Positions 1 to 64,000 of a stretch of 64,000 nt of DNA are shown here, piece by piece. Numbering within the stretch: position 1 is the first letter of the stretch; the number at the start of each line of letters is the position of its first letter. Origin of the DNA: Candidatus Endomicrobium embiratermitis. Lineage in GTDB: Bacteria > Elusimicrobiota > Endomicrobiia > Endomicrobiales > Endomicrobiaceae. Below the pieces are notes generated by a model. The model had not been told where the DNA came from and did not search any database. It saw nothing but the letters and a program-made list of their open reading frames with translations. A program made the translations under genes and the position numbers. The stretch spans positions 1 through 64,000 of the forward strand of contig WQYI01000005.1 of NCBI GenBank assembly GCA_009781315.1, written 5' to 3'.

Positions 1-105
1 CCATAGAGGCTTAAAATCACTGAAGCCCGATACATTATCTGCCGGATACGCCTTAACGCCAAACAAAAGCATACAAACTGTAAAAACAAAAATTAGTTTT
101 TTCAT
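1..105 (-). CDS. 5' end of an exported protein gene (partial)
   Basis: Only the first 35 codons lie inside the window; the gene runs off the left edge. They read as a Sec signal peptide: MKK, a hydrophobic core over residues 4-16, and a probable cleavage site around residues 20-23. An AGGAGG ribosome binding site (plus-strand CCTCCT at 111-116) lies inside the last codons of the upstream aldolase gene, and the start is one base past that gene's stop codon. The two genes are therefore very likely translationally coupled. A periplasmic or outer-membrane protein linked to sugar-acid use is plausible from context, but the visible residues do not identify a family. Confidence 0.7.
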   Translation of the reverse strand, partial: MKKLIFVFTVCMLLFGVKAYPADNVSGFSDFKPLW

Positions 106-106
106 G

Positions 107-799
107 TTATCCTCCTATTCTGCTGATTTCGTAATATATTTGAGATTTTGGATTTTTGTTTGCATTCCAAATTTTCATAGCGCGTTTTGCAAGCGCGGAA
201 ATTTCATCCCATTGTTTGTTTATTATAAGGTCTTTCGGAGTAATCCACGTTCCGCCGACGGTTAAAACCTGCGGCATAGACGCATATGCATTTAAATTTT
301 CTTCATTGACTCCGCCGACAGGAATATAGTTTAAATTTAGAAAATCATTCTGATAATTCATGCTTTTTAAAAACGGCATTCTCCCTAAATTATAAGCAGG
401 GGAAATTCTTAGCACATTTATTCCGTCTGAAATCGCGGCTTCAAGCTCGGAAGGCGTAACCACGCTGGGCACAAAAGGCAAACCCAGTTCTTTTGTCTCC
501 CTGATTATTACAGGATTATATCCCGGCGCCGAAGCAAAATCCGCGCCAAGTTTTTTTATACGTCCGGACTGTCCTTTTTGAATGAGTATTCCGGCACCTA
601 CTATCATTTCAGGGATTGCCTCCTTTATAGTTTTTATGGAGGTTTCGGCAGCAGGAGTCCTTAAAATAAGCTCCACAATACTGATTCCGCCGGCAAACAA
701 TGCTTTGCAAACCGGAATCGCATTCTCAATATTTTCAATTTCAAATACAGCCATCACTCCTCTATTCCTAAACAAAGAATCAATATTATTCAGTTTCAT
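107..799 (-). CDS. KDPG/KHG aldolase-like protein, Schiff-base lysine replaced
   Basis: A 230-residue class I KDPG aldolase fold. Recognisable blocks are GGISIVELILRTPAA (with the conserved Glu at residue 43), the VGAG strand at 67-70, FVPSVVTPSE at 109-118 and the phosphate-binding VGG segments near 161 and 181. Family members split 2-keto-3-deoxy-6-phosphogluconate into pyruvate and glyceraldehyde-3-phosphate through a Schiff base on the Lys of the LKxFPA motif. Here that motif reads LRISPA, with Arg (codon AGA, 407-409) at residue 131, and the usual PTGG is PVGG. The start follows a strong AAGGAGG site. A TTGACA-17-TATATT promoter lies upstream, opposite a GntR-type regulator. It may be a divergent aldolase using another Lys, a different lyase, or an inactive paralogue; the fold is clear and the activity is not. 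Confidence 0.8.
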   Translation of the reverse strand: MKLNNIDSLFRNRGVMAVFEIENIENAIPVCKALFAGGISIVELILRTPAAETSIKTIKEAIPEMIVGAGILIQKGQSGRIKKLGADFASAPGYNPVIIRETKELGLPFVPSVVTPSELEAAISDGINVLRISPAYNLGRMPFLKSMNYQNDFLNLNYIPVGGVNEENLNAYASMPQVLTVGGTWITPKDLIINKQWDEISALAKRAMKIWNANKNPKSQIYYEISRIGG

Positions 800-860
800 A
801 AATTCCTCCTTTTGATGCTATTTAATCATCAGACAACCCTGTTATTTTACCTTTTATAAT

Positions 861-905
861 ATATGATGTCATGTACTTAAAAGTCACACTATCATCGGAT
901 GACTT
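861..905. promoter_or_regulatory. Candidate GntR-type operators in the eda leader
   Basis: Two symmetric sites lie between the promoter and start codon of the aldolase gene. ATGATGTCAT at 863-872 has ATGA/TCAT arms. TCATCGGATGA at 892-902 is a perfect 5-bp inverted repeat around one G, and sits inside AAGTCA...TGACTT (881-905). They fall just downstream of the predicted transcription start, where a repressor would block elongation. Binding by the divergent FadR-type regulator is inferred from position and from the recurring ATGATG core. Confidence 0.5.
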
Positions 906-931
906 AACGAATATTCTCGTCTTCCGTTATC

Positions 932-960
932 AATATAACACATAAACTGAATTTTGTCAA
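932..960 (-). promoter_or_regulatory. Predicted sigma70 promoter of the aldolase operon
   Basis: On the minus strand TTGACA (960-955), a 17-bp spacer and TATATT (937-932) make a near-consensus promoter. Its start would fall near position 925, giving a leader of about 125 nt that contains the candidate operators. Confidence 0.65.
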
Positions 961-997
961 GACTAAAATATATGAAGTTATCTGATGATATTAATTT

Positions 998-1121
998 AAT
1001 ACATATGATGACTTGGTACTATTACATTGTTTTGTTGACTGGGTTTTAAAGTTTTATAAAAAAATCTAACCTTCTTGGTAAAGCAGAAAAATAAGATATC
1101 AGGAATAAATACATATGATGA
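998..1121. repeat. Exact 14-bp direct repeats, candidate regulator sites
   Basis: AATACATATGATGA occurs exactly at 998-1011 and 1108-1121, 110 bp apart, in the gap between the aldolase gene and the GntR-family gene. A related TCTGATGAT lies at 981-989. The shared ATGATGA core links these to the symmetric sites at 863-905. Two spaced sites could allow looping or separate control of the two divergent genes. The rest of the 800-1242 gap shows no gene. Confidence 0.45.
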
Positions 1122-1181
1122 GTTTAATATTTTGCAAATGTTTATCCTTAAACAAATTTTAAGACTTAAAATTAAGAAATA

Positions 1182-1210
1182 TTGATTTTTTAAATTCTTT
1201 TTCTTATAAT
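1182..1210 (+). promoter_or_regulatory. Predicted sigma70 promoter of the GntR-family gene
   Basis: TTGATT (1182-1187), a 17-bp spacer and a perfect TATAAT (1205-1210). The ATG at 1243 follows an AAGGA site at 1231-1235. Confidence 0.65.
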
Positions 1211-1242
1211 ATGTTGTAAGTTAAAAAATAAAGGATAGTCCT

Positions 1243-1950
1243 ATGGGTACTGCAAGTCATCTTATCAATCAAACTACAGACAGGCTTATGCGTTATATCA
1301 TAGACAATAACCTGCAGGCAGGCTCAAAACTGCCGACTGAACTTGAATTGTCATTGCTGCTTCAGGTAGGCAGAAGCACAATACGCGAAGCAGTGAAAGC
1401 GCTTGTAGGGCGAAACATACTTGAAGTCCGTCAAGGCTCGGGAACTTTTTTGGTTCGCGAACAGATAGGCATTATCGAAGATCCTTTTGGTTTAGCTTTT
1501 ATTAAAAATAAGAAAAAACTGATTTTTGATTTGCTTGAAGTGAGGATGGCAATAGAACCGCGTATTGCCGCGATAGCAGCTACTGTGGCAAGCGATGACG
1601 ATATAACCGTTATAAAAAAACTTGCCGAAGAAACGGAAAATACAATAAACAATAACGGAGACTATACGCAAAAAGATACTGAACTGCATGCAAAAATAGC
1701 GCAAACCAGCGGAAATTTAGTAATTCCTATACTTTTGCCTATCATTCAACGCGCTCAGCGTACCATAATAGTGCTTTCAAGACCTCTGCAGGAAGTTAAT
1801 AAACAGGAAACAATTAAATTTCACAGACTTATCGTTGAAGCCATAGAAAAACACGACCCTGTAGGTGCGGCGGATGCTATGGTTCTTCATATTGCTTACG
1901 CCAGAAATTTTATACGCTGTTACTTTAATGAAATCGGCGAAATACCATAA
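1243..1950 (+). CDS. FadR-subfamily GntR transcriptional regulator
   Basis: 235 residues in the usual two-domain layout. An N-terminal winged helix-turn-helix (about 10-75) carries the family segments LPTELELS, GRSTIREAVKAL and VRQGSGTFL. A C-terminal all-helical FCD ligand-binding domain (about 90-225) carries LHAKIAQTSGN near residue 150. FadR-type members usually respond to sugar acids, organic acids or acyl-CoA. The gene diverges from a KDPG-aldolase-like gene, so control of sugar-acid catabolism in response to a hexuronate, gluconate or KDPG-type ligand is the natural inference. Repeated ATGATG-core sites between the two genes are candidate operators, including two near its own promoter, which suggests autoregulation. 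It ends at a bidirectional terminator. Confidence 0.88.
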   Translation: MGTASHLINQTTDRLMRYIIDNNLQAGSKLPTELELSLLLQVGRSTIREAVKALVGRNILEVRQGSGTFLVREQIGIIEDPFGLAFIKNKKKLIFDLLEVRMAIEPRIAAIAATVASDDDITVIKKLAEETENTINNNGDYTQKDTELHAKIAQTSGNLVIPILLPIIQRAQRTIIVLSRPLQEVNKQETIKFHRLIVEAIEKHDPVGAADAMVLHIAYARNFIRCYFNEIGEIP

Positions 1951-2012
1951 CAATTTTTTTTGATTGCTTGCTTTTAGTTTTTTCGGTACAAAACCAACAT
2001 CATTCTTTAGTC

Positions 2013-2073
2013 GTCATTGCGGCCGGAGCCTGTCCTCGAGCGTCTTAATCGGGGATGCCGCAATCTAATGACG
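2013..2073. repeat. Intergenic palindromic repeat (GTCATTGCGGC type)
   Basis: GTCATTGCGGC at 2013-2023 pairs with GCCGCAATctaATGAC at 2057-2072. The interior contains GAGCGTCTTAATCGGGGAT, nearly the same as the core of the element at 17177-17208. It belongs to the REP-like repeats scattered through the window and lies between convergent genes. Confidence 0.7.
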
Positions 2074-2083
2074 GCAAAACAAA

Positions 2084-2120
2084 AAAACCAGACCGAAATT
2101 AATTATTTCGGTCTGGTTTT
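2084..2120. terminator. Bidirectional rho-independent terminator
   Basis: A perfect 16-bp stem (2084-2099 with 2105-2120) and a 5-nt loop, with A-rich and T-rich flanks, placed between the convergent GntR-family and porB genes. It can end transcription in both directions. Confidence 0.85.
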
Positions 2121-2151
2121 ATTATTTATACGCGCGTAAATATTATTTGAA

Positions 2152-3087
2152 TTAAGCCTGGCAGCCTGCCGAAGCTTTACGCTGCAGCAATTCCCATTTC
2201 ATATCGACTTCTTTTTGTATAGCCTCGATAATATGAGCATTCTCGGGTTTAAACAAATGTTTAAAACGTCCCTGGGGTTTTAAGAATTCCGTTACCGGTT
2301 TCTTTTCTTTGGGCGTAACGTTTATTTTATAAACTCCGTTTTCAACTTCGTAAGAAGGCCATACGCAGGTTTCTACCGCAAGCCTTGCCAGAGGCATTGT
2401 GTCTTCGGGCTTATAGTTCCAGCCGAGCCTGCAGGGAGTAAAAATATTTATAAACGAAGGACCGTCAACTGACAAAGCTTTTTGGACTTTCGTTATATAA
2501 TCATTCCAATTTCCGACATAAGCCTGGGCAACGTAAGGAATGCCGTGAGCTATCATAATCTCGGTTAAATTTTTTCTGTGCTGTTCTTTTCCCTGCCGGG
2601 CTTTTCCCGCGGGAGCCGTGGTAGTGTGCGCCCCGAGAGGCGTCGCGCCCGAACGCTGAATACCGGTATTCATATACGCTTCGTTGTTGTAGCATATATA
2701 AAGCATTCTGTGCCCTCTTTCCATCGCGCCCGACAAAGACTGGAGTCCTATATCGTAAGTTCCGCCGTCTCCGCCAAAAGCTATAAATCTTATATCATCC
2801 GATATTTTGCCCTGTTTTTTAAGACTTCTGTAAGCGGTTTCTATTCCGCTGCAGGTAGCGGCGGAATTTTCAAACGCGCTGTGAAAAAACGGAGTTTTCC
2901 ACGCAGTGTAAGGAAAAACAGTCGTTGAAACTTCAAGACAGCCCGTCGCGCTTGTTAGTACAACGGGAGTATTGCCAGCGGCTATCAAAGTTTGCCTTGC
3001 AACTATACCCGCCCCGCAGCCTGCGCAAAGACGGTGTCCGCCCGTTACGCGTTCCGGATTTTTGCTTAATTCTTTTAAATTTGCCAT
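2152..3087 (-). CDS. porB: Pyruvate:ferredoxin oxidoreductase beta subunit (TPP-binding)
   Basis: The TPP-binding catalytic subunit of a four-subunit POR, which oxidises pyruvate to acetyl-CoA and CO2 and reduces ferredoxin. It shows HRLCAGCGAG near the N terminus (iron-sulfur cysteines), SATGCLE, and the TPP/Mg block GGDGGTYDIG followed by NNEAYMNTG. A further cluster cysteine is expected near the C terminus. The ATG at 3087 is preferred because an AAAGGA site lies about ten bases upstream; the in-frame ATG at 3108 would use bases of the repeat element that fills the porA-porB gap. It is the last gene of the porG-D-A-B order and ends at a strong terminator. Confidence 0.92.
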   Translation of the reverse strand: MANLKELSKNPERVTGGHRLCAGCGAGIVARQTLIAAGNTPVVLTSATGCLEVSTTVFPYTAWKTPFFHSAFENSAATCSGIETAYRSLKKQGKISDDIRFIAFGGDGGTYDIGLQSLSGAMERGHRMLYICYNNEAYMNTGIQRSGATPLGAHTTTAPAGKARQGKEQHRKNLTEIMIAHGIPYVAQAYVGNWNDYITKVQKALSVDGPSFINIFTPCRLGWNYKPEDTMPLARLAVETCVWPSYEVENGVYKINVTPKEKKPVTEFLKPQGRFKHLFKPENAHIIEAIQKEVDMKWELLQRKASAGCQA

Positions 3088-3103
3088 TTTCTTAATCCTT
3101 TTT

Positions 3104-3182
3104 GTCATTCCCGAAGGCCGTCATCGGGAATCCATTTTTATTTATTTAACTTGGATCCCCGATAGAAACACTCGGGGATGAC
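3104..3182. repeat. Two-hairpin CCCGA repeat between porA and porB
   Basis: GTCATTCCCGA opens and TCGGGGATGAC closes the element. Inside are two hairpins: ATTCCCGA/TCGGGAAT, and GATCCCCGA/TCGGGGATG with the loop TAGAAACAC. The copy at 4869-4944 has almost the same sequence and layout. It overlaps the longer possible reading frame of porB and ends just past the porA stop. In an operon transcript it would form stable RNA stems. Confidence 0.85.
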
Positions 3183-3190
3183 GCTTCGCG

Positions 3191-4396
3191 TCATTTTATA
3201 CGAACGTTGATATACTCAATTCCAGCAAAAGGCTTTTCTTTACCTGAAGCGATTTTTCCGAGCGTGTCATACACTTGAGTTATATGTTCGGTATTTATTT
3301 CTCTGCCGCCGAGTCCGTAAACGTAATTTACGACTTTAGGAACAGTAAATCCCGCCGAATACAAAGCCGCGACAACATCGGAATAAACAGGCGCGAAAGT
3401 TCCGGAACAGGAATCGGCTCTGTCCATAACGGCAATCGCTTTAACATTAGCCAAATCTTTCGCAATCATTTCCGCAGGGAATGGTCTGTAAACTCTGATT
3501 TTCAAAAGTCCCGCTTTAACGCCTTTTTCTCTCAACGCGTCAACTACGACTTTTGCCGTACCGGCCGTTGAACCTATTACGACTATAGCGAGTTCGGCAT
3601 CGTCAAGCTTATATTTTTCATACATATCGTATTTTCTTCCGAAAGTTTTTTCAAAATCTTTCGCAACTTCAAGAATTACATTTTGAGAATCTTTCATAGC
3701 CTGGGCAAGCTGATATCTGTGTTCAAAATAATAATCCTGTAAATCTATTGAACCTAAAGTGTAAGGCTTTTTAATATCTAAAAGGTATCTTTCGGGTTTG
3801 TATTCTCCGACAAACGCTTTTACGTCGGCATCCGGATAAGTTTCGACAACTTCCATACAATGGGAAATAATAAATCCGTCAGTGGTTACAAGCGTGGGAA
3901 GTTTTGCTTTTTCGGCAATTTTTGTAGCCTGAATCATATTGTCGTAAGCTTCCTGCGAATTTTCCGAATAAATCTGAATCCAGCCAGAATCTCTTGCGCC
4001 CATAGTGTCTGACTGGTCGCCGTGAATATTAATAGGAGCGGAAAGCGCCCTGTTCACTTCTGCCATAACTATCGGTAGTCTTAAGCCTGAAGCTATGTAC
4101 AACATCTCCCACATAAGAGCCAGACCTTGGGATGAAGTACCCGTCATTGCTCTTGCGCCCGCGGCGGATGCGGCTATTGTAGCCGACATTGCGGAATGTT
4201 CGCTTTCTACCGCGACATATTCGCTTTTCACAATGCCGTCCGCGACAAACTGGGAAAAAATCTGCACGATTTCCGTTGCCGGAGTTATCGGATAAGCTGC
4301 TACTACATCAGGCTCTATCTGGCGCATTGCTTCAGCCATTACTTCGTTGCCTGTTTTTGCGGCTATTTTGCCTTTAGGATATACTGTCTTTATCAT
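3191..4396 (-). CDS. porA: Pyruvate:ferredoxin oxidoreductase alpha subunit
   Basis: A 401-residue alpha subunit of the 2-oxoacid:ferredoxin oxidoreductase family. The N-terminal pyrimidine-binding domain carries GNEVMAEAMRQIEPDVV, AAYPITPATEI and VESEHSAMSA, as in archaeal-type PorA. Later blocks are GTSSQGLALMWE and a GDQSDTMGARDSGW segment characteristic of pyruvate-specific members. The domain-II transketolase C-terminal fold follows, with IGSTAGTAK and YGLGGRE. An AGAGG site precedes the ATG. It pairs with PorB to form the TPP active site. It is separated from porD by a long multi-hairpin element and from porB by a CCCGA element. The pyruvate assignment rests on these motifs and the PorGDAB set. 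Confidence 0.92.
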   Translation of the reverse strand: MIKTVYPKGKIAAKTGNEVMAEAMRQIEPDVVAAYPITPATEIVQIFSQFVADGIVKSEYVAVESEHSAMSATIAASAAGARAMTGTSSQGLALMWEMLYIASGLRLPIVMAEVNRALSAPINIHGDQSDTMGARDSGWIQIYSENSQEAYDNMIQATKIAEKAKLPTLVTTDGFIISHCMEVVETYPDADVKAFVGEYKPERYLLDIKKPYTLGSIDLQDYYFEHRYQLAQAMKDSQNVILEVAKDFEKTFGRKYDMYEKYKLDDAELAIVVIGSTAGTAKVVVDALREKGVKAGLLKIRVYRPFPAEMIAKDLANVKAIAVMDRADSCSGTFAPVYSDVVAALYSAGFTVPKVVNYVYGLGGREINTEHITQVYDTLGKIASGKEKPFAGIEYINVRIK

Positions 4397-4410
4397 TTTA
4401 ACCTCTTTTT

Positions 4411-4536
4411 AACGACAATTAGCAGTGAGTAATGAGTAGTTAGTAGTTGTTTGTGCGGGGCTTTACCCCGCTTATTAATAAGTGCGCTTTGCGCACTCCA
4501 AAACTACTCACTATTCACTACTAACTATTAACTGCC
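4411..4536. repeat. Heptamer-arm hairpin element between porD and porA
   Basis: The left arm (4411-4450) is built from 7-nt units such as GAGTAGT and TAGTAGT. The right arm (4499-4536) is built from the complementary ACTACTC and ACTATTC units. Between them are two perfect small hairpins, GCGGGG/CCCCGC (4455-4471) and AGTGCGC/GCGCACT (4481-4497). The ends read AACGACA and ACTGCC, close to the AACGGCA/TGCCGTT ends of other members. It is the most elaborate member in the window. Confidence 0.8.
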
Positions 4537-4538
4537 TC

Positions 4539-4847
4539 TTATTTTTTCTCTACTTCCATTGTAATCGCCTGAACTTTAACCGGACATTCTTTCGCGCAAA
4601 TTCCGCAGCCTTTGCAGAAATCGTAATCTATACCAGTAACAACCGTAGTCTTTTTCTCGTCCGGAGCGATTTTAATTGAAGAATCCGGGCATGAAATCCA
4701 GCAAGCTAAGCAATGTATGCATTTATCTTTATTCCAAACAGGCCTGTTTGAACGCCAGCTTCCCGTATGAAAATTTTGCGCCGTACCGGCTTCTAATATA
4801 TCTCCGACAGGAAGTTCGGCAGCCGTTAATTTTTTATTTTCTGACAT
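4539..4847 (-). CDS. porD: Pyruvate:ferredoxin oxidoreductase delta subunit (2x[4Fe-4S])
   Basis: A 102-residue ferredoxin-type subunit that carries electrons between the POR core and free ferredoxin. Two CxxCxxCxxxC clusters are visible: CIHCLACWISCP and CKGCGICAKECP. The segment GSWRSNRPVWNKDKC before the first cluster is typical of PorD. A strong AAAAGGAG site precedes the ATG. It lies between porG and porA. The stop codon is followed within two bases by a heptamer-arm hairpin that fills the gap to porA, so transcript stability or spacing between the subunit genes may be affected. Confidence 0.93.
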   Translation of the reverse strand: MSENKKLTAAELPVGDILEAGTAQNFHTGSWRSNRPVWNKDKCIHCLACWISCPDSSIKIAPDEKKTTVVTGIDYDFCKGCGICAKECPVKVQAITMEVEKK

Positions 4848-4868
4848 TTTATTAACTCCTTTTACTCT

Positions 4869-4944
4869 GTCATTCCCGAAAGTCTTTGTCGGGAATCCAT
4901 TTTATATTTAACGTGGATCCCCGATAGAAATATTCGGGGATGAC
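4869..4944. repeat. Two-hairpin CCCGA repeat between porG and porD
   Basis: Same architecture as 3104-3182: a GTCATTCCCGAA start, a first hairpin closing with TCGGGAAT, a short A/T spacer, then GATCCCCGATAGAAATATTC and a GATGAC end. The close match of two copies inside one operon points to recent spread or homogenisation. Confidence 0.85.
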
Positions 4945-4957
4945 ATCCTTGCGGATG

Positions 4958-5536
4958 TCAGTTTTTTACTTCATCATACGCGCGTTTAATCGACGATAAA
5001 TTTCCTTCTATAACTTCGGGTTTGTGGCGGAATTTTACCGCAAGTTTTGCTTTCGTGTCTTCCAAAACGTGATTAATGTCTAAATTTCCGATAACTTTTA
5101 CCAAAGCGCCTAGCAGCGGCGTATTCGGGTAATCTTTGCCTATGGTTTCTTTTGCAATCTGGCTTGCGTTGACAACATAAACCTGGCTTGCGTCTATACC
5201 AAGCTGCTTTGCGATATCCTGAGACGGAAAAGACGTATTGACAATAACCTTGCCTTCTTTTCCGATACCTTCGGTCACCGCAACAGACTCAATAAGCGTA
5301 GGGTCAAGAATAACAACGAAATTCGGATTTGTAACGCCCGAATGAATCGTTATGGGATTTTCGCTTATTCTGTTAAAAGACTGAACGGGCGCGCCCATTC
5401 TTTCAGGCCCGTACTCAGGAAACGCCTGAATATACTTGCCCGTCGCTAAAACAGCTTCGGCAAACAAAAGCGCGGCTGTTTTTGCGCCCTGACCGCCGCG
5501 TCCGTGCCAACGAACTTCAATCATTTTTGCTGACAT
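4958..5536 (-). CDS. porG: Pyruvate:ferredoxin oxidoreductase gamma subunit
   Basis: A 192-residue gamma subunit of the 2-oxoacid:acceptor oxidoreductase family. The N-terminal RWHGRGGQGAKTAALLFAEA is the diagnostic glycine-rich motif, and the YGPERMGAPVQSFNRIS segment is also typical. This subunit contacts the coenzyme A site in known PORs. The start at 5536 follows AGGAG with a seven-base spacer. It is the first gene of the por group and follows recR after a heptamer-arm hairpin. Because all genes from dnaX to porB run in one direction with no strong terminator between them, a long shared transcript is possible. Confidence 0.93.
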   Translation of the reverse strand: MSAKMIEVRWHGRGGQGAKTAALLFAEAVLATGKYIQAFPEYGPERMGAPVQSFNRISENPITIHSGVTNPNFVVILDPTLIESVAVTEGIGKEGKVIVNTSFPSQDIAKQLGIDASQVYVVNASQIAKETIGKDYPNTPLLGALVKVIGNLDINHVLEDTKAKLAVKFRHKPEVIEGNLSSIKRAYDEVKN

Positions 5537-5554
5537 CGCTATACTCCTTTATTT

Positions 5555-5642
5555 TAACGGCAAAGTTAAAAGTTCAGAGTTCAAAGTTCAAATAACGGCT
5601 CAAAACTTCTTTGAACTTTACACTTTTCACTTTGAACTTTGT
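5555..5642. repeat. Heptamer-arm hairpin element between recR and porG
   Basis: The AACGGCA end at 5556 leads into 7-nt units CAAAGTT, CAGAGTT and CAAAGTT. After an AACGGCTC centre, the right arm carries AACTTTG and CACTTTT units. The arms are complementary overall with slips in register, as expected for repeat-built arms. Confidence 0.75.
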
Positions 5643-5648
5643 CTTTTT

Positions 5649-6245
5649 TTACATTTCTTTTCTGCCGGAAATGGCACGGGAAATAGTAAGCTCGTCGGCA
5701 TATTCTATATCTCCGCCGACGGGCAAACCATACCCCAATCTTGTCGCTTTAATTCCGAGTGTTTTTATTATCTCTGCAAGATAAACTGCAGTGGTTTCGC
5801 CTTTCGAATCCGTATCCGTCGCAAGTATTACTTCGGCAATTTTATCACTTTTTAATCTTTTTATCAACTTATCAACTCTTATGTCGTCAGGCCCGACGGC
5901 ATCCAAAGGCGAAAGCGCGCCGCCAAGCACAAAATAAAGCCCTTTATACTCTTTTACTTTACTTACGGCTATCAAATCCTGAGGGGTTTCGACAACGCAA
6001 ATTATATTGCGTTCTCTGGACATATCCGAACAAACAGGACAAGGGTTAGTTTCGCTTAAATTATAGCAAACGTCGCAATATTTCATCGTCATTCTTGCTT
6101 TTTGTATGGAATCTATAAGCCTGTCAACTTCACCCTGCTGCATTTTTAATATATGATAACTCAGTCGTTCCGCCATTTTCGGACCGACTCCGGGCAGTTT
6201 TTTTATTATTTCAATCATTCGTTCTACGGATTGTGGTCTGTTCAT
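5649..6245 (-). CDS. recR: Recombination mediator protein RecR
   Basis: 198 residues, the usual RecR length. An N-terminal helix-hairpin-helix with LPGVGPKMAERLSYH is followed by a four-cysteine zinc finger (C57, C60, C69, C72). A Toprim domain contains VVETPQDLIA and ATDTDSKGETTA, and the C-terminal Walker-B-like region has RLGYGLPVGGDIEYAD. RecR acts with RecO to load RecA on single-stranded DNA during gap repair. It follows dnaX, the common bacterial dnaX-(ybaB)-recR order, but no ybaB gene lies between them; that gap is a heptamer-arm hairpin. Confidence 0.96.
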   Translation of the reverse strand: MNRPQSVERMIEIIKKLPGVGPKMAERLSYHILKMQQGEVDRLIDSIQKARMTMKYCDVCYNLSETNPCPVCSDMSRERNIICVVETPQDLIAVSKVKEYKGLYFVLGGALSPLDAVGPDDIRVDKLIKRLKSDKIAEVILATDTDSKGETTAVYLAEIIKTLGIKATRLGYGLPVGGDIEYADELTISRAISGRKEM

Positions 6246-6248
6246 GAT

Positions 6249-6345
6249 TTAACAACGAGTAGAAAGGAGGAGGGAGGATGTGTTGAGTTTTCGCAAAGCG
6301 AAAACACTTTACTTTCTCCTTCCTACATCCTACTTCCTACCTGCC
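6249..6345. repeat. Heptamer-arm hairpin element between dnaX and recR
   Basis: The left arm is purine-rich (GTAGAAA, GGAGGAG, GGAGGAT). The right arm has CTTCCTA, CATCCTA and CTTCCTA units. The centre holds the perfect hairpin TTTTCGCAAAGCGAAAA, which recurs in the element at 54903-55030. The right edge has CTGCC. Confidence 0.75.
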
Positions 6346-6347
6346 TT

Positions 6348-7994
6348 TTATATTTTTTTCGCAGTGGTTGCGCCGAATTTTTTGGCTATTTCTTCTATGT
6401 GGCTCGGAATGGCCGTTTTGGCGCTTTCTTTCAAATCTTCCACTACTTTATATTCAACAGTTGATTCAGGCTGCTCTTCTTTTGACGATATTTCGGTTTC
6501 TTTTTTATCGTCAAACGATATATCTTCAACTATGACTTTCACGGCTATATCCAAACCGGTTTTTCTTTTATACAGTTTTGTAATCTGCTCGTGAAACTCC
6601 ATAACGCCGTCATAATCGAATTTACTTGAAACCGATATCTGTATTGAAGCCGGAGATATTATTTTTACAAGGGTCTTGGCAAGCGACTGCGAAGTAAGCG
6701 GATGTTTTTTTGTTATTTCAGATACGATTTCGTCCCATATGCCTATCAAATCAGCGGCGTCTGCAGAGGCATCAACCATAACCGGAACTTCATTTTGCAA
6801 AGCCGGACTTTTTTCAGCTACAGAATAAGAAGACGGCGTTTCAGCCGTGTAATTTCCGGTCGATTTAACGTTTTTTTCAATCTCTGAGATTTTGTTTATA
6901 AGTTCGCCGACATTATAATACGGTTCGGACATTTTTAAAAGATACATTTCAAGTAAAATTCTCGGCTGGTCGTGCCAGCGCATTTCTTCCAAAGCTTTTG
7001 AAATAAGATTATTCATTCTCACATGCCTTGAAACCGAGAACAACGTTTTCTGGGTCTCGTAGAGTTTCTTTTCTTCGGATGAAATTTCCGCGATTTCGGG
7101 ATTTATGGAATATATCATTACTCTTCGCAGATGGTCTCTTAAATCTCTTGCGAACTGTAAAACGTTATAGCCTTGTTCGGATATGTCTTTAACTGTTTTT
7201 AAAATCGTCTGCATATCGCCTTTTGAAAGATTGTCGGTTACCGAAGCTATTATTTCCCTTGGCAAAAGACCTAAAAGTCCTCTTATATATTCGCCCGTAA
7301 TTTTGCCTGAATTCGACGAAACCGCCTGATCAAGCAAACTTAAAGCGTCTCTCATTGACCCGCCTGAAGCGCTTACGACAATATTTAACGCTTCGTCATC
7401 TATTTCAAAACCTTCTTTTACGCCGATATTTTTTATAGCCGAGGCGATTTCTTTTGAAGAAATAAGTTTAAATCTGTATCTCTGACATCTTGAAAGAATT
7501 GTGACGGGAATTTTGTGCTGTTCGGTTGTGGCAAGTATAAAAACAACGTGTTCGGGCGGCTCTTCCAGCGTTTTTAGCAAAGCGTTAAAAGCCTGCGTGG
7601 TTATCTGGTGTGCTTCGTCGATAATATATATTTTGTATTTTGAACTTGCGGCTGAAAATTTTACATTTTCCCTTAAAGCTCTTATTTCGTCTATGCCGTT
7701 ATTGGACGCGCCGTCTATTTCCAAAACGTCAACGCTCGCGCTTTTGCCTATTTCTACGCAATTTTCGCATACGCCGCAAGGCTGTGTTGCAGGTCCTTCT
7801 TTGCAGTTTAAAGCTTTGGCAAGAATTCTTGCCATTGTGGTTTTTCCGCAGCCTCTTGGCCCAGAAAAAAGATAAGCGTGCGCTATACGTTTTTCAAGTA
7901 TTGCGTTTTTAAGGGTTTGTGAGATGTGCTCCTGACCGATGACTTCATCGAAATTCTGGGGTCTGAACTTTCTGGCTAAAACAAGATATGACAT
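6348..7994 (-). CDS. dnaX: DNA polymerase III gamma/tau subunit
   Basis: A 548-residue clamp-loader ATPase. Visible in order: LARKFRPQNFDEVIGQEHI at the N terminus, Walker A GPRGCGKTT (about 45-53), a four-cysteine zinc module, Walker B IIDEAHQIT, ATTEQHKIPVTILSRCQR (sensor 1 / arginine finger), the GGSMRDALSLLDQ sensor-2 block, then a C-terminal tau-like region. It loads the sliding clamp and organises the replisome. A second, truncated copy of its first codons plus upstream DNA lies about 2.8 kb away beyond an autotransporter gene, so this locus has been duplicated. No strong ribosome site precedes the ATG. Confidence 0.95.
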   Translation of the reverse strand: MSYLVLARKFRPQNFDEVIGQEHISQTLKNAILEKRIAHAYLFSGPRGCGKTTMARILAKALNCKEGPATQPCGVCENCVEIGKSASVDVLEIDGASNNGIDEIRALRENVKFSAASSKYKIYIIDEAHQITTQAFNALLKTLEEPPEHVVFILATTEQHKIPVTILSRCQRYRFKLISSKEIASAIKNIGVKEGFEIDDEALNIVVSASGGSMRDALSLLDQAVSSNSGKITGEYIRGLLGLLPREIIASVTDNLSKGDMQTILKTVKDISEQGYNVLQFARDLRDHLRRVMIYSINPEIAEISSEEKKLYETQKTLFSVSRHVRMNNLISKALEEMRWHDQPRILLEMYLLKMSEPYYNVGELINKISEIEKNVKSTGNYTAETPSSYSVAEKSPALQNEVPVMVDASADAADLIGIWDEIVSEITKKHPLTSQSLAKTLVKIISPASIQISVSSKFDYDGVMEFHEQITKLYKRKTGLDIAVKVIVEDISFDDKKETEISSKEEQPESTVEYKVVEDLKESAKTAIPSHIEEIAKKFGATTAKKI

Positions 7995-8114
7995 TTTATA
8001 CCCGCAAGATAAGGCGCAAAGATACCGGAACTGCGATTAATAGGCGGAATCTATACTTGCCGTTTATTAAATTTTGTTTCTTTATTATACATAAATAGGA
8101 CAGATATTAAAAGA
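7848..8114. repeat. Direct repeat copy 1: dnaX 5' end plus upstream DNA
   Basis: This 267-bp stretch covers the first ~49 codons of dnaX and about 120 bp upstream. It matches 10653-10920 in the same orientation, with scattered substitutions and one small indel. The two copies bracket the autotransporter gene. The 8115-8245 stretch beyond it shows only a weak CCCC/GGGG hairpin and no gene. Confidence 0.9.
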
Positions 8115-8245
8115 TAATAATGTAAAAGCCGCAATCCCCAGATTGGTAACGGGGAACGTGGTTTTTTATGTTGCCTTTGGCGATTGCATTACAGGTTTTT
8201 GTATTTTGCTTATTTTTTACTTGCCGTTTTTCTATTTTTTATATG

Positions 8246-10519
8246 TTATATTTTATATGCTGCTTTCAAAAATCCCGCAAAACCTTCTCTGGCGCCGCTG
8301 TATATTTGCGCGCTTAAATCAAGCGTCAGTTTTTCCGCAACTTTCGCGCTCGCGCCTAATGCGCCGGTAATTGTCCCGCCGTTTAAGCTTGGCGTTTCGA
8401 CTTCGTCTCCGTCTAGTTTTGCGGTTACGTCTCCGCTGATTTCGTAGTCGTAAGACAATGACAAATACGGCTTTATTTTATCGTTTATTTTGTATTCGCC
8501 TTTGGTTCCGATTTTGATGCGGTTGGAAAGCACCGAATCAAACTCGTATTTTTCACCTGCGGCTAGGTCTGCTTCACCGCTTCCTACATTTGTATGGGCG
8601 TATTTCCCAAAAGCGTCAACGCTTATTTTTTCGCTTACTTCAAAAATATATCCTGCTCCTAAACTCATGCCGAAATATATTGCGCTGTAATCAAAATCCG
8701 CGCTAGTCCCCAGCCCGCTTTTGTAATCGTTAGTTATCTGTCCCGCTCTTATTATTCCTTCAACGTAAACTTTTTCATTTATATCTTTTTTCGCTAAAAT
8801 TGCCGCGCCTATTGCGTTTGCGTCGCCGCTACCTTTTGCGCTGACGCATTCCGTGTCATAACTTCCGCTTGCGTATTCTATAAAAGCGCCCGCATCAAAT
8901 GCCGCAAATTTTTTTGCAATACCGGCTGACGCACCGAACGCGCTCATTTCTATGCTTGAGCCTGTGTCGTATTTTGAGTTATCCGAGAAAAATGCTCCTA
9001 CAATTTCTATTTTGCCTTCCTGCAGATTATTTAATAACGAGCTGTTTATATTGTCCCTGTTTTGCAATACCATAATTGCCCCTGCCGCCGCGCCTTCGGA
9101 CAAAATTTTTGTCTGTTTGTTAGACGTTTTGCTTGTAACTATGGCATAAAGATTGTTTGCGTCCCAGTCAATATCAAACTCGCAGATTGCGGAAATCCCG
9201 GCAAGACCCGATGCCGTTGTGTTAACGCCGTCGGCAGTAATACCGTTTGTAGAAGTAATCAACGTTACCGTGTCTCCGACATTTAATGCTGAAGACAAGC
9301 CGTTTATACCTACGCCGATTGTGCTGCTTGTAATATTTACGGCATAGGCAACGTTAAGCATTGTTCCACCGTCGCCCATGTCCGTGGGAATATAAAAGTT
9401 CAAATTTTCAAAGTTATATATCCCGCCGATACTCGTGCCAGCGACGGTTTTGACGTTCAGAGTGTTGCCTGTATGGTAAGCCGCGCCTATAGTCTCAACA
9501 TAGCCGCCGGTGATATAGACCGTGCTTAGGGTGGGCGCGCCGATTATGGTTACTGTGTTGTCGTTGGCCGTTGCGGTGCCGCCGATGGAGCTTTTGGCAG
9601 ACCCGCCGTAAATATTGTTGTGCACCACGCTGTCAATAATGGTCACGCTGTTGCCATTGGCCGTTGCGGTACCGCTGAAGCTTTCGGCGCTCCCGCCGTA
9701 AACATAGTTGCTCACCGTGCTGCTGTCAATTTTGACGGTATTTCCCGAAGCCGTAACCGCGTTACCACCGTATACAGCACGAGCATACCCGCCGACAACC
9801 TTGTCACCCATCGTGCTGCCTATGATATTGACAGCGTTATTATCGGACGCGCCGCCGCCGCCGAGGTAGCTTATGTTATACCCGCCGGCAAGGTAGTACG
9901 TACTACTGCCGATGACATTTACGGTGTTACTGCTGGTTGTAACGTTGCCGCTTTCGCTGTAAGCTTCCCCGCCGCAAACATTTTTGTGTACTGTGCTGCT
10001 GTCAATTTTGACGGTGTTGCCCGAAGCCGCGGCAATACCGGTACCGTAGGCGTAAGCATATCCGCCATCGACGTCTTTATTTACCTCGCTGCCGATGGTG
10101 ATAATCACCGTGTTGCCATCAGTAGTAGCATTACCGTCACCGCTACCGCCTTTGGCATACCCGCCGTAAATATTTTCGGAAACGAAGCTGTAGCCGGTAA
10201 TGTTCACGGTATTGTTATTGGCAGTGACGTTGGCGCTGTTGGGAACGGAGCCGGAAGTGTCCATATACCCGCCGTAAACACTATAGTCCGTATCGCTGTA
10301 GTTGATAAAGTTGACAGTGTTGCCGTCAGGGGGCAGAAGGTCAATAGCGTCACTCTGGTCCCAGCCGCCGTTTTCTGTGCCGGAAGAGACGGTATCATCA
10401 GGACCGTTACCGTAAACATTGCCGGTGGCAGTTCCGCCGTCAAACGTGACCGTATGCCCCGCAAAAGCCGGACTTACAAACAACATTACTGCCACAAATA
10501 ATGATAATACTTTTTTCAT
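8246..10519 (-). CDS. Autotransporter-type adhesin with repeat passenger
   Basis: 757 residues. A clear signal peptide ends in SPAFA (residues 17-21). The passenger region, roughly residues 50-370, consists of imperfect ~35-45-residue repeats around the pattern GNTVxI(x)SSTVxxxVYGGxA, rich in Gly, Asn, Ser and Thr, which suggests a beta-solenoid. After a linker, the last ~260 residues look like an autotransporter beta-barrel, with alternating short strands and aromatic-glycine pairs, ending in a hydrophobic strand. A likely role is surface display or adhesion. The gene sits between two direct copies of the dnaX 5' region, so it was probably inserted or duplicated into the locus. Its repeats are prone to expansion and contraction. 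Confidence 0.85.
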   Translation of the reverse strand: MKKVLSLFVAVMLFVSPAFAGHTVTFDGGTATGNVYGNGPDDTVSSGTENGGWDQSDAIDLLPPDGNTVNFINYSDTDYSVYGGYMDTSGSVPNSANVTANNNTVNITGYSFVSENIYGGYAKGGSGDGNATTDGNTVIITIGSEVNKDVDGGYAYAYGTGIAAASGNTVKIDSSTVHKNVCGGEAYSESGNVTTSSNTVNVIGSSTYYLAGGYNISYLGGGGASDNNAVNIIGSTMGDKVVGGYARAVYGGNAVTASGNTVKIDSSTVSNYVYGGSAESFSGTATANGNSVTIIDSVVHNNIYGGSAKSSIGGTATANDNTVTIIGAPTLSTVYITGGYVETIGAAYHTGNTLNVKTVAGTSIGGIYNFENLNFYIPTDMGDGGTMLNVAYAVNITSSTIGVGINGLSSALNVGDTVTLITSTNGITADGVNTTASGLAGISAICEFDIDWDANNLYAIVTSKTSNKQTKILSEGAAAGAIMVLQNRDNINSSLLNNLQEGKIEIVGAFFSDNSKYDTGSSIEMSAFGASAGIAKKFAAFDAGAFIEYASGSYDTECVSAKGSGDANAIGAAILAKKDINEKVYVEGIIRAGQITNDYKSGLGTSADFDYSAIYFGMSLGAGYIFEVSEKISVDAFGKYAHTNVGSGEADLAAGEKYEFDSVLSNRIKIGTKGEYKINDKIKPYLSLSYDYEISGDVTAKLDGDEVETPSLNGGTITGALGASAKVAEKLTLDLSAQIYSGAREGFAGFLKAAYKI

Positions 10520-10536
10520 AATAGTTTCTCCTTTTT

Positions 10537-10605
10537 TTAAACTACAGCTTGCGAAACCACATTAACTCCGCTCTCCACACTACCCGCTTTTATAGCTTCC
10601 GCCAT
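10537..10605 (-). pseudogene. Possible flavodoxin-like gene remnant
   Basis: A 22-codon frame reads MAEAIKAGSVESGVNVVSQ and then stops. This resembles the segment after the phosphate loop of flavodoxin-fold proteins (KMAEAIxxG...GVxV). It lies between the truncated dnaX copy and the autotransporter start. It has no ribosome site of its own and no further matching sequence. The resemblance is short, so chance is possible. Confidence 0.3.
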
Positions 10606-10613
10606 TTTGACAT

Positions 10614-10656
10614 CCAAAAAACAAAAAAACGTCTGCCCGAATCTTTTATAGGGCAG
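10614..10656 (-). terminator. Hairpin with T-tract downstream of the dnaX fragment
   Basis: On the minus strand CTGCCC (10656-10651) pairs with GGGCAG (10638-10633) across a 12-nt loop. An ACG and a run of T broken by one G follow (10630-10614). It would stop transcription that enters from the duplicated dnaX promoter before the autotransporter gene. The stem is only six base pairs. Confidence 0.45.
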
Positions 10657-10799
10657 CCGCTTGGTCCGGAAAAAAGATAAGCGTGAGCAATGCGTTTTTC
10701 AAGTATTGCGTTTTTAAGAGTTTGCGATATGCGTTCCTGACCGATGACTTCATCGAAATTCTGAGGTCTGAACTTTCTAGCTAAAACAAGATATGACAT
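10653..10799 (-). pseudogene. Truncated dnaX copy
   Basis: The first ~49 codons are those of dnaX (start, LARKFRPQNFDEVIGQE, AHAYLFSGP). The sequence then departs from DnaX inside the Walker A motif, where GPRGCGKTT becomes GPSGCP, and a stop follows after about 20 unrelated codons. There is no ATPase core, so it cannot work as a clamp loader. It is the coding part of direct repeat copy 2 and marks an unequal or insertion-linked duplication around the autotransporter gene. Confidence 0.9.
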
Positions 10800-10920
10800 T
10801 TTATGCCCGCGAGATAAGGCGCAAAGATACCGAAACTGCGATTAATAGGCGGAATCTATACTTGCCGTTTATTAAATTTTGTATGTTTATTATAACATAA
10901 ATAGGACAAATATTAAAAGA
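10653..10920. repeat. Direct repeat copy 2: dnaX 5' end plus upstream DNA
   Basis: Matches 7848-8114 in the same orientation over its whole length. The right edge is sharp: both copies end with TATTAAAAGA (8105-8114 and 10911-10920) and then differ. The spacing between copies is about 2.8 kb. Confidence 0.9.
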
Positions 10921-10930
10921 CGCTCATAAG

Positions 10931-10960
10931 TTGAAAAGATAAAACGGTTTTAGATATAAT
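10931..10960 (+). promoter_or_regulatory. Predicted sigma70 promoter
   Basis: TTGAAA (10931-10936), an 18-bp spacer and a perfect TATAAT (10955-10960), directly upstream of the small membrane protein gene at 11001. It starts just beyond the end of the dnaX-derived repeat. Confidence 0.6.
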
Positions 10961-11000
10961 TGTTTAAACAGCGTTAAATTTTAAAACAAAGGATGCCAAA

Positions 11001-11255
11001 ATGATTCGGCTTTTGATAACATTATCGTTAGTTTTGCTGTTAGTATATTTTATGTTCTCACTCTATGGAAAAAATATTAACAAAATACATGAACTTATAG
11101 GGCAAGGAAAAGCAGAAACCCAAAACATCGCAGAAAATAAAAATCTTCACACTGCCATGGACTCAATAAAGGCAAAAGCCCAGGAAGCCGCTGATAAGTA
11201 CGCTCAATCAACAGAGAAAAAATTGTCTGAACTTGAAAGCTCTCAAAGTAAATGA
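11001..11255 (+). CDS. Small single-pass membrane protein
   Basis: 84 residues. A strong hydrophobic segment spans about residues 3-22 (LLITLSLVLLLVYFMF). The rest is a highly charged, probably helical tail rich in Lys, Glu and Ala. The layout suggests an N-terminally anchored coiled-coil protein facing the periplasm or cytoplasm. An AAAGGA site lies seven bases before the ATG and a good promoter precedes it, so expression is likely. No family is recognised. It converges on the Sel1-repeat gene and has its own transcription unit. Confidence 0.7.
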   Translation: MIRLLITLSLVLLLVYFMFSLYGKNINKIHELIGQGKAETQNIAENKNLHTAMDSIKAKAQEAADKYAQSTEKKLSELESSQSK

Positions 11256-11354
11256 ACAAGTTACGGTATTAATTTATATTATTTTTTAATTGAACTCATT
11301 GTTTTGTAAAAAATTTCTAGCATTCTGGCAGCCTTGTTCCGCCGCTTTTTTAAG

Positions 11355-12122
11355 CTACTTAGCAGCTTCTTGATTGTTTTGCTTTATTCCTTTTCCTCTA
11401 AAGTTCATCATTCCAAGGTCATGTTGAGCATCTGCATCGCCCTGTTCTGCCGCTTTCTCAAACCATTTAGTAGCTTCTTGGTAATCTTGGTTCTCCGAAT
11501 ATATCAATCCAAGCATAGCTTGGGCTTTTTTATGGTTTTGTTCAGCCGCTTTTCTGCACCAATAAAATTCTTCCATACGGTTTCGCTTTACACCTGTCCC
11601 CAAACTATACATCAGTGCAAGACTATATTGAGCATCAACATTGCCCTGCTCTGCTGCTTTTCTAAACCATTTAACCGCTTCTTTATAGTTTTGATTTATT
11701 CCTTCTCCGTTAACGTACATTCGCCCAAGAATAAGTTGTGCATCTGCATTCCCTTGTTTAGCGGATTTTGTCAGCCAATAGAGAGCTGCAGTGTAATCTT
11801 TCTTGGGTTTTTCAAGAGTATAAAGTTTATCTCCTGGTGCCGCAAATGTACCGATAAGACCTTGCTCTGCAACTTGCTTAAGCAATTTATCAGTTTCTTT
11901 CGTGTCTTCACCATATAAGTACATCATTCCAAGATTATATTGTGCTTGTGCATCACCGTGTTCTGCCAATTTATTTGTTTTTTCAAAACTTGCGATTGAA
12001 GTATCTCTTTCATCTGTAAGTTCTTGCGATAGCACTCTTTTTGTTTCTTTAATACTTGACGAGAAAGCTAAAGATATGCAAAAAACCGCTATTAATAAAA
12101 AAATTAGAAATAATTTTTTCAT
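11355..12122 (-). CDS. Exported Sel1-like repeat protein, cut short by an in-frame TAG
   Basis: 255 residues with a signal peptide (MKKLFLIFLLIAVFCISLAF) and several ~36-residue Sel1/TPR-like repeats (for example AVKWFRKAAEQGNVDAQYSL). Such proteins are usually scaffolds for protein contacts in the envelope. The last repeat begins EAAK and then hits TAG (11357-11355) where earlier repeats have KWF. The frame continues after the stop as LKKAAEQGCQNARNFLQ to a TAA at 11286-11288. This is best read as a TGG-to-TAG change, which removes about 23 C-terminal residues. The shortened protein may still fold, since most repeats remain. Suppression of TAG cannot be judged from this window. Confidence 0.85.
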   Translation of the reverse strand: MKKLFLIFLLIAVFCISLAFSSSIKETKRVLSQELTDERDTSIASFEKTNKLAEHGDAQAQYNLGMMYLYGEDTKETDKLLKQVAEQGLIGTFAAPGDKLYTLEKPKKDYTAALYWLTKSAKQGNADAQLILGRMYVNGEGINQNYKEAVKWFRKAAEQGNVDAQYSLALMYSLGTGVKRNRMEEFYWCRKAAEQNHKKAQAMLGLIYSENQDYQEATKWFEKAAEQGDADAQHDLGMMNFRGKGIKQNNQEAAK

Positions 12123-12194
12123 TTTCTATCTCCTATATAATTATACTAAAACAAGAACAAATACAACAAACAAATATGTTATTTTGGAATAAAA

Positions 12195-12230
12195 AAAGAC
12201 GTTCAAAATTTGATAATTTCAAACGTCTTT
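12195..12230 (-). terminator. Rho-independent terminator after tRNA-Ala
   Basis: On the minus strand a 9-bp stem, AAAGACGTT/AACGTCTTT (12230-12222 with 12203-12195), runs straight into a T-rich stretch. It ends the transcript that carries tRNA-Ala. The 12231-12400 stretch shows no gene. Confidence 0.7.
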
Positions 12231-12401
12231 GTATTAGCTGTTATAAATTTTCAAGAAATTGGTTGAGGCGAGCAGTTGCTTATTAAACTTTTTTTGCAAA
12301 CGATTTTGGCATTTTTGCTACGCTTGCGACGGCGAAGCGCACAAGGAACGGTACGTGGGGCGGAGTGTAAGGAAGTAAAAATTCAAAAGCCAAAGTAAAA
12401 A

Positions 12402-12474
12402 TGGAGCTGATCGGGATTGAACCGACGGCCTCTTCGTTGCGAACGAAGCGCTCTCCCAGCTGAGCTACAGCCCC
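12402..12474 (-). tRNA. tRNA-Ala (CGC)
   Basis: A 73-nt cloverleaf. Acceptor GGGGCTG/CAGCTCC contains the G3:U70 wobble pair that identifies alanine tRNAs. The D arm is GCTC/GAGC, the anticodon stem is CTTCG/CGAAG with loop TTCGCAA (anticodon CGC), and the T loop is TTCGATC. The discriminator is A. CCA is not encoded, so a CCA-adding enzyme is needed. It reads GCG codons. Confidence 0.95.
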
Positions 12475-12480
12475 AATATA

Positions 12481-12562
12481 ACTGCAATTACAAATTTCAA
12501 ATTACGAATTTACAAACTTAAACACGAGCGCGGAGCTGAGCTACACCACAATTACAAATTTT
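12481..12562. repeat. AATTACAAATT-type repeat element with a tRNA-like scrap
   Basis: GCAATTACAAATTTCAAATT at the left and ACAATTACAAATTTT at the right use the same 7-nt type of unit, though here mostly in direct orientation. Between them, minus-strand TGTAGCTCAGCT (near 12535-12546) matches the start of the neighbouring tRNA-Ala D arm for 12 nt. It looks like a partial tRNA copy caught in the element. Confidence 0.5.
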
Positions 12563-12680
12563 AGGTATTATAGCAAATTTTTTGCAAACAACAAAAACAT
12601 CCACCCCTCCATCTACCGCAAGGGGCGAGGGAAACGACTATGACCTAAAACAGCAATGTGTTTTAATTTGCCATGATTGA

Positions 12681-12712
12681 TGCGCGGCAACAACTTTTGA
12701 CGTTGCCGCGCA
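12681..12712. terminator. Strong hairpin downstream of the porin gene
   Basis: TGCGCGGCAAC (12681-12691) and GTTGCCGCGCA (12702-12712) form an 11-bp GC-rich stem, about 20 bp past the stop codon of the porin gene. There is no clear T-tract on the minus strand, so it may protect a 3' end rather than act as an intrinsic terminator. Confidence 0.55.
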
Positions 12713-12731
12713 TTTATCCTCTATCTTTCGG

Positions 12732-13898
12732 CTAAAAATTAATTTGTGTTCTTATTCCGAACGTAAACAGATCGTTATCGGCCGAGGCATTCCCGCCCAT
12801 AGGCTTTGAAACATACTGAAATACCGGCGAAATTGCTATGTGGTCACTGACGCTTAGTTTATAATATAATTCAGTCTGGGTTTCAGAATCGTTTTTAAAG
12901 CCCTTAGCGTCTGCCCATTCTTTTGAGGCTATATTTTGTCCCAGCGCCCAGCCAAAAGCATCATTTTCTCTGTTCCAGAGTTTTCCTTTGACCTGTACGC
13001 CTAAGCTCCATGAATTTTCAAGGGGATTTTCGTCGGTATAGGCTTTCGGATTTTTGTACCCGTATCTTGCGAAAAGCGAAAGATTTTCACTTACCGACTG
13101 ATCAAAACTTAATGCAAAACCATAAATATCTTCATCGCCTATTTTATTGCTATTGCTTGACCAATACATTAAACGATAATTTCCGGAGAGCTTGTCTCCC
13201 GGTAATTTATACGTCGCCTGAACGGCATTGAAACCATTTGCGTCTATATTGTCAAAATCATCATCCTGGTTAACATACGCATAAGTAATATCTAAAAATT
13301 CCGCTGGAGAATATTTCGCCCTTATGCCAAGCTGATTGTCGGGAAATAAAATCGTAGTATTATTTATAAACATTGCCGCTAAAAACTGGCATGTATCGTC
13401 ATTTGCTATTTCATTTTCGTCAAAATAGTCTCTTGCCCTTAATTTTCCGAAAGTAAATGTAAATTTTTTATCAAGCAAACTTTGCTCGTACCACAAATGG
13501 CTGACATTAAAAAAATCTTGGTACGCATTGTAATTCAAATCGCTGAAAACTTCAAGCTTGTTATTTAATCCTTCGCCGTTATAGCCCTCAATACGAACAT
13601 ATGCAATCCCGCCGTTAGAAAACTCTTTCCTGAAACTCAAATCTAAATAATACGAACCGTCTATTCTGCCTTTATCCGAACCGTCGTTTGCCTTATTTAC
13701 GCCCTGTAAAATAATTGTCCCGCCAATGTCTGTGGTAAACTCCAAAACTTCGGAAATACTTCCGCTCCCTTTTGCCTCTTTCATCTCCGCAATGTCTTTT
13801 TTAATCTGTGCGAGTTCGTCTTCTAGAGTTACACCCGCGAAAGCATTGCCTGCAGAAAACAATAACATTCCGAATAATAAAACTACAATCTTTTTCAT
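12732..13898 (-). CDS. Outer-membrane porin-like protein, metal-regulated
   Basis: 388 residues. The signal peptide ends NAFA (about residue 21). A short charged helix with LEDELAQIKKDIAEMKEA follows (a possible trimerisation or peptidoglycan-contact segment). The remainder is a beta-barrel pattern ending in the Phe of TQINF, as expected for BAM-assembled proteins. It resembles carbohydrate-selective or general porins; the substrate is not evident. A perfect 16-bp palindrome, TTTAGTCTAGACTAAA, lies about 35 bp before the start. The same box type precedes feoA and the dtxR-family gene, so expression is probably tied to iron or manganese. That makes a role in metal passage across the outer membrane worth considering. 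Confidence 0.8.
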   Translation of the reverse strand: MKKIVVLLFGMLLFSAGNAFAGVTLEDELAQIKKDIAEMKEAKGSGSISEVLEFTTDIGGTIILQGVNKANDGSDKGRIDGSYYLDLSFRKEFSNGGIAYVRIEGYNGEGLNNKLEVFSDLNYNAYQDFFNVSHLWYEQSLLDKKFTFTFGKLRARDYFDENEIANDDTCQFLAAMFINNTTILFPDNQLGIRAKYSPAEFLDITYAYVNQDDDFDNIDANGFNAVQATYKLPGDKLSGNYRLMYWSSNSNKIGDEDIYGFALSFDQSVSENLSLFARYGYKNPKAYTDENPLENSWSLGVQVKGKLWNRENDAFGWALGQNIASKEWADAKGFKNDSETQTELYYKLSVSDHIAISPVFQYVSKPMGGNASADNDLFTFGIRTQINF

Positions 13899-13933
13899 TG
13901 AGAAAAGCCTCCTTTTTTTATTAGTATTACTTT

Positions 13934-13949
13934 TTTAGTCTAGACTAAA
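13934..13949. promoter_or_regulatory. DtxR-type box upstream of the porin gene
   Basis: TTTAGTCTAGACTAAA is a perfect palindrome. It shares the TTTAG-N6-CTAAA form (allowing ACTAAA) with sites at 16495-16510 and 17082-17097, near feoA and the DtxR-family gene. Confidence 0.7.
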
Positions 13950-13997
13950 TATTTTATATCACACTATTTTTACTATTTAAAGTATCATTTATCGCCA

Positions 13998-16085
13998 TTA
14001 CAATCCCAGAAGCGTTCCGATCTGAAAAACAATAAAAGACATAATCCACGCAAATACTGTGTTTCCCGCAACCAAAAGCACAAGCCATTTAAAACTTGAA
14101 CCGCTCTCTTTAAAAAATACAACCACACAAGCTATACAAGGTATATAAATAAGACAAAAAATTAAAAAGACTATTCCTTTCAGAGGCGACCAGTCCGGAT
14201 CAGAGGCAATTTTTTCTCTCAACGGCTGCGATTCTTCGGGGTTTACTTCTCCCAGGGAATAAATAGTGCCTAAAGTGCTTACTACTATCTCTTTAGCGGC
14301 AAACCCCGCTACCAAAGCCACTGCCCTGTTTCCATCCATGCCTATGGGTTTAAAGAATGGTTCTATAAAGTTTCCGATACGCCCCGCGGCACTGTATTGT
14401 ATTTGTATTGCCGCGGTTTCCGTTTCGGTAAGATTTTCATTTACAGGCGCTTTAGGATAAGTAAATGCCGCCCATATAAGAATTGACGCAAGCATTATAA
14501 CAGTACCGGCTTTTTTTACGTAAAGCCAGCCTCTTTCCCACATTTTCAAAAGCAGCCCTTTCAAAGTAGGCATATGATACGGCGGAAGTTCCATAACAAA
14601 ATGCGCCGGTTCGCCGCGCAAAATTGTTTTGCTGAGTAATTTTGCCGCGCCCAGAGCTATGGCAACGCTTAAAAAGTACATTAAAAACATAATGCCGGTC
14701 TGATATTTTGCCGAAAAAAACGCTCCTATAATCAATGCAAAAATCGGAAGTTTCGCGCCGCATATCATAAACGGCGTTACAAACATTGTTATCAGTCTGT
14801 CGCGTTTTGAATCCAAAGTACGGGCGGCAAGAATTCCCGGCACGGCGCAGCCGTTTGTGGAAATCATCAAAGGCAAAAAAGATTTCCCGTGAAGGCCGAA
14901 CCTGTTCATTATTTTATCCATAACAAACGCGGCTCTTGCCATATAGCCGGAATCTTCAAAAAACGCGATCGCAAAAAACATAAAAAGTATAAGAGGAAAA
15001 AAACTTAAAACCCCTCCGACTCCGCCGATTACCCCGTCGACAATCAAAGATTTTACGGCGCCGGCGGGAAGCAGCTTTCCCATAAGCGCGCCAAACCGCT
15101 CAAAAAACATCCCGAACAATTTTACGGCGGGATTTGACAAAGTAAACGTAAATTTGAAAATTACGTACATAACCGCGGCAAAAATAGGAATTCCGAGATA
15201 TCTGTTTAACGCGAACATGTCTATAATTTCGGTCATGTCGGTTTTCTTTCTCGATACGTCTTGCAAAACATTTTTTGTCACGGCATTTGCAAAACCGTAA
15301 CGCCGGCCCGTTATTATAATTTCCGTTTGAGCGCCGAAATGTTCTTTAAGATGATTTCTGCTTTTTTCGGTTTGGGCTAAAATTTCAGCGCCGTTATCTG
15401 CTTTTGAAACAAATTTTAAGGCAAGAGGGTCGTTGTCTAAAAGTTTCATCACAAGCCAGCTTTTAGGAAGCTGCGTAAGGCCTTTATCTTTTGAAATAAG
15501 AGGTTCTAAAATATCGGCTTCGGCTTTTATGTCTTGTCCATAATCTACTTTAGCGGCTTTAATTTTTTCAAAAGCTTTGCTTTCTACGTTATCATCGGCA
15601 ATATATTCTAAAATATTTACTACTCCGATTTCTCTGCTTCCGACAGTCTTAAAAACCGGAACGCCAAGTAATTCAGACATAACTTTTTCATCGGCTATTT
15701 TTCCCTGCGACTGTAAAGTGTCAATCATATTCAAAGCTACTATTATAGGTATATCAAGCTCGGCAAGCTGGGTAAACAAGTACAAATTGCGTTCCATATT
15801 CAAAGCGTCGACTACGTGGATTATAATATCCGGCTTTTCGTTTATAAGAAAATCGCCCGCGACGACTTCGTCTTGCGAATAAGCCGAAAGACTGTAAGTC
15901 CCGGGCAAATCCACAAAAGTTATGTCGCAGTCTTTATATGTTTTGAAGCCTTCTTTTTTCTCAACGGTAACGCCGGGATAATTTCCGACGCGCTGGTTTG
16001 CACCGGCCAAAGTATTAAAAATCGTCGATTTTCCGCTATTGGGGTTTCCGGCAAGAGCAACAATTATATTTTTATTTTGCCACAT
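13998..16085 (-). CDS. feoB: Ferrous iron transporter FeoB
   Basis: 695 residues. The N-terminal G domain shows G1 GNPNSGKST (14-22), GNYPGVTVEKK around G2, G3 DLPGTYSL and G4 NMID. A helical GDI-like region follows, then about eight to ten membrane segments containing the Gate motifs, including the CxxxG-type pattern in GCAVPGILAARTL and CGAKLPIFALI. It imports Fe2+ across the inner membrane, the expected iron source for an anaerobe. It follows feoA by seven bases, so the two are co-transcribed. DtxR-type boxes upstream of feoA indicate metal-dependent repression. Confidence 0.96.
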   Translation of the reverse strand: MWQNKNIIVALAGNPNSGKSTIFNTLAGANQRVGNYPGVTVEKKEGFKTYKDCDITFVDLPGTYSLSAYSQDEVVAGDFLINEKPDIIIHVVDALNMERNLYLFTQLAELDIPIIVALNMIDTLQSQGKIADEKVMSELLGVPVFKTVGSREIGVVNILEYIADDNVESKAFEKIKAAKVDYGQDIKAEADILEPLISKDKGLTQLPKSWLVMKLLDNDPLALKFVSKADNGAEILAQTEKSRNHLKEHFGAQTEIIITGRRYGFANAVTKNVLQDVSRKKTDMTEIIDMFALNRYLGIPIFAAVMYVIFKFTFTLSNPAVKLFGMFFERFGALMGKLLPAGAVKSLIVDGVIGGVGGVLSFFPLILFMFFAIAFFEDSGYMARAAFVMDKIMNRFGLHGKSFLPLMISTNGCAVPGILAARTLDSKRDRLITMFVTPFMICGAKLPIFALIIGAFFSAKYQTGIMFLMYFLSVAIALGAAKLLSKTILRGEPAHFVMELPPYHMPTLKGLLLKMWERGWLYVKKAGTVIMLASILIWAAFTYPKAPVNENLTETETAAIQIQYSAAGRIGNFIEPFFKPIGMDGNRAVALVAGFAAKEIVVSTLGTIYSLGEVNPEESQPLREKIASDPDWSPLKGIVFLIFCLIYIPCIACVVVFFKESGSSFKWLVLLVAGNTVFAWIMSFIVFQIGTLLGL

Positions 16086-16092
16086 TTTTATC

Positions 16093-16452
16093 TTACCTTT
16101 TTATCAGAACATTATCGGCAATTTTATTGCTTAACACTATTTTTGAACCTTTGACTTTGACCATTATGCTGCCTTTTGCGCCGGTATTTGTTAAAACCGA
16201 TATCGCTTCACCAGGCACAAAGCCCATTTCCAAAAGCCTACGTCCCAGTTTCTCATCGCAATATGCCGCAATAAACCTATATGTGCCGGAGTGCGCGTCG
16301 CTTAATTTTGCCATACCGTTATACATTATGCATTTATTAAAAGACTTGCATTTTTTAAAACGCGCTCTTATCCAACGTTTTTTCCAGTATTCGTAAATAC
16401 GTTTTATAAAAGATTTTATAGCGGACGTCTTAATAATTTTAGATTCTTCCAT
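16093..16452 (-). CDS. feoA: FeoA family protein with N-terminal extension
   Basis: 119 residues. The last ~73 are a FeoA SH3-like domain: MAKLSDAHSGTYRFIAAYC, RRLLEMGFVPGEAISVL and VKGSKIVLSNKIADNVLI. FeoA supports FeoB-driven Fe2+ uptake. About 46 lysine-, arginine- and cysteine-containing residues precede the domain, which is longer than usual. The extension could be real, or translation could start at the internal Met 47 (codon at 16314-16312); neither start has a strong ribosome site. The gene leads the feoAB unit, and two DtxR-type half-palindromes lie in the 60 bp upstream. Confidence 0.88.
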   Translation of the reverse strand: MEESKIIKTSAIKSFIKRIYEYWKKRWIRARFKKCKSFNKCIMYNGMAKLSDAHSGTYRFIAAYCDEKLGRRLLEMGFVPGEAISVLTNTGAKGSIMVKVKGSKIVLSNKIADNVLIKR

Positions 16453-16494
16453 ATTTGTTTTTCTTGTAAAATATATTTAGTATGATATAAATAT

Positions 16495-16510
16495 TTTAGT
16501 TACAGCTAAA
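16495..16510. promoter_or_regulatory. DtxR-type box upstream of feoA
   Basis: TTTAGTTACAGCTAAA fits TTTAG-N6-CTAAA. A weaker relative, TTTAGTATGATATAAA, lies at 16476-16491, closer to the feoA start. Confidence 0.6.
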
Positions 16511-16583
16511 TCAAGCTCTCTAAAAAACAGTCTTTTATATTGATATTTCAACCAAAAGACTTTATATTTTCTTGCCTTTTATC

Positions 16584-16621
16584 CACAATTCGTAATTCGT
16601 AATTTTGAATTAATAATTGTC
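16584..16621. repeat. Short GTAATTC-type heptamer repeat
   Basis: ACAATTCGTAATTCGTAATT followed by TGAATTAATAATTGTC: tandem 7-nt units (CGTAATT) with a partly complementary right side. It abuts the end of the DtxR-family gene. It is a small member of the heptamer family. Confidence 0.6.
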
Positions 16622-16622
16622 A

Positions 16623-17072
16623 TTATTTTTTCCCTTCCAAATAATCTTGTAAATTACGCATATCTTCGGGTTTTGTAAGAAAATGAGTTTTTAATAAAGA
16701 GTACAGCCTTTCAAGCCTGTATATTGTTTCAGAACTTACGCAATGTTCGACTTCGCAAGCTTCCTTAGCGGCAATACCTGCGTCAAGAAACAGCAAATCA
16801 TTGAAAAACCGGTATAAAATATCGTGCTTTCTTCGAATTTCAGCGGCAATTCTTTCGCCTTTTTCGGTTAAATCCACATAGCCGTATTTCTCGTGAATTA
16901 CAAGCCCGCTTTCAGTTAAAAAATTTATGGCGACATTCACGCTTGAACTTTTGACGTCTAAAACTTTAGCAATATCGCCTATTCTGGCATACTTTTTTTC
17001 TTTTTTTAAATCCGCTATAGTTTCAAGATAATTCTCTAAAGCCGCGCTTAAATTATCAATATTTTGTGTCAT
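16623..17072 (-). CDS. DtxR/MntR-family metal-dependent repressor
   Basis: 149 residues. The N-terminal winged helix contains ENYLETIADLKKEKKYARIGDIAKVLDV and SSSVNVAINFLTESGLV. The dimerisation/metal domain has KHDILYRFFNDLLF and EACEVEHCVSSETIYRLERL, where Glu, Cys and His residues of this family bind Fe2+ or Mn2+. There is no C-terminal SH3 domain, as in MntR-size proteins. Two TTTAG/CTAAA-type boxes sit just upstream of its start, suggesting autoregulation. Matching boxes precede feoA and the porin gene, so the three units form a likely local regulon. Iron is the more probable effector given the FeoAB target. Confidence 0.9.
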   Translation of the reverse strand: MTQNIDNLSAALENYLETIADLKKEKKYARIGDIAKVLDVKSSSVNVAINFLTESGLVIHEKYGYVDLTEKGERIAAEIRRKHDILYRFFNDLLFLDAGIAAKEACEVEHCVSSETIYRLERLYSLLKTHFLTKPEDMRNLQDYLEGKK

Positions 17073-17081
17073 AAAAGCCTC

Positions 17082-17122
17082 TTTAGACTAATCTAAAATT
17101 CAAAATCTTAGATTAATATAAA
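17082..17122. promoter_or_regulatory. Two DtxR-type boxes upstream of the regulator gene
   Basis: TTTAGACTAATCTAAA (17082-17097) and CTTAGATTAATATAAA (17107-17122) lie in tandem directly upstream of the regulator start at 17072. This is consistent with autoregulation. Confidence 0.65.
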
Positions 17123-17176
17123 AAATTTTTTAATATATGTCAAACTGACAAAAGCAAGTTTTAAATCCTCTCTTTT

Positions 17177-17208
17177 GTCATCCCCGAGCGTCTTAGTCGG
17201 GGATCCAC
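17177..17208. repeat. Single-hairpin CCCGA repeat
   Basis: GTCATCCCCGAGCGTCTTAG then TCGGGGATCC forms one ATCCCCGA/TCGGGGAT stem. It is a half-length relative of the two-hairpin elements in the por operon. Confidence 0.75.
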
Positions 17209-17226
17209 GAAAATTGAAAAATAAAA

Positions 17227-17252
17227 AACGATACATTTAATAATGTATCGTT
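17227..17252 (-). terminator. Rho-independent terminator of the lipoprotein gene
   Basis: An 11-bp stem, AACGATACATT/AATGTATCGTT (17227-17237 with 17242-17252), a 4-nt loop and T-rich DNA on the minus-strand 3' side, about 25 bp past the stop codon of the gene starting at 18541. Confidence 0.75.
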
Positions 17253-17278
17253 CTATTTATTTTTGTATGGAAAACCGG

Positions 17279-18541
17279 TTAATTTATTTCAGCCTCTTTT
17301 ATTTCAGTCTCATTCTTTTCTTTCTCTAATCTTTCCTTAGTTTTAAGCATTTCAGGGGTAGGCGGATCGCTTTTTTCAAAACTCGTTTCCGCGTCATTTC
17401 CTTTTAAAGCTTCTTTTGTATAAACGCATCTGGGATTCCAAAGCATCCAATCCCCTATATCGTTGTCATAACAGGCTTGAATCTGAGCGCGAACCTCGTC
17501 TTTACCGTATTTATAGCCGCCCCAAGAAAAATCCTGCAGCCAAGGTCTGAGTTTTTCAAGAGGAATTCTTTTTAACGCGCCTTCCATGGCCTTATAAACT
17601 ACTTCATACGGCGCTTTATTCGGGTCCGCAATACCGTATTCTCCTTTCGCATAATGAGACGGATAAACCATAGGACTTACATAATCAACCCATTCCGACA
17701 TCTCGACTATTTTCTGCCCTATGCCCATATCGTCTTTTGACGTAGTCGTAAGACCGAAAACGTCTATTGATATTTTGACATTCTTTGGTTTAAGCACTTC
17801 ATTGGCTTTCTTTAAAAAATCCACGATTGCTTTTGAGGCTTCGTCCGGAGAATGATTTTTGTTGCCGTACCTGCAGTTTTTTATATTGCCGTCCGAAGGG
17901 AAGCGTATATAGTCAAACTGTATCTCTTCAAAACCCAAATCCGCGGCTCGTTCGGCAATACTTAAGATATAATCCCAGGCGTCTTTATTATAAGGATCGA
18001 GCCACGCTATGTTTTTTCTGTCCGTCCAAATTGTGCCGTCCGGGTTTTTTACAGCCATAGACGGCTTTTTTCTTGCCATGTAATTGTCTTTGAATACGAC
18101 TATTCTTGCCACCGTATAAACGTCGTTTTCTTTTAACTTCGAAAGGTATTGTTGTATGTCGGGCATTATATTAGAATAAGCGCCGTTTTCGTCTGCCATT
18201 TTCACGCCGGGAATGTATACCTGGCCGTCTGCTTCTTTTATGTCTATTACGGCCATATTAATCTCAGTCTCGTTAAAAAATTCTAAGGCAAAGTTTCTGA
18301 GTTTTGTGGAATTGACAATCATTTGGGTAAGATGAATACCTCTTAAATACTTTTTGGGCTGCTCGTAAAACGCTCCCTCAAGCACTCCGTAAGCAATATT
18401 TTCGTTGATATTCCCCCAGATCTTAGGCTCTTCAAGAACCGTAGTATTCGTATTTGGCTGCATAATCCCACATGAGGCAACCAAAAAAAACAAAAACGAT
18501 ATGGAAATTATTGTTAGTTTATTCGGGTTCTTTTTTTTCAT
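17279..18541 (-). CDS. Lipoprotein with glycoside-hydrolase-like TIM-barrel domain
   Basis: 420 residues. The N terminus has a lipobox, LVASC, with Cys at about residue 24, so the mature protein should be lipid-anchored. Residues ~60-390 match the putative glycoside hydrolase family once called DUF4015. Visible markers are RGIHLTQMIV, NMAVIDIKEADGQVYIPG, VARIVVFKDNYMARKKP, AWLDPYNKDAWDYI, GFEEIQFDYIRFPSDG and YVSPMVYPSHY. The Asp and Glu residues of EIQFDYIRFP lie where catalytic acids are expected in such barrels. The substrate is unknown. The C-terminal tail is highly charged. The gene has its own terminator and diverges from the next gene across 62 bp. Confidence 0.85.
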   Translation of the reverse strand: MKKKNPNKLTIISISFLFFLVASCGIMQPNTNTTVLEEPKIWGNINENIAYGVLEGAFYEQPKKYLRGIHLTQMIVNSTKLRNFALEFFNETEINMAVIDIKEADGQVYIPGVKMADENGAYSNIMPDIQQYLSKLKENDVYTVARIVVFKDNYMARKKPSMAVKNPDGTIWTDRKNIAWLDPYNKDAWDYILSIAERAADLGFEEIQFDYIRFPSDGNIKNCRYGNKNHSPDEASKAIVDFLKKANEVLKPKNVKISIDVFGLTTTSKDDMGIGQKIVEMSEWVDYVSPMVYPSHYAKGEYGIADPNKAPYEVVYKAMEGALKRIPLEKLRPWLQDFSWGGYKYGKDEVRAQIQACYDNDIGDWMLWNPRCVYTKEALKGNDAETSFEKSDPPTPEMLKTKERLEKEKNETEIKEAEIN

Positions 18542-18603
18542 CTTGGACTAATTTTAATGAAAATAATCTTGTTTGTCAATGAAATTTATGATAAAATTCA
18601 AAA

Positions 18604-19056
18604 ATGATATTGACAATATATTTATTATCTTTACTGTTTCTTGTTTTAGGATGGCTTTATTACGCCAAGCCTGATGCCGTGCAAAAAATTAACGATTTTT
18701 TCAAAACCAATATTTTTAACGACAAACACATTCTTATAAAGAGAAGGAAAATAGCCGTCGTATTTTTTTTCGCGTCGCTTATTTTATGCATAACGGCTTT
18801 TGCCTGCTCAAACGAAGAAAAAAATAAAATACCGGACGCAAGAGAGAACTCTTCCGCAAAAGAAATAATAATAGACGCGTTGGTATCTTATAAAAAAGCT
18901 TTAGCGTCGGAACCGAGAAATATAACGCTTCTTACAAAATCAGCCTACGCTTATGAAGCGCTCGGCGAAAAAAATAAAGCCTCTTCCGCGTGGAAGACGA
19001 TTCTCGCGGTAGATCCCGAAAATGAAACCGCAAAACAGAGGCTGAATGTTAAATAG
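18604..19056 (+). CDS. Membrane protein with TPR-like C terminus
   Basis: 150 residues. Two hydrophobic segments (about 2-20 and 50-68) are separated by a basic stretch, IKRRKI. The C-terminal ~55 residues form a TPR-like helix pair, ALVSYKKALASEPRNITLL and EALGEKNKASSAWKTILAVDP. No specific family is recognised. The gene overlaps aroE by 11 bases, so the two are translated from one transcript. Anchored TPR proteins of this size often support envelope complexes; any such role here is inference. Confidence 0.75.
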   Translation: MILTIYLLSLLFLVLGWLYYAKPDAVQKINDFFKTNIFNDKHILIKRRKIAVVFFFASLILCITAFACSNEEKNKIPDARENSSAKEIIIDALVSYKKALASEPRNITLLTKSAYAYEALGEKNKASSAWKTILAVDPENETAKQRLNVK

Positions 19057-19855
19057 CGAAACAAAACTGTTCGCCATTCTTGCTTATCCGGCAAAACATT
19101 CTTTTTCCCCTCAAATGCAAAACGCGTGGTTTGAAGACGAAAAACTTAACTGTGCGTATGTTTCTTTTGAAACTGCTCCTGAAAAATTAAAACAAACGGT
19201 CGAAGCTCTCAAACTTTTGAGATTTCGCGGAATAAATATAACCATACCTCATAAAACCGAAATAATAAAGTACCTTGATTTCGTTGACACAGCCGCAAAA
19301 TCGATCGGAAGCGTCAATACAATAGCGATAAAAAACGGAGATCTTCACGGATATAATACCGACCACTCGGGATTTACGGCAGACCTTGAGGCTAAAGGAA
19401 TAAAAATAAAAGATAAGACGGTTTTTATTTTTGGAGCCGGCGGCGCGGCGCGGGCAGTGTTGTACGCGGTCAAAAACGCAGAAGAAATTTACATATCAAA
19501 CAGGACTTTTGAAACGGCGGCAAAACTTGCAAAAGAATTTAAAGTTAAAGCTGTAACTTTGGCTCAAATCCCTGACATTATTGAAAAAGCCGATTTAATT
19601 ATAAACGCTTCGGCGTGCGGACTGTCCAAGGGAGATTTTCTCCCTTTTAAAATCGGAAAAATTAAAAAAAACGCGGTTATATACGATTTGATATACAATA
19701 AAACTACGCCTTTTGTTAAACTTGCGCAAAAAAAACGCGTAAAGTTTTTTACGGGCGAGGGAATGCTTATACGCCAAGGAGCGGACGGATTTAAAATTTG
19801 GACAGGAATATATCCGGACGTAAAAAAAGCGTTAAAGCTGTTTAAAAAATCGTAG
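19046..19855 (+). CDS. aroE: Shikimate dehydrogenase
   Basis: 269 residues. It reduces 3-dehydroshikimate with NADPH in aromatic amino acid biosynthesis. The shikimate site shows HSFSP, NITIPHK (catalytic Lys), SVNT and YNTD (catalytic Asp). The NADP fold shows FGAGGAARAV and SNRT, and the C-terminal RQGADGF block is present. The usual NATSxG reads NASACG. The gene overlaps the upstream membrane-TPR gene. The gap that follows (19856-19984) contains a known type of genomic repeat. Confidence 0.95.
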   Translation: MLNSETKLFAILAYPAKHSFSPQMQNAWFEDEKLNCAYVSFETAPEKLKQTVEALKLLRFRGINITIPHKTEIIKYLDFVDTAAKSIGSVNTIAIKNGDLHGYNTDHSGFTADLEAKGIKIKDKTVFIFGAGGAARAVLYAVKNAEEIYISNRTFETAAKLAKEFKVKAVTLAQIPDIIEKADLIINASACGLSKGDFLPFKIGKIKKNAVIYDLIYNKTTPFVKLAQKKRVKFFTGEGMLIRQGADGFKIWTGIYPDVKKALKLFKKS

Positions 19856-19867
19856 CGAAGCGCAGCC

Positions 19868-19905
19868 CCGCTGAAAGCATGTCCTGAGCTTAGTCGAAAG
19901 AACGG
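19868..19905. repeat. GTCCTGAGCTTAGTCGAAAG-type genomic repeat
   Basis: The CATGTCCTGAGCTTAGTCGA core is a short repeat form seen in many bacterial genomes. It lies in the aroE downstream gap. The inverted halves CCCCGCT...GAACGGG flank it loosely. Confidence 0.45.
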
Positions 19906-19984
19906 GATCTAAGTTTTAAAATAGTAAATATAAAAAGGGTTTCAAAGACACCCTAAACATTATTTTATTTTCGAGGTAATTATT

Positions 19985-21016
19985 ATGCTTATTTGGATTG
20001 TACGTATTCTTGTTATTTTAGCAGGTCCCTTAATAGCTTTTTTTCAGGTAGAACAGTCATTATCAAGCATACTTATAGGCCTTTCAATTTCTATGGCTAT
20101 AGTAGGCGTTGAATACTTATTTCAAAAAACCCCTCTTGACACCCTTGTAATCGCGATTGTCGGAATAGTTTTGGGTATTATAGCGGCAAATATTATCGAT
20201 TTCGGGGCGGCAATGCTTAGAAATCAAGATATCGACAAATTTTTTGAAAAATATTCGCTTCTGATAAAAATACTTTTTGCCTATTTCGGAATGGTCGTAG
20301 CAGTGAAGAAAAAAGACGAAGTCGATTTACTGGACAAAGATATTTTTAAAATGTCAAAAATAGGTAAAGTTCGCGAAATGCTCCTTTTGGATACGAGCGC
20401 TATAATCGACGGCAGAATTTACGATATTTCGGAAACTAAGTTTCTGTTTGCCACGTTCATAATTCCTAAATTTGTTTTAAACGAGCTTCAGGCTCTTGCC
20501 GATTCAAACGACGCCATAAAGCGCACGCGTTCGAAAAGAGGGCTTGACATAGTTGCAAAACTTAAAAAATCCGAAAACATAATGACAAAAATATACGATA
20601 AAGATTACGATTCTCTTAAAGGCGTCGACGCAAAGCTTACGGAACTCGCCAAAGATTTAAACGCAAAAATAGTAACGACGGATTTTAACTTAAATAAAAT
20701 GGCGTCCATTCAGGGAATAACCGTTTTAAATATAAACGATCTGGCAAATTCTCTCACGCCGATATTTTTGCCGGGCGAAAGCATAATGATATTCCTGGTC
20801 AAAGAAGGTTCGCAGCAAAATCAGGCCGTAGGATATCTTGAAGACGGAACTATGGTTGTCGCGGAAGACGGCAGAAAATATCTCGGCAAAAGAGTGGAAC
20901 TTAACGTCACTTCGATCATACAAACATCCTCGGGCAAAATGGTTTTCGGAAGAGTAGAAGCGCCCGAGCAAAATCAAAACAAAACCAATCCCCGCAAAAG
21001 CGGCAGGGAATCGTGA
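19985..21016 (+). CDS. Membrane PIN-TRAM domain protein (YacL-like)
   Basis: 343 residues. Four N-terminal membrane segments (about 1-110) are followed by a PIN nuclease domain with the acidic residues LDTSAIIDGR, LNELQAL and VTTDFNLNK. A C-terminal TRAM RNA-binding domain has AVGYLEDGTMVVAEDGR and FGRVEA. The same order, PIN/TRAM-ispD-ispF-cysS-rlmB, is found in Firmicutes (yacL region), so this is conserved synteny. The acidic residues suggest an active ribonuclease, but the natural substrate of YacL-type proteins is not established. Its stop overlaps the ispD start. Confidence 0.9.
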   Translation: MLIWIVRILVILAGPLIAFFQVEQSLSSILIGLSISMAIVGVEYLFQKTPLDTLVIAIVGIVLGIIAANIIDFGAAMLRNQDIDKFFEKYSLLIKILFAYFGMVVAVKKKDEVDLLDKDIFKMSKIGKVREMLLLDTSAIIDGRIYDISETKFLFATFIIPKFVLNELQALADSNDAIKRTRSKRGLDIVAKLKKSENIMTKIYDKDYDSLKGVDAKLTELAKDLNAKIVTTDFNLNKMASIQGITVLNINDLANSLTPIFLPGESIMIFLVKEGSQQNQAVGYLEDGTMVVAEDGRKYLGKRVELNVTSIIQTSSGKMVFGRVEAPEQNQNKTNPRKSGRES

Positions 21017-21699
21017 GAGCGGCGGCAATAATAGTCGCGGCCGGTTCCGGGAAAAGATTCGGTTCGCATACGCCTAAACAGTTTTTAAAATTGAAAGACA
21101 AACCGGTATTTTTATGGAGCGTTGAAGCGTTTGCCTCTTTAAAGGTTTTTAAACAGATAATAATCGTCGTTTCGCGGGATATGCTTGAAAGTTTATCGAA
21201 AAAATACAAACGATTTATATTTGTTTCCGGCGGCAAAGAAAGGTTCGACTCGGTAAAAAACGGGCTTGCCGCAATCGATAAAGACATAGATTTTATAGCA
21301 GTACACGACGCGGCAAGACCTTTAATAAATAAAAAAGATATTCTTGCGATTCTTAAAAAAGCGGTTGAAAACCGCGCGGCGATAGCTGCTGAAAAAACAA
21401 AAGATACGATAAAAGCCGTTAAAAACGGTTTTGTACAAAATACATTAGACAGAAGCATGCTGTATAACGTCCAAACCCCGCAAATCTTTGCAGCAAAGCT
21501 GCTTTTTAAGGCATACGAAAAAAAGATTGCAAAAAAAACTACAGACGATTCGATGTTAATAGAACAATCAGGCGTAAAAGTGGCTGTTGTTGAAACAAAA
21601 TTCCCGAATTTTAAAATAACAAACAAACTGGATTTTGAAACAGCCAGACAAATATTAAAAAACAAAGGATTGAATTATGTTTGTCGGTTTCGGTTATGA
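21013..21699 (+). CDS. ispD: 2-C-methyl-D-erythritol 4-phosphate cytidylyltransferase
   Basis: 228 residues. Third step of the MEP isoprenoid pathway: it joins CTP and MEP. The nucleotide-binding AAGSGKRFG is at the N terminus. Other blocks are [37 protein letters not shown] and VQTPQIF. The start codon is GTG within a GTGA overlap with the preceding gene. It is followed by ispF with a 23-base overlap, so the two enzymes are translated together. Several organisms fuse these two genes; here they remain separate. Confidence 0.95.
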
Positions 21700-22153
21700 C
21701 GTTCACAGGTTTAAGAAAGGGCGCAAGTTAATTTTAGGAGGCGTTGAAATTACAAGTCCGAAAGGGCTTGACGGGCACAGCGACGCCGACGTTTTAATAC
21801 ACGCTTTAATGGACGCAATGCTTGGAGCCGCGGGACTTAACGACATAGGGCATTTTTTTCCGAATACCGACCCCTCATATAAAAACATTTCGAGTATGAA
21901 ACTTCTTGAAACAGTCTATAAAGAATTGAAGAAGCAAAGCTTCAAAATTAATAATGTAGATATGACTATAATCGCTGAAGCTCCTAAAATTTATCCGCAT
22001 ATAGATAAGATGAAAGAAAATATTTCCAAAGCAATAAAGTTAAGCAAAACAAGAATTGCAATAAAAGCCACGACAAATGAAAAAATGGGTTCTATAGGCA
22101 GAGGCGAAGGCATGGCAGCAATGGCTGTTGCTTCGATAAAACAAGTAAAATGA
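21677..22153 (+). CDS. ispF: 2-C-methyl-D-erythritol 2,4-cyclodiphosphate synthase
   Basis: 158 residues. It cyclises CDP-ME 2-phosphate in the MEP pathway as a zinc-dependent trimer. It shows GYDVHRF (metal ligands Asp and His), [30 protein letters not shown] and [16 protein letters not shown]. An AAAGGA site lies inside the end of ispD. The stop overlaps the cysS start as ATGA. Confidence 0.96.
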
Positions 22154-23565
22154 CAATAAAAGTTTACAACACTCTTACGAATAAAAAAGAAGATTTTATA
22201 CCGCAAAAACAAAATGAAGTTTCAATGTATGTTTGCGGCGTTACACCTTATGACGAAGTGCATTTGGGGCACGCGCGCGCTTATGTCACTTTTGACATAA
22301 TAAAAAGACATCTGTTAAACAGAGGTTTTGCCGTTAAGCATATACAAAATTTTACAGATATTGACGATAAAATTATAGACCGCGCCTCCAAAGAAAAAGT
22401 TACTCCCGTTGAAATCGCAGAAAAATATATAAAAAACTATTTCGAACAAACCGAAAAACTTAATATTTTAAAAGCAACCGATTATCCGCGCGTTACGGAT
22501 ACAGACATGATGCAGGAAATAGTCCGTTTCATACAAACTCTTATGGATAAAGGTTTTGCTTACAAAGTTGGCGGCGACGTTTACTTCTCAGTTGAAAAGT
22601 TTAAAGATTACGGAAAACTTTCAAAAAGAAATTTGGAAGATTTAAAAGCCGGCGCAGGCGCTTCTGCCGGCGCTTTTAGCGAAGTTAAAAAAGACGCGCA
22701 TGATTTTGCTTTGTGGAAAGGCGGTTACTTTTCAGACAAACCGGATAATATAAAGACATGGCCAAGCCCATGGGGCGCAGGAAGACCGGGCTGGCATATA
22801 GAATGTTCAGTTATGTCATCAAAACTGCTAGGCGATACTATAGACATACACGGCGGCGGGCAGGATTTGATTTTTCCTCACCATGAAAATGAAATAGCCC
22901 AAAGCGAAGCCGCGACCGGAAAACAATTCGTAAAATACTGGATTCATAACGGATTTGTGACCATAAACAAAGAGAAAATGTCAAAATCTCTCAACAATTT
23001 TTTCACTTTGAGAGAGATTTTTGAAAAATACGACCCGAGAGTCGTGCGCTACTATCTTTTAACGCAGCATTATAAAAGCCCGCTGGATTTTTCGGATGAA
23101 GGGTTAAATGCGGCAAAAAACGCTTTGCAAGGTCTTGATGACGCTTACTTAAGGCTTTCCGCGGCTGTAAAAGAAAATGCAGGCGAAGTTACAAATACGG
23201 ATTTAAAAAAACTTAAAGAAAATTTTCTTGAAGCGCTGGATGATGATTTTAACTCGGAAAAAGCTCTGGCGCGCCTGCATGAAGTTAAAAGTCTTATATT
23301 AAACGAACTTTTTAAATCAGACAGCCAAAGGCTGTCGCAGCTAAAAAAATTGTTTGAAGAGTCGGTCCGGGATTCGCTTGGAATAACTCTTCCGGAAGCA
23401 AATTGCGTAAATGAAGATTTGCAAAATCTGCTTGAGCAAAGAAATGCCGCAAGGATAGCGAAAAACTGGCAGGAAGCCGACAAATTAAGAAACCTTTTAG
23501 ATGAAAAAGGCTATAAAATAGTCGATAATAAAGACGGCAGCTCGGTGCTTGTGAAAAAAATATAA
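22150..23565 (+). CDS. cysS: Cysteinyl-tRNA synthetase
   Basis: 471 residues, class I synthetase. The HIGH motif appears as HLGHARAY and the KMSKS loop as KMSKSLNNF. Zinc ligands are in [20 protein letters not shown] and [12 protein letters not shown]. The C-terminal domain ends [11 protein letters not shown]. It attaches Cys to tRNA-Cys. It is fourth in the PIN/TRAM-ispD-ispF-cysS-rlmB block and starts in a 4-base overlap. A heptamer-arm hairpin begins within five bases of its stop codon. Confidence 0.97.
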
Positions 23566-23567
23566 AT

Positions 23568-23655
23568 TCAGAAGATGAGAAGTTGAGCAAAGGCAACGGC
23601 TTTTGCAGTTAAAGTCTTTGCCTAACTTCTCAACTGCTCGGCTCTCTCAGCTTCC
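23568..23655. repeat. Heptamer-arm hairpin element between cysS and rlmB
   Basis: The left arm has AGAAGATGAGAAGTTGAG. The right arm has CTAACTTCTCAACTGCTC and CTCTCAGCTTC. Units of the GAGAAGTT type recur at 39881-39964 and 47061-47156. The centre holds GCAACGGC and CTTTGCC. It ends where the ribosome site of the next gene begins. Confidence 0.75.
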
Positions 23656-23665
23656 AAGGGATGTT

Positions 23666-24430
23666 ATGTCATACGACAAATTCCGAAAAAAACCAAACAA
23701 TGAACCTTTAGACAACATTATCTACGGCAGAAATCCTGTTTTAGAATTGCTTAAAGCCGGAAAAAGAACCGTAAATAAAATAATGATAGCGCAAACCGCA
23801 AGAGGCAGCGCGATTTCGGAAATTATAAATCTTGCAAAAAATAAAGGTATCGCTATACATAATGTTCCGCCGGAAAAACTGGACAAATATTCCGAAAACT
23901 CACAAGGCATAGCCGCAGAAGTTTCTCCCATGCAATATTTAGAGTCTGAAGAATTGATTGCCTTGTCAAAAAAAGCGGCAAAACCCCTGCTTGTTATTTT
24001 GGACGGCATTGAAGATCCGCACAATTTAGGCGCTATTATAAGAAACTGCGTGGCATTCGGCGCGGACGGAGTGATAATACCAAAATGGCGCGCTGCCGGA
24101 GTAACAGAAACGGTTTCAAAATCCTCAGCCGGCGCAATAGAACATATAGCAATAGCAAGAGTCACAAATATAAACCAAACAATAGAATTATTAAAAAAAC
24201 AGGGTTTCTGGATTGCGGGCGCCGAAAACGGCGGGGAACTTCTTGAGAACGCAAAACTCCCGTTTCCTCTGGCAGTCATAATAGGAAGCGAAGGATTCGG
24301 TCTTCATAGCCTTACAAAGAAAAACTGCGACTTTTTAATATCAATACCTCAAAAAAATATCATATCCTCTTTAAACGCTTCGTGCGCCTCGGCGGTTATT
24401 TTATACGAAATATCAAAGAAAAGACTCTAA
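23666..24430 (+). CDS. rlmB: SpoU-family 23S rRNA 2'-O-methyltransferase
   Basis: 254 residues from the chosen start. An N-terminal substrate-binding domain with YGRNPVLELL precedes the SPOUT catalytic fold. SAM and RNA motifs are DPHNLGAIIRNC, IIGSEGFGL and ISSLNASCASAVILYE. The family methylates ribose at a conserved 23S rRNA guanosine. The ATG at 23666 is preferred because an AAGGGA site precedes it; an upstream in-frame ATG at 23603 lies inside the repeat element and would add repeat-coded residues. It is the last gene of the conserved block. Confidence 0.9.
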   Translation: MSYDKFRKKPNNEPLDNIIYGRNPVLELLKAGKRTVNKIMIAQTARGSAISEIINLAKNKGIAIHNVPPEKLDKYSENSQGIAAEVSPMQYLESEELIALSKKAAKPLLVILDGIEDPHNLGAIIRNCVAFGADGVIIPKWRAAGVTETVSKSSAGAIEHIAIARVTNINQTIELLKKQGFWIAGAENGGELLENAKLPFPLAVIIGSEGFGLHSLTKKNCDFLISIPQKNIISSLNASCASAVILYEISKKRL

Positions 24431-24431
24431 A

Positions 24432-24541
24432 CAACAATTAACAAATTACAAATAACAATTAACGACAAAAACTAAAAATCCGTTTTGGCTTTGCCAAAAC
24501 ACAAAAATTGTTAATTATTAATTGTTATTTGTTAATTGCTA
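24432..24541. repeat. Heptamer-arm hairpin element between rlmB and the aas-like gene
   Basis: The left arm uses ACAATTA, ACAAATT and ACAAATA units. The right arm uses TTGTTAA, TTATTAA and TTGTTATTTG. The centre contains TTTTGGCTTTGCCAAAA, a perfect hairpin. The right arm runs into the converging aas-like gene and supplies its last codons and stop (AAT TAA at 24537-24532). Confidence 0.8.
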
Positions 24542-26925
24542 CTTAAGCTTAATGCCATTTGTTTGATTTTTTTCAGGTCTATTTTTCCGTTGCCCATCAT
24601 AGGAAATTCTTCGACTTTGTAGTAATTTTCTTTTTTGGGTATCCATAAATTAGGAAGATTGCACTCATCTTTTAACTTATCGGTAATCAAAGAAATGTCT
24701 CTGTCGCCTTTATACAGAACAACAAGTCTTTCGCCTTTTTTGTCGTCCGGTACCGCGGTAACAACGGCAAAATGGTCTTCTTCGCCCAAAACATTATGTA
24801 TCTCTTCTTCAATTCTTATCTGAGGCACCATTTCCCCGCCGATTTTACTGAATCTGCTGAGTCTGTCCGTTATTGCTATAAATCCGTCTTCGTCTATAAT
24901 CGCAATGTCGCCGGTTACATACCATCCGTCTTTTATAACTTCGTCGGTTTTTTGCGGATTATTTAAATAACCCTTCATAACATTTGGGCCTTTGATCATA
25001 AGCATACCTTCCTGGCCGAAAGGCAAGAGTTCGTAAGTTTCCGGATTGACGATTTTTGCGGCAACTCCGGGTATCGGATGTCCGACTGTTCCGGCTTTAT
25101 TTCCAACCTGAACTTTTTTTGTTTTTGGATCGATAAAACACTCGGTTCCGAACGAAACTATAGGCGAAAGTTCGGTTGCGCCGTAACCTTCAAATATAGT
25201 TTTTTGAAATTTTTCGCGAAACGCGGCAGACACTACCTGCTTTAATTTTTCAGCGCCCGCAATAATAATCCTTAAAGATTCGAATTGTTCTTTAGAGCAT
25301 TTTCTGGTATATGAATTTAAAAATGTCGGCGTGCCTACCAAAAGCGTGCATTTGAATTTTTCAACCAGTTCGCCGATTTTTTGCGCTTCCGTAGGAGTTG
25401 TGTGCAAAGCCGCGCCTATTCCGTAATAGGCGCAAAGCCAAACCGTTACGGTATATCCGAAAGAATGAAACAAAGGAAGCATTCCGGCTAAGACATCGTT
25501 GTCTTTAAGCCCTATAATCTGGGACGAAGCTTCTATATTTGAAACAATGTTTTGGTGCGTGAGCATTATGCCTTTAGGCTCGCCGGTAGTTCCGCTTGAA
25601 AAAATAACCGTCGCTAAATCGTAAATATTTTTAGTATCGCCTTTGACATATTTTTTTATAAGAAATTTCGCGGGAAGCATTAAAGCCGTTATAAGAATTT
25701 TTAATTTCTCGGATGTGGTCACTTTTTCGTTTATGTCTTCCGCGAAATCCGCCCTGGCGTCAAAATGATGTAAATTGATTTTTTCGGTAAAAGCGCGCGA
25801 AGTAATTATTTGTTTAATCTCGCATTGGCTTACGCACGATTCCAGAGTCTCGACTGAAGACGTAAAATTAAGATTGACCGGAATTTTCCCCGCAAAAGCC
25901 GCCGCAATATTGATTATGGCTCCGGCTATGGTAGTAGGCAGCAAAACGCCTATCATCTCGCCTTCTTTGTCCGTTTTTCCCATTCTGCGCGACAAAGCAA
26001 CCGCGGCCACAAAAACTTTTAAATAACTCAAGCGTTTACCGCTTAAATCTCCGAAACAAAATCTAAACGGATGTTTTCTCATTTCATATATAAAACCTAT
26101 ATGAAGCTTTCTCTGGCTGTCCCCTCTTAATTTAAAGGCTTCGGCCGATAATTCCTGGACCGCAAGACGAACCTTGTAAACCTGAGAAGACGACGGCATC
26201 GGTTTTCCCACGCTTACGGTAACAGGATAGGGAATGACTTTTGGAAGCTTCCATCTGAGTTTTCCGCCTTCAAAAGAGAAAGCCGATCCCCACATTCTGT
26301 CCAAATGCAAAGGGATAATCGGCGCGTCAAGATTATTCCTCATTATAAAAGAAAGCCCTCTTTTAAAAGGAAGCATATTGCCCGTATGCGTCAACTCGTC
26401 TTCCGCAAATATGCAGACGAGCTCTCCGTTTTTTATGGATTTGCGGGCTTCTTCCAAAGCCCTGCCGATAACTTTAGGACTATCGTTTGAATCTATAGGA
26501 ATACTGTTTTGGGGAGTTAAAAAAGGCTTAAGAAAAGGGTGTTCTTTAAATTCTCTTCCCACAAAAAACTTTACGGGGCGTTTAATTGCGGAAAATATCA
26601 CGACGTGATCAATATAAGAAACGGAATTTGACACCAAAAGCGCGCCGCCGGTTAAAGGAATGTTTTCATGACCTACGGTTTTTATCTTATAAATGGTATG
26701 ATTGAGAACCCAAATGCCCGCGTACAGTATTTGTATGGGCTTGTATATTATCATCAAAAGGAAAGATACAAGCAGTCCAAGCAGAATAACGGTAAGAGTA
26801 GTACCGAATATTACGGGAATAAATTCAAGAATAGTAATAGTTATAAGTACTACAAAAACGGCAAATATTAATACTATAACTCTTGGAAACACTAAAGTTA
26901 CGATCAGTCTTTTTATTTTATCCAT
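24532..26925 (-). CDS. PlsC-like / acyl-ACP synthetase fusion with a degenerate PlsC motif
   Basis: 797 residues. Two to three N-terminal membrane segments (about 8-68) precede a PlsC-type acyltransferase domain (about 80-270), followed by an AMP-forming acyl-CoA/acyl-ACP synthetase (about 300-790). The layout matches Aas, which re-acylates lysophospholipids. The synthetase looks complete: FSSGTTGEPKG, YGATELSP, WYVTGDIAIIDEDGF and NGKIDLKK with the catalytic Lys. In the acyltransferase the NHx4D motif reads NSVSYID, with Ser at residue 101 in place of the catalytic His, and the second block reads FAED instead of FPEG. The first domain may be inactive or use other chemistry. The C terminus is formed by a repeat element. 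Confidence 0.88.
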   Translation of the reverse strand: MDKIKRLIVTLVFPRVIVLIFAVFVVLITITILEFIPVIFGTTLTVILLGLLVSFLLMIIYKPIQILYAGIWVLNHTIYKIKTVGHENIPLTGGALLVSNSVSYIDHVVIFSAIKRPVKFFVGREFKEHPFLKPFLTPQNSIPIDSNDSPKVIGRALEEARKSIKNGELVCIFAEDELTHTGNMLPFKRGLSFIMRNNLDAPIIPLHLDRMWGSAFSFEGGKLRWKLPKVIPYPVTVSVGKPMPSSSQVYKVRLAVQELSAEAFKLRGDSQRKLHIGFIYEMRKHPFRFCFGDLSGKRLSYLKVFVAAVALSRRMGKTDKEGEMIGVLLPTTIAGAIINIAAAFAGKIPVNLNFTSSVETLESCVSQCEIKQIITSRAFTEKINLHHFDARADFAEDINEKVTTSEKLKILITALMLPAKFLIKKYVKGDTKNIYDLATVIFSSGTTGEPKGIMLTHQNIVSNIEASSQIIGLKDNDVLAGMLPLFHSFGYTVTVWLCAYYGIGAALHTTPTEAQKIGELVEKFKCTLLVGTPTFLNSYTRKCSKEQFESLRIIIAGAEKLKQVVSAAFREKFQKTIFEGYGATELSPIVSFGTECFIDPKTKKVQVGNKAGTVGHPIPGVAAKIVNPETYELLPFGQEGMLMIKGPNVMKGYLNNPQKTDEVIKDGWYVTGDIAIIDEDGFIAITDRLSRFSKIGGEMVPQIRIEEEIHNVLGEEDHFAVVTAVPDDKKGERLVVLYKGDRDISLITDKLKDECNLPNLWIPKKENYYKVEEFPMMGNGKIDLKKIKQMALSLSSN

Positions 26926-26983
26926 TAGTATAATTATACAATTTTTTTTAAGCTATTGTTAAGATATTGTTAAGTTAAGATAT

Positions 26984-27011
26984 TTGAATTTTTTTTAAAA
27001 ATATGTATAAT
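26984..27011 (+). promoter_or_regulatory. Predicted sigma70 promoter of tRNA-Asn
   Basis: TTGAAT (26984-26989), a 16-bp spacer and a perfect TATAAT (27006-27011). The tRNA begins 30 bp further on. Confidence 0.6.
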
Positions 27012-27041
27012 TATTACATTTACTATATTAAATAAATTAGT

Positions 27042-27113
27042 TCCGACGTAGCTCAATGGTGGAGCAATCGGCTGTTAACCGATCGGTTATTGGTTCGAGT
27101 CCAATCGTCGGAG
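27042..27113 (+). tRNA. tRNA-Asn (GTT)
   Basis: A 72-nt cloverleaf. Acceptor TCCGACG/CGTCGGA, D stem GCTC/GAGC, anticodon stem ATCGG/CCGAT with loop CTGTTAA (anticodon GTT), T arm TTGG/CCAA, discriminator G as expected for Asn. CCA is not encoded. A C followed by seven Ts lies immediately after and may help termination. Confidence 0.95.
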
Positions 27114-27156
27114 CTTTTTTATTTTGTCTTTTCCTTATACTATGTAGCAAATTTCA

Positions 27157-27186
27157 TTGCGCGAAACCTCTTTTGTATACTATAAT
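27157..27186 (+). promoter_or_regulatory. Predicted promoter of the giant exported-protein gene
   Basis: TTGCGC (27157-27162), an 18-bp spacer and TATAAT (27181-27186). The ATG is at 27225 with GAGAG about eight bases before it. Confidence 0.45.
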
Positions 27187-27224
27187 GATAATATAGGCTT
27201 TGATATACCTATAGAGAGTTCAAA

Positions 27225-30200
27225 ATGCTGAGAAAGTTTTTTACCTTTCTTATTTCTTTTGTTTTGCTTACCTCTTCTCTGCCTGAAGAAGTATTTTCAT
27301 CGCAAATAATTAACTTTGCGCCGTCCGTTCATAATAACGCAAGCATGCCTCTTATCCCTCAGGATATGGGCAATATAATGTATGATTTTTATTTTGGCGG
27401 CGACAACACTATAATAAACATCCAGGACCTGCATGCCGATTATGCAACCCAAAAAAACATAGCCGATATTATCGATTACCTGAATGACAATTATGAAATA
27501 GGCTCCGTATATTTTGAAGGCGCTTACGGCGCGGTTCATATGGACTGGTTAAAAGAAGAAACTGACTCTGCACTGCGCAAAGCTATTTCGCAAAGACTGC
27601 TTAGAGACGGTAAAATCAGCGGCGCGGAATATTTTTTAATCAATAATACAAATTCAGGCATAAAATTTAAAGGTATAGAAGATAAAGCGGTTTATCTTGA
27701 AAATTTTAAAATTTTAGGTCAAATGTTCGACAAAGAAGCGGAAAATACCGAGCTTATTAAATATATACAAACCAATCTTTCAAAATTAATACAAACGGGC
27801 TTTAGCGCTAAAAATAAACGCTTATATAAACTTAAACAAAAATATAAGCTTGATCAAATAAGCGACGAGCGGTATTATTCCGCTTTGGAAAAAGCCGCTA
27901 AAAAAAGCGGTATGCCGTATTTTAACTACAGATATATATCGCAATATAATTCTATTATTAAATCTTTCGGAAAAATAAATACAAAAAATTTAAACAAGGA
28001 ATTAAAAGCCGTATCTGAGGATTTAAAGAACGTTCTCTCTTTCAGAGAATACAAACAAATATCAGATATTGCGCAAAAACACCCTTTGGAATATATAAAA
28101 AGGATAAGTTTTTATTTATCTTCCCGGGGCGAAGCCGATAAATATCCGAATATTAAAAGTTACAATTTGTTTTTAACCGCGAAAGATTCTTTTGATTACC
28201 GCTCTCTTTTAATACAGGAAGATTATTTGTCCCGCGAGTTATTATACGCGAACGCGCTGACAAAAAATGAAGAAGACTTAATATTTACTTACCATTACAC
28301 GGCTAAATTGTTAAATATGCTTACCAACAAGCTTATGTCCGAAGATTACGCGTATATGGCGGACAATTTTGCAAGATACTCCGTGCTGCTTGAAAACTAT
28401 GTTACTGCCGCTTATATAAACGATATTAAAATACAGTTTTCCATAGCGTCCAAATTCTACGAAAACAATCTTTTAAGAAACAATTACTTTATTTCTAACG
28501 CCTTAAACGTCCCCGCAACAGACATAAATCCCTCCGGCATAAGGCAATCTTTAGCTTTTAAGAATTCCTTTAATATAAGCCTTGCCGATATGCTAAAAAC
28601 AACTAAAGACAAGGTTGATATACTTGTTTCCGGCGGTTTCCACTTGCAGGGGATGATGGACTTAATGAACGCAAATTCCGTTAACTATGCCATAGTAATG
28701 CCGGTAACAGCGTCTTTTGACGCAAAGCAGACCGAACATTTGTTTAAAAGAGAATTTTATACTAAACAAGAAATGATGCAAAATACTTATAAGGTATTTG
28801 TAACAGGCGGTATTTTTAATCTTGAGTGGCAGGACCCTTTAAAAGTAATATTTTCAAACTTTCTAAATTTTTCATTGTTGGACGAGCTATGGAAACATGC
28901 GGGCGACAAGAATGATTATATTAACGACACGCTTAACAAATATCTTGATAAGATACTTTCGGACAAAAAAATCAGCCAAACCGCCAAAATCACAAAACTA
29001 TACAGGCAGGACGAGCATACTTTTATCGCGACAGTTCTTATCGACGGCAAAGAAACAAGAGAATTTATAATAAGCGAAAATGAAAACAATACAAATGGCA
29101 ATAACACGGGAAACAGCCGTGTTTCTTCATACTCGGACGCCGGTCCGAAAAAACAGCCTGCGACAAGTTCAATAATCAAAAAAACCTTAAACACTACGCT
29201 TATGTTTTTAACGCTTGGCATAGTCGGCGGCGCAAGCGGAAGTTTTGACGCCTCGGCAAAATCAACTTCGAAAGAAGAAGATCATGCGAATGAAAATGAA
29301 CATTTGAAATATTTGCCGGATTTTACCAAAGACGCAGTAATGCTTATATGGCCCGTAGAATCGACAAAGCTGGTGCTAGAATCAATTACAAACTACAAGT
29401 ATCACTTTGAATACAAACCATTTACGGATTTTATAGAATCGGCAAAAAAATATAAACAAGGTTCCGAAAACGCCGACATTATATTTTTTATCCCGAAGTA
29501 TGTAGATCCTGCTTTCCGGAGTTACTATAAAGATGAACTCGAAAATAAAAATTTTGCCAGCACAACAGAAGGCAGCCTTGACATTATAAAAATAGACGGA
29601 ATGACTTTCGTTTTTTATCCTGACGGAGAGAGAGCCCATAATGAAAACTACTACATTGAAAGCTTGACATCCGTGTATTATTCGGCAAGAGACTCTTTCG
29701 AAAAATATCTTGATAAAACAAATTTGCCGTGGAGATCCGCCGAGATAAAATATTTGTATCACAACAAAGAATTCTCGCAGAAAGATTTAAATATCGAAGA
29801 GTTATTGATAAATGCGAACCCTTCGATAAAAAGAGGTCTGGTTTCATATATTTTTTACGAGCTTACCAGAGTTCTTACGGACATTTATAACAGAGATAAC
29901 GTTTTGACGGATTTATTTAAAAAGCCTCTTTGGATGACGTATATGAAAGGAAATTGGGTTATAGTTTACAAGGAACAAAATTACGATATCGGTTTTTTGA
30001 AAGATTATTTTAAAGTCATAAGAAGGCACGGATTTGAAGCGGTTTTGATATGCCCTACAAGAGATAAAAGTTTACTATCGCAAGAAAACAATACTCTTCT
30101 TAAAGTCTGCTACGCGGCGGGAAAAAAAGTAGGGATATACAAACAGCAGGTTGACGGTAATCATGCAATTTATTTTATAGACGTATTCGAATTTCCCGAA

Positions 30201-32312
30201 GGGTTCGATGCCTTATGGCAGCCTGAAGTATTAAAAGAAATAAAATCTTTGCTTACAAAATATTCAAACAGCATTATAGAGTTTAAAGGTACTCCCGCCT
30301 TATCAAACACTGTGGTTAATGATATATTCGGAGATTCGTTTAAACCCGTAGTAATGATGCCCGCGGACTCCTCGCAGGAAGAAATAGAGTTAGCCGGCGA
30401 AAAGGGCTTTCCGTCTATTTTGCAACAAAGATCTATCGCAGACAGGGCGGGCAATCAAGAACTCAAATATCCTCATGTGGCGGATGCTACTTTGCACGTG
30501 GCAAACGTTATAAGAGTAGTAAAAGCGTTAAAACGGAAATCCTTTTTGGGGAAATATAACGATCAAAAAGCCTCTATCGTGGGTGTTAAAATAGCTTCGG
30601 ACGAACACATATTTAATAGCCCCAAAGAAGAGGCGGAATTTTTATACATAACAAGGGATATCGGAATAGATTTTGTCACCGTAGTTATAAGGGACAATGA
30701 TTTAGGCTTGAAAGTGCTGGGCAGAGATACCACCGTAAAAGAAAATTTAAAGAAATTAGCCGAAGCATTGCATAAAATAGACAAAAAAATGCTTGTTGAG
30801 TATACTTTTACCCGCATAGACGACCATTTTGACGCTTTCTTGAAAAAATTTGCGGAAAATCAAAATGATGTGGGCTATGACGGCATAAAATTTGATCTCT
30901 TTGACTGCAACGAAGACAATATTGACAAATTTTTGACAAAGATGTGGCGTTATTTCTCCGATTATTATTATCTTCAAAAGCCTGACATGTCGGTTTATGT
31001 GTCGGAAAAAATATGGAATAAATACTGCTACAAATTTTTAGAGTACGGCATGACAAGAATTTTATCCAGCAAAGAAGAGCTTATGGATAACGATTATAAA
31101 TTAAACAGTTATAACGCGCATTATGAAATATCAGTGTATAAAAATCAGCATGAATATGAAAGAAAAATTCAGTATATGATTAAGTTTATAGATGACATTT
31201 ATTACAAAGCTAAAAATCCCGACGGCACTTTAAATTACGGCGAAATTACGGATAGAACCATAAGAAGTTTAATAGAAAAATTTGAAAACTCAGATCAATC
31301 GCCGGAAACGTTAAAAGCTATTTTAATCAAATATATGGATACAACCCTTTTGGAAAGCCGCTTATTAAATATACTAAATAAAGTTCTCAACTCCAGGGAA
31401 ATAACTAAAGTTACTTTTCCGGTAAACCTTATTTACGCCCAGCCTCTTAGAGACCCGGAAAGAGGCGGCCTTGGCTACAATATGAACGTTATCAACTCCA
31501 TGGTCAGCTTTATGAGGTTTATGAAAGAAACTAAAGGCATTATAGAGCGCAAATATTTTGCCTATAAGTTCGCCAGAGAACAGAAAATCATACTCGATGA
31601 TGACGAAGAAGAAGAAATAGCCCTAATCCTTAGATCGTCCGATTTCGGCGCGGCTGCGGAATATATAATGATACGACACCCTTATTTCTTTGACTTTATG
31701 GTAGAATCTAAAAAAACCCTGCCTTCCATATCAAGATCGTTCCTTCTGGGGTTATATACGGAAAACGTTAAAAGAAAATATCTGGAAGGAGCGTACGGAA
31801 ATAAAATTTATAAGCTTACAGAAAGAAACAATTACGACAAATCTTTAGAATTAAGGCAAGATTTGTTCGACAGGTTTATGGCTTGCATGATATTGTATAA
31901 AGATAAAATACCGCATCTGGTAAGCGGCAAAGACGCAATAAACGGAAGCGGACTCCTGTTTGACATAAATCAGAGCGATTTGGAACTGCTGCCGAATGAT
32001 GAAAATAAAATTGAGGTTGAAGCCGTTAATAAGTTAATACAAGACGCTAAAAAATACGGCAGGTTAAGGTTTTTTTCTTCGGATTTTTTATTCGATTTTT
32101 TTGATAAATATTTTTCTCAGTTCGACGGACACATAGAAAAAGACTTATACACTATAAGAGTAGGAATGATGCTTATCCTGGCAGCGTCAGACCTTGAATT
32201 TATCAAGCCCGTCGTTGCGGATACAAGCAAAAAAGATAATGATGTCGATAGAATAAGCAATGCCGCCCAGTTGGATATTCTAAAAATAACCTCAATCCTT
32301 TCAAAAGCTTAA
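27225..32312 (+). CDS. Giant exported protein of unknown function (1695 aa), two-part layout
   Basis: Starts with a signal peptide (hydrophobic core 5-18, likely cut near residue 25). Residues ~55-540 look like one alpha/beta domain with INIQDLHADYATQKNI (64-79), VYFEGAYG (95-102) and LVSGGFHLQGM (467-477). Paired His motifs of this kind recall the TraB/ChaN/erythromycin-esterase-like group, but that is only a resemblance. A low-complexity Asn/Gly/Ser linker (about 618-648) leads to a second hydrophobic segment with an ASA ending (about 650-678), resembling an internal signal peptide. The remaining ~1000 residues alternate strands and helices, including GVKIASDEH and GYDGIKFDLFDC, possibly a TIM-like barrel, then a helical C-terminal part. 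No enzyme family is assigned. It is a single-gene unit with its own promoter. Confidence 0.85.
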   Translation: MLRKFFTFLISFVLLTSSLPEEVFSSQIINFAPSVHNNASMPLIPQDMGNIMYDFYFGGDNTIINIQDLHADYATQKNIADIIDYLNDNYEIGSVYFEGAYGAVHMDWLKEETDSALRKAISQRLLRDGKISGAEYFLINNTNSGIKFKGIEDKAVYLENFKILGQMFDKEAENTELIKYIQTNLSKLIQTGFSAKNKRLYKLKQKYKLDQISDERYYSALEKAAKKSGMPYFNYRYISQYNSIIKSFGKINTKNLNKELKAVSEDLKNVLSFREYKQISDIAQKHPLEYIKRISFYLSSRGEADKYPNIKSYNLFLTAKDSFDYRSLLIQEDYLSRELLYANALTKNEEDLIFTYHYTAKLLNMLTNKLMSEDYAYMADNFARYSVLLENYVTAAYINDIKIQFSIASKFYENNLLRNNYFISNALNVPATDINPSGIRQSLAFKNSFNISLADMLKTTKDKVDILVSGGFHLQGMMDLMNANSVNYAIVMPVTASFDAKQTEHLFKREFYTKQEMMQNTYKVFVTGGIFNLEWQDPLKVIFSNFLNFSLLDELWKHAGDKNDYINDTLNKYLDKILSDKKISQTAKITKLYRQDEHTFIATVLIDGKETREFIISENENNTNGNNTGNSRVSSYSDAGPKKQPATSSIIKKTLNTTLMFLTLGIVGGASGSFDASAKSTSKEEDHANENEHLKYLPDFTKDAVMLIWPVESTKLVLESITNYKYHFEYKPFTDFIESAKKYKQGSENADIIFFIPKYVDPAFRSYYKDELENKNFASTTEGSLDIIKIDGMTFVFYPDGERAHNENYYIESLTSVYYSARDSFEKYLDKTNLPWRSAEIKYLYHNKEFSQKDLNIEELLINANPSIKRGLVSYIFYELTRVLTDIYNRDNVLTDLFKKPLWMTYMKGNWVIVYKEQNYDIGFLKDYFKVIRRHGFEAVLICPTRDKSLLSQENNTLLKVCYAAGKKVGIYKQQVDGNHAIYFIDVFEFPEGFDALWQPEVLKEIKSLLTKYSNSIIEFKGTPALSNTVVNDIFGDSFKPVVMMPADSSQEEIELAGEKGFPSILQQRSIADRAGNQELKYPHVADATLHVANVIRVVKALKRKSFLGKYNDQKASIVGVKIASDEHIFNSPKEEAEFLYITRDIGIDFVTVVIRDNDLGLKVLGRDTTVKENLKKLAEALHKIDKKMLVEYTFTRIDDHFDAFLKKFAENQNDVGYDGIKFDLFDCNEDNIDKFLTKMWRYFSDYYYLQKPDMSVYVSEKIWNKYCYKFLEYGMTRILSSKEELMDNDYKLNSYNAHYEISVYKNQHEYERKIQYMIKFIDDIYYKAKNPDGTLNYGEITDRTIRSLIEKFENSDQSPETLKAILIKYMDTTLLESRLLNILNKVLNSREITKVTFPVNLIYAQPLRDPERGGLGYNMNVINSMVSFMRFMKETKGIIERKYFAYKFAREQKIILDDDEEEEIALILRSSDFGAAAEYIMIRHPYFFDFMVESKKTLPSISRSFLLGLYTENVKRKYLEGAYGNKIYKLTERNNYDKSLELRQDLFDRFMACMILYKDKIPHLVSGKDAINGSGLLFDINQSDLELLPNDENKIEVEAVNKLIQDAKKYGRLRFFSSDFLFDFFDKYFSQFDGHIEKDLYTIRVGMMLILAASDLEFIKPVVADTSKKDNDVDRISNAAQLDILKITSILSKA

Positions 32313-32343
32313 AGACCTTTAAAATATTTCAAACATTTTGGAA

Positions 32344-32532
32344 CTAATTTTTCTTTTCAATTTTTCTTAGGATTATCTCCAGAGGACAAAACTTTGTGAA
32401 CGCGGATTGAAGTAAATTGATTCCGACAAACGTCGTAAACCATAACCAGTAATGAGAGTGAACATAAGCTAAAGCCAAACTTATCAAAACAAATGACCCA
32501 GCAAAAGCCCTTATTTGATTTTCAATTGTCAT
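32344..32532 (-). CDS. Small DUF2892 (YgaP-type) membrane protein
   Basis: 62 residues with two hydrophobic segments (about 10-25 and 29-45). The C-terminal signature LLQSAFTKFCPLEIIL matches the YgaP-like transmembrane family (DUF2892), in which a Cys-Pro pair follows the second helix. The function of the free-standing domain is unknown. Some relatives are fused to rhodanese domains, which suggests sulfur handling, but no rhodanese lies here. It overlaps mazG by 11 bases and is translated after it. Confidence 0.82.
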   Translation of the reverse strand: MTIENQIRAFAGSFVLISLALAYVHSHYWLWFTTFVGINLLQSAFTKFCPLEIILRKIEKKN

Positions 32533-32965
32533 TATTAGACTCCTCCTGTTTTTTATACGCTGATTTTTTCTTTTTACCGGCTTTTTCTTTGGCTTTCACC
32601 TCTTTCCACATTTCTTCTATGTCTTTTGTGGTTTTTACCTTGTAATTGCCGAAAACGTGAGGATGTCTGCGGATAAGTTTTTTGTTCAGAGTATTTATTA
32701 CCGCGGTTATATCGAAGTTTCTGTTTTCTTTGGCTATCTGTGCGTGAAAAACAACCTGCAACAGTATGTCGCCCAATTCTTCTTCAAGATTTTTAAAGTC
32801 TTTATTTTTCACCGCAAGCTTTAATTCTTTGCTTTCGGAAATAAGATATTTCACAAGGGATTCGTGCGTTTGTTCTTTATCCCACATACAGCCGTTTTTA
32901 GAACGCAATTTTGCCATAATATCTACCAGCTTTTCAAAATCCCTCAAATATCTTTTCATTTTCAT
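32522..32965 (-). CDS. mazG: MazG-type nucleotide pyrophosphohydrolase
   Basis: 147 residues, a single MazG domain rather than the two-domain E. coli form. It shows CMWDKEQTHESL, the metal-binding ExxE patterns in SESKELKLAV and LEEELGDILLQVVFHA, and RRHPHVFG. The family hydrolyses non-canonical or alarmone nucleotides to the monophosphate and pyrophosphate. The C-terminal ~25 residues are lysine-rich. It lies upstream of and overlaps the DUF2892 gene. A heptamer-arm hairpin fills the gap between comM and this gene. Confidence 0.9.
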   Translation of the reverse strand: MKMKRYLRDFEKLVDIMAKLRSKNGCMWDKEQTHESLVKYLISESKELKLAVKNKDFKNLEEELGDILLQVVFHAQIAKENRNFDITAVINTLNKKLIRRHPHVFGNYKVKTTKDIEEMWKEVKAKEKAGKKKKSAYKKQEESNNDN

Positions 32966-32975
32966 TACCTTTATT

Positions 32976-33103
32976 TAACGGCAAAGTTGGAAGTGGAAAG
33001 TGAAAAGAGGAAATGCTGTGTTTCTGCAAAGTCGAAACCTATTAAGTTTTCACCAAGTGAAAACACAATATTTTCACTTTTAACTTTGCACTTTTCACTT
33101 TGA
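32976..33103. repeat. Heptamer-arm hairpin element between comM and mazG
   Basis: Begins AACGGCAAAG, then GTGGAAAGTGAAAAG units. The right arm has TTTTCACTTTTAACTTTGC and CACTTTTCACTTTG. The centre has two small hairpins: one imperfect around GTTTCTGCAAAGTCGAAAC, one perfect at GTTTTCACCAAGTGAAAAC. Confidence 0.8.
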
Positions 33104-33113
33104 TTTTCGCTTC

Positions 33114-34631
33114 TTATCTGTCAAAGGATCGGTATTGCACGGCTTCGGCAATATGTCCGCTTTTTATGGTTTCGCTGTTTTCCAAATCCGCTATTGTTCT
33201 TGCGACTTTCAATATTCTGTCATAAGCGCGGGCTGAAAAATTAAGTCTTTCTATCGCGGTTTTCAAAGTTTCTTCGGCTTTGGCGTCTAAAACGCAAAAC
33301 TTTTTTATGTCTTTTACGTTCATTTGGGAATTGGCGTATATTTTGGATTTTTTTAACCGGAAACTTTGTTTCTCTCTTGCGTTTATAACGCGCTTTCTTA
33401 TTTCCGAAGAACTTTCTCCGGAAGAATTCATCTGCGCAAGTTCCGAAACTTTTAACGCGGGAACCTCTATATGCATATCTATTCTGTCAAGCAATGGTCC
33501 CGAGATTTTATTTCTGTATTTTTGCACCTGATAAGGATTGCATACGCACTGTTTTTCCCTATGCCCGAGATTTCCGCACGGACACGGATTCATGGCAGCC
33601 ACAAGCATAAACGATGCCGGAAAAGTTATGCTGTTTTTCGCACGCGATACCGATATGCATTTATCTTCCAAGGGCTGCCTCAATATTTCCAAAGCGTCTC
33701 TGCGAAACTCCGCAAACTCATCGAGAAATAAAACTCCGTTATGCGCAAGGCTTACTTCGCCCGGTCTGGGGTAATTTCCGCCGCCCGCCAAAGCCACGGC
33801 GGAAGCCGTGTGATGAGGGTTTCTGAAAGTTCTTTGTTTTATAAGCCCGCCGGAAAAATTGTGGCCTAAAGCAGACCAGATTTTTGTCGTTTCGACAGAT
33901 TCATCAAAAGACATAGGAGGCAAAATTCCCGGAATTCTTTTGGCTATCATAGTTTTGCCTGAACCAGGAGGTCCGGACATTATCATGTTATGGCTGCCCG
34001 CGGCCGCAATTTCCGCAGCTCTTTTTACGGCAAGCTGACCTTTGATATCCGCAAAATCATATTCGCTTTCAAAAAATTCGCCAACTTCGCCCGTATCATA
34101 GACAAACGGTTCAGGCATTATTTCGCCGTTGATAAATTTAACGACATCCGAAAGATTTTTAAAGGAATAAACATTTACGTTTTTTGCGACAGCGGCTTCC
34201 TGTCTGTTCGAAAAGGGAACTATAAATTTTTCAATGCCGTTTTTGTTAAGTCCTAACGCTATCGGAAGAACTCCTTTGACTTTTCGTATCGAACCGTCTA
34301 AAGCCAGTTCCCCTGCCGCGCAAAAATGCTTTAATTTTTCTTTACCGATCTTACCGCAAGACGAAAGAATCCCTAAGGCTATCGGCAAATCAAAAGCCCC
34401 GCCTTCTTTTTTAATGTCGGCAGGCGCAAGATTTACGGTGATTTTTTTGGAAGGGAAATCAAAACCGGAATTTTTTAAGGCGGCTACAACCCTGTCGCGG
34501 GACTCTTTTACCGCGGCATCAGGAAGCCCGACTATGGAAAAAACAGGCATCCCCGAAGATATATAGGTTTCAATCTCAATTAAATTTGCGTCTATACCGT
34601 TAATCGCGGCGGAATAAATGAGGGAAATCAT
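33114..34631 (-). CDS. comM: YifB/ComM-family AAA+ ATPase (Mg-chelatase-like)
   Basis: 505 residues. An N-terminal Lon-S5-like domain (about 1-170) contains GLPDAAVKESRDRV and APADIKKEGGAFDLPIALG. The AAA+ module has Walker A GPPGSGKT and Walker B GVLFLDEFAEF. CPCGNLGH and C-VCNPY supply a cysteine pair set. The C-terminal Mg_chelatase_C part has LNFSARAYDRILKVARTIADL. ComM is a hexameric helicase that extends branch migration during natural transformation in some bacteria. Whether this organism takes up DNA cannot be read from the window. Confidence 0.93.
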   Translation of the reverse strand: MISLIYSAAINGIDANLIEIETYISSGMPVFSIVGLPDAAVKESRDRVVAALKNSGFDFPSKKITVNLAPADIKKEGGAFDLPIALGILSSCGKIGKEKLKHFCAAGELALDGSIRKVKGVLPIALGLNKNGIEKFIVPFSNRQEAAVAKNVNVYSFKNLSDVVKFINGEIMPEPFVYDTGEVGEFFESEYDFADIKGQLAVKRAAEIAAAGSHNMIMSGPPGSGKTMIAKRIPGILPPMSFDESVETTKIWSALGHNFSGGLIKQRTFRNPHHTASAVALAGGGNYPRPGEVSLAHNGVLFLDEFAEFRRDALEILRQPLEDKCISVSRAKNSITFPASFMLVAAMNPCPCGNLGHREKQCVCNPYQVQKYRNKISGPLLDRIDMHIEVPALKVSELAQMNSSGESSSEIRKRVINAREKQSFRLKKSKIYANSQMNVKDIKKFCVLDAKAEETLKTAIERLNFSARAYDRILKVARTIADLENSETIKSGHIAEAVQYRSFDR

Positions 34632-34658
34632 AATGAAAACTCTTATATTTATCTAAAA

Positions 34659-35087
34659 TTATTTATCTTTGGATTTACCTAATGATTTAACATACTGTAT
34701 GTGGGCAGCCATTTTAAAATCATCGCCTTTTATATGATTAACAAGCCAGCTCGCTACGGTTTGTATAGTACTTTCTAAAATAGAATCGGTATAACCTTCT
34801 TCTTCAAGTTTCGCTACGAGCTCGCCTACTGTACGTTTAAAATCACGGTGGTACATTTTATGGTTTAATATATCATGATAATTGTATTCTTCCTGAAGTT
34901 TCTCTTCATCCGCGAAATGCTTTATAACATAAGCAGTCAAAAATTCCATTGTTCTGGAAAGTTCGCCTACCCCTTTACCTTGAACGTAAACATCAACAAG
35001 ATTATTTAACATTGAAAATAATTCTTTGTGCTGGTTATCTATTATTTCGTTTCCTGTTTCAAAATCACTGCTCCATTCATATTTCAT
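34659..35087 (-). CDS. Bacteriohemerythrin
   Basis: 142 residues, one hemerythrin domain. The diiron ligands follow the known pattern: DNQHKELF, HFADEEKLQEE, HKMYHRDF and the C-terminal HIKGDD. It binds O2 at a non-heme diiron site. In an anaerobe the likely roles are oxygen sensing, scavenging or delivery to detoxifying enzymes. There is no fused kinase or chemoreceptor domain. It stands alone between comM and a small membrane protein gene. Confidence 0.93.
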   Translation of the reverse strand: MKYEWSSDFETGNEIIDNQHKELFSMLNNLVDVYVQGKGVGELSRTMEFLTAYVIKHFADEEKLQEEYNYHDILNHKMYHRDFKRTVGELVAKLEEEGYTDSILESTIQTVASWLVNHIKGDDFKMAAHIQYVKSLGKSKDK

Positions 35088-35167
35088 ATTAGCTCTCCGA
35101 CATTATTGTATCCATTTTAGACCGCTATTTCCAGACACTGCATCCTTGTTTTACATTATTATTTTAA

Positions 35168-35494
35168 TCAGTACTCTATCATTTTAAAAAATACGACAAA
35201 AACCGCAGCGTAACATAAAACCGTAAAAATAGTCCAAAACGTTTTAGCAAGCGTTTCTTTTGAAGGTATTTTAAATATTCCGCGTATTACCATATATGAA
35301 ATTTTAACTAAAAAGAAGAGCGTCATTGCAATCAAAAAACAAACCGCCGCAATTAACGCAAAAACTACAAGCGAGCCTGCCAGAAACCCCGACATAAGTC
35401 CGGTAAGAATAAGCTGTTTGGTTATAAAATAATATAATACCGAGCTCATCGCGTATAAAATTATAAGAAAAATCCATTTTTTGTTATAAAACAT
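35168..35494 (-). CDS. Small integral membrane protein
   Basis: 108 residues from the ATG at 35494, chosen because it begins two bases after the stop of the upstream TPR gene and is preceded by GAGGT; a longer frame would overlap that gene. Three to four hydrophobic segments are visible (about 6-28, 34-63 and 85-103), separated by short loops; the segment SKETLAKTFW lies before the last one. No family is recognised. The close spacing shows that it is co-expressed with the TPR protein. Confidence 0.7.
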   Translation of the reverse strand: MFYNKKWIFLIILYAMSSVLYYFITKQLILTGLMSGFLAGSLVVFALIAAVCFLIAMTLFFLVKISYMVIRGIFKIPSKETLAKTFWTIFTVLCYAAVFVVFFKMIEY

Positions 35495-35496
35495 TT

Positions 35497-36516
35497 TTAC
35501 CTCAAATCTATTCCTATATTCTTCAATTCGTAGACCGCGTCGTCGCTGCCGCAATAAGCGGCTTTTTTAAGATACTCTACGGCGTCGATTTTTCTGCCTA
35601 TTTCTTTATACGCCATACCAAGCAGATAGTTGGCTTTGTCGCTGTCCGGATTAATCCTAAAAGCCTGAAGCGCCCAAAAAACCGCATCGTCAAAATAAGC
35701 GTCGTCATAATAAATTTGTCCGATTTTTATGTACGGCACTATATAATCCGGACCTACCGCTATGGATTTCTTATATTTAAGCATCGCGGTATCTTTATCG
35801 TTCATTTTTAAGTACATATCGCCGAGATTACAATAGGCCGCAGCAAAAGAATAATCGTTGTCTATAGCTCTCTGGTAATAATCCGCGGCCTCTTTATATC
35901 TTTCTTCTTCCCTGAAAGTATGTCCTATCAAATTGTAAAAACCGGCCTTACTGAAATTGCTCGCAAGCAGCGCCCTCCTATACCAACTTCTGGCATTTTC
36001 CTGCATACCGCAGTTGCGGTAACTCAAACCTATAAGAATATAAGCCTTTTCCATAGCGGGAGACAGATTAATCGCTTTTTCAAGATATTTTATACCCTGT
36101 ATAAATTGGTCTGAATTATTCGACGCGTAAGCTTTTTGGTAATAGGCGTTTCCGAGAGAATAATAAGTCTCGGCGTTGTAGGGATCTATTTCCTCGGAAA
36201 GCTTTAAATTTTTTATCGCCGAATCGTAATTGCCGAGTTTTAAAAGAGCAATCGCGTAATTTCTGAAAATTTCCGAACCTTCGGCGCCTAAACTTATGGC
36301 TTTGTCAAAATATTTAGCCGCCATAAAATATTGTTCTTTTATATAATGAGTGTTGGCTTTATGTAAAATAACGTCTTTGGAATAACTTTTATTTTTTATG
36401 ACATAAACCGCGCAGCACGCCAATACAAAACACAACGTCAAAATAACGCTTATTTTGAAGTTCTTATCGATTTTCTTTTTACTTAAGGCTTTATGCACAA
36501 ATGATTTCGCCGTCAT
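35497..36516 (-). CDS. Membrane-anchored TPR protein
   Basis: 339 residues. One N-terminal membrane segment (about 22-40) is followed by roughly eight TPR units, for example FMAAKYFDKAISLG, AIKNLKLSEEIDPYNAETYYSLG, AADYYQRAIDNDYSFAAAYCNLGDMY and DSDKANYLLGMAYKEIG. TPR arrays are protein-contact scaffolds. The topology places the array in the periplasm if the first segment is an uncleaved signal anchor. It lies 22 bases from the exported beta-CASP nuclease gene and just ahead of a small membrane protein, so the three may form one unit. Confidence 0.85.
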   Translation of the reverse strand: MTAKSFVHKALSKKKIDKNFKISVILTLCFVLACCAVYVIKNKSYSKDVILHKANTHYIKEQYFMAAKYFDKAISLGAEGSEIFRNYAIALLKLGNYDSAIKNLKLSEEIDPYNAETYYSLGNAYYQKAYASNNSDQFIQGIKYLEKAINLSPAMEKAYILIGLSYRNCGMQENARSWYRRALLASNFSKAGFYNLIGHTFREEERYKEAADYYQRAIDNDYSFAAAYCNLGDMYLKMNDKDTAMLKYKKSIAVGPDYIVPYIKIGQIYYDDAYFDDAVFWALQAFRINPDSDKANYLLGMAYKEIGRKIDAVEYLKKAAYCGSDDAVYELKNIGIDLR

Positions 36517-36538
36517 ACTTTTATTATAGGATACCTTT

Positions 36539-38095
36539 TTAATTTACACAATCTATTTTTTCTTCCGTACGGGTTTTGAAAACGTTTTTATATCCGCTCC
36601 GTTTAAGAGACTTGAGCGCCGCCGAAGAATTTTTGTCATCGGAATGTATCAGGAATATTTTCGCGTCTTTATTCTGTTTTGAAAGCCATTTCTCAAGCGT
36701 ATCAAAATCCGGATGGTCTGAAAATATTTCGTATTTTTTTATTTTCGCGCGCGTTTTTACTCCGGCAAGGCCTTTGCCGGCAAGAAGTTTTCCGGCATTG
36801 CTTGACGGACGGACGTAATTAACTATCATAATAAAAACGTTGTCTTTAGGAACTAATTTTGAAACGAATTTTCCGGACATTCCCTTGTCCATATCGCCGC
36901 TTGAAGAAATAAGAATCATCTGTTTGTCATAACTTCTTACGGGCTGAAGCCTGGTGTTTTCCGGCAAAATCGTTCCTGTTTTATAAACGTCTTCAAAAAA
37001 CCATTCGCCGGTATTTTTCAACAACTCTTTTTGATACGCGCTAGTTATCGCATTGGCGCTTGGCGAAACGGAATATATAGAAATATTTTCGGAAAGCATT
37101 TTCGCGTCCTGCATAAGCTTAAGTTCGTATAACACTTTTTGGGTTCTGTTAAACGAAAGCGCGGGAATCCAGACTATTTTACCTTTTGACAAAGCCTCTT
37201 CCAAATCTTTTCGAAAAATATCGTAACCTTTCTTTGAAAAATTTTCTCTCTTTCCCGCATAAGTCGATTCGACAAAAATAACGTCGGCTTTTTGGGGGAT
37301 ATCAAACATTCCGTTAAGCCTCGAATAACCGCTGCCCAAATCTCCCGAAAACAGGATTTTTCTGCCTTTTATCGCAAACATAACGCTTGCGGAACCCGGG
37401 ACATGCCCCGCGTCTATAAACTTAAAATTTATTCCTTCCGGAAACGAAATTTCTTGAAACAAGCTTTCTTCGCCGTACTCTTTTGTTATAAAAAATTTTT
37501 CAATATTCTCCGCTTCTTTGGCGCTGCATTCTTTACAAAGCCTGAAAGGCACTCTTTCTTCTTTTTTAACTTCCGATAAAAGCATAATTTTATTTGATTC
37601 TTCTATAGTTTTTATATTTTTTCTGCAATTATCTTTCCAGTGTATTACAACGCTGGTATTGGAATCAACGGACTTATTTTTCTGGCTCTGCGACCAAAAC
37701 CATTTTCTTTCAATCAAATCAAAACCGTTTCTTTCCCTAAAAAGAGCAAGCGCTAATTCTTTTGTAGCCCGGGTCGAATATATTTTTCCTTTGAAACCTT
37801 TGTTTATTAAAAGAGGAATCCTCCCCGAATGGTCTAAATGAGCATGCGTTAAAATTAAAGCGTCGGCGTTTATAAGTTCCTCAGGCATATAAAAATTTTT
37901 GGAATCGGAGTTTTCTTCGTTGTCATTGTCTTCCATAAAAAGACCGCAATCTATTATTATTTTTTTGCCTTCGGCTTCAAGCAAAAAACAACTGCCGGAA
38001 ACCATACCCGCGGCGCCGTAAGGAGTAACTGTTACGTCCGCCCATACAATAACCGAAAATATTAAAATAAATATAAACGCAGTAAGTTTTTTCAT
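36539..38095 (-). CDS. Metallo-beta-lactamase/beta-CASP nuclease with a signal peptide
   Basis: 518 residues. A signal peptide (MKKLTAFIFILIFSVIVWA) precedes the mature start, DVTVTPYGAAGMVSGSCFLLE. The MBL core has LTHAHLDHSGRIPLL (HxHxDH zinc site), a late HVPGSASVMF and SGDLGSGY. The beta-CASP module has FVESTYAGKREN, then VWIPALSFNRTQKVLYEL and the C-terminal SDHPDFDTLEKW. Such proteins are RNA 3'-end nucleases (CPSF73/RNase J relatives) and act in the cytoplasm. Here the signal peptide predicts export, which is unusual. An insertion of about 100 residues between the HxHxDH site and HVPG contains CRK and CKEC cysteines. The substrate could be extracellular RNA or DNA, or the leader could be a membrane anchor. 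Confidence 0.88.
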   Translation of the reverse strand: MKKLTAFIFILIFSVIVWADVTVTPYGAAGMVSGSCFLLEAEGKKIIIDCGLFMEDNDNEENSDSKNFYMPEELINADALILTHAHLDHSGRIPLLINKGFKGKIYSTRATKELALALFRERNGFDLIERKWFWSQSQKNKSVDSNTSVVIHWKDNCRKNIKTIEESNKIMLLSEVKKEERVPFRLCKECSAKEAENIEKFFITKEYGEESLFQEISFPEGINFKFIDAGHVPGSASVMFAIKGRKILFSGDLGSGYSRLNGMFDIPQKADVIFVESTYAGKRENFSKKGYDIFRKDLEEALSKGKIVWIPALSFNRTQKVLYELKLMQDAKMLSENISIYSVSPSANAITSAYQKELLKNTGEWFFEDVYKTGTILPENTRLQPVRSYDKQMILISSSGDMDKGMSGKFVSKLVPKDNVFIMIVNYVRPSSNAGKLLAGKGLAGVKTRAKIKKYEIFSDHPDFDTLEKWLSKQNKDAKIFLIHSDDKNSSAALKSLKRSGYKNVFKTRTEEKIDCVN

Positions 38096-38106
38096 AAACC
38101 TTGAAA

Positions 38107-38207
38107 AATTAACAATTTACAATTAACAAATAACAATTATGTTTGCTTTTCCGTATTATTACTTTTTTTATTTGTCAATTGTTATTTGTAAACTGTTAAT
38201 TGCCGTT
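38107..38207. repeat. Heptamer-arm hairpin element between argS and the beta-CASP gene
   Basis: The left arm has ATTAACAATTTACAATTAAC and AAATAACAATT. The right arm has CAATTGTTATTTGTAAACTG and TTAATTGCCGTT. The right end carries the TGCCGTT signature. The units are the same class as at 24432-24541 and 62721-62798. Confidence 0.8.
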
Positions 38208-38208
38208 A

Positions 38209-39855
38209 TTACATTTTCTCAGGCGTTGAAACGCCAAGCAGCCCTAAACCGTTTTTAATTATTACGCAAACCGCTTCTATTAATTTCAATCTTGCGGATG
38301 TCAGAGCGGAATCGTCGCTTAAAACTCTGCATTTCTCGTAGAATTTATGATAAATGTCGGCAAGTTCTATCAAATATGAAGTGAAATGATGCGGGCTCAT
38401 TGTTTTTTCGCATAACGACAGAGTGTCGCAAAAAGCGGTAAGCTGTTTTATTAAAGCGCGCTCCTCTTTCGTATTAAGCAAAGAAAAATCGGCGTTTTTG
38501 GTTATATCGGTTCTGCTTTTGCTTTCCCTGAAAATCGAATTGCAGCGGGCATTAACATACTGCACGTAAAACACGGGGTTTTCGCTTGACTGTTTTTTTG
38601 CAAGTTCCAAATCAAATTCAAGCTGAGAATCCGGAGCGCGAAGCAAAAAGAAAAAACGGCAGGCGTCTTTACCTACTTCATCGACAACCTCTTTAAGAGT
38701 TATAAATTCGCCGGTGCGCGTGGACATAGCGACAGGCTGGCCGTTTCTTACAAGAGACACAAGCTGATATAAAACAACTTTTAAAGCCTCTTTCGGAAAA
38801 CCAAGCATCTGCACGCAGGCGTTGATTCTTGCCACATAACCGTGATGGTCGGCTCCCCAAAGATTTACTAGTTTTGTAAAACCTCTTTCAAACTTATTTT
38901 TATGATACGCGACGTCGGAAGCCAGATAAGTATATCTGCCGTCGGAACGTTTTAGAACTCTGTCTTTATCGTCGCCGAATTTTGTCGAAGCAAGCCACAA
39001 AGCGTCATCTTTTACATAAGCGTCACCTTTACTTACAAGATATTCGCATGCTTTATCGACTTCAGTTTTACCGTTTTTATCTTGATCAAGCGCGATAGCG
39101 CCTTCGGAGAACCAATTGTCAAACTCTACTGCAAAATCTTTCAAATCGATTTCAATCGTCGCGAGTATATCTTTTACCGCTTCTTTTTTAAAATCTATTT
39201 CGTCAATATTTCTGCCTTCGTCAACAAGCCTTTTCGCTATATCTTTTATATAATCGCCCTGATAATGATCTGCCGGAAATGGGACTTCGTCCCCCATTAA
39301 CTGTAAATATCTTACTCTTGCGGATTCGGCTAAAACAAGCATTTGGTTTCCGACATCGTTTAAATAATATTCTTTTGTCGTGTTATAACCAAGATGTTTT
39401 AAAATTCTGGCAAGAGAATCTCCTATTGCGGCTCCCCGCCCGTGCCCTATATGCAAAGGGCCCGTAGGATTTGCCGAGACAAACTCTACCATAATTTTTT
39501 CTTTATTATTTGAAGCCTTGCTTCCGTATTTATCTTTTTCGGAAACAATCTTTTTAAGTTCGTCAAAAAGAACTTCGTCCTTTAAATGAAGATTTATAAA
39601 TCCGGCGCCGGCTATATCGGCTTTATTTATAATATCGCCCATACCGCTTAAAATTAAATCTATAATTTCCGCGGCAATGTTTCTGGGATTTGCTTTTATT
39701 TTTTTCGCGATAAGCATAGCGGCATTAACGGCAAAATCCGCGGCAATGTTTTTCGGCGGCTCTTCTACCGAAAAAACAAAGTTTTCAATGCCTTTTTCCT
39801 TTGCGTATTTTCCGATAATTTCTTCAAGTTTTTCGGTAAGCTGTTGTTTTATCAT
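38209..39855 (-). CDS. argS: Arginyl-tRNA synthetase
   Basis: 548 residues. The N-terminal Add1-like domain is followed by the class I core with VSANPTGPLHIGHGRGAAIG (HIGH motif). The KMSKS equivalent is the MSTRTGEFITL block, as is usual in many ArgS enzymes, and WGADHHGYVARI is present. The C-terminal DALR anticodon-binding domain ends LGLLGVSTPEKM. It charges tRNA-Arg. The gene is flanked on both sides by heptamer-arm hairpins. Confidence 0.97.
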   Translation of the reverse strand: MIKQQLTEKLEEIIGKYAKEKGIENFVFSVEEPPKNIAADFAVNAAMLIAKKIKANPRNIAAEIIDLILSGMGDIINKADIAGAGFINLHLKDEVLFDELKKIVSEKDKYGSKASNNKEKIMVEFVSANPTGPLHIGHGRGAAIGDSLARILKHLGYNTTKEYYLNDVGNQMLVLAESARVRYLQLMGDEVPFPADHYQGDYIKDIAKRLVDEGRNIDEIDFKKEAVKDILATIEIDLKDFAVEFDNWFSEGAIALDQDKNGKTEVDKACEYLVSKGDAYVKDDALWLASTKFGDDKDRVLKRSDGRYTYLASDVAYHKNKFERGFTKLVNLWGADHHGYVARINACVQMLGFPKEALKVVLYQLVSLVRNGQPVAMSTRTGEFITLKEVVDEVGKDACRFFFLLRAPDSQLEFDLELAKKQSSENPVFYVQYVNARCNSIFRESKSRTDITKNADFSLLNTKEERALIKQLTAFCDTLSLCEKTMSPHHFTSYLIELADIYHKFYEKCRVLSDDSALTSARLKLIEAVCVIIKNGLGLLGVSTPEKM

Positions 39856-39880
39856 TTTATTTTCCGTTTTAATATTTTAC

Positions 39881-39964
39881 AAGATGAGATGCTGAGAAGT
39901 TGAGAGGAGCTCCGGTCGTTAAAGTTTTTGCCGTTGCCCAACCTCTCAGCTTCCCATCTTCTGT
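39881..39964. repeat. Heptamer-arm hairpin element between the nitroreductase gene and argS
   Basis: The left arm is AGATGAGATGCTGAGAAGTT then GAGAGG. The right arm is CAACCTCTCAGCTTCCCATC. The centre contains CCGTTGCCC, also present at 47061-47156. Same unit class as 23568-23655. Confidence 0.75.
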
Positions 39965-39966
39965 AG

Positions 39967-40467
39967 TTACTGCCATTTTTCATACTTTATTTTTTCAGGC
40001 TGCCAGCCGTTTTTCGGCGGGTTACTGTCCGCGGATTTCCCGATTACAACAAGCGAAAACGGTTTTATGTTTTCGGGAAGTTCAAACAGTTTTGAAAACG
40101 CCGCCATACGTTCTTCGTTTCCGTAAATTCCGCACCATACGGAACCGTATTCCCTGGCGGTAGCGGCAAGGAGCATATTCTGCGTAGCCGCCGCGCAATC
40201 CTGCGAAAGATAATTTTCATATACGGCATTTGCGTCCCCGACAATTAAAACGGCGACGGGAGCTTCAAGAATCATTTGCGCGGCCCTGTGAATTTGGGCA
40301 ACTTTTTTATGCGTCTCTTTATCTTTCAATACTATAAACGAAAAACATCTGGTATTTCTTGCAGTCGGCGCGGACATCGCAGCTTTTAAAATATAATTTA
40401 AATCTTCTTCTTTAACGTCATCCCGCGTATATTTTCTTACGCTTTTTCTTTCAAGTAAAATATCCAT
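39967..40467 (-). CDS. Nitroreductase-family FMN oxidoreductase
   Basis: 166 residues, a compact nitroreductase-like fold. N-terminal ERKSVRKYTRDDV carries the FMN-phosphate arginines. SAPTARNTRCFSFIVL, AAATQNMLLAATAREYGSVW and the C-terminal VVIGKSADSNPPKNGWQPEK match the family. Members use NAD(P)H to reduce nitro compounds, quinones or flavins; the natural substrate is not shown. It lies between a DNA-polymerase-type exonuclease gene and argS, with no functional link evident. Confidence 0.88.
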   Translation of the reverse strand: MDILLERKSVRKYTRDDVKEEDLNYILKAAMSAPTARNTRCFSFIVLKDKETHKKVAQIHRAAQMILEAPVAVLIVGDANAVYENYLSQDCAAATQNMLLAATAREYGSVWCGIYGNEERMAAFSKLFELPENIKPFSLVVIGKSADSNPPKNGWQPEKIKYEKWQ

Positions 40468-40483
40468 TTTTACTCCTTGTTCT

Positions 40484-41071
40484 TTAATTAAAAGACTCAG
40501 CTTCTATCGAATCTATGCCTTTTCTGTACATATTTTTAAATATGTACTTGGCGACGGAAACCATAGTCAGTACGTCCGCCATTGCTCTGTGTTTTAAACT
40601 TACTTCAACGCCTATGGTTTCGGCAATGTTTCCCAAAACGTTTGAATCAAAAGAAAAATACTGTCTTGCAAGTTTTAGAGTGTCGATATAACGCGCGTCT
40701 TTTAAAACGATTCCGCTTTCTTTAAGCTCTTTAGAGACAAACGACAAATCAAATTTTGCGTTATGACAGACAATCGTTCCGGTTCCTATAAAATTTACGA
40801 TATCCTTTGCGATATCTTTAAATTCCGGAGCCGTTGAAACCATATCGTCATATATGGAATGAATTTTTGAACACTCCAAAGGAATGGTATGTCCGGGATT
40901 TACCAGCGTTTCATACCTTTCTTCAACGCCGTCCTTAAGTTTAAGCATCGCGATTTCAACTATTTTTGCGCCTTTTAAACAGTCAAGCCCCGTGGTTTCA
41001 ATATCTAAAAATACCAAATCGTCCGGAGATTTGGTATGGAGTATTTTTGAATTTGAAGAATAATTTATCAT
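40484..41071 (-). CDS. DnaQ/epsilon-type 3'-5' exonuclease
   Basis: 195 residues, DEDDh exonuclease. The four acidic residues and general-base His sit in VFLDIETTGLD, CHNAKFDLSFV, and HRAMADVLTM, with an ARYIDTLKLARQYF block between them. It may be the proofreading subunit of DNA polymerase III or a separate repair or RNA-trimming exonuclease; no polymerase domain is attached. A promoter and the gene for a small outer-membrane protein diverge from its 5' side. Confidence 0.88.
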   Translation of the reverse strand: MINYSSNSKILHTKSPDDLVFLDIETTGLDCLKGAKIVEIAMLKLKDGVEERYETLVNPGHTIPLECSKIHSIYDDMVSTAPEFKDIAKDIVNFIGTGTIVCHNAKFDLSFVSKELKESGIVLKDARYIDTLKLARQYFSFDSNVLGNIAETIGVEVSLKHRAMADVLTMVSVAKYIFKNMYRKGIDSIEAESFN

Positions 41072-41083
41072 AATCCGCGCGCC

Positions 41084-41113
41084 TTGTTTTATTGCTCTTT
41101 ATAATTATATAAT
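41084..41113 (+). promoter_or_regulatory. Predicted promoter of the small outer-membrane protein gene
   Basis: TTGTTT (41084-41089), an 18-bp spacer and TATAAT (41108-41113). The ATG at 41150 follows an AGGAGGT ribosome site. Confidence 0.55.
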
Positions 41114-41149
41114 AAATAGGAAGTTTTATAAAACAACAGGAGGTTGTAA

Positions 41150-41710
41150 ATGAAAAAGTTTTTAGCGGTTTTAGCCTTAATTTGCCTCTCGTCAACGGCG
41201 GTTTTTGCAATGACAAGTACGGATAATGAATTTATAGTAAAGGCCGGAATACAGCCGCAAGGCTCGGTATCGATTGACGGTAACAGCAGCGACACCAATG
41301 TAGGCATATCCGCAGGCTTTGAATATTTCAAATATTTAAATAACATAGTAGCGGTAGGAGCCGGGGCTTCATATGATTTGCCCAGAAAATTTAAAGATAA
41401 CGCTATTGACGGCTCCGTCTCTTTTCTCCCATTGTCTATAGCGGTAAAAGCCCGCACGCCGCTTCAGGGGTTTGACAATAATTTCCCGTTTATCGTGGGA
41501 AGACTCGGATATTCGGCGTTTATGAACAATTCAGATTATATTAAATCGTCAAGCGGCGGGCTCTATTATTCATTAGGATTAGGAGTAAGCATAGATTACC
41601 TTGTTATAGAAGCGGCTTACGCGGCAAACAAGTTTTCTTTTAAAAATCCCGCAGATAAAGACGGAACATATTCCACGATTTCCCTTTACGTAGGTTTTAA
41701 ATTCGAATAA
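41150..41710 (+). CDS. Small outer-membrane beta-barrel protein
   Basis: 186 residues. The signal peptide ends STAVFA (residues 15-20). The rest alternates polar and aromatic/glycine residues in about eight strands, for example FIVKAGIQPQGSVSI, VGISAGFEYFKYL, PFIVGRLGYSAF, GLYYSLGLGVSIDY and ISLYVGFKFE, like eight-stranded OmpX/OmpW-size barrels. A near-perfect ribosome site (AGGAGGT), a good promoter and a perfect terminator suggest high expression as a single-gene unit. The function is not evident; a structural or surface role is likely. Confidence 0.8.
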   Translation: MKKFLAVLALICLSSTAVFAMTSTDNEFIVKAGIQPQGSVSIDGNSSDTNVGISAGFEYFKYLNNIVAVGAGASYDLPRKFKDNAIDGSVSFLPLSIAVKARTPLQGFDNNFPFIVGRLGYSAFMNNSDYIKSSSGGLYYSLGLGVSIDYLVIEAAYAANKFSFKNPADKDGTYSTISLYVGFKFE

Positions 41711-41728
41711 AAATTTAAGATACGCAAA

Positions 41729-41760
41729 AACCGGCATATAAGAATTCTTATATGCCGGTT
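41729..41760. terminator. Perfect palindromic terminator
   Basis: A 32-bp perfect palindrome (14-bp stem with a 4-nt tip, AACCGGCATATAAG...CTTATATGCCGGTT) followed by TTTTATT on the plus strand and preceded by A-rich DNA. It serves the outer-membrane protein gene and probably the converging cation transporter gene. Confidence 0.9.
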
Positions 41761-41784
41761 TTTTATTAAATAAAAAACTTCGTT

Positions 41785-42735
41785 TTATTTTTCAAATTTA
41801 CAGAACTTTGTAAGACAACCGCATTGGCATTTCGGAGTACAGGTGTAATCGCAGGGTTCAACGTGAATGGTTACAAGAACATTTTTAAGTTTTTCGGCAA
41901 TTTTATTGTCGATTTCTCTTGTAATTTCATGGGACTGCAAAACCGTCATTTTGGGGCTTACAAGAATATGAACTTCAACAAAACACCTGTTCCCGGATTT
42001 TCTTGTTTTTAAATCGTGGTATCCGGAAATAATATCTCTGTAAGAACGCACTATATTTTCGACAAGCGCCACTTCCTCTTGCGAGAGGCTTACGTCAAAC
42101 AAATCTTTTGCGGACTTTACGGTAAGTTTGTAAGCTGTTTTTATAATCATAGCGGCAACAACAAGAGCGGCGGCCGGATCTATCCAATGCATATCGGCTT
42201 TCGGAAATAAAAATTCCGCGATAACGATAACAGCAAGCGCCGCCATTACACCGAGAGAAGTATATACGTCCGTGCGCAAATGCCACGCGTCGGCTTCCAA
42301 AGCAAGAGACTGCGCCTGTTTTGCGACTTTAAAAAGTCTTAATGAAACAAAATAATTTACCGCCGCCGCAAAAAGCATTATAAACACGCCGATTAACGGA
42401 GTTTCAACGGACTGGGGATTAATAAGCCTGTTAACCGATTCGTATATTATATACGCCGCGGCGACAAAAATTAAAAGAGCCTCTATTGTTCCGGAAATAT
42501 TTTCAACTTTGCCGTGCCCGTAAGGATGCGCGTCGTCCGCAGGCTTTGAAGATTCTTTTACGGCAAAAAGAGCTATTAAAGCGGCTATCAAATCTATCGC
42601 GGAATGTATCGCTTCGGATATTATCGCAACAGACCCTATAAAAATACCTACGACAATCTTTAAAATCGTAAGAACCGCGTTTGAGAAAACGGAAAGCGCC
42701 GCAGTTTTGACCGCGTTTTTTTCTAAGTCTGTCAT
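41785..42735 (-). CDS. Cation diffusion facilitator transporter with Cys-rich tail
   Basis: 316 residues from the ATG at 42735, which has a GGAGAG site; a TTG start at 42765 would overlap the upstream gene. It has six membrane segments with the CDF pattern SVAIISEAIHSAIDLIAALI and DDAHPYGHGKVE, and the paired metal-site Asp/His residues later in SLALEADAWHLRTDV. A cytoplasmic ferredoxin-like domain (about 210-290) follows. The family exports Zn2+, Mn2+, Fe2+ or similar ions by proton exchange. The last 22 residues contain six cysteines (CDYTCTPKCQCGCL...C), an added metal-binding tail. It ends the envelope operon. Confidence 0.92.
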   Translation of the reverse strand: MTDLEKNAVKTAALSVFSNAVLTILKIVVGIFIGSVAIISEAIHSAIDLIAALIALFAVKESSKPADDAHPYGHGKVENISGTIEALLIFVAAAYIIYESVNRLINPQSVETPLIGVFIMLFAAAVNYFVSLRLFKVAKQAQSLALEADAWHLRTDVYTSLGVMAALAVIVIAEFLFPKADMHWIDPAAALVVAAMIIKTAYKLTVKSAKDLFDVSLSQEEVALVENIVRSYRDIISGYHDLKTRKSGNRCFVEVHILVSPKMTVLQSHEITREIDNKIAEKLKNVLVTIHVEPCDYTCTPKCQCGCLTKFCKFEK

Positions 42736-42751
42736 TGTTTTCTCTCCGGGC

Positions 42752-43636
42752 TTATTTTTTTTCAATTTTTTCTAATGCCGCGATCGCCGAGCCTATAGGT
42801 ATTTTCACTTTAAGATATACCGGAATTTTTCTCTCGTCCGCGGTAACCCACACTAACATCTGTCCGGAAGTTTTCATTATACCTGCGTTTTCCCTGACAA
42901 AAGGCTCAAGAACAAGGCAGTTAAACTCGCCCGCCGGAACTTTCATTTTCTCTTCTCTTAAAACATTTACGGCCAAAGCCCAGGACATATCGCCGGAATG
43001 GGCTTCCAAAGTATATTTCTCTCCGACTTTTAAATCAAGAGTTCTCATATAATATAAAGCTGTCATAACATCCTGAACATATTCCGGGGTTGCTCCCTTT
43101 TGCATTTTGCCGTTATCAAAAAGCATGTATGTTTTTTCTATAGGATCAAAATCCAAAGTTTCTTTTTTTGTCCAGCCGCCTTCGCTGATATTTGCTACAA
43201 ATCTTAAAGACGATAGGCTTTCCCTGTCCAACCACGCTTCATTTATATCGCGGACTTTAAAAACTTCGTCAAAAAACGGTTTAGTTTTCGCCATAGAATA
43301 TATGTGATGCGCGCTGCGTCCGTTTATATCTTCAAAACCTCTTAATTCTAAAGTCGCTTCTCCTATGGAAATAAATTGCCATTTGACGCCGTACGTGAGT
43401 TTTTCAAATTCCGGCAAAGGATTGCCTTCGTGTTTACGCCAAACGAAAGAATCTTTGCCAGACTGAATCCGTGCTCTTTCAGCTTTGAGCTTTTCCGCGA
43501 GAAAAGAAGATTGAGGCTCGTAGGATAAAATATTCGAAGCAAAAAGAAAAATACAGAAAAATATGACAACCGTTTTTATGACCGGATTGCCTCTCACGCA
43601 ATGACAATTTAAGGATTTAATTCTTTTTGGCATCAT
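42752..43636 (-). CDS. DUF3108 exported protein
   Basis: 294 residues. A hydrophobic segment at about 20-36 ends ASNILS, consistent with an uncleaved or cleaved signal peptide. The rest matches the DUF3108 beta-sheet family: LTYGVKWQFISIGEATLE, IYSMAKTKPFF, ALYYMRTLDLKVGEKYTL, and LVWVTADERKIPVYLKVKIPIGS. DUF3108 proteins are periplasmic and of uncertain function. The first ~19 residues are coded partly by a GTCATTGCG-type repeat, so the true start may lie downstream. It overlaps gmhB by 20 bases. Confidence 0.82.
   Translation of the reverse strand: MMPKRIKSLNCHCVRGNPVIKTVVIFFCIFLFASNILSYEPQSSFLAEKLKAERARIQSGKDSFVWRKHEGNPLPEFEKLTYGVKWQFISIGEATLELRGFEDINGRSAHHIYSMAKTKPFFDEVFKVRDINEAWLDRESLSSLRFVANISEGGWTKKETLDFDPIEKTYMLFDNGKMQKGATPEYVQDVMTALYYMRTLDLKVGEKYTLEAHSGDMSWALAVNVLREEKMKVPAGEFNCLVLEPFVRENAGIMKTSGQMLVWVTADERKIPVYLKVKIPIGSAIAALEKIEKK
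43578..43605. repeat. GTCATTGCG-type repeat inside the DUF3108 5' end
   Basis: GTCATTGCGTGAGAGGCAAT on the minus strand is a common bacterial intergenic repeat form (GTCATTGC...GCAAT pairing). It lies inside the first codons of the DUF3108 frame. Confidence 0.5.
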
Positions 43637-44207
43637 TGATTATCAGCCTCGCAGCCTGTTTTAAAGTCTTGCATACGGCTAAAGGTTTTATTTTCTCGTT
43701 TTTGACTTTTAAAAACTGCCTTTTTCCGTGACCTGTTAATACTAAAACGCCTTTGCCGCCAAAATTATTGCCTAACATATAATCTCTTATGCTGTCGCCT
43801 ACCGTATAAGATTTTTTTAAATCTATATTGTGTTCTTTTGCCGCCTGCAGCGCCATTCCTGTTTTGGGTTTCCTGCAGCCGCATTTATCATCGTCTATGT
43901 GCGGGCAATAATAAAGTCCGTCTATTTTTACGCCATTTTCTTTAATAAGCGACAAAAATTTTTTATGCACTTTCTCCAAATCCTTCTCCGTAAACATTTT
44001 CCTGCTTATACCCGACTGGTTTGTAACTACGATAATTTTAAAACCCGCTTCGCGTAATTTTTTTACGCTGGCCGCGGAAAAAGAATAAAGTTTTACCTGC
44101 CCGGGCAAGCTCAGATAATTTTTATCGAAAATAATTGTTCCGTCTCGGTCTAAAAAAACCGCGGGCGTCATTTTAGTTTTAGCGTTTGAAGTATTGTTTT
44201 TTCCCAT
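43617..44207 (-). CDS. gmhB: D-glycero-D-manno-heptose 1,7-bisphosphate phosphatase (HAD)
   Basis: 196 residues. HAD motif I is FLDRDGTIIFD, motif II is VVTNQSGI, and the late VGDSIRDYMLG is motif IV. A zinc-loop CPHIDDDKCGCRKP has the Cys/His pattern of GmhB. It removes a phosphate in ADP-heptose synthesis for the LPS inner core. It overlaps lpxK by 40 bases and the DUF3108 gene by 20 bases, which places it in the tight envelope operon. Confidence 0.9.
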   Translation of the reverse strand: MGKNNTSNAKTKMTPAVFLDRDGTIIFDKNYLSLPGQVKLYSFSAASVKKLREAGFKIIVVTNQSGISRKMFTEKDLEKVHKKFLSLIKENGVKIDGLYYCPHIDDDKCGCRKPKTGMALQAAKEHNIDLKKSYTVGDSIRDYMLGNNFGGKGVLVLTGHGKRQFLKVKNEKIKPLAVCKTLKQAARLIINDAKKN

Positions 44208-45181
44208 TGTTCTTTCCCCGTTTTAAACAGCGGTTTTACGTTTAAAACAGCCGTTCTTTCTTTCATTTTATCATCCGTAAGAGATTCGAGTTTTACGGCG
44301 TCTTTCGCGGTAATTACGAAAAAATCATTGCCTGAATAAATTTCTTTTAACTTATTGTAATCATACTTCTCGTGATCTTTGAAATCATAAACTTTTTTTA
44401 TTTTAAGCCCTGATTTTTCAACCGAATTTTTAAAACCGCCCGAAAAACCTATTCCGTTTAAAATAACGACTTCAGACTGTTTTAATTTTTCTTCGTCAAA
44501 CTTTGTTTTAATGTCAAGTTGCGTATATTCGTAATTTCCGTAATATGTAACTATTGCCTTTAGCCCGCCGGAATATTTTTCAATCTCGGTTTCAAGTTTT
44601 TTTAATACGGCGGCGTCAACCATATCGGCATTTGTAATTATTATTAGCTTTGCTCTTTTTAAAGCGTCTGGCTTTTCCCTCAAAATACCAGCAGGAATTA
44701 ACATACCGTTCCCAAAAGGGTCTGCGGCATTGACACAGACAATATCCAAATCCCTGCAGATTTTCCAGTGCTGGAAACCGTCGTCTAAAACATAGACGCC
44801 GGCTTTGGTTTCTTTAGCAAAACGCAAAGCGTTATTATATCTGTCGGCCCCTATAATCACATCCGCTTCGGGAACCGACTTAGAAATCAAAAGAGGCTCG
44901 TCGCCGCTTTCGGCAGCGCTTACATTAACTCCGCCGTTATTTAATAATACCGGGGCTTTGCTCCTGCGGTTGTATCCGCGCGTTAATACCGCTGGTTTTA
45001 AATTATTTTTTACCAAAAAACGCAAAAGCTCTATCACTACAGGAGTTTTACCTGTTCCGCCCCACGTAAGGTTGCCGACGCTTATAACAGGCGCGGGAAG
45101 AGTTTTCGGAGATTTTAAACATTTGTCCGCTTCGGATAAAAGCTTATAAATAACGGATAACGGGTATAAAAGTTTGGTCAT
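44168..45181 (-). CDS. lpxK: Tetraacyldisaccharide 4'-kinase
   Basis: 337 residues. It phosphorylates the 4' position of lipid A precursor. N-terminal PVISVGNLTWGGTGKTPVV carries the Walker A of the LpxK family, followed by LTRGYNRRSKAP, DGFQHWKICRDLDIVCV and LREKPDALKRAKLIIITNAD. The protein sits on the inner membrane. It overlaps both neighbours (4 bases with the GT4 gene). Its presence is strong evidence for an outer membrane with lipid A. Confidence 0.95.
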   Translation of the reverse strand: MTKLLYPLSVIYKLLSEADKCLKSPKTLPAPVISVGNLTWGGTGKTPVVIELLRFLVKNNLKPAVLTRGYNRRSKAPVLLNNGGVNVSAAESGDEPLLISKSVPEADVIIGADRYNNALRFAKETKAGVYVLDDGFQHWKICRDLDIVCVNAADPFGNGMLIPAGILREKPDALKRAKLIIITNADMVDAAVLKKLETEIEKYSGGLKAIVTYYGNYEYTQLDIKTKFDEEKLKQSEVVILNGIGFSGGFKNSVEKSGLKIKKVYDFKDHEKYDYNKLKEIYSGNDFFVITAKDAVKLESLTDDKMKERTAVLNVKPLFKTGKEQWEKTILQTLKLK

Positions 45182-46284
45182 TTTTTTACCGGCATAATTT
45201 TATTGTACACGTCCAAAACGTCTGAGACCATATTTTTTATTGTAAACTTTCTTTCTACAAATTTTCTGCCGTTTTCGCCCATATGCTTTGCTTTATCCGA
45301 ATCGCTAGCAAGTTCTTTTATGGCTTTTGCCGTTTGCGCAACGTTTGACGGCTCAATCATAATACCGGTTACATTATCTAAAAAGGCTTCGGGAATTCCG
45401 CCGACATTTGTGGCAATTACCGGTTTTTTGAGCGCCTGCGCTTCTATTAAAACATTGGGCATGCCTTCTGTGTCCCACGATAAAAGGCAAAATATATCCA
45501 TGGCAGAAACATATTTTTGCACCTGTTCCTGATAACCCGTAAAATAAACTATATCGTCAACGCCAATATTTTTAGCATACTGCTTTAAATCTTCAAGCCC
45601 GTTGCCCGCGCCGACAATTAAATAGCACAAATTTGGAAAATCGGTTCTCAAAATTTTAGACGCTTCAATTAAAAATATCTGCCCTTTTCCTTTTAAATCA
45701 ACTATCGCTCCGACCGTGCCGACAACTGTTTTCCACTCAAGATAATAATCTTTAACAATATCCGAAAAATCAATATCCAAAGAAAATTTGTCTAAATTTA
45801 CGCCGTTATAAACGACTTTGATTTTCTCAGGAGCGACTTGTTCGTATTTAACAAGTCCTCCGGCAACAGCTTTGGAAACAGCTATAACGGCATCGGCAAA
45901 CTTATAATGACTTCTGCTGAAAAAACTGTGCCTTGTGTCCTGCCTTCTATGGAAAACGACTTTTATTTTAGGACAAAAAAATCTTGCTATAAGAGCAGTC
46001 CAGTAAAGTTTTCCCTGATGAGCATGGATAATGTTTATATTATTTTTTTTGATTATACGAATAAGGTTTAAAATCGCGAACGGACCGAAAGAATTTTTTG
46101 CTTTAAAAGGGAATACCGTAAGGTTTTTCTTAACTGCCTGCTCAAAAAGAAAACTGCCTGCCGGCGCCGCGATAAAGTTTTGTGTTTCACCGGACTTTTG
46201 AAGACTATCGGCTAAAAAAAGCGTGGCTTTTTCCGCCCCGCCTATTGTCCAAGAGGAAAATATATGAAGTATTTTATATTTCAT
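45178..46284 (-). CDS. Glycosyltransferase family 4
   Basis: 368 residues, GT-B fold. The N-terminal domain has SSWTIGGAEKATLFLADSL and IIHAHQGKLYW. The C-terminal nucleotide-sugar domain has VVGTVGAIVDLKGKGQIFL and the EX7E-type block SWDTEGMPNVLIEAQALKKP. It transfers a sugar from an activated donor, most likely to an LPS core or glycan given the adjoining lpxK and gmhB. The PIG-L gene before it is translationally coupled (4-base overlap). A GT4 plus PIG-L pair is also seen in bacillithiol synthesis, but the LPS setting makes glycan modification more likely. Confidence 0.9.
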   Translation of the reverse strand: MKYKILHIFSSWTIGGAEKATLFLADSLQKSGETQNFIAAPAGSFLFEQAVKKNLTVFPFKAKNSFGPFAILNLIRIIKKNNINIIHAHQGKLYWTALIARFFCPKIKVVFHRRQDTRHSFFSRSHYKFADAVIAVSKAVAGGLVKYEQVAPEKIKVVYNGVNLDKFSLDIDFSDIVKDYYLEWKTVVGTVGAIVDLKGKGQIFLIEASKILRTDFPNLCYLIVGAGNGLEDLKQYAKNIGVDDIVYFTGYQEQVQKYVSAMDIFCLLSWDTEGMPNVLIEAQALKKPVIATNVGGIPEAFLDNVTGIMIEPSNVAQTAKAIKELASDSDKAKHMGENGRKFVERKFTIKNMVSDVLDVYNKIMPVKK

Positions 46285-46994
46285 CTGAAGATTTTTTTAC
46301 CGAGAGAAATATATTCCGCCGCAGTAGCTTTAAAAAAAGCTTCGCCGTACTGCATTCCGGAACTTTTTATTTCTCCCCAGTATTGGTTGAGTCCTTGGGC
46401 CATTTTTACGTAATCTCTTGACGCAAGCTGGGTTTTATAGCATTTTATCGCTCTTTTCTTAAGTTCCCATTCCTCGCTTATGTCAAAAACAACGTTCGGG
46501 TTAAGCGGCGCCCATACTGAATAAGCATAAATCATAAAGTTCATGCTTATCCTCTTTTTTATTTTTATCAAAGCTTTGGAAACCGCGCGGTGATCTTCGT
46601 GTTTGTCAAGCCAAAACGGCAGAAAAACTATTTCAGGCTTTGTTCTGTGCAGTAAAAAAGCAAGATTATCCTCAAATTTCCTGTTTCCGTCAAGACTTCT
46701 CAGCGGGAACTGTAAAAAATGGCTTCTTTTAACGCCTAACGCCGAAACGGCTTTTTCGGCTTCTTTCATTCTTTCGGGCGTATCGTGAGTACAAAAAGCT
46801 ATCTCCGCGTAACCGCCGGCATTAATATGTTTTATTATAGTGCCGCCGCAGCCTATAGATTCATCGTCCTCATGAGGCGCCACTACCAAAACCCTTCCGC
46901 CCTTGAGAGATTCTTCCAGCGGCACGGAATAATTTATGAAAGGCTGTATAAATTCATACATTCTGAATAAATGCCTGTATCTCAAATATTTCAT
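46281..46994 (-). CDS. PIG-L family N-acetylglucosamine deacetylase
   Basis: 237 residues from the ATG at 46994, preferred because GGAGAGG precedes it (the ATG at 47006 has none). The zinc motif reads APHEDDESIGCGGT, a PHPDDE variant with Glu for Pro, and KHEDHRAVS supplies the later His. The family removes an acetyl group from GlcNAc-containing lipids or metabolites. As first gene of the operon ahead of GT4, lpxK and gmhB, it may deacetylate a lipid-linked or LPS sugar. Confidence 0.9.
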   Translation of the reverse strand: MKYLRYRHLFRMYEFIQPFINYSVPLEESLKGGRVLVVAPHEDDESIGCGGTIIKHINAGGYAEIAFCTHDTPERMKEAEKAVSALGVKRSHFLQFPLRSLDGNRKFEDNLAFLLHRTKPEIVFLPFWLDKHEDHRAVSKALIKIKKRISMNFMIYAYSVWAPLNPNVVFDISEEWELKKRAIKCYKTQLASRDYVKMAQGLNQYWGEIKSSGMQYGEAFFKATAAEYISLGKKIFR

Positions 46995-47060
46995 GCCTCT
47001 CCCCATAGTTATTAATATGTTTAGATTTTACAATATCACGAACAAAAGTTCAAAGCAATA

Positions 47061-47156
47061 AACGGCAGAAGATGAGAAGTTGAGAGGTTGAGAAGCTGAG
47101 CAAAAACAAAGCCGTTGCCCAACTGCTCACCATCTCATCAACTCAACTTCTGCTGT
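47061..47156. repeat. Heptamer-arm hairpin element upstream of the envelope operon
   Basis: AACGGCAGAAGATGAGAAGTT then GAGAGGTT and GAGAAGCTGAG. The right arm is CAACTGCTCACCATCTCATC then AACTCAACTTCTGCTGTT. It lies between divergent genes, so this family is not restricted to intra-operon gaps. Confidence 0.8.
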
Positions 47157-47188
47157 TGTATTGACACATTCGCGCGTTTTTTGTTTTA

Positions 47189-47695
47189 ATGTCGCTTATG
47201 AAAAAAGAAAATTTAAACGCTGGTAAACGTCCCTCATGGGACGAATATTTTATGAAGCTCGCATGGCTTGTGGCCGAAAGGTCAACATGCGAAAGACATC
47301 ACGTGGGAGCCGTTATAGCGAGAGATAAAAGAATTTTAACTACGGGATACAATGGCGCGGCCGCGGGCGTAAAAGACTGCGTGGAACTCGGCTGCCTTAG
47401 AAATGAGATGAAAATTCCTTCCGGAACAAGACACGAAATATGCAGAGCCATTCACGCCGAACAAAACGCCATCATACAGGGCGGATTTCACGGAATAAAT
47501 ATTAAAGGCTCAACTTTATATTGCACCCATTCTCCGTGTATTCTATGCGCTAAAATGATTGTCAATGCCGGAATAAAAAAGATAGTTATGAGTATAGTAT
47601 ATCCGGACGACTCATATAAAGATTTATTCTCGCAGGCAGAAGTGGAATATTCTTCGCTGAATATAACAAACCTTAACATAACCCAGAAAATATAA
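47189..47695 (+). CDS. dCMP/ComEB-family deaminase
   Basis: 168 residues, zinc-dependent cytidine-deaminase fold. It shows PSWDEYFMKLAWLVAERSTC, RHHVGAVI, the catalytic IHAEQNAI and the zinc cysteines HSPCILCAKMI. It most likely converts dCMP to dUMP for dTMP synthesis; ComEB homologues share the sequence. The first ATG at 47189 has no clear ribosome site, and an alternative ATG lies three codons later. It precedes the ECF sigma operon by 54 bases. Confidence 0.9.
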   Translation: MSLMKKENLNAGKRPSWDEYFMKLAWLVAERSTCERHHVGAVIARDKRILTTGYNGAAAGVKDCVELGCLRNEMKIPSGTRHEICRAIHAEQNAIIQGGFHGINIKGSTLYCTHSPCILCAKMIVNAGIKKIVMSIVYPDDSYKDLFSQAEVEYSSLNITNLNITQKI

Positions 47696-47749
47696 TCCGA
47701 ATTTTTCAAATTATTGCAATAAATTTGCGAAAGGATGCGTTAATTAATC

Positions 47750-48337
47750 ATGAAACAATTAAATGATTCGGAATTGGTAAGTCTTTTTAAGACAGGCAAT
47801 AATGAGGCATTCGAGGAAATTGTTATGAGATATCAGGCGCATGTTTACACATATTTAATGTCAATAACAAAAAATCCCGAGATATCAAGCGACATTTTAC
47901 AGGACGTATTCGTAAGAGCGTTCAAAAAACTAAAAAACTATAATGACGAAAACAAATTTAAAAATTGGCTGTTCACTTTATCAAGGAATATGACTATGGA
48001 TTATTACAGAAGAAACAATAAAACCATGATTCCGCTTGAAGTGCAGAACGAAGATGAAATGTCATTAATAGATTCTTTATCCGATAAAGAACCGCAGCCG
48101 CTTGACATAGCAATTTCAAACAGCATGTCTGAATCCGTAAAAAAAGCATTGGACTGTCTTTCAGGCGAAGAAAGGGAATTGATATATCTTAAAGATTCGA
48201 TGACTTTTAAAGAAATTTCAGAAATGCAGAACAAGCCCATAGGAACGCTTCTTTCAAAATTTAACAGGGCTTTAAGCAAACTTAAAAAAATTCTTTTAGA
48301 AACCGAACCGGAGGTGTACAATGAATATGTGCAATAA
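47750..48337 (+). CDS. ECF-type RNA polymerase sigma factor
   Basis: 195 residues. Region 2 shows LVSLFKTGNNEAFEEIVMRY, YLMSITKNPEISSDILQDVFVRAFK and FKNWLFTLSRNMTMDYYRR. Region 4 shows LDCLSGEERELIYLKDSMTF and GTLLSKFNRALSKLKKIL. It directs polymerase to a small regulon, probably for envelope stress. The ATG overlaps nothing upstream. The stop overlaps the start of a gene for a zinc-type anti-sigma protein, the usual pairing. Confidence 0.93.
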   Translation: MKQLNDSELVSLFKTGNNEAFEEIVMRYQAHVYTYLMSITKNPEISSDILQDVFVRAFKKLKNYNDENKFKNWLFTLSRNMTMDYYRRNNKTMIPLEVQNEDEMSLIDSLSDKEPQPLDIAISNSMSESVKKALDCLSGEERELIYLKDSMTFKEISEMQNKPIGTLLSKFNRALSKLKKILLETEPEVYNEYVQ

Positions 48338-48728
48338 TCTGCCTCTTTATACTTATAATGAAATGAATAAAGATGAAAAAGAACAGTTTGAAAAACATCT
48401 GAAAGGCTGTAAAGAATGCCGTGAAAATCTTAAAACTTGTTCTTCGCTAAAAAATTCTCTGCCTCTTCAAAGCGCGCCGTTGAACGTAATAAACAATATC
48501 TTTGATAAAACTACAAGAAAACCGCATTTTTTCAGTTACGTAAAAACATGGAAGATCGGGCTTGCGGCCGCAGCGTGCCTTATGATAGCCGTTTTCTCGG
48601 TTATCTCGCATAATAATACTAATTACAATAAAATTTATGCTCCGTATGACAGACTTTCCATATCGTATGAAGACATATATAATATAGACTCGGAACTAGA
48701 CGAGTTTGAAAACGTATTTTTAGCCTAA
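48321..48728 (+). CDS. Zinc-finger-type membrane anti-sigma factor
   Basis: 135 residues. The N-terminal HxxxCxxC motif (HLKGCKEC, about 31-38) is the zinc-binding anti-sigma signature, preceded by MNMCNNLPLYTYNEM. One membrane segment lies at about residues 74-94 (IGLAAAACLMIAVFSVI), with a short tail beyond it. It overlaps the sigma gene by 17 bases. It should hold the sigma factor at the membrane until a signal in the envelope releases it. The tail after the membrane segment has no recognised sensor domain. Confidence 0.88.
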   Translation: MNMCNNLPLYTYNEMNKDEKEQFEKHLKGCKECRENLKTCSSLKNSLPLQSAPLNVINNIFDKTTRKPHFFSYVKTWKIGLAAAACLMIAVFSVISHNNTNYNKIYAPYDRLSISYEDIYNIDSELDEFENVFLA

Positions 48729-48740
48729 AGGAGGCTTTAT

Positions 48741-49220
48741 ATGATGAAAAAAGCATCAGCGGTATTATGCGCGGTATTTTTAGCAGCCGGCTTGTCGTTT
48801 GCGGCTCCGAAAAATTTGGACACTAAAAAATCCGACGCAAAAGACAGAAAAGAAAGAATGGCTGAAATCATGAAAGACAAAGAAAACTATTTAAAAAAAC
48901 TTGGAGCCTTAACGAATAAATACAACAAAGCTTCCGGCAAAAACAAAGAATCGGTAATAAAAGAAATTAAAACTTTTATTGCGAGCGAAACCGATAGAGA
49001 ACTTGTACAGAAAAAAGAAATGCTCGCCGCCCAAAAAGAAAGAATAGCTAAGTATGAAGCCCAGATAGCCGAAATTGAAAATGACAAAGAAGACTATATA
49101 AATAAAAAAGTCGCGGAGGCCTTAACTCCGGAAGGACAGGAAAAAATAAAGGAAGCGCGGGAAAGACTAAACAAAAAAGGCAATGACAAAACCGAAAAAA
49201 ACCTGAAAAGTAATCTGTAA
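48741..49220 (+). CDS. Exported coiled-coil protein in the sigma operon
   Basis: 159 residues. The signal peptide ends LSFAA (about residue 21). The mature part is almost entirely Lys/Glu/Asp/Ala-rich helix, for example ERIAKYEAQIAEIENDKEDY, and is predicted to be coiled coil. It lies 12 bases after the anti-sigma gene, with a GGAGG site. In size and position it resembles periplasmic Spy/CpxP-like partners of envelope-stress regulators, but it lacks their clear LTxxQ repeats. A role as envelope chaperone or sigma-signal partner is inference. Confidence 0.75.
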   Translation: MMKKASAVLCAVFLAAGLSFAAPKNLDTKKSDAKDRKERMAEIMKDKENYLKKLGALTNKYNKASGKNKESVIKEIKTFIASETDRELVQKKEMLAAQKERIAKYEAQIAEIENDKEDYINKKVAEALTPEGQEKIKEARERLNKKGNDKTEKNLKSNL

Positions 49221-49235
49221 TAATAATTAAACTAT

Positions 49236-49277
49236 AAAGAACGAGCCGTCCGGATTTATCCGGACGGCTCGTTCTTT
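49236..49277. terminator. Bidirectional terminator
   Basis: A 20-bp perfect stem (49236-49255 with 49258-49277), AAAGAACGAGCCGTCC..., between the ECF sigma operon and the converging hydG gene. Confidence 0.9.
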
Positions 49278-49297
49278 GTCATGATTACATAGTTAGT

Positions 49298-50683
49298 TTA
49301 CAAATATTCATCCCTAATGCCGTTATCTATGTTTTTAAAGAATTGTTCCAGAAGTTTCAAACTTTCTTGATCAAGGTTTTTTTTATAACTTTCTATGAGT
49401 TTATTTCCCGCCTCTTTTATCGCGGGTTTTGCAAAATCTTCAAGATATTCTTTTAACGTTATCAGAGCGTTTATATCGCACATATGTTTTATTGCGCCGG
49501 GTTTTGCCAAATCCATAAACCGTTCGCCCGTACGGTTTTTACGGTAACATGCCGCGCAAAAACTGGGTATTAATCCTTGCGAAATAAGCGAGCCGGTAAT
49601 TTCTTCAAGCGTACGCTGATCGCTGACGCTGAATTGTCTTTCAAGTTTATCGTTGTGAACGGACTCTTCTTCGTAACCGCCCGGAGTAACTTTAGATTCC
49701 GCGCTTATCTGCGAAACGCCCAGATTTACGAGTTCGTCCCTTAATTTCGCGTTTTCTCTTGTCGACATTATAATGCCCGTATAAGGCACGGATAATCTTA
49801 AAACCGCGACAAGTTTTTTAAATTCTTCATCTGCCAAAGGGTATTCGGGATTGGAAGAGTATTTTGACCCCGGAGCCGGCTCTATTCTCGGTACGGAAAT
49901 CGTATGAGGACCTATGCCGAACTTTTTTTCAAGATACTCAATATGCATAAGAAGCGCGAGGATTTCAAAACGATGATCGTAAAGCCCCAAAAGAGGGCCT
50001 ATGCCGACATCGTCAATTCCCGCTTCAAAAGCTCTGTCAATTGCGTCTAATCGATTGTCGGGATCGGATTTTACGCCGCTAATATGGAGTTTTCTGTACG
50101 TAGTGTCATGATATGTTTCCTGAAATATCTGGTAAGTGCCTATTCCCGCATTTTTAAGTTTTTTAAAAGACTCGACGCTTAAAGGCGCGGCATTGACGTT
50201 TACTCTTTTTATTTTATTGCCTTGATACTCTGCCGAATAAATGGCTTTAACGGCTTGTACATAATATTCTATATTTTTATTTTCGTCGGCAATTTCGCCG
50301 GAAACCATTAAAATTCTTTTATGTCCCCTTTTAAGGAGAATTTCGGCCTGCTCTTTTATCTGGGCGCAAGTAAGATGTTTTCTTACGGTATGTTTATTAT
50401 CGGCGGCAAAACCGCAATAAGCGCAGCTGTTAGAACACAAATTGCTTATATAGAGCGGAACAAATAAAACCACTCTTTTGCCGTAAATCGTATTTTTTAC
50501 ATAAGCCGCGGCAGCATAGATTTTTTTTAATAGTTCGTTGTCTTGGACGGCAAGAAGCTTTGCGGATTCTTCGAGCGTAAGCCTTTTTAACTGTTTCGTC
50601 TTTTCAAGAATTTTATCTATTTCGTCTTTCTTTGCTTCGATTTTTAACAGGGCGTTTATTTTTGATTCGTCTATATGCTTCAA
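49298..50683 (-). CDS. hydG: [FeFe]-hydrogenase H-cluster maturase HydG
   Basis: 461 residues. A radical-SAM enzyme that cleaves tyrosine to supply CO and CN- for the H-cluster. The radical-SAM cluster is CxxxCxxC at C83, C87 and C90. The C-terminal auxiliary-cluster motif CxxC-x22-C is at C376, C379 and C402, which separates HydG from ThiH. It starts six bases after the HydC stop. HydE and HydF are not in the window and must be encoded elsewhere if the hydrogenase is functional. It ends at a strong terminator. Confidence 0.95.
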   Translation of the reverse strand: MKHIDESKINALLKIEAKKDEIDKILEKTKQLKRLTLEESAKLLAVQDNELLKKIYAAAAYVKNTIYGKRVVLFVPLYISNLCSNSCAYCGFAADNKHTVRKHLTCAQIKEQAEILLKRGHKRILMVSGEIADENKNIEYYVQAVKAIYSAEYQGNKIKRVNVNAAPLSVESFKKLKNAGIGTYQIFQETYHDTTYRKLHISGVKSDPDNRLDAIDRAFEAGIDDVGIGPLLGLYDHRFEILALLMHIEYLEKKFGIGPHTISVPRIEPAPGSKYSSNPEYPLADEEFKKLVAVLRLSVPYTGIIMSTRENAKLRDELVNLGVSQISAESKVTPGGYEEESVHNDKLERQFSVSDQRTLEEITGSLISQGLIPSFCAACYRKNRTGERFMDLAKPGAIKHMCDINALITLKEYLEDFAKPAIKEAGNKLIESYKKNLDQESLKLLEQFFKNIDNGIRDEYL

Positions 50684-50688
50684 GTTTC

Positions 50689-51165
50689 TCAGCCTTCTTT
50701 TCTGTAACTGTTGATAACCTCAACGACCTTTTTGGGAGTTAAATCGCCGTGGATTTTTCCGTTGACCATTATTACCGGCGCAAGTCCGCACGCGCCTAAA
50801 CATCTTGCTTCCTGAAGCGTAAAAAGCATGTCTTTCGTAGTTTCGCCCTCTTTAACGCCGAGTTCTTCTTTAAGAGTTTCCATTATTTCAGCTGCGCCTT
50901 TGACATAGCAAGCAGTGCCTAAACAAACCGATATAACGTATTTTCCTCTCGGAGTCAAATTAAAATAATGATAAAAAGTCGCCACGCCCCATATTGTTGA
51001 AGTCGGCACATTCATCTCTTCGGATATAAATTCCATTGTTTCTCTGGACAGATAACCGTAAAGTTCCTGGGCTTTATGCAAAACGGCAATAAGATAAGAA
51101 TCGCCGTCTTCCTTCTTCAAATATTGGGCTATATAATCTTTTAATTCGGTTTGTTTTGCGTCCAT
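50689..51165 (-). CDS. hydC: [2Fe-2S] hydrogenase subunit HydC (NuoE-like)
   Basis: 158 residues, thioredoxin-like [2Fe-2S] protein of the NuoE family. Ligands appear in SVCLGTACYVKGA and EARCLGACGLAP. The N-terminal helical part includes LHKAQELYGYLSRETMEFI and VPTSTIWGVATFYHYFNL. It passes electrons between the NADH-linked HydB and HydA. Half of a heptamer repeat lies just upstream of its ribosome site. It is co-transcribed with hydA and hydG. Confidence 0.93.
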   Translation of the reverse strand: MDAKQTELKDYIAQYLKKEDGDSYLIAVLHKAQELYGYLSRETMEFISEEMNVPTSTIWGVATFYHYFNLTPRGKYVISVCLGTACYVKGAAEIMETLKEELGVKEGETTKDMLFTLQEARCLGACGLAPVIMVNGKIHGDLTPKKVVEVINSYRKEG

Positions 51166-51183
51166 GTTTCAAAATCTCCTTAT

Positions 51184-51208
51184 TTGAACTTTGCACTTTA
51201 AACTTTAT
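51184..51208. repeat. Half heptamer repeat between hydA and hydC
   Basis: TTGAACTTTGCACTTTAAAC consists of the AACTTTG/CACTTTA units found as right arms at 5555-5642 and 32976-33103. No complementary left arm is present, so it may be a solo arm or a decayed element. Confidence 0.55.
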
Positions 51209-52961
51209 TTTTCTTCGGAATTATTCCTTTCGGGAAATGCTCTTTATAATGCGTGTGAAGCAGTTTATGCGATTTCTCGCCTAAAGGTTTTCCTAAAAAT
51301 TCATCATAAAGTTTTTTGATGTCCGGATTTTCGTGGCTTTTTCTTATCATTTTGCCTTTATCGGAATCATAAAGAGCCTGGGCGCGCAGTTTCAAAAGAT
51401 TGACGTCAAAAGGCTCCGAACCTAATCCCGCGTAAGGCTGGCCGCCGCCGCCAACGCAGCCGCCTGGACATGCCATTATTTCTATAAAATGATATTTTGA
51501 TTTATCTTTTCTGACTTCGTCTAAAAGTTTCGCGGCGCTGCCCAAACCGCTTGCCACCGCAAAACGGATTTCAGTACCGCCGACGTCAATTTTTCCTTCT
51601 TTTATTCCTTTGGTGCCTCTGGCCGCCTGTATGTCTATATCGCCCAAAGTTTTTCCCGTGGCAAATTCGTAAGCGGTTCTCAAAGCGGCTTCCATCACTC
51701 CGCCGGTCGCGCCGAAAATCGTACCAGCTCCCGACGACATACCCAGCGGAGAATCAAATTCTTCGCCTTTTATATCGGGAAAATCTATACCCGCGGATTT
51801 TATCATTTTGCCGAGTTCTCTTGTGGTAAGAGCGTAATCCGTCATCTGCATGCCGTCTATCATAAGCTCCGGTCTTTGGGCTTCATATTTTTTCGCGACG
51901 CAGCACATAAAAGCGACATTGACTATATTTTTCGGATCAATGTTCATTTTCTGGGCAAAGTAAGTTTTAGTAATCGAACTTAACATTGACATAGGGGAAC
52001 GGCACGTTGAAACATTTGGAATAAGATCCTGGTAAAACTGTTCCATGGCTTTCATCCACGCGCTTGAACATGAAGTTATCATAGGCAGAACGCCGCCGTT
52101 TTTAAGCCTGTCTAAAAACTCGCTTGCTTCTTCTATAATAGTCAAATCCGCGGTAAACTGGGTGTCAAAAACATAGTCAAAACCGAGTTTGCGTAAAGCC
52201 GCTACTGTTTCTTTTTCCCAGTTTTTGCCGGGCTTTATTCCGAAGTATTCGCCTATCGCGGCTCTGACCGACGGCGCAATCTGGGCGATTTTCACTTTCG
52301 ATTTATCGTTAAGAGCGGCAAAAACTTCGTCCATGTAACATTTTTCCATAAGAGCTGCGGTAGGGCAGACATTTACGCACTGGCCGCAAGTCGTACAGAC
52401 GCTGTCCCTGAAAGACATATCAAAGGCGTGCGCGACTTTCGTATTTATTCCCCTGCTCATAAAATCTATCGCGTGAATATCTTGTATTTCCGCGCAAACC
52501 CTTACGCATCTTCCGCACAGAACGCACTTTTGCTGATTGTTGGTAACGCTGGGGGATAATTTGTCTTTCGGATGTTTTTTTCTTTCGCCTTCAAAATCTC
52601 TCGTTTCCACGCCTATAACGCGGGCAAGATTTTGAAGTTCGCATATGCCGTTTCTTTTGCATATATTGCAGTCCTGCGGATGATTGTCAAGAATAAGCTC
52701 AACTATTTCTTTTCTGGCTTGCCTTATAGCTTCCGTGTTTGTATGGATTTTCATTCCGTCTTTTACGGGATAAGCGCATGAAGCGACAAAATTTTTCATT
52801 CCCTCGACTTCCACAATGCAGACTCTGCACCCGCCGAAAAGAGAAAGCCTGGGGTGATAACACAAACTGGGGATTTTATAGCCCGCTATAGAGGCTGCCT
52901 GCATAATGGTTATTCCATCCGGAACATCGTAAGCTCTGTCGTTAATATAAACTTTTATCAT
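51198..52961 (-). CDS. hydA: [FeFe] hydrogenase catalytic subunit with variant H-cluster motifs
   Basis: 587 residues. N-terminal [2Fe-2S] (C34, C45, C48, C62), a His-Cys3 [4Fe-4S] site (H94, C98, C101, C107), and two [4Fe-4S] sites (C146-C156 and C189-C199) feed the H-cluster domain. The L3 motif is standard: [14 protein letters not shown] with C498 and C502. L1 reads TSCSSAW (296-302) where TSCCPxW is usual, so the second Cys and the Pro are both Ser. L2 reads [11 protein letters not shown], with Cys for the usual Pro before C354. These changes touch a cluster-ligand position in the standard alignment. Context (HydB, HydC, HydG) supports a working NAD-linked, probably electron-bifurcating enzyme. 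The stop overlaps hydC's upstream repeat. Confidence 0.93.
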
Positions 52962-54493
52962 TGTTGTATCCCCGAACTTTTTTTAATGGCGGCAAATTTG
53001 CATGTTTTAAAACATTTTGCGCATTTTATGCATTTTTCGGCAATAACTTTATGTTTTTCTTTCAGCTGCCCTTCTATGGCCCCTGCGGGACAAGCCTTTT
53101 TGCAGGCGCCGCAGCCTACGCATTTTTCGTCGATTACGGAAAAATTTATAAGTTTTTCGCAAACTAAAGCGCGGCATTTTTTAAGCTTTATATGTTCTTC
53201 GTATTCTTCTTTGAAATTTTTTATCGTGCTTAGCACGGGGTTAGGCGCCGACTGACCCAGACCGCAAAGCGACGCTTTTTTTATCATATCGCCAAGATTT
53301 TCAAGTTTTTCTATATCGCCGTCCTGACCTTGCCCTTCGGTAATTCTTGTAAGAATTTCATACATTCTGGTAGTGCCTTCGCGACACGGCACGCATTTCC
53401 CGCATGATTCGCTTCTTGTAAACTCTATAAAATATTTTGCGATATTTACCATACAGGAATCTTCGTCCATAATTATCATTCCGCCGGAACCCATTATAGA
53501 ACCCGCGGCCGCCAAAGATTCATAATCTATGCTTGTATCTAAAAAATTTTCGGTTAAACATCCTCCGGAAGGACCGCCCGTCTGAACGGACTTGAATTTT
53601 TTGCCGTTAGGAATTCCTTCTCCTATATCGTAAACAATTTGTCTTAAAGTCGTCCCCATAGGAACTTCCACAAGACCGGTATTTTTTATTTTTCCGGCCA
53701 GCGAAAAAACCTTTGTGCCTTTCGAATGCTCGGTGCCTATGTCCGCAAACCACTGGGGACCTTCAAGAATTATCGCCGGAATATTTGCCCATGTCTCGAC
53801 GTTATTGACAAGCGTAGGCTTGCCGAAAACCCCGCTTGAAGCCGGAAAAGGAGGCCGAGGCCTCGGCATTCCCCTTTTTCCTTCTATCGAATTTATAAGC
53901 GCGGTTTCTTCTCCGCATACGAAAGCGCCCGCGCCAAGCCTTATTTCTATATCAAAACTGAAATCCGAACCGAGTATGTTCTTACCCAAAAGACCTTCGC
54001 GCCTTGCCGCGACAAAAGCTTTTTCAAGCCTTTCAACGGCAAGAGGATATTCGGCTCTTATATAAATTATTCCTTTTGGCGAGCCGACGGCATAACCGCC
54101 TATAATCATTCCCTCTATAATGCTGTGCGGGTCGCCCTCTATAACGCTTCTGTCCATAAACGCGCCCGGATCGCCTTCGTCTGCATTACATACCACGTAT
54201 TTTTCCGGATCTTTTTCTTTAGCCGTAAATTCCCACTTAAGCCCCGTCGGAAATCCCGCGCCACCCCTGCCTCTTAATCCTGATTTTTTTACATACTCTA
54301 TAACGCCCGTGGGCGTCTTATCAATCAAAGCCGATGCCAAAGCCGAATAACCTTGCGCATTGTAAATGTAATCGTAAATATTTTCAGGGTCTATCAAACC
54401 GCAGTTTCTAAGAGCTATGCGCTTTTGCTGCTCAAAATATTTGACGCCGCTGAAAGTTTTGTTGAAATTATCGTAAATATGCTGTTTTGTCAT
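52958..54493 (-). CDS. hydB: HydB subunit (NuoF-like, FMN/NAD), N-terminal domain split off
   Basis: 511 residues. The FMN/NAD module shows [43 protein letters not shown] and the [4Fe-4S] site [12 protein letters not shown]. Two C-terminal ferredoxin clusters are [14 protein letters not shown] and [12 protein letters not shown]. In Thermotoga-type HydB a thioredoxin-like [2Fe-2S] domain is fused at the N terminus; here it is a separate upstream gene. It oxidises NADH and may bifurcate electrons with ferredoxin. Four-base overlaps with both neighbours show strict co-translation. Confidence 0.95.
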
Positions 54494-54828
54494 TTTGACG
54501 CTCCGGCATTTTTTAAATATTTTTCTATTATTTGAGACGCCTTCGCCTCGTCGACTTGAATATACTTTTCCGTTTCTTTTTCCGTAACCACTTCAACCGT
54601 AGGCTCAAGATTGCACCTGCCCGCGCATCCTTTTTTGCTTAAATAAAAATCTGCGGTTCCGTCTTTTAAAAGTTTTTCAAAAATTTCCATAACTTTATGC
54701 GCGCCCGCCGCGTTTTCGCATGTCGCCGAACCCACGTAAATTTTTACGGGTTTAAAAAAACCGCTTTTTTCAAGTTCTTGTTTTGATTTTTCTTTTATTG
54801 ACTGCAGCGCTTCTTTTGGAGAAGACAT
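54490..54828 (-). CDS. Thioredoxin-like [2Fe-2S] protein, split HydB N-terminal domain
   Basis: 112 residues. It has [16 protein letters not shown] and [16 protein letters not shown], the Cys pattern of thioredoxin-like [2Fe-2S] ferredoxins. It matches the N-terminal domain usually fused to HydB and some NuoF proteins. It is the first gene of the hydrogenase operon and overlaps hydB by four bases, so it should act as an extra electron-transfer subunit of the complex. A clear promoter is not evident in the repeat-filled gap upstream. Confidence 0.88.
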
Positions 54829-54902
54829 TTTTCCTCCGCTAAATATGTTTGATTTTTATTGATTTGTAGGGGTAAATATAACATTTAAAGAGGTTTTTTG
54901 TC

Positions 54903-55030
54903 AACGGCAGAGTGGAAAGTGAGAAGTGAAAAGTGAAAATTCAGAATTTTGTCAAATCCGAAATGAAATTAACAGGTTTTCGCAAAGCGAAAACACACCA
55001 TTTCCACTTTCAACTTTACACTTTTCACTT
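54903..55030. repeat. Heptamer-arm hairpin element between the autotransporter and hydrogenase operons
   Basis: AACGGCAGAGTGGAAAGTGA then AAGTGAAAAGTGAAAA. The right arm is TTTCCACTTTCAACTTTACA then CTTTTCACTTTTTT. The centre holds TTTTCGCAAAGCGAAAA, identical to the inner hairpin at 6249-6345. Confidence 0.8.
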
Positions 55031-55039
55031 TTTTGTTTA

Positions 55040-58000
55040 TTATCTGTCGTAAAAGCCTATAATTTCCGTAGAAAATTTATAGTTTAAGCCGATATTGCCG
55101 TAATAACCCGTCTGGGTTCCGGATAACGAGCAGCTGGCATTGGCATAAGCGCTGAAACTTGACGATATATCATATAAAGCTCCGACGCCCATTGCAAAAT
55201 TCATCACGTCGTTCGTAATGCCTTTTATTTCAATTTCGTGATCTGCGTATTTAAATTTTCCGTCAAACTCTCCGGTTCTTCCCAGTAAAAGCAAATCCAT
55301 CTTGACTTCGCCGTACCATTTCAGCCTCATCTGCGTTCCGTTGTTAATCTGTAACCCCAAACCGGTATTGAACCTGTTATACGAACCGGCATACACGGTC
55401 AAGTCCGCGGCGCTGGTGGAAAAATTTACTCCGGTCTCGCTAAACTCGTTTGTCGCGACAAACGAATAATCAAACCCGGCAAAAGGCTTGAAATAAATAT
55501 TATTTTTATAGTAGTAGTCGTATCCCCCTTCGGCCGAAACATTTAAGCTGTATCCGACAAAAGAAGCCTTTGTGGTTCTGTTGAGGTATCTGATTTCTCT
55601 TGAAGACGCGTAATTCTGTCTGCCACCCACAACCATAAATTTTGCTTCGAAATTATTTTCAAAAAAATACGCGCCGTACCCGCCGATGCTGTATCCGTCG
55701 ATGTCTATATTGTCGTTATTCTGTTTGGCGTTAGTTCCGACATATCCGGCGCTGACTCCGAATATGTATCTTTCGTCTCTTAAAGTGTCAAATCCCGCCA
55801 GCAGTCCGCTGTTTGAGGCTTTAAAATCTCCGGGAGAATCTTTGTCGCCATTGTATAAATTCAACGAGCCGTACCCTTGAATCCAGACATTTCGTTTAAT
55901 CATGCTGTCATCGGCGATGAAATAACTTTTTTTAAGCCTCGATAAAATGTTGTTTTTGGAAGCGTTTAAAGCCGGAAGCGTAACGGCGTTCGCGTATATA
56001 TGACCTGAAATATCGTTTAAAGCGTCTTTCTTTGCTGCGTCGTTTGGTAAAGCGTCAATGGTATCTATAATATAAAACAGATCGTCAATAGCGTTTCCGT
56101 AATCATCATCCAACGCTAACGCTACTTGAAGCTGGTTGCCGGTAAGCCCTTTAATAGCATTTAACTGATTTATAAAAACGCTTAAATTGACATTGTTCCA
56201 GCTGCTTGGAGAATTCGAACCGCCTTGATAAGCAATACCGGCGCTGACTCTTCTCATATCGTTACCCTGCGAGTTTGTTTTATTTACGGATATGGCGCCC
56301 GAACCGTTTGTACTTGTAATAATCGTATAAGTTCTTGTGGAAGAATATATACCCATTACTCCGACTTTAATTGTCGTCCCCTGCATATTGGCGGAATACG
56401 CGTCAATTAAATCCGAAGAGCTGGAATCCGAATCAAAATCATAATAAATAAGAGCCGACGAAGTTATATTGGAAGATATTATTAGTTCGTTTTTAATAAC
56501 ATTATTTCTTAAATCTATAATAGTTCCGGCGGAAAAAACAGCGTTTACGGCTGTAAAAGTCGATGTATCGCCAAATGTAACCGTTCCGCCGTTGACGTAA
56601 AACGTCTGAAGGCTGAAACTTCCGTTTAACGCAAGAGTCCCAGAACCTGTCTTAACTACAAAATTATTATTTCCGCCGGTTGTAATTCCGCCGTTAAGAG
56701 TTATGCTTCTGCCTGAAGCCGCGTTAAAAGTAATGGTGCTGTTTCCCGCCATATAAATGTCGTTTCTTGTCCCGCTGTTAAAATTGTTGTCTTGGACATA
56801 CATCATATTATCTTTGAAAACGACGTCTCTTGTAATTGCAGAAACCGAAGAAGCGGTGCTGTTTGCAATGTAAAACGCGCCGCCGCTTGAATAAGCGGTA
56901 TTATATGCGAATTCTCCGCCGTCCCTGACTATAACGCCGCTTGAAACCAAAAATCCGCCGTAGCCTTTTTCAGCTTTATTGCCGACAGCGGTAACGTAAC
57001 CGTCAAACTGTACGTATGAATTTGAAAACAAAGCACCGCCATTGCCCGACTTTGCCGTATTATAAGAAATAGCAGCGGTTGAAGATATGTTGGAAAAAGT
57101 AATTTTATTTTGCGCCCAAACCGCGCCGCCGTCGCTTGCGGGTCCGCTTGTTTGCGTAGAGTTGTTAGTGATAACGGCCGACCCTGCAAAAGTTACGGAA
57201 GCCTGAGAATATATCGCGCCGCCGTTGCCCGTAGCTGAATTTTTTGTAATCTCTATAGTCGCCGAAGAAGATGAAAAAATAACATTGCCTCTGGCGTATA
57301 TGGCGCCGCCGTCGCGCACTGTGTTGGTGCTTGAACCCGCGGTAGTGCTATTTGATTCTATTTTTGCGCCGCCGTTAAAAGTTATCGAGCTGCCCGAATA
57401 TAAAGCTCCTCCGAAAACTTGACCGCTATTGGCGGTTATATTAATAACGGCTTCGTTTGAACCGAACAAAATATAATCGCTCGCATAAAAAGCTCCGCCA
57501 TATGTGCCGGTACTATCCGTTATAACGCGGTTAGCGTTTATATCGGCTTTTCCGTTTATTGCTATATAGCCGTTTCCGGTATAAAAAGCCCCGCCGCCGT
57601 AGGATGCGGTGCTTGAATTTATTTCAATGTAACTTCCTGCCAAAGAAACTATATTTCCGCCGCTAAAAACCGCTCCGCCCAGACCGGTTATCGCCCTGTT
57701 ATAATTGAAAATTATATGACCGTCTAATGTGAGCGTTCCGTATGCCAAATACACCGCTCCGCCCGACGTGTTGGACTGATTCAGACTAAAAATCGCATTA
57801 TTGCCGCTTATTGTAAAATTAGTGGCATTTATGTATATCGCTCCGCCTCCGCCTCCGCCGGTATCGCCGTCATATCTGCCGCCATAAAAAGTTATGCTGC
57901 TCGCATTAACGGAAGAATTATTCGAATTGAAAGATAAAAATCTGTGAGTTCCGCTTGAATACAAAGTACGCATGGAATCGTCATTTGATTTAAGAGTAAG

Positions 58001-58189
58001 ATTGCCGGATGATACTGTTTTCTCAGTCGAAATAGAAATCGTATAACCGCCGTGAAATACTCCCGTGGAAAAACTTGCCGTCCAACTGGAGTTTACGACA
58101 TTCTGATTTATAAAATCTATTTGCTGGCAATATGCGGCAATAGGCATAAAAATAAAAAATGCGAAAATAAATAATTTTATTCTTTTCAT
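55040..58189 (-). CDS. Pmp-like autotransporter adhesin
   Basis: 1049 residues from the ATG at 58189 (AGGGA site); an upstream in-frame ATG at 58216 lacks one. A signal peptide is followed by a passenger (about 90-470) with over ten GGAI/V/F(Y/F) repeats (for example GGGAIYINATNFTISGNNA), the pattern of polymorphic membrane proteins, predicted to form a right-handed beta-helix. A middle helical part (about 690-770) precedes a C-terminal autotransporter beta-barrel (about 780-1049), with many alternating aromatic strands such as GLNYKFSTE near the end. It is probably a surface adhesin. Its repeat sequence differs from that of the first autotransporter at 8246-10519. Confidence 0.88.
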   Translation of the reverse strand: MKRIKLFIFAFFIFMPIAAYCQQIDFINQNVVNSSWTASFSTGVFHGGYTISISTEKTVSSGNLTLKSNDDSMRTLYSSGTHRFLSFNSNNSSVNASSITFYGGRYDGDTGGGGGGAIYINATNFTISGNNAIFSLNQSNTSGGAVYLAYGTLTLDGHIIFNYNRAITGLGGAVFSGGNIVSLAGSYIEINSSTASYGGGAFYTGNGYIAINGKADINANRVITDSTGTYGGAFYASDYILFGSNEAVINITANSGQVFGGALYSGSSITFNGGAKIESNSTTAGSSTNTVRDGGAIYARGNVIFSSSSATIEITKNSATGNGGAIYSQASVTFAGSAVITNNSTQTSGPASDGGAVWAQNKITFSNISSTAAISYNTAKSGNGGALFSNSYVQFDGYVTAVGNKAEKGYGGFLVSSGVIVRDGGEFAYNTAYSSGGAFYIANSTASSVSAITRDVVFKDNMMYVQDNNFNSGTRNDIYMAGNSTITFNAASGRSITLNGGITTGGNNNFVVKTGSGTLALNGSFSLQTFYVNGGTVTFGDTSTFTAVNAVFSAGTIIDLRNNVIKNELIISSNITSSALIYYDFDSDSSSSDLIDAYSANMQGTTIKVGVMGIYSSTRTYTIITSTNGSGAISVNKTNSQGNDMRRVSAGIAYQGGSNSPSSWNNVNLSVFINQLNAIKGLTGNQLQVALALDDDYGNAIDDLFYIIDTIDALPNDAAKKDALNDISGHIYANAVTLPALNASKNNILSRLKKSYFIADDSMIKRNVWIQGYGSLNLYNGDKDSPGDFKASNSGLLAGFDTLRDERYIFGVSAGYVGTNAKQNNDNIDIDGYSIGGYGAYFFENNFEAKFMVVGGRQNYASSREIRYLNRTTKASFVGYSLNVSAEGGYDYYYKNNIYFKPFAGFDYSFVATNEFSETGVNFSTSAADLTVYAGSYNRFNTGLGLQINNGTQMRLKWYGEVKMDLLLLGRTGEFDGKFKYADHEIEIKGITNDVMNFAMGVGALYDISSSFSAYANASCSLSGTQTGYYGNIGLNYKFSTEIIGFYDR

Positions 58190-58209
58190 ATTTTCCCTAT
58201 ATGTCCCCT

Positions 58210-58279
58210 TCGTCATTCGTAATTGTTGTTTTGTCGTTATAGTAGTTGATTCGTCATTCGTAATTTGTAATTGCCGTTA
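58210..58279. repeat. TTCGTAATT-type repeat upstream of the Pmp-like gene
   Basis: CGTCATTCGTAATTGTTGTT and, in the same orientation, TTCGTCATTCGTAATTTGTA, ending AATTGCCGTTAT. The TGCCGTT end matches the heptamer-arm family. The two halves are direct rather than inverted copies. Confidence 0.6.
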
Positions 58280-58729
58280 TTTCATTTCCCTCGCCGTTTC
58301 CCTGGCAATATCTTTTCTTTTAAGAGTTTCTTTTTTATCGTAAGTTTTCTTGCCCTTGGCAAGACCTATAAGCAGTTTAAGTCTGCCTTCAGGCGAAACG
58401 TAAACTTCAAGAGGAATAACGGTAAGAGCTTTTTCTTTTACTTTGGAACAGAATCTGTTTATTTCGGTTTTATGCATCAGCAGTTTTCTTTTTCTTTTGG
58501 AATCATAATCAAAAACGTGCGTTGATATCTGCTCATAAGGGGCAATATACATATTTTCCACAAAAGCTTCCCCGTTTGAAAAACGCACCAGACTGTCGAT
58601 AAGGCTTATGTTTGAACGTCTTGCCGATTTAACTTCATACCCGGACAAAACTATGCCGGTTTCGATCTTTTCAAGGATTTCGTAGTCGTGAAAAGCTTTT
58701 CTGTTCGTTGAAAGTATTTTTTTTCCCAT
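58277..58729 (-). CDS. smpB: SsrA-binding protein SmpB
   Basis: 150 residues. SmpB carries tmRNA to stalled ribosomes. It shows NRKAFHDYEILEKIETGIVL, GYEVKSARR, and the late GLAKGKKTYDKKETLKRKD with the basic C-terminal tail that enters the mRNA channel. The start overlaps the stop of the kinase gene by one base (TAATG), so it is the last gene of a kinase-regulator-kinase operon. No tmRNA gene (ssrA) is visible nearby. Confidence 0.96.
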   Translation of the reverse strand: MGKKILSTNRKAFHDYEILEKIETGIVLSGYEVKSARRSNISLIDSLVRFSNGEAFVENMYIAPYEQISTHVFDYDSKRKRKLLMHKTEINRFCSKVKEKALTVIPLEVYVSPEGRLKLLIGLAKGKKTYDKKETLKRKDIARETAREMK

Positions 58730-59634
58730 TATCGGGCCAGAGGCAGAATTATGGTAACTTTTACGCCTTTATCGGGACAATTTTCAGCTTTGATAGCACC
58801 GTCGGACATATTTATTATCTGTTTTGAAACGGCAAGAGACATTCCCATGGCTTTTGTGGTTTTAGTCGTAAACATCGGGTCAAAACATTTATCAAGCGTT
58901 TCGGCGTCCATTCCTTTTCCCGTATCAGTTATTTCTATAACAACAGCGCCGCCTTCCGCTTCGGACATATTTACCGAAATCGCTCCGCCTTCGGGAGCCA
59001 TGGCGTCTTTTGAATTTTTTATCAAGCTGGATATAACCTGCTTAAATCTTTCCGGGTCCACGTTGGCTTTGTAATTTGCAAGATTTAAATTGAAGTTTAT
59101 TTTGTCGTCTTTCTCTTTTTCAACAACCTCGTTTATTAAAACGTCCAAATCGCTTACAGCGGGATTAAGCTGCTTTATTCTCGTCATATCTAGAAATTCG
59201 ACTATAATTTTATTCATCCTGTCGACTTCCGACGAAAACATTTTCAGCATTTTATTAGGCACTTCGCCGTCAAGCTTAACCGAATTGGTAAAATAATAAG
59301 ATATATTTTTTAAGCTTGCCAGAGGATTTTTTAAATCATGTGAAACTATGGAAGCAAATTTGCCTAAATTTTTCATTTTCTCGGCGTTTAATTCGTCTTG
59401 AGGCAGTTTGGGCGACGCGTTTTGAATAAACTGAGGAAGACATATCCCGTGTTTTTTTCCGTCTTCTTTGCTTTTAGCGCAAAGAAACATTAAAATTAAA
59501 ACGATTAAAGCAAATAAAAATGACGAGAAACCGAACAATTGCTGCAGCATATTCGTAAATAGCGTCGACATAATAGAAAAGACGCATACAAAAACCAGCA
59601 AAAATTTTATCAAGACACGACTTTTTTTCTGCAT
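58729..59634 (-). CDS. Membrane histidine kinase without a sensor domain
   Basis: 301 residues. Two N-terminal membrane segments (about 8-28 and 36-53) with almost no periplasmic loop. The DHp domain has ASIVSHDLKNPLASLKN with phospho-acceptor His 99. The HATPase part has INMSEAEGGAVVIEITDTGKG-type N/G1 features, MFTTKTTKAMGMSLAV and a short C terminus. Its DHp is closely similar to that of the larger kinase in the same operon (both carry NPLASLKNISYY), so one likely arose from the other. It starts two bases after the response regulator gene. Confidence 0.92.
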   Translation of the reverse strand: MQKKSRVLIKFLLVFVCVFSIMSTLFTNMLQQLFGFSSFLFALIVLILMFLCAKSKEDGKKHGICLPQFIQNASPKLPQDELNAEKMKNLGKFASIVSHDLKNPLASLKNISYYFTNSVKLDGEVPNKMLKMFSSEVDRMNKIIVEFLDMTRIKQLNPAVSDLDVLINEVVEKEKDDKINFNLNLANYKANVDPERFKQVISSLIKNSKDAMAPEGGAISVNMSEAEGGAVVIEITDTGKGMDAETLDKCFDPMFTTKTTKAMGMSLAVSKQIINMSDGAIKAENCPDKGVKVTIILPLAR

Positions 59635-59635
59635 T

Positions 59636-60664
59636 TTATTCCTCCATTATTTTAAAAAGTTCGGAAGTTTCAAATGATTTTTGCAAAAACTTTATTTTTT
59701 TATCGTTTAAAGCGCTTGCCAGCGGGTTTTCATAATCGACAATAATTATCAATTTCCCCGTTATATCTCCGGCCTCGGCTCTTTTGCGTAAACTTTCAAA
59801 TTCGGAGTTCACGCCGGTTTCGGAAATAACGACGTCAAAAATATTCAAATCCGTATATTTTAAAAAATTGTCCATTGACGAAAAATACATTACGTCGTAA
59901 CCTTTCGCGATAATAGAAAGCTTTAAATTATTCGAACTGAGCGTATCAGGGCTTACGATAGCAACCTTTCCTTTCCCGGTTGGTTTTAAAAACCCCGCTA
60001 TGACGTTTTTTGTAACCGGCTTGTTTATGAACTTTGCGCCTTTAATTTGCAGCCCGTGGTTTCCTATAATCACAATATTGGCGTCGCCTGCGGCAGTTTT
60101 TATCTTTTCTGCGAATCCCGGATAATCGCTTGGAAAATCGTCTATGAAAATTTGCACGGGCCGCCTTCTTTCAATAAACCTTAACGCTTTATCGGCATTC
60201 GCTTCGTTGATGGCTATAAAACCGGACTGCCTTAGATTTGACATTAAAAAACTTATTGTTTCACTGTCGGAACTTATTATAAGGGCGGCAGGTTTTGCGC
60301 TTATTTCTTTTACCGTATCTAAAATATCGTCTATTTCAAAAGGTTTGCTTATACAGGCAAAAGCCCCTTCTTTTATGGATTCTCTTACTAAATCGTTCAT
60401 GGCATAAGCCGTCATCATAACGACAATTATGCAGGTATCTATTTTTTTTATTTCCTTAAATGTCTCGACGCCGTTCATTTCTGGCATCCTTATGTCAAAA
60501 AACGCGATATCAAAATCGCTGTTTTTGACCAAGCTCAAAGCTTTAATTCCGTTTTCGGCGGTTTTAACGGTATGACCTTCAATCTCGAGAATGCTTGCAA
60601 GCGAAAATCTTAAGCCTTCTTCGTCGTCAGCTATAAGAATGTTCAGTTTTTTTTCTTGTTCCAT
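59636..60664 (-). CDS. Response regulator with two further receiver-like domains
   Basis: 342 residues. The N-terminal receiver (1-120) is complete: acidic pair D13/D14, phospho-acceptor D57 in FFDIRMPEM, T85 and K107. Residues ~128-225 and ~232-342 repeat a receiver-like order (AALIISSDSETISFLMSNL; KVAIVSPDTLSSNNLKLSII, each with a late INKPV- or LQKSF-type strand) but lack the full acidic set. There is no DNA-binding or enzymatic output domain. It probably acts through protein contacts or passes phosphate between the two kinases in the operon. Confidence 0.9.
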   Translation of the reverse strand: MEQEKKLNILIADDEEGLRFSLASILEIEGHTVKTAENGIKALSLVKNSDFDIAFFDIRMPEMNGVETFKEIKKIDTCIIVVMMTAYAMNDLVRESIKEGAFACISKPFEIDDILDTVKEISAKPAALIISSDSETISFLMSNLRQSGFIAINEANADKALRFIERRRPVQIFIDDFPSDYPGFAEKIKTAAGDANIVIIGNHGLQIKGAKFINKPVTKNVIAGFLKPTGKGKVAIVSPDTLSSNNLKLSIIAKGYDVMYFSSMDNFLKYTDLNIFDVVISETGVNSEFESLRKRAEAGDITGKLIIIVDYENPLASALNDKKIKFLQKSFETSELFKIMEE

Positions 60665-60668
60665 AAAT

Positions 60669-62261
60669 TTATTCCATAGGAAGAGTTATAGCAAACTCAG
60701 TTCCTTTTCCTTCGACGCTTTTCGCGCTTATAGTGCCGAAATGAGCGTCAACTATTTCTTTTACGATTGAAAGTCCCAAGCCTATGCCTTTAAGTTTTGT
60801 CGTAAACAAAGGGTCAAAAATATGAAGTAAAGTATTTTTGTCCATGCCCGACCCGTTGTCAATAATTTTTATTTCGGCATAATTTCCGATACGCTCGGAC
60901 GATATTTTTATTAATCCTCCGCCCGACATAGCGTCCCTGGCGTTTGAAATAATGTTAATTAAAACCTGCATCATTTTATCAGGGTCTATAACCACGTTGA
61001 AATGTCCGACATCCTTTTCAATTTTAATATTGTCCGGCATCGTAACGTTTAAAATCGCCTTATCTATAAAATCGTCTATCATAATGCTTATTTTATTGAG
61101 TTTTTTCGCTCTTGAAAAATCAAGCAAATCCGTGATTATTTTATTAGATCTGGCAACGTCGGCAGAAAGCATATCAAGCATTTTTTTTGCTTTTTCATCC
61201 TGGAAATTACCGGTTTTTGAAAGGTAATAAGATATATTTTTTAAACTCGCCAGAGGATTCCTGAGTTCGTGGGCTACGGAAGCGGCAAGGCGTCCTATAG
61301 TCGCGAATTTTTCCGATTTTAGCAATTCTTCCTGCATATTTTGCATTTTTACAAGCGTTTCTTCCAGTTCCCTGCTTCGCTGTTCAAGCATAACTTTCAA
61401 ACGCATTAAGTCTTGTTTTTCTCTGTTAAGCTCGTCAACGTAACCTTTTATATCCTGCGCCATCGAGTTAAAAGACTGGGCCAAATCGCTCAGTTCGTCG
61501 TTTGAAATCAGGGGTACCCTGTAAGACAAATCGCCGGATGAAAGTTTTTTAGTCCCGATGACAAGTTCTTTTATGGGACCAATCAGTATTTTGATAAGCA
61601 AAAAAGAAATTATTGAGCTTCCGAGTACTACTATTACGGTAAGCAAACCCACGCTTTTTGATAAGCTGTCAAGCTGTTTATTAAGTATCTCTATCGTAAC
61701 GCCGACCCGCACTATTCCTATGACATATCCCCTGTTTTCGTTTCCCATATTGTCATTTGCAAGAGAAACTCCGGCTATTTTGGGAGATTGGTCGTAAGTG
61801 ACAATCGGAACAAACACCTCAAATACTTTCCCGACATTCTTTAGTTTAAAATATCTGCTTTTCTCTTTTTCCCAGAAAAGCATAGGATCCGCTTCATCGG
61901 GCTTAGTGCTGGACAAAAACTCTCTAATTTCCGTACCGATGGAAGTTTGAGTGACTGACTTGGCAAGCACAACTGCGTCCCTATCGTATATTACTGCGTA
62001 AATTATCTCTCCTTCTTTATCAATCAAAGCATTCGCGGTTAAAATCTTTAACTTTTCTTCTTGTCCGGTTGAAATACTAAACTCGCTGGAATTGGCTATT
62101 ATTTCGGCTATATCCCTGGTTTTTTTTTCAAGATTATTTTTAAGTATATTTCTTTGAGTATATATAAAAAATGCGGTAAGTATCAAAGCTGTGGAAAGAA
62201 CTATGCCTATAATCATAGTTAGCAGTTTTACTTTTAAACTTATGCGCAGCCCTGTTTTCAT
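60669..62261 (-). CDS. Sensor histidine kinase with HAMP domain
   Basis: 530 residues. TM1 about 12-33, a periplasmic sensor region of ~170 residues, TM2 about 205-228, a HAMP domain (about 228-280), a coiled coil, then the DHp with AASVAHELRNPLASLKN (His 331) and an HATPase domain with NIISNARDAMSGG, DNGSGMD and GIGLGLSIVKEIV. It is the first gene of the operon and the likely signal input. The ligand is unknown. The start has a GAGGTG site. In the 62262-62399 gap only its probable promoter region is visible. Confidence 0.94.
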   Translation of the reverse strand: MKTGLRISLKVKLLTMIIGIVLSTALILTAFFIYTQRNILKNNLEKKTRDIAEIIANSSEFSISTGQEEKLKILTANALIDKEGEIIYAVIYDRDAVVLAKSVTQTSIGTEIREFLSSTKPDEADPMLFWEKEKSRYFKLKNVGKVFEVFVPIVTYDQSPKIAGVSLANDNMGNENRGYVIGIVRVGVTIEILNKQLDSLSKSVGLLTVIVVLGSSIISFLLIKILIGPIKELVIGTKKLSSGDLSYRVPLISNDELSDLAQSFNSMAQDIKGYVDELNREKQDLMRLKVMLEQRSRELEETLVKMQNMQEELLKSEKFATIGRLAASVAHELRNPLASLKNISYYLSKTGNFQDEKAKKMLDMLSADVARSNKIITDLLDFSRAKKLNKISIMIDDFIDKAILNVTMPDNIKIEKDVGHFNVVIDPDKMMQVLINIISNARDAMSGGGLIKISSERIGNYAEIKIIDNGSGMDKNTLLHIFDPLFTTKLKGIGLGLSIVKEIVDAHFGTISAKSVEGKGTEFAITLPME

Positions 62262-62399
62262 TTATAAACACCTCAAGTTATTTCTATAAATGATAATAAA
62301 AAATGATTATAAAATCAATCAGTCTTCGTCCGGCAAGCTGCAAAATAGCAGGATTAAAATTAAGAAGCTTTTAAGAAAGGATAAAAAGATAAACTGAAA

Positions 62400-62606
62400 G
62401 CCGACGATAGGGTTTGAACCTACGACCTGCGGTTTACAAAACCTTGTCTATTTCGGTAGAGCTGCTTTGCGGTAAACTTGTTGAATTTTTGCTTTGGCTG
62501 TCAGCCGACGATAGGGTTTGAACCTACGACCTGCGGTTTACAAAACCTTGTCTATTTCGGTAGAGCTGCTTTGCGGTAAACTTGTTGAATTTTTGCTTTG
62601 GCTGTC
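62400..62606 (-). repeat. Two tandem 104-bp units carrying the 3' half of tRNA-Thr
   Basis: Units start at 62400 and 62504 with a period of exactly 104 bp. Each begins with the tRNA-Thr 3' half: about 44 nt identical to the intact gene apart from one T-loop base (G for A on the plus strand). Each then has ~60 bp of other sequence that includes plus-strand CGGTAGAGCTGC, an inverted look-alike of the D arm. They lie directly downstream of the intact tRNA-Thr gene. Neither is a full tRNA. Confidence 0.9.
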
Positions 62607-62679
62607 AGCCGACGATAGGATTTGAACCTACGACCTGCGGTTTACAAAACCGCTGCTCTACCAGCTGAGCTACGTCGGC
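62607..62679 (-). tRNA. tRNA-Thr (TGT)
   Basis: A 73-nt cloverleaf. Acceptor GCCGACG/CGTCGGC, D stem GCTC/GAGC, anticodon stem GCGGT/ACCGC with loop TTTGTAA (anticodon TGT), T arm GTAGG/CCTAT and discriminator T. CCA is not encoded. The 3' end is followed by two tandem partial copies of itself. Confidence 0.95.
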
Positions 62680-62688
62680 GTGTGCGTT

Positions 62689-62717
62689 ATAATATAAAAA
62701 AAACGGATTAAAGTCAA
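62689..62717 (-). promoter_or_regulatory. Predicted promoter of tRNA-Thr
   Basis: On the minus strand TTGACT (62717-62712), a 17-bp spacer and TATTAT (62694-62689), about ten bases before the tRNA 5' end. Confidence 0.65.
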
Positions 62718-62720
62718 TTT

Positions 62721-62798
62721 TTAACGACAATTAACAATTTTCAAATAACAAATAACAATTATGTTTGAATGTATGCGCCGTTAATTGTAATTTGCAGT
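62721..62798. repeat. Heptamer-arm hairpin element upstream of the M23 gene
   Basis: TTAACGACAATTAACAATTT then CAAATAACAAATAACAATT. The right side has CGCCGTTAATTGTAATTTGC. Same unit class as 24432-24541 and 38107-38207, with the variant end AACGACA. It lies between divergent tRNA-Thr and M23 genes. Confidence 0.75.
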
Positions 62799-62806
62799 TT
62801 CATTTC

Positions 62807-62836
62807 TTGACAGATTTTACCTTTAAATGGTATCAT
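62807..62836 (+). promoter_or_regulatory. Predicted promoter of the M23 peptidase gene
   Basis: TTGACA (62807-62812), an 18-bp spacer and TATCAT (62831-62836). The -10 box overlaps the first in-frame ATG (62827), which therefore cannot be the start on this transcript. Confidence 0.6.
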
Positions 62837-62847
62837 TTTTAGTATCT

Positions 62848-63843
62848 ATGAAGATCTTCTCAAGAATGAAAAAAAATTTCGGGAAAAAAATAACCGTAAT
62901 GATTATTCCGCACGGAAAAAATAAACCGCTGAGATTAAGCGTTTCTCTGCTGTTTTTGTTCGTTTTTGTAATATCATGGACTTCTTTGACGCTATGGGCG
63001 GGTTTTCTTGCAAGCCGCCATATCGATTACGTGAAAACTAAAGCCGACAACAAAATAATGCAAATGAGATTTTTGTTTTTTGCCAACCAGATTGAAAAAA
63101 CAAAAGACCTTGTGGAAAAATTTCAGATGAACGACGAAAAAATCCGTTCGCTGCTCGCTTTGGACACAAAAAAGGCTATTATAGAAGAAGGCTTGGGAAA
63201 AAATCTCGGAGAAGGCGGCCCTACGCCCATGCAGTCAACCGCTTTGTCTTTGATTTTATCTGGAAAAATAAACGCCATAGATTACAATGCGCTTTCCCAG
63301 CAGACGTCTCAGTTAAACCAAAAATACGAATTTATGCAGCAAAGTTTCAGCGAAATAATGTCGCATATTAAAAGCCAGCGTTCCCTTTTTATGGCTACTC
63401 CGCGCGGATGGCCGGCCGACGGATCAATATCTTCTCCTTACGGTTTCAGATATCATCCGTTTTTTCAAAACCGCGATTTTCATTCGGGTATTGACATAGC
63501 AAACGAACCGAACACTCCCGTTCGCGTCACGGCAAACGGAAAAGTTATACTTTCCGGCTGGCAGTCGGGATTCGGAAATATAATAGTAGTGGACCACGGG
63601 TATAATTACATAACATTGTACGGGCATCTGGCAAAAAGGCTTGTTAAAATCGGCGATTTTGTTACAAGAGGACATATAATAGGAAGAATGGGAAGCACCG
63701 GTTCCGCGACAGGCACGCACGTTCACTATGAGATTCAGTATAAGGGAAAAACCGTAAATCCTGTTTCTTATTTAACGGATTATTTTTACATTCAATCCGA
63801 AAGGAATTTTTATGACCAAAAAAAGTTCAAAAGATTTGCTTGA
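62848..63843 (+). CDS. Membrane-anchored M23 peptidase (cell-wall endopeptidase)
   Basis: About 331 residues. A basic N terminus and one membrane segment (LSVSLLFLFVFVISWTSLTL) precede a helical coiled-coil region. A C-terminal LytM/M23 domain follows with the zinc site FHSGIDIA (His and Asp), VVDHGYNYITLYGHL and THVHYEI (HxH). It cuts peptide cross-links in peptidoglycan or regulates such enzymes. The ATG at 62827 lies within the predicted -10 box; 62848 and 62866 are both possible starts and neither has a strong ribosome site. It overlaps the bactofilin gene by 32 bases, a pairing linked to cell shape. Confidence 0.9.
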   Translation: MKIFSRMKKNFGKKITVMIIPHGKNKPLRLSVSLLFLFVFVISWTSLTLWAGFLASRHIDYVKTKADNKIMQMRFLFFANQIEKTKDLVEKFQMNDEKIRSLLALDTKKAIIEEGLGKNLGEGGPTPMQSTALSLILSGKINAIDYNALSQQTSQLNQKYEFMQQSFSEIMSHIKSQRSLFMATPRGWPADGSISSPYGFRYHPFFQNRDFHSGIDIANEPNTPVRVTANGKVILSGWQSGFGNIIVVDHGYNYITLYGHLAKRLVKIGDFVTRGHIIGRMGSTGSATGTHVHYEIQYKGKTVNPVSYLTDYFYIQSERNFYDQKKFKRFA

Positions 63844-64000
63844 AGCCGTTGAAACGCTGATAGGCCAAAATGCCGTTATTGAGGGCGATATTAAAACGGA
63901 CAAAGTCGTAAGAATAGACGGAAAACTTAACGGCAACATTGACGCTGCCGGCATACTTATAGGTTCCGACGGCACGGTTTCCGGAAGTATCAAAACAGAA
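63812..64000 (+). CDS. Bactofilin (partial, runs off the right edge)
   Basis: The first 63 codons are visible. After a charged leader (MTKKSSKDLLEAVE), the segment ETLIGQNAVIEGDIKTDKVV, RIDGKLNGNI and GSDGTVSGSIKTE is the start of the bactofilin beta-helix. Bactofilins self-assemble into cytoplasmic fibres that position peptidoglycan enzymes. The AAGGA site and start lie inside the M23 gene end, so the two are co-translated. This supports a shape-control module of bactofilin plus M23 endopeptidase. Confidence 0.9.
   Translation, partial: MTKKSSKDLLEAVETLIGQNAVIEGDIKTDKVVRIDGKLNGNIDAAGILIGSDGTVSGSIKTE

Follow-up and report, generated by a model that had tools for sequence, protein, structure and literature searches.

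How the 3' half of a tRNA gene came to be repeated twice, and exactly, behind the gene itself is the question raised by one locus in the 64,000-nt stretch of DNA analysed here (the window), which belongs to Candidatus Endomicrobium embiratermitis, a termite-gut bacterium (source genome G000). On the minus strand, a complete tRNA-Thr(UGU) gene (62607–62679, discriminator T at 62607; called by ARAGORN and scoring 74.8 bits against the Rfam tRNA family RF00005) is followed by two 104-bp units (unit 1, 62504–62607; unit 2, 62400–62503) and then by a sensor-kinase-like open reading frame (60669–62261, start at 62261). Each unit comprises a 60-nt spacer (62548–62607 and 62444–62503) and then a displaced 44-nt tRNA 3' half (62504–62547 and 62400–62443), which lies on the downstream side of the intact tRNA in the same orientation and runs from the anticodon stem to the discriminator; with the discriminator T included (62503 in unit 1, 62399 in unit 2), the half is 45 nt long. 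The units are identical letter for letter, and Tandem Repeats Finder reports a single array of period 104 (62399–62651, 99% matches, score 499); the two exact tandem units described in the earlier note are thus real. The one T-loop difference that it saw in both units is also there, as the 45 nt match the tRNA except for a C in place of T at position 60. That note had let the copy run from the anticodon loop to the end of the tRNA: the end stands, discriminator T included, whereas the start lies slightly earlier, within the 5' strand of the anticodon stem (between GG and TTTTGTA), two bases ahead of the anticodon loop. A consensus scan picked out a likely tRNA promoter (TTGACT-17-TATTAT, 62689–62717, minus strand), with similar boxes in a second genome of the genus (G001), and a likely separate kinase promoter downstream of the array (TTGATT-17-TATCAT, 62290–62318, minus strand), with a counterpart there; both are consensus matches only. 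No intrinsic terminator was found near the array or between the tRNA and the array.

To place the array among the tRNA loci of the genus, the 3' and 5' halves at 99 tRNA loci of four genomes were compared with 300 bp on either side. Clear 3' copies occur at four of these loci, every one of them downstream. The two best downstream 3'-half scores (45 and 42.5) belong to the tRNA-Thr array in G000 and G001, the next two (19 and 17) to tRNA-Gly(CCC) and tRNA-Val(CAC) of G000, and the remainder do not exceed 10. Upstream 3' copies are absent from all 99 loci, with control scores of at most 8.5, and no other tRNA carries an exact array among the 39 distinct tRNAs of G000 and 38 of G001 checked for one. 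Downstream of tRNA-Gly(CCC) (contig C4, L094:1513-1720) lie two decayed copies of the T-arm and 3' end, then a small repeat-protein gene and tRNA-Cys; these two tRNAs are nearly adjacent in G001, and the copies look like another, older integration footprint. The copy at tRNA-Val(CAC) (contig C2, L054:1669-1846) is an exact 17-nt 3' end about 90 nt downstream, not present in G001.

The place of the kinase gene behind tRNA-Thr(UGU) is kept in the family, which allows the interval between the two to be followed across relatives. In 14 of them the kinase orthologue lies 24–213 nt behind the tRNA with no extra copy; these loci are the empty site. Three others (G017, G027, and G030) hold 2.1, 3.2, and 16 kb inside the interval, respectively, with an exact 15–17-nt copy of the tRNA 3' end just ahead of the kinase gene. 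The island ends are alike among the three, and those of G030 and G027 bear TATGCCCA-type repeats, which would appear, from their letters, to resemble integrase arm sites. An N-terminally truncated PF00589 integrase adjoins the right island end in G030; no tyrosine integrase lies inside the interval in G017 or G027. Three occupied intervals with displaced 3' ends, beside 14 empty loci, mark the stretch from tRNA-Thr(UGU) to the kinase gene as a site of recurrent integration whose far edge is the kinase gene, and the window array lies exactly inside it. The earlier note had proposed a search for integrase genes or islands at this site in relatives, and the search turned up islands at the same tRNA and kinase together with the one integrase remnant; this context, with displaced tRNA 3' ends in the same interval, supports its suggestion that the repeated halves may be attachment-site scars. 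It should be noted that the three islands are of the T-arm class, whereas the window array carries a longer, anticodon-class fragment. G075, which belongs to a different family of the order, has 17 nt of the tRNA-Thr(UGU) 3' end copied 179 nt downstream (L234:73-340); a repeated stretch and an assembly gap of N separate the copy from the tRNA. At a different tRNA, tRNA-Val(GAC) on contig C9 of G001 (L119:3684-4902), a tyrosine integrase of 353 aa (PF00589) directly adjoins the gene's 3' end and is followed by phage-like genes; the right end of this prophage was not found on the contig.

The array recurs in G001, a Candidatus Endomicrobium macrotermitis MAG of the same genus, whose orthologous locus carries two 104-bp units in the same place. 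Neighboring genes of the two genomes share 74–83% DNA identity, and identity at four-fold sites is 51% at this locus and 56–62% in two genes of a hydrogenase cluster. With two units in both genomes at four-fold sites so diverged, the array is, as judged by sequence, an old shared feature, and the only genuine hint of selection or renewal is that an exact tandem repeat has survived such divergence. All four units have the same 3' half. Within G000 the units do not differ and within G001 they are two bases apart, and this likeness within each species therefore indicates concerted evolution of the units. C60 is the state of the units, and tRNA-Thr(UGU) shares it in the three remaining genomes of the genus; the G000 tRNA, with its T60, is the odd one out. 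A further 80 genomes of the order lack the unit junction, as do G002 and G003; a scan of the genome collection with the short junction pattern returned 80 stretches in many phyla, mostly chance matches, and the one in Candidatus Endomicrobium macrotermitis was used. G000, G001, and G003 are roughly equidistant, with G002 farther away; either two of these three lineages share the array, therefore, or G003, where tRNA-Thr now has a different downstream neighbor, has lost it. The earlier note had named two findings that would tell against its reading, a tRNA free of mobile elements in relatives and an array that is an old feature: the former is not what relatives show, as they carry islands, whereas the latter is what G001 shows. 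The hydrogenase cluster lies at 49298–54828 of the window and is iron-only hydrogenase-like (maturase-like, NADH-linked, and catalytic subunits, named by inspection only).

When an island integrates into a tRNA gene, the element's own 3' half restores the tRNA and the old 3' half is pushed downstream. We consider it probable, at about 0.58, that the two units derive from an anticodon-class integrative element, now lost, as relic attachment sites that underwent a single duplication. Crossover for such an element would have taken place in the anticodon region of tRNA-Thr(UGU), so that the element's 3' half rebuilt the tRNA and the old half was displaced downstream; the interior of the element would then have shrunk to about 60 bp, and the module of spacer plus 3' half duplicated once through recombination between the repeats, which may also keep the units alike. 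What we infer is an integrase of the anticodon class, the deletion inside the element, and the duplication of the module; the intact tRNA, the 45-nt copies in the right orientation, the hot-spot interval in relatives, and the age of the array are observed. Relic attachment sites are preferred because the interval holds islands in three relatives and is empty in 14, because the block spans the anticodon arm to the tRNA end, as in anticodon-class islands, and because two further tRNAs of G000 have decayed downstream 3' copies, one with a small gene behind. The ancestral C60 of the units against T60 in the tRNA is expected if the 3' half of the tRNA was replaced, a point mutation giving an equal outcome.

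The locus shows these marks of an anticodon-class island: the tRNA is intact, and downstream of it a same-orientation 3' fragment, bounded at the anticodon arm, is present twice, at a site that mobile elements use (three loci occupied, by the T-arm class, and 14 empty). An integrase between the tRNA and the fragment is the mark that it lacks, and the earlier statement that none is seen at the array holds within the tRNA–kinase interval of the window, where 60 bp separate the fragments; PF00589 matches lie on other contigs, and the recombinases of G000 are only two tyrosine enzymes of Xer size and one large serine enzyme (on another contig). A search for Xer/dif-like patterns was dropped, as so loose a pattern gave hundreds of matches, much like the reversed control. 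No viral match was found for the unit junction as an attP; the single viral match to the 3' half is a complete phage tRNA-Thr and was set aside. Two details of the earlier interpretation fare less well. Successive integrations explain two exact copies less well than does one relic duplicated by recombination between repeats, and for a self-amplifying array we found nothing beyond the concerted identity of the units, which number two in both species. Against relic attachment sites stand the missing integrase, the different class and end sequences of the islands in relatives, and the expectation that a passive exact tandem repeat should vanish fast, yet this one was kept in two diverged species.

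Further evidence comes from the spacer. Its last 25 nt, directly before the half (AAAGCAGCTCTACCGAAATAGACAA; 62548–62572 in unit 1 and 62444–62468 in unit 2, minus strand), are kept at about 22 of 25 positions in G001, giving a consensus for the two genomes of AAAGCWGCTCTACnnnnATAGACAA that runs at the junction into GGTTTTGTAAACC; the limits of this part were picked after viewing the alignment, so that its significance is modest, and elsewhere the spacer is no better conserved than background. The inverted D-arm look-alike that had been reported in the spacer of about 60 bp proved real: on the minus strand at 62559–62581 (unit 1) and 62455–62477 (unit 2) the D-arm-to-anticodon-loop segment of the tRNA recurs in inverted orientation, matching without gaps at 17 of 23 positions in G000 (P = 0.007 by shuffling) and 15 of 20 in G001 (P = 0.0003), the two P values not being independent, as the spacers are homologous. 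The copy stands in the same register in both species, which suggests that the ancestral spacer already held it. Other tRNAs were tried as its source; tRNA-Thr(UGU) is the best or joint best, with Thr(GGU) tying for the G001 unit. In G001, 18 of the first 23 spacer positions recur in the flank past the last half, suggesting either a truncated third unit or a native-flank origin of that part of the spacer; in G000 the flank is unlike the spacer. Duplication of a whole tRNA followed by decay of its 5' half was rejected, the spacer having no significant direct similarity to the tRNA 5' half. The tRNA model scores the units at 13.9 bits in G000 and 20.5 bits for one G001 unit, against a cut-off of 29.

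Integration does not predict the inverted copy, and relic attachment sites require the G001 flank to be a truncated third unit. Both features bring in the main rival, namely that template switching, and no integrase, produced a local tandem duplication. A replication fork would have copied the 3' half together with some 30 bp of flank, folded back to copy part of the tRNA inverted, and returned to the anticodon stem to recopy the 3' half; unequal crossing-over would then have set the number of units. A fold-back would leave just such an inverted D-arm–anticodon segment in one register in both species, with the tRNA itself as its best or joint best source, and the recurrence of the spacer start past the last half in G001 is in keeping with it. 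The breakpoint, however, lies just ahead of the anticodon loop, at the place of integrase cleavage, and the block stops where the tRNA does; the array is located within an integration hot spot, other tRNAs have 3'-end copies only, and the G000 flank does not resemble the spacer. We thus regard template switching as the whole origin of the array as rather unlikely, although the spacer could also have been reshaped in this way following an integration.

Conservation of the array raises the question of whether it is passive at all. That the two units are actively maintained, either as a selected RNA in the tRNA trailer or as a 104-bp attachment cassette renewed by an integrase acting in trans, would explain their equal size and number at 51–62% four-fold-site identity, but we consider it improbable. 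The first form, in which the units are transcribed as the tRNA-Thr trailer and selection retains them, for instance as a processing signal or as an RNA that uses its D-arm-complementary segment for pairing and so acts as a sponge or decoy, would fit the constant unit size and number, the full conservation of the 3' halves and of about 22 of 25 nt of adjoining spacer, and the terminator-free stretch from tRNA to array. The short structured RNAs that the earlier note had envisaged from the units are not supported, though: the units fold no better than shuffles (z = +0.65 and +0.31), their four aligned rows hold 0 covarying pairs (with little power), and no Rfam family is above threshold for them. 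The z of −4.2 for the whole 280-nt stretch is attributed to the tRNA and its repeated halves. The array is moreover missing from G002, G003, and the other genomes of the order, and conversion with the tRNA can explain the constant halves, though not the conserved spacer segment, whose limits were set post hoc; a functional RNA is accordingly quite improbable. The second form, a minimal non-autonomous cassette of core and one conserved arm that integrates repeatedly at tRNA-Thr, would account for the equal unit size in both species and for the conservation of core and adjoining arm while the remaining spacer differs, and the islands of G017 and G027 likewise lack a tyrosine integrase inside the interval. 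Yet there is no candidate integrase, no copy elsewhere, and no viral match for the junction, and common descent explains the shared position; we judge this form highly improbable.

These results document a recurrent integration hot spot in termite-gut relatives of Endomicrobium, and suggest that attachment-site relics can outlast their element as an exact micro-array; were the array selected or re-mobilized, it would amount to an RNA linked to a tRNA or to an integrative unit of unusually small size. A partial literature search found no papers on tandem arrays of tRNA halves, and the array is best viewed beside systems that share parts of its anatomy. The islands of G017, G027, and G030 occupy the same tRNA-Thr(UGU)–kinase interval and also have conserved sequence beside the displaced fragment; they differ in the length of that fragment (15–17 nt, T-arm class), in their unrelated ends, and in a content of 2–16 kb. 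Further parallels are tandem accretion and CIMEs, integrase-less elements flanked by att sites; the array resembles them in lining up more than one putative att site behind a single tRNA with no integrase of its own, but has no genes between the sites. Sublocation classes of tRNA-gene islands were reportedly set out by Williams in 2002. In the Islander database, the anticodon class is the commoner of two (2083 of 3919 islands; PMC4383910), and its members likewise show an intact tRNA followed by a same-orientation fragment from the anticodon arm to the 3' end (PMC4383910), whereas the window array has neither integrase nor cargo, only 60 bp between fragments, and two exact tandem units. The closest published anatomy that we found is that of PYG1 of Pyrococcus yayanosii, an island of about 21.4 kb in an archaeal tRNA-Gln (PMC9897764): almost nothing is left between the repeats of the window array where PYG1 has its 21.4 kb, but both have direct repeats of a tRNA 3' half, 44 bp long in PYG1, with one base difference between the complete and the partial copy (PMC9897764).
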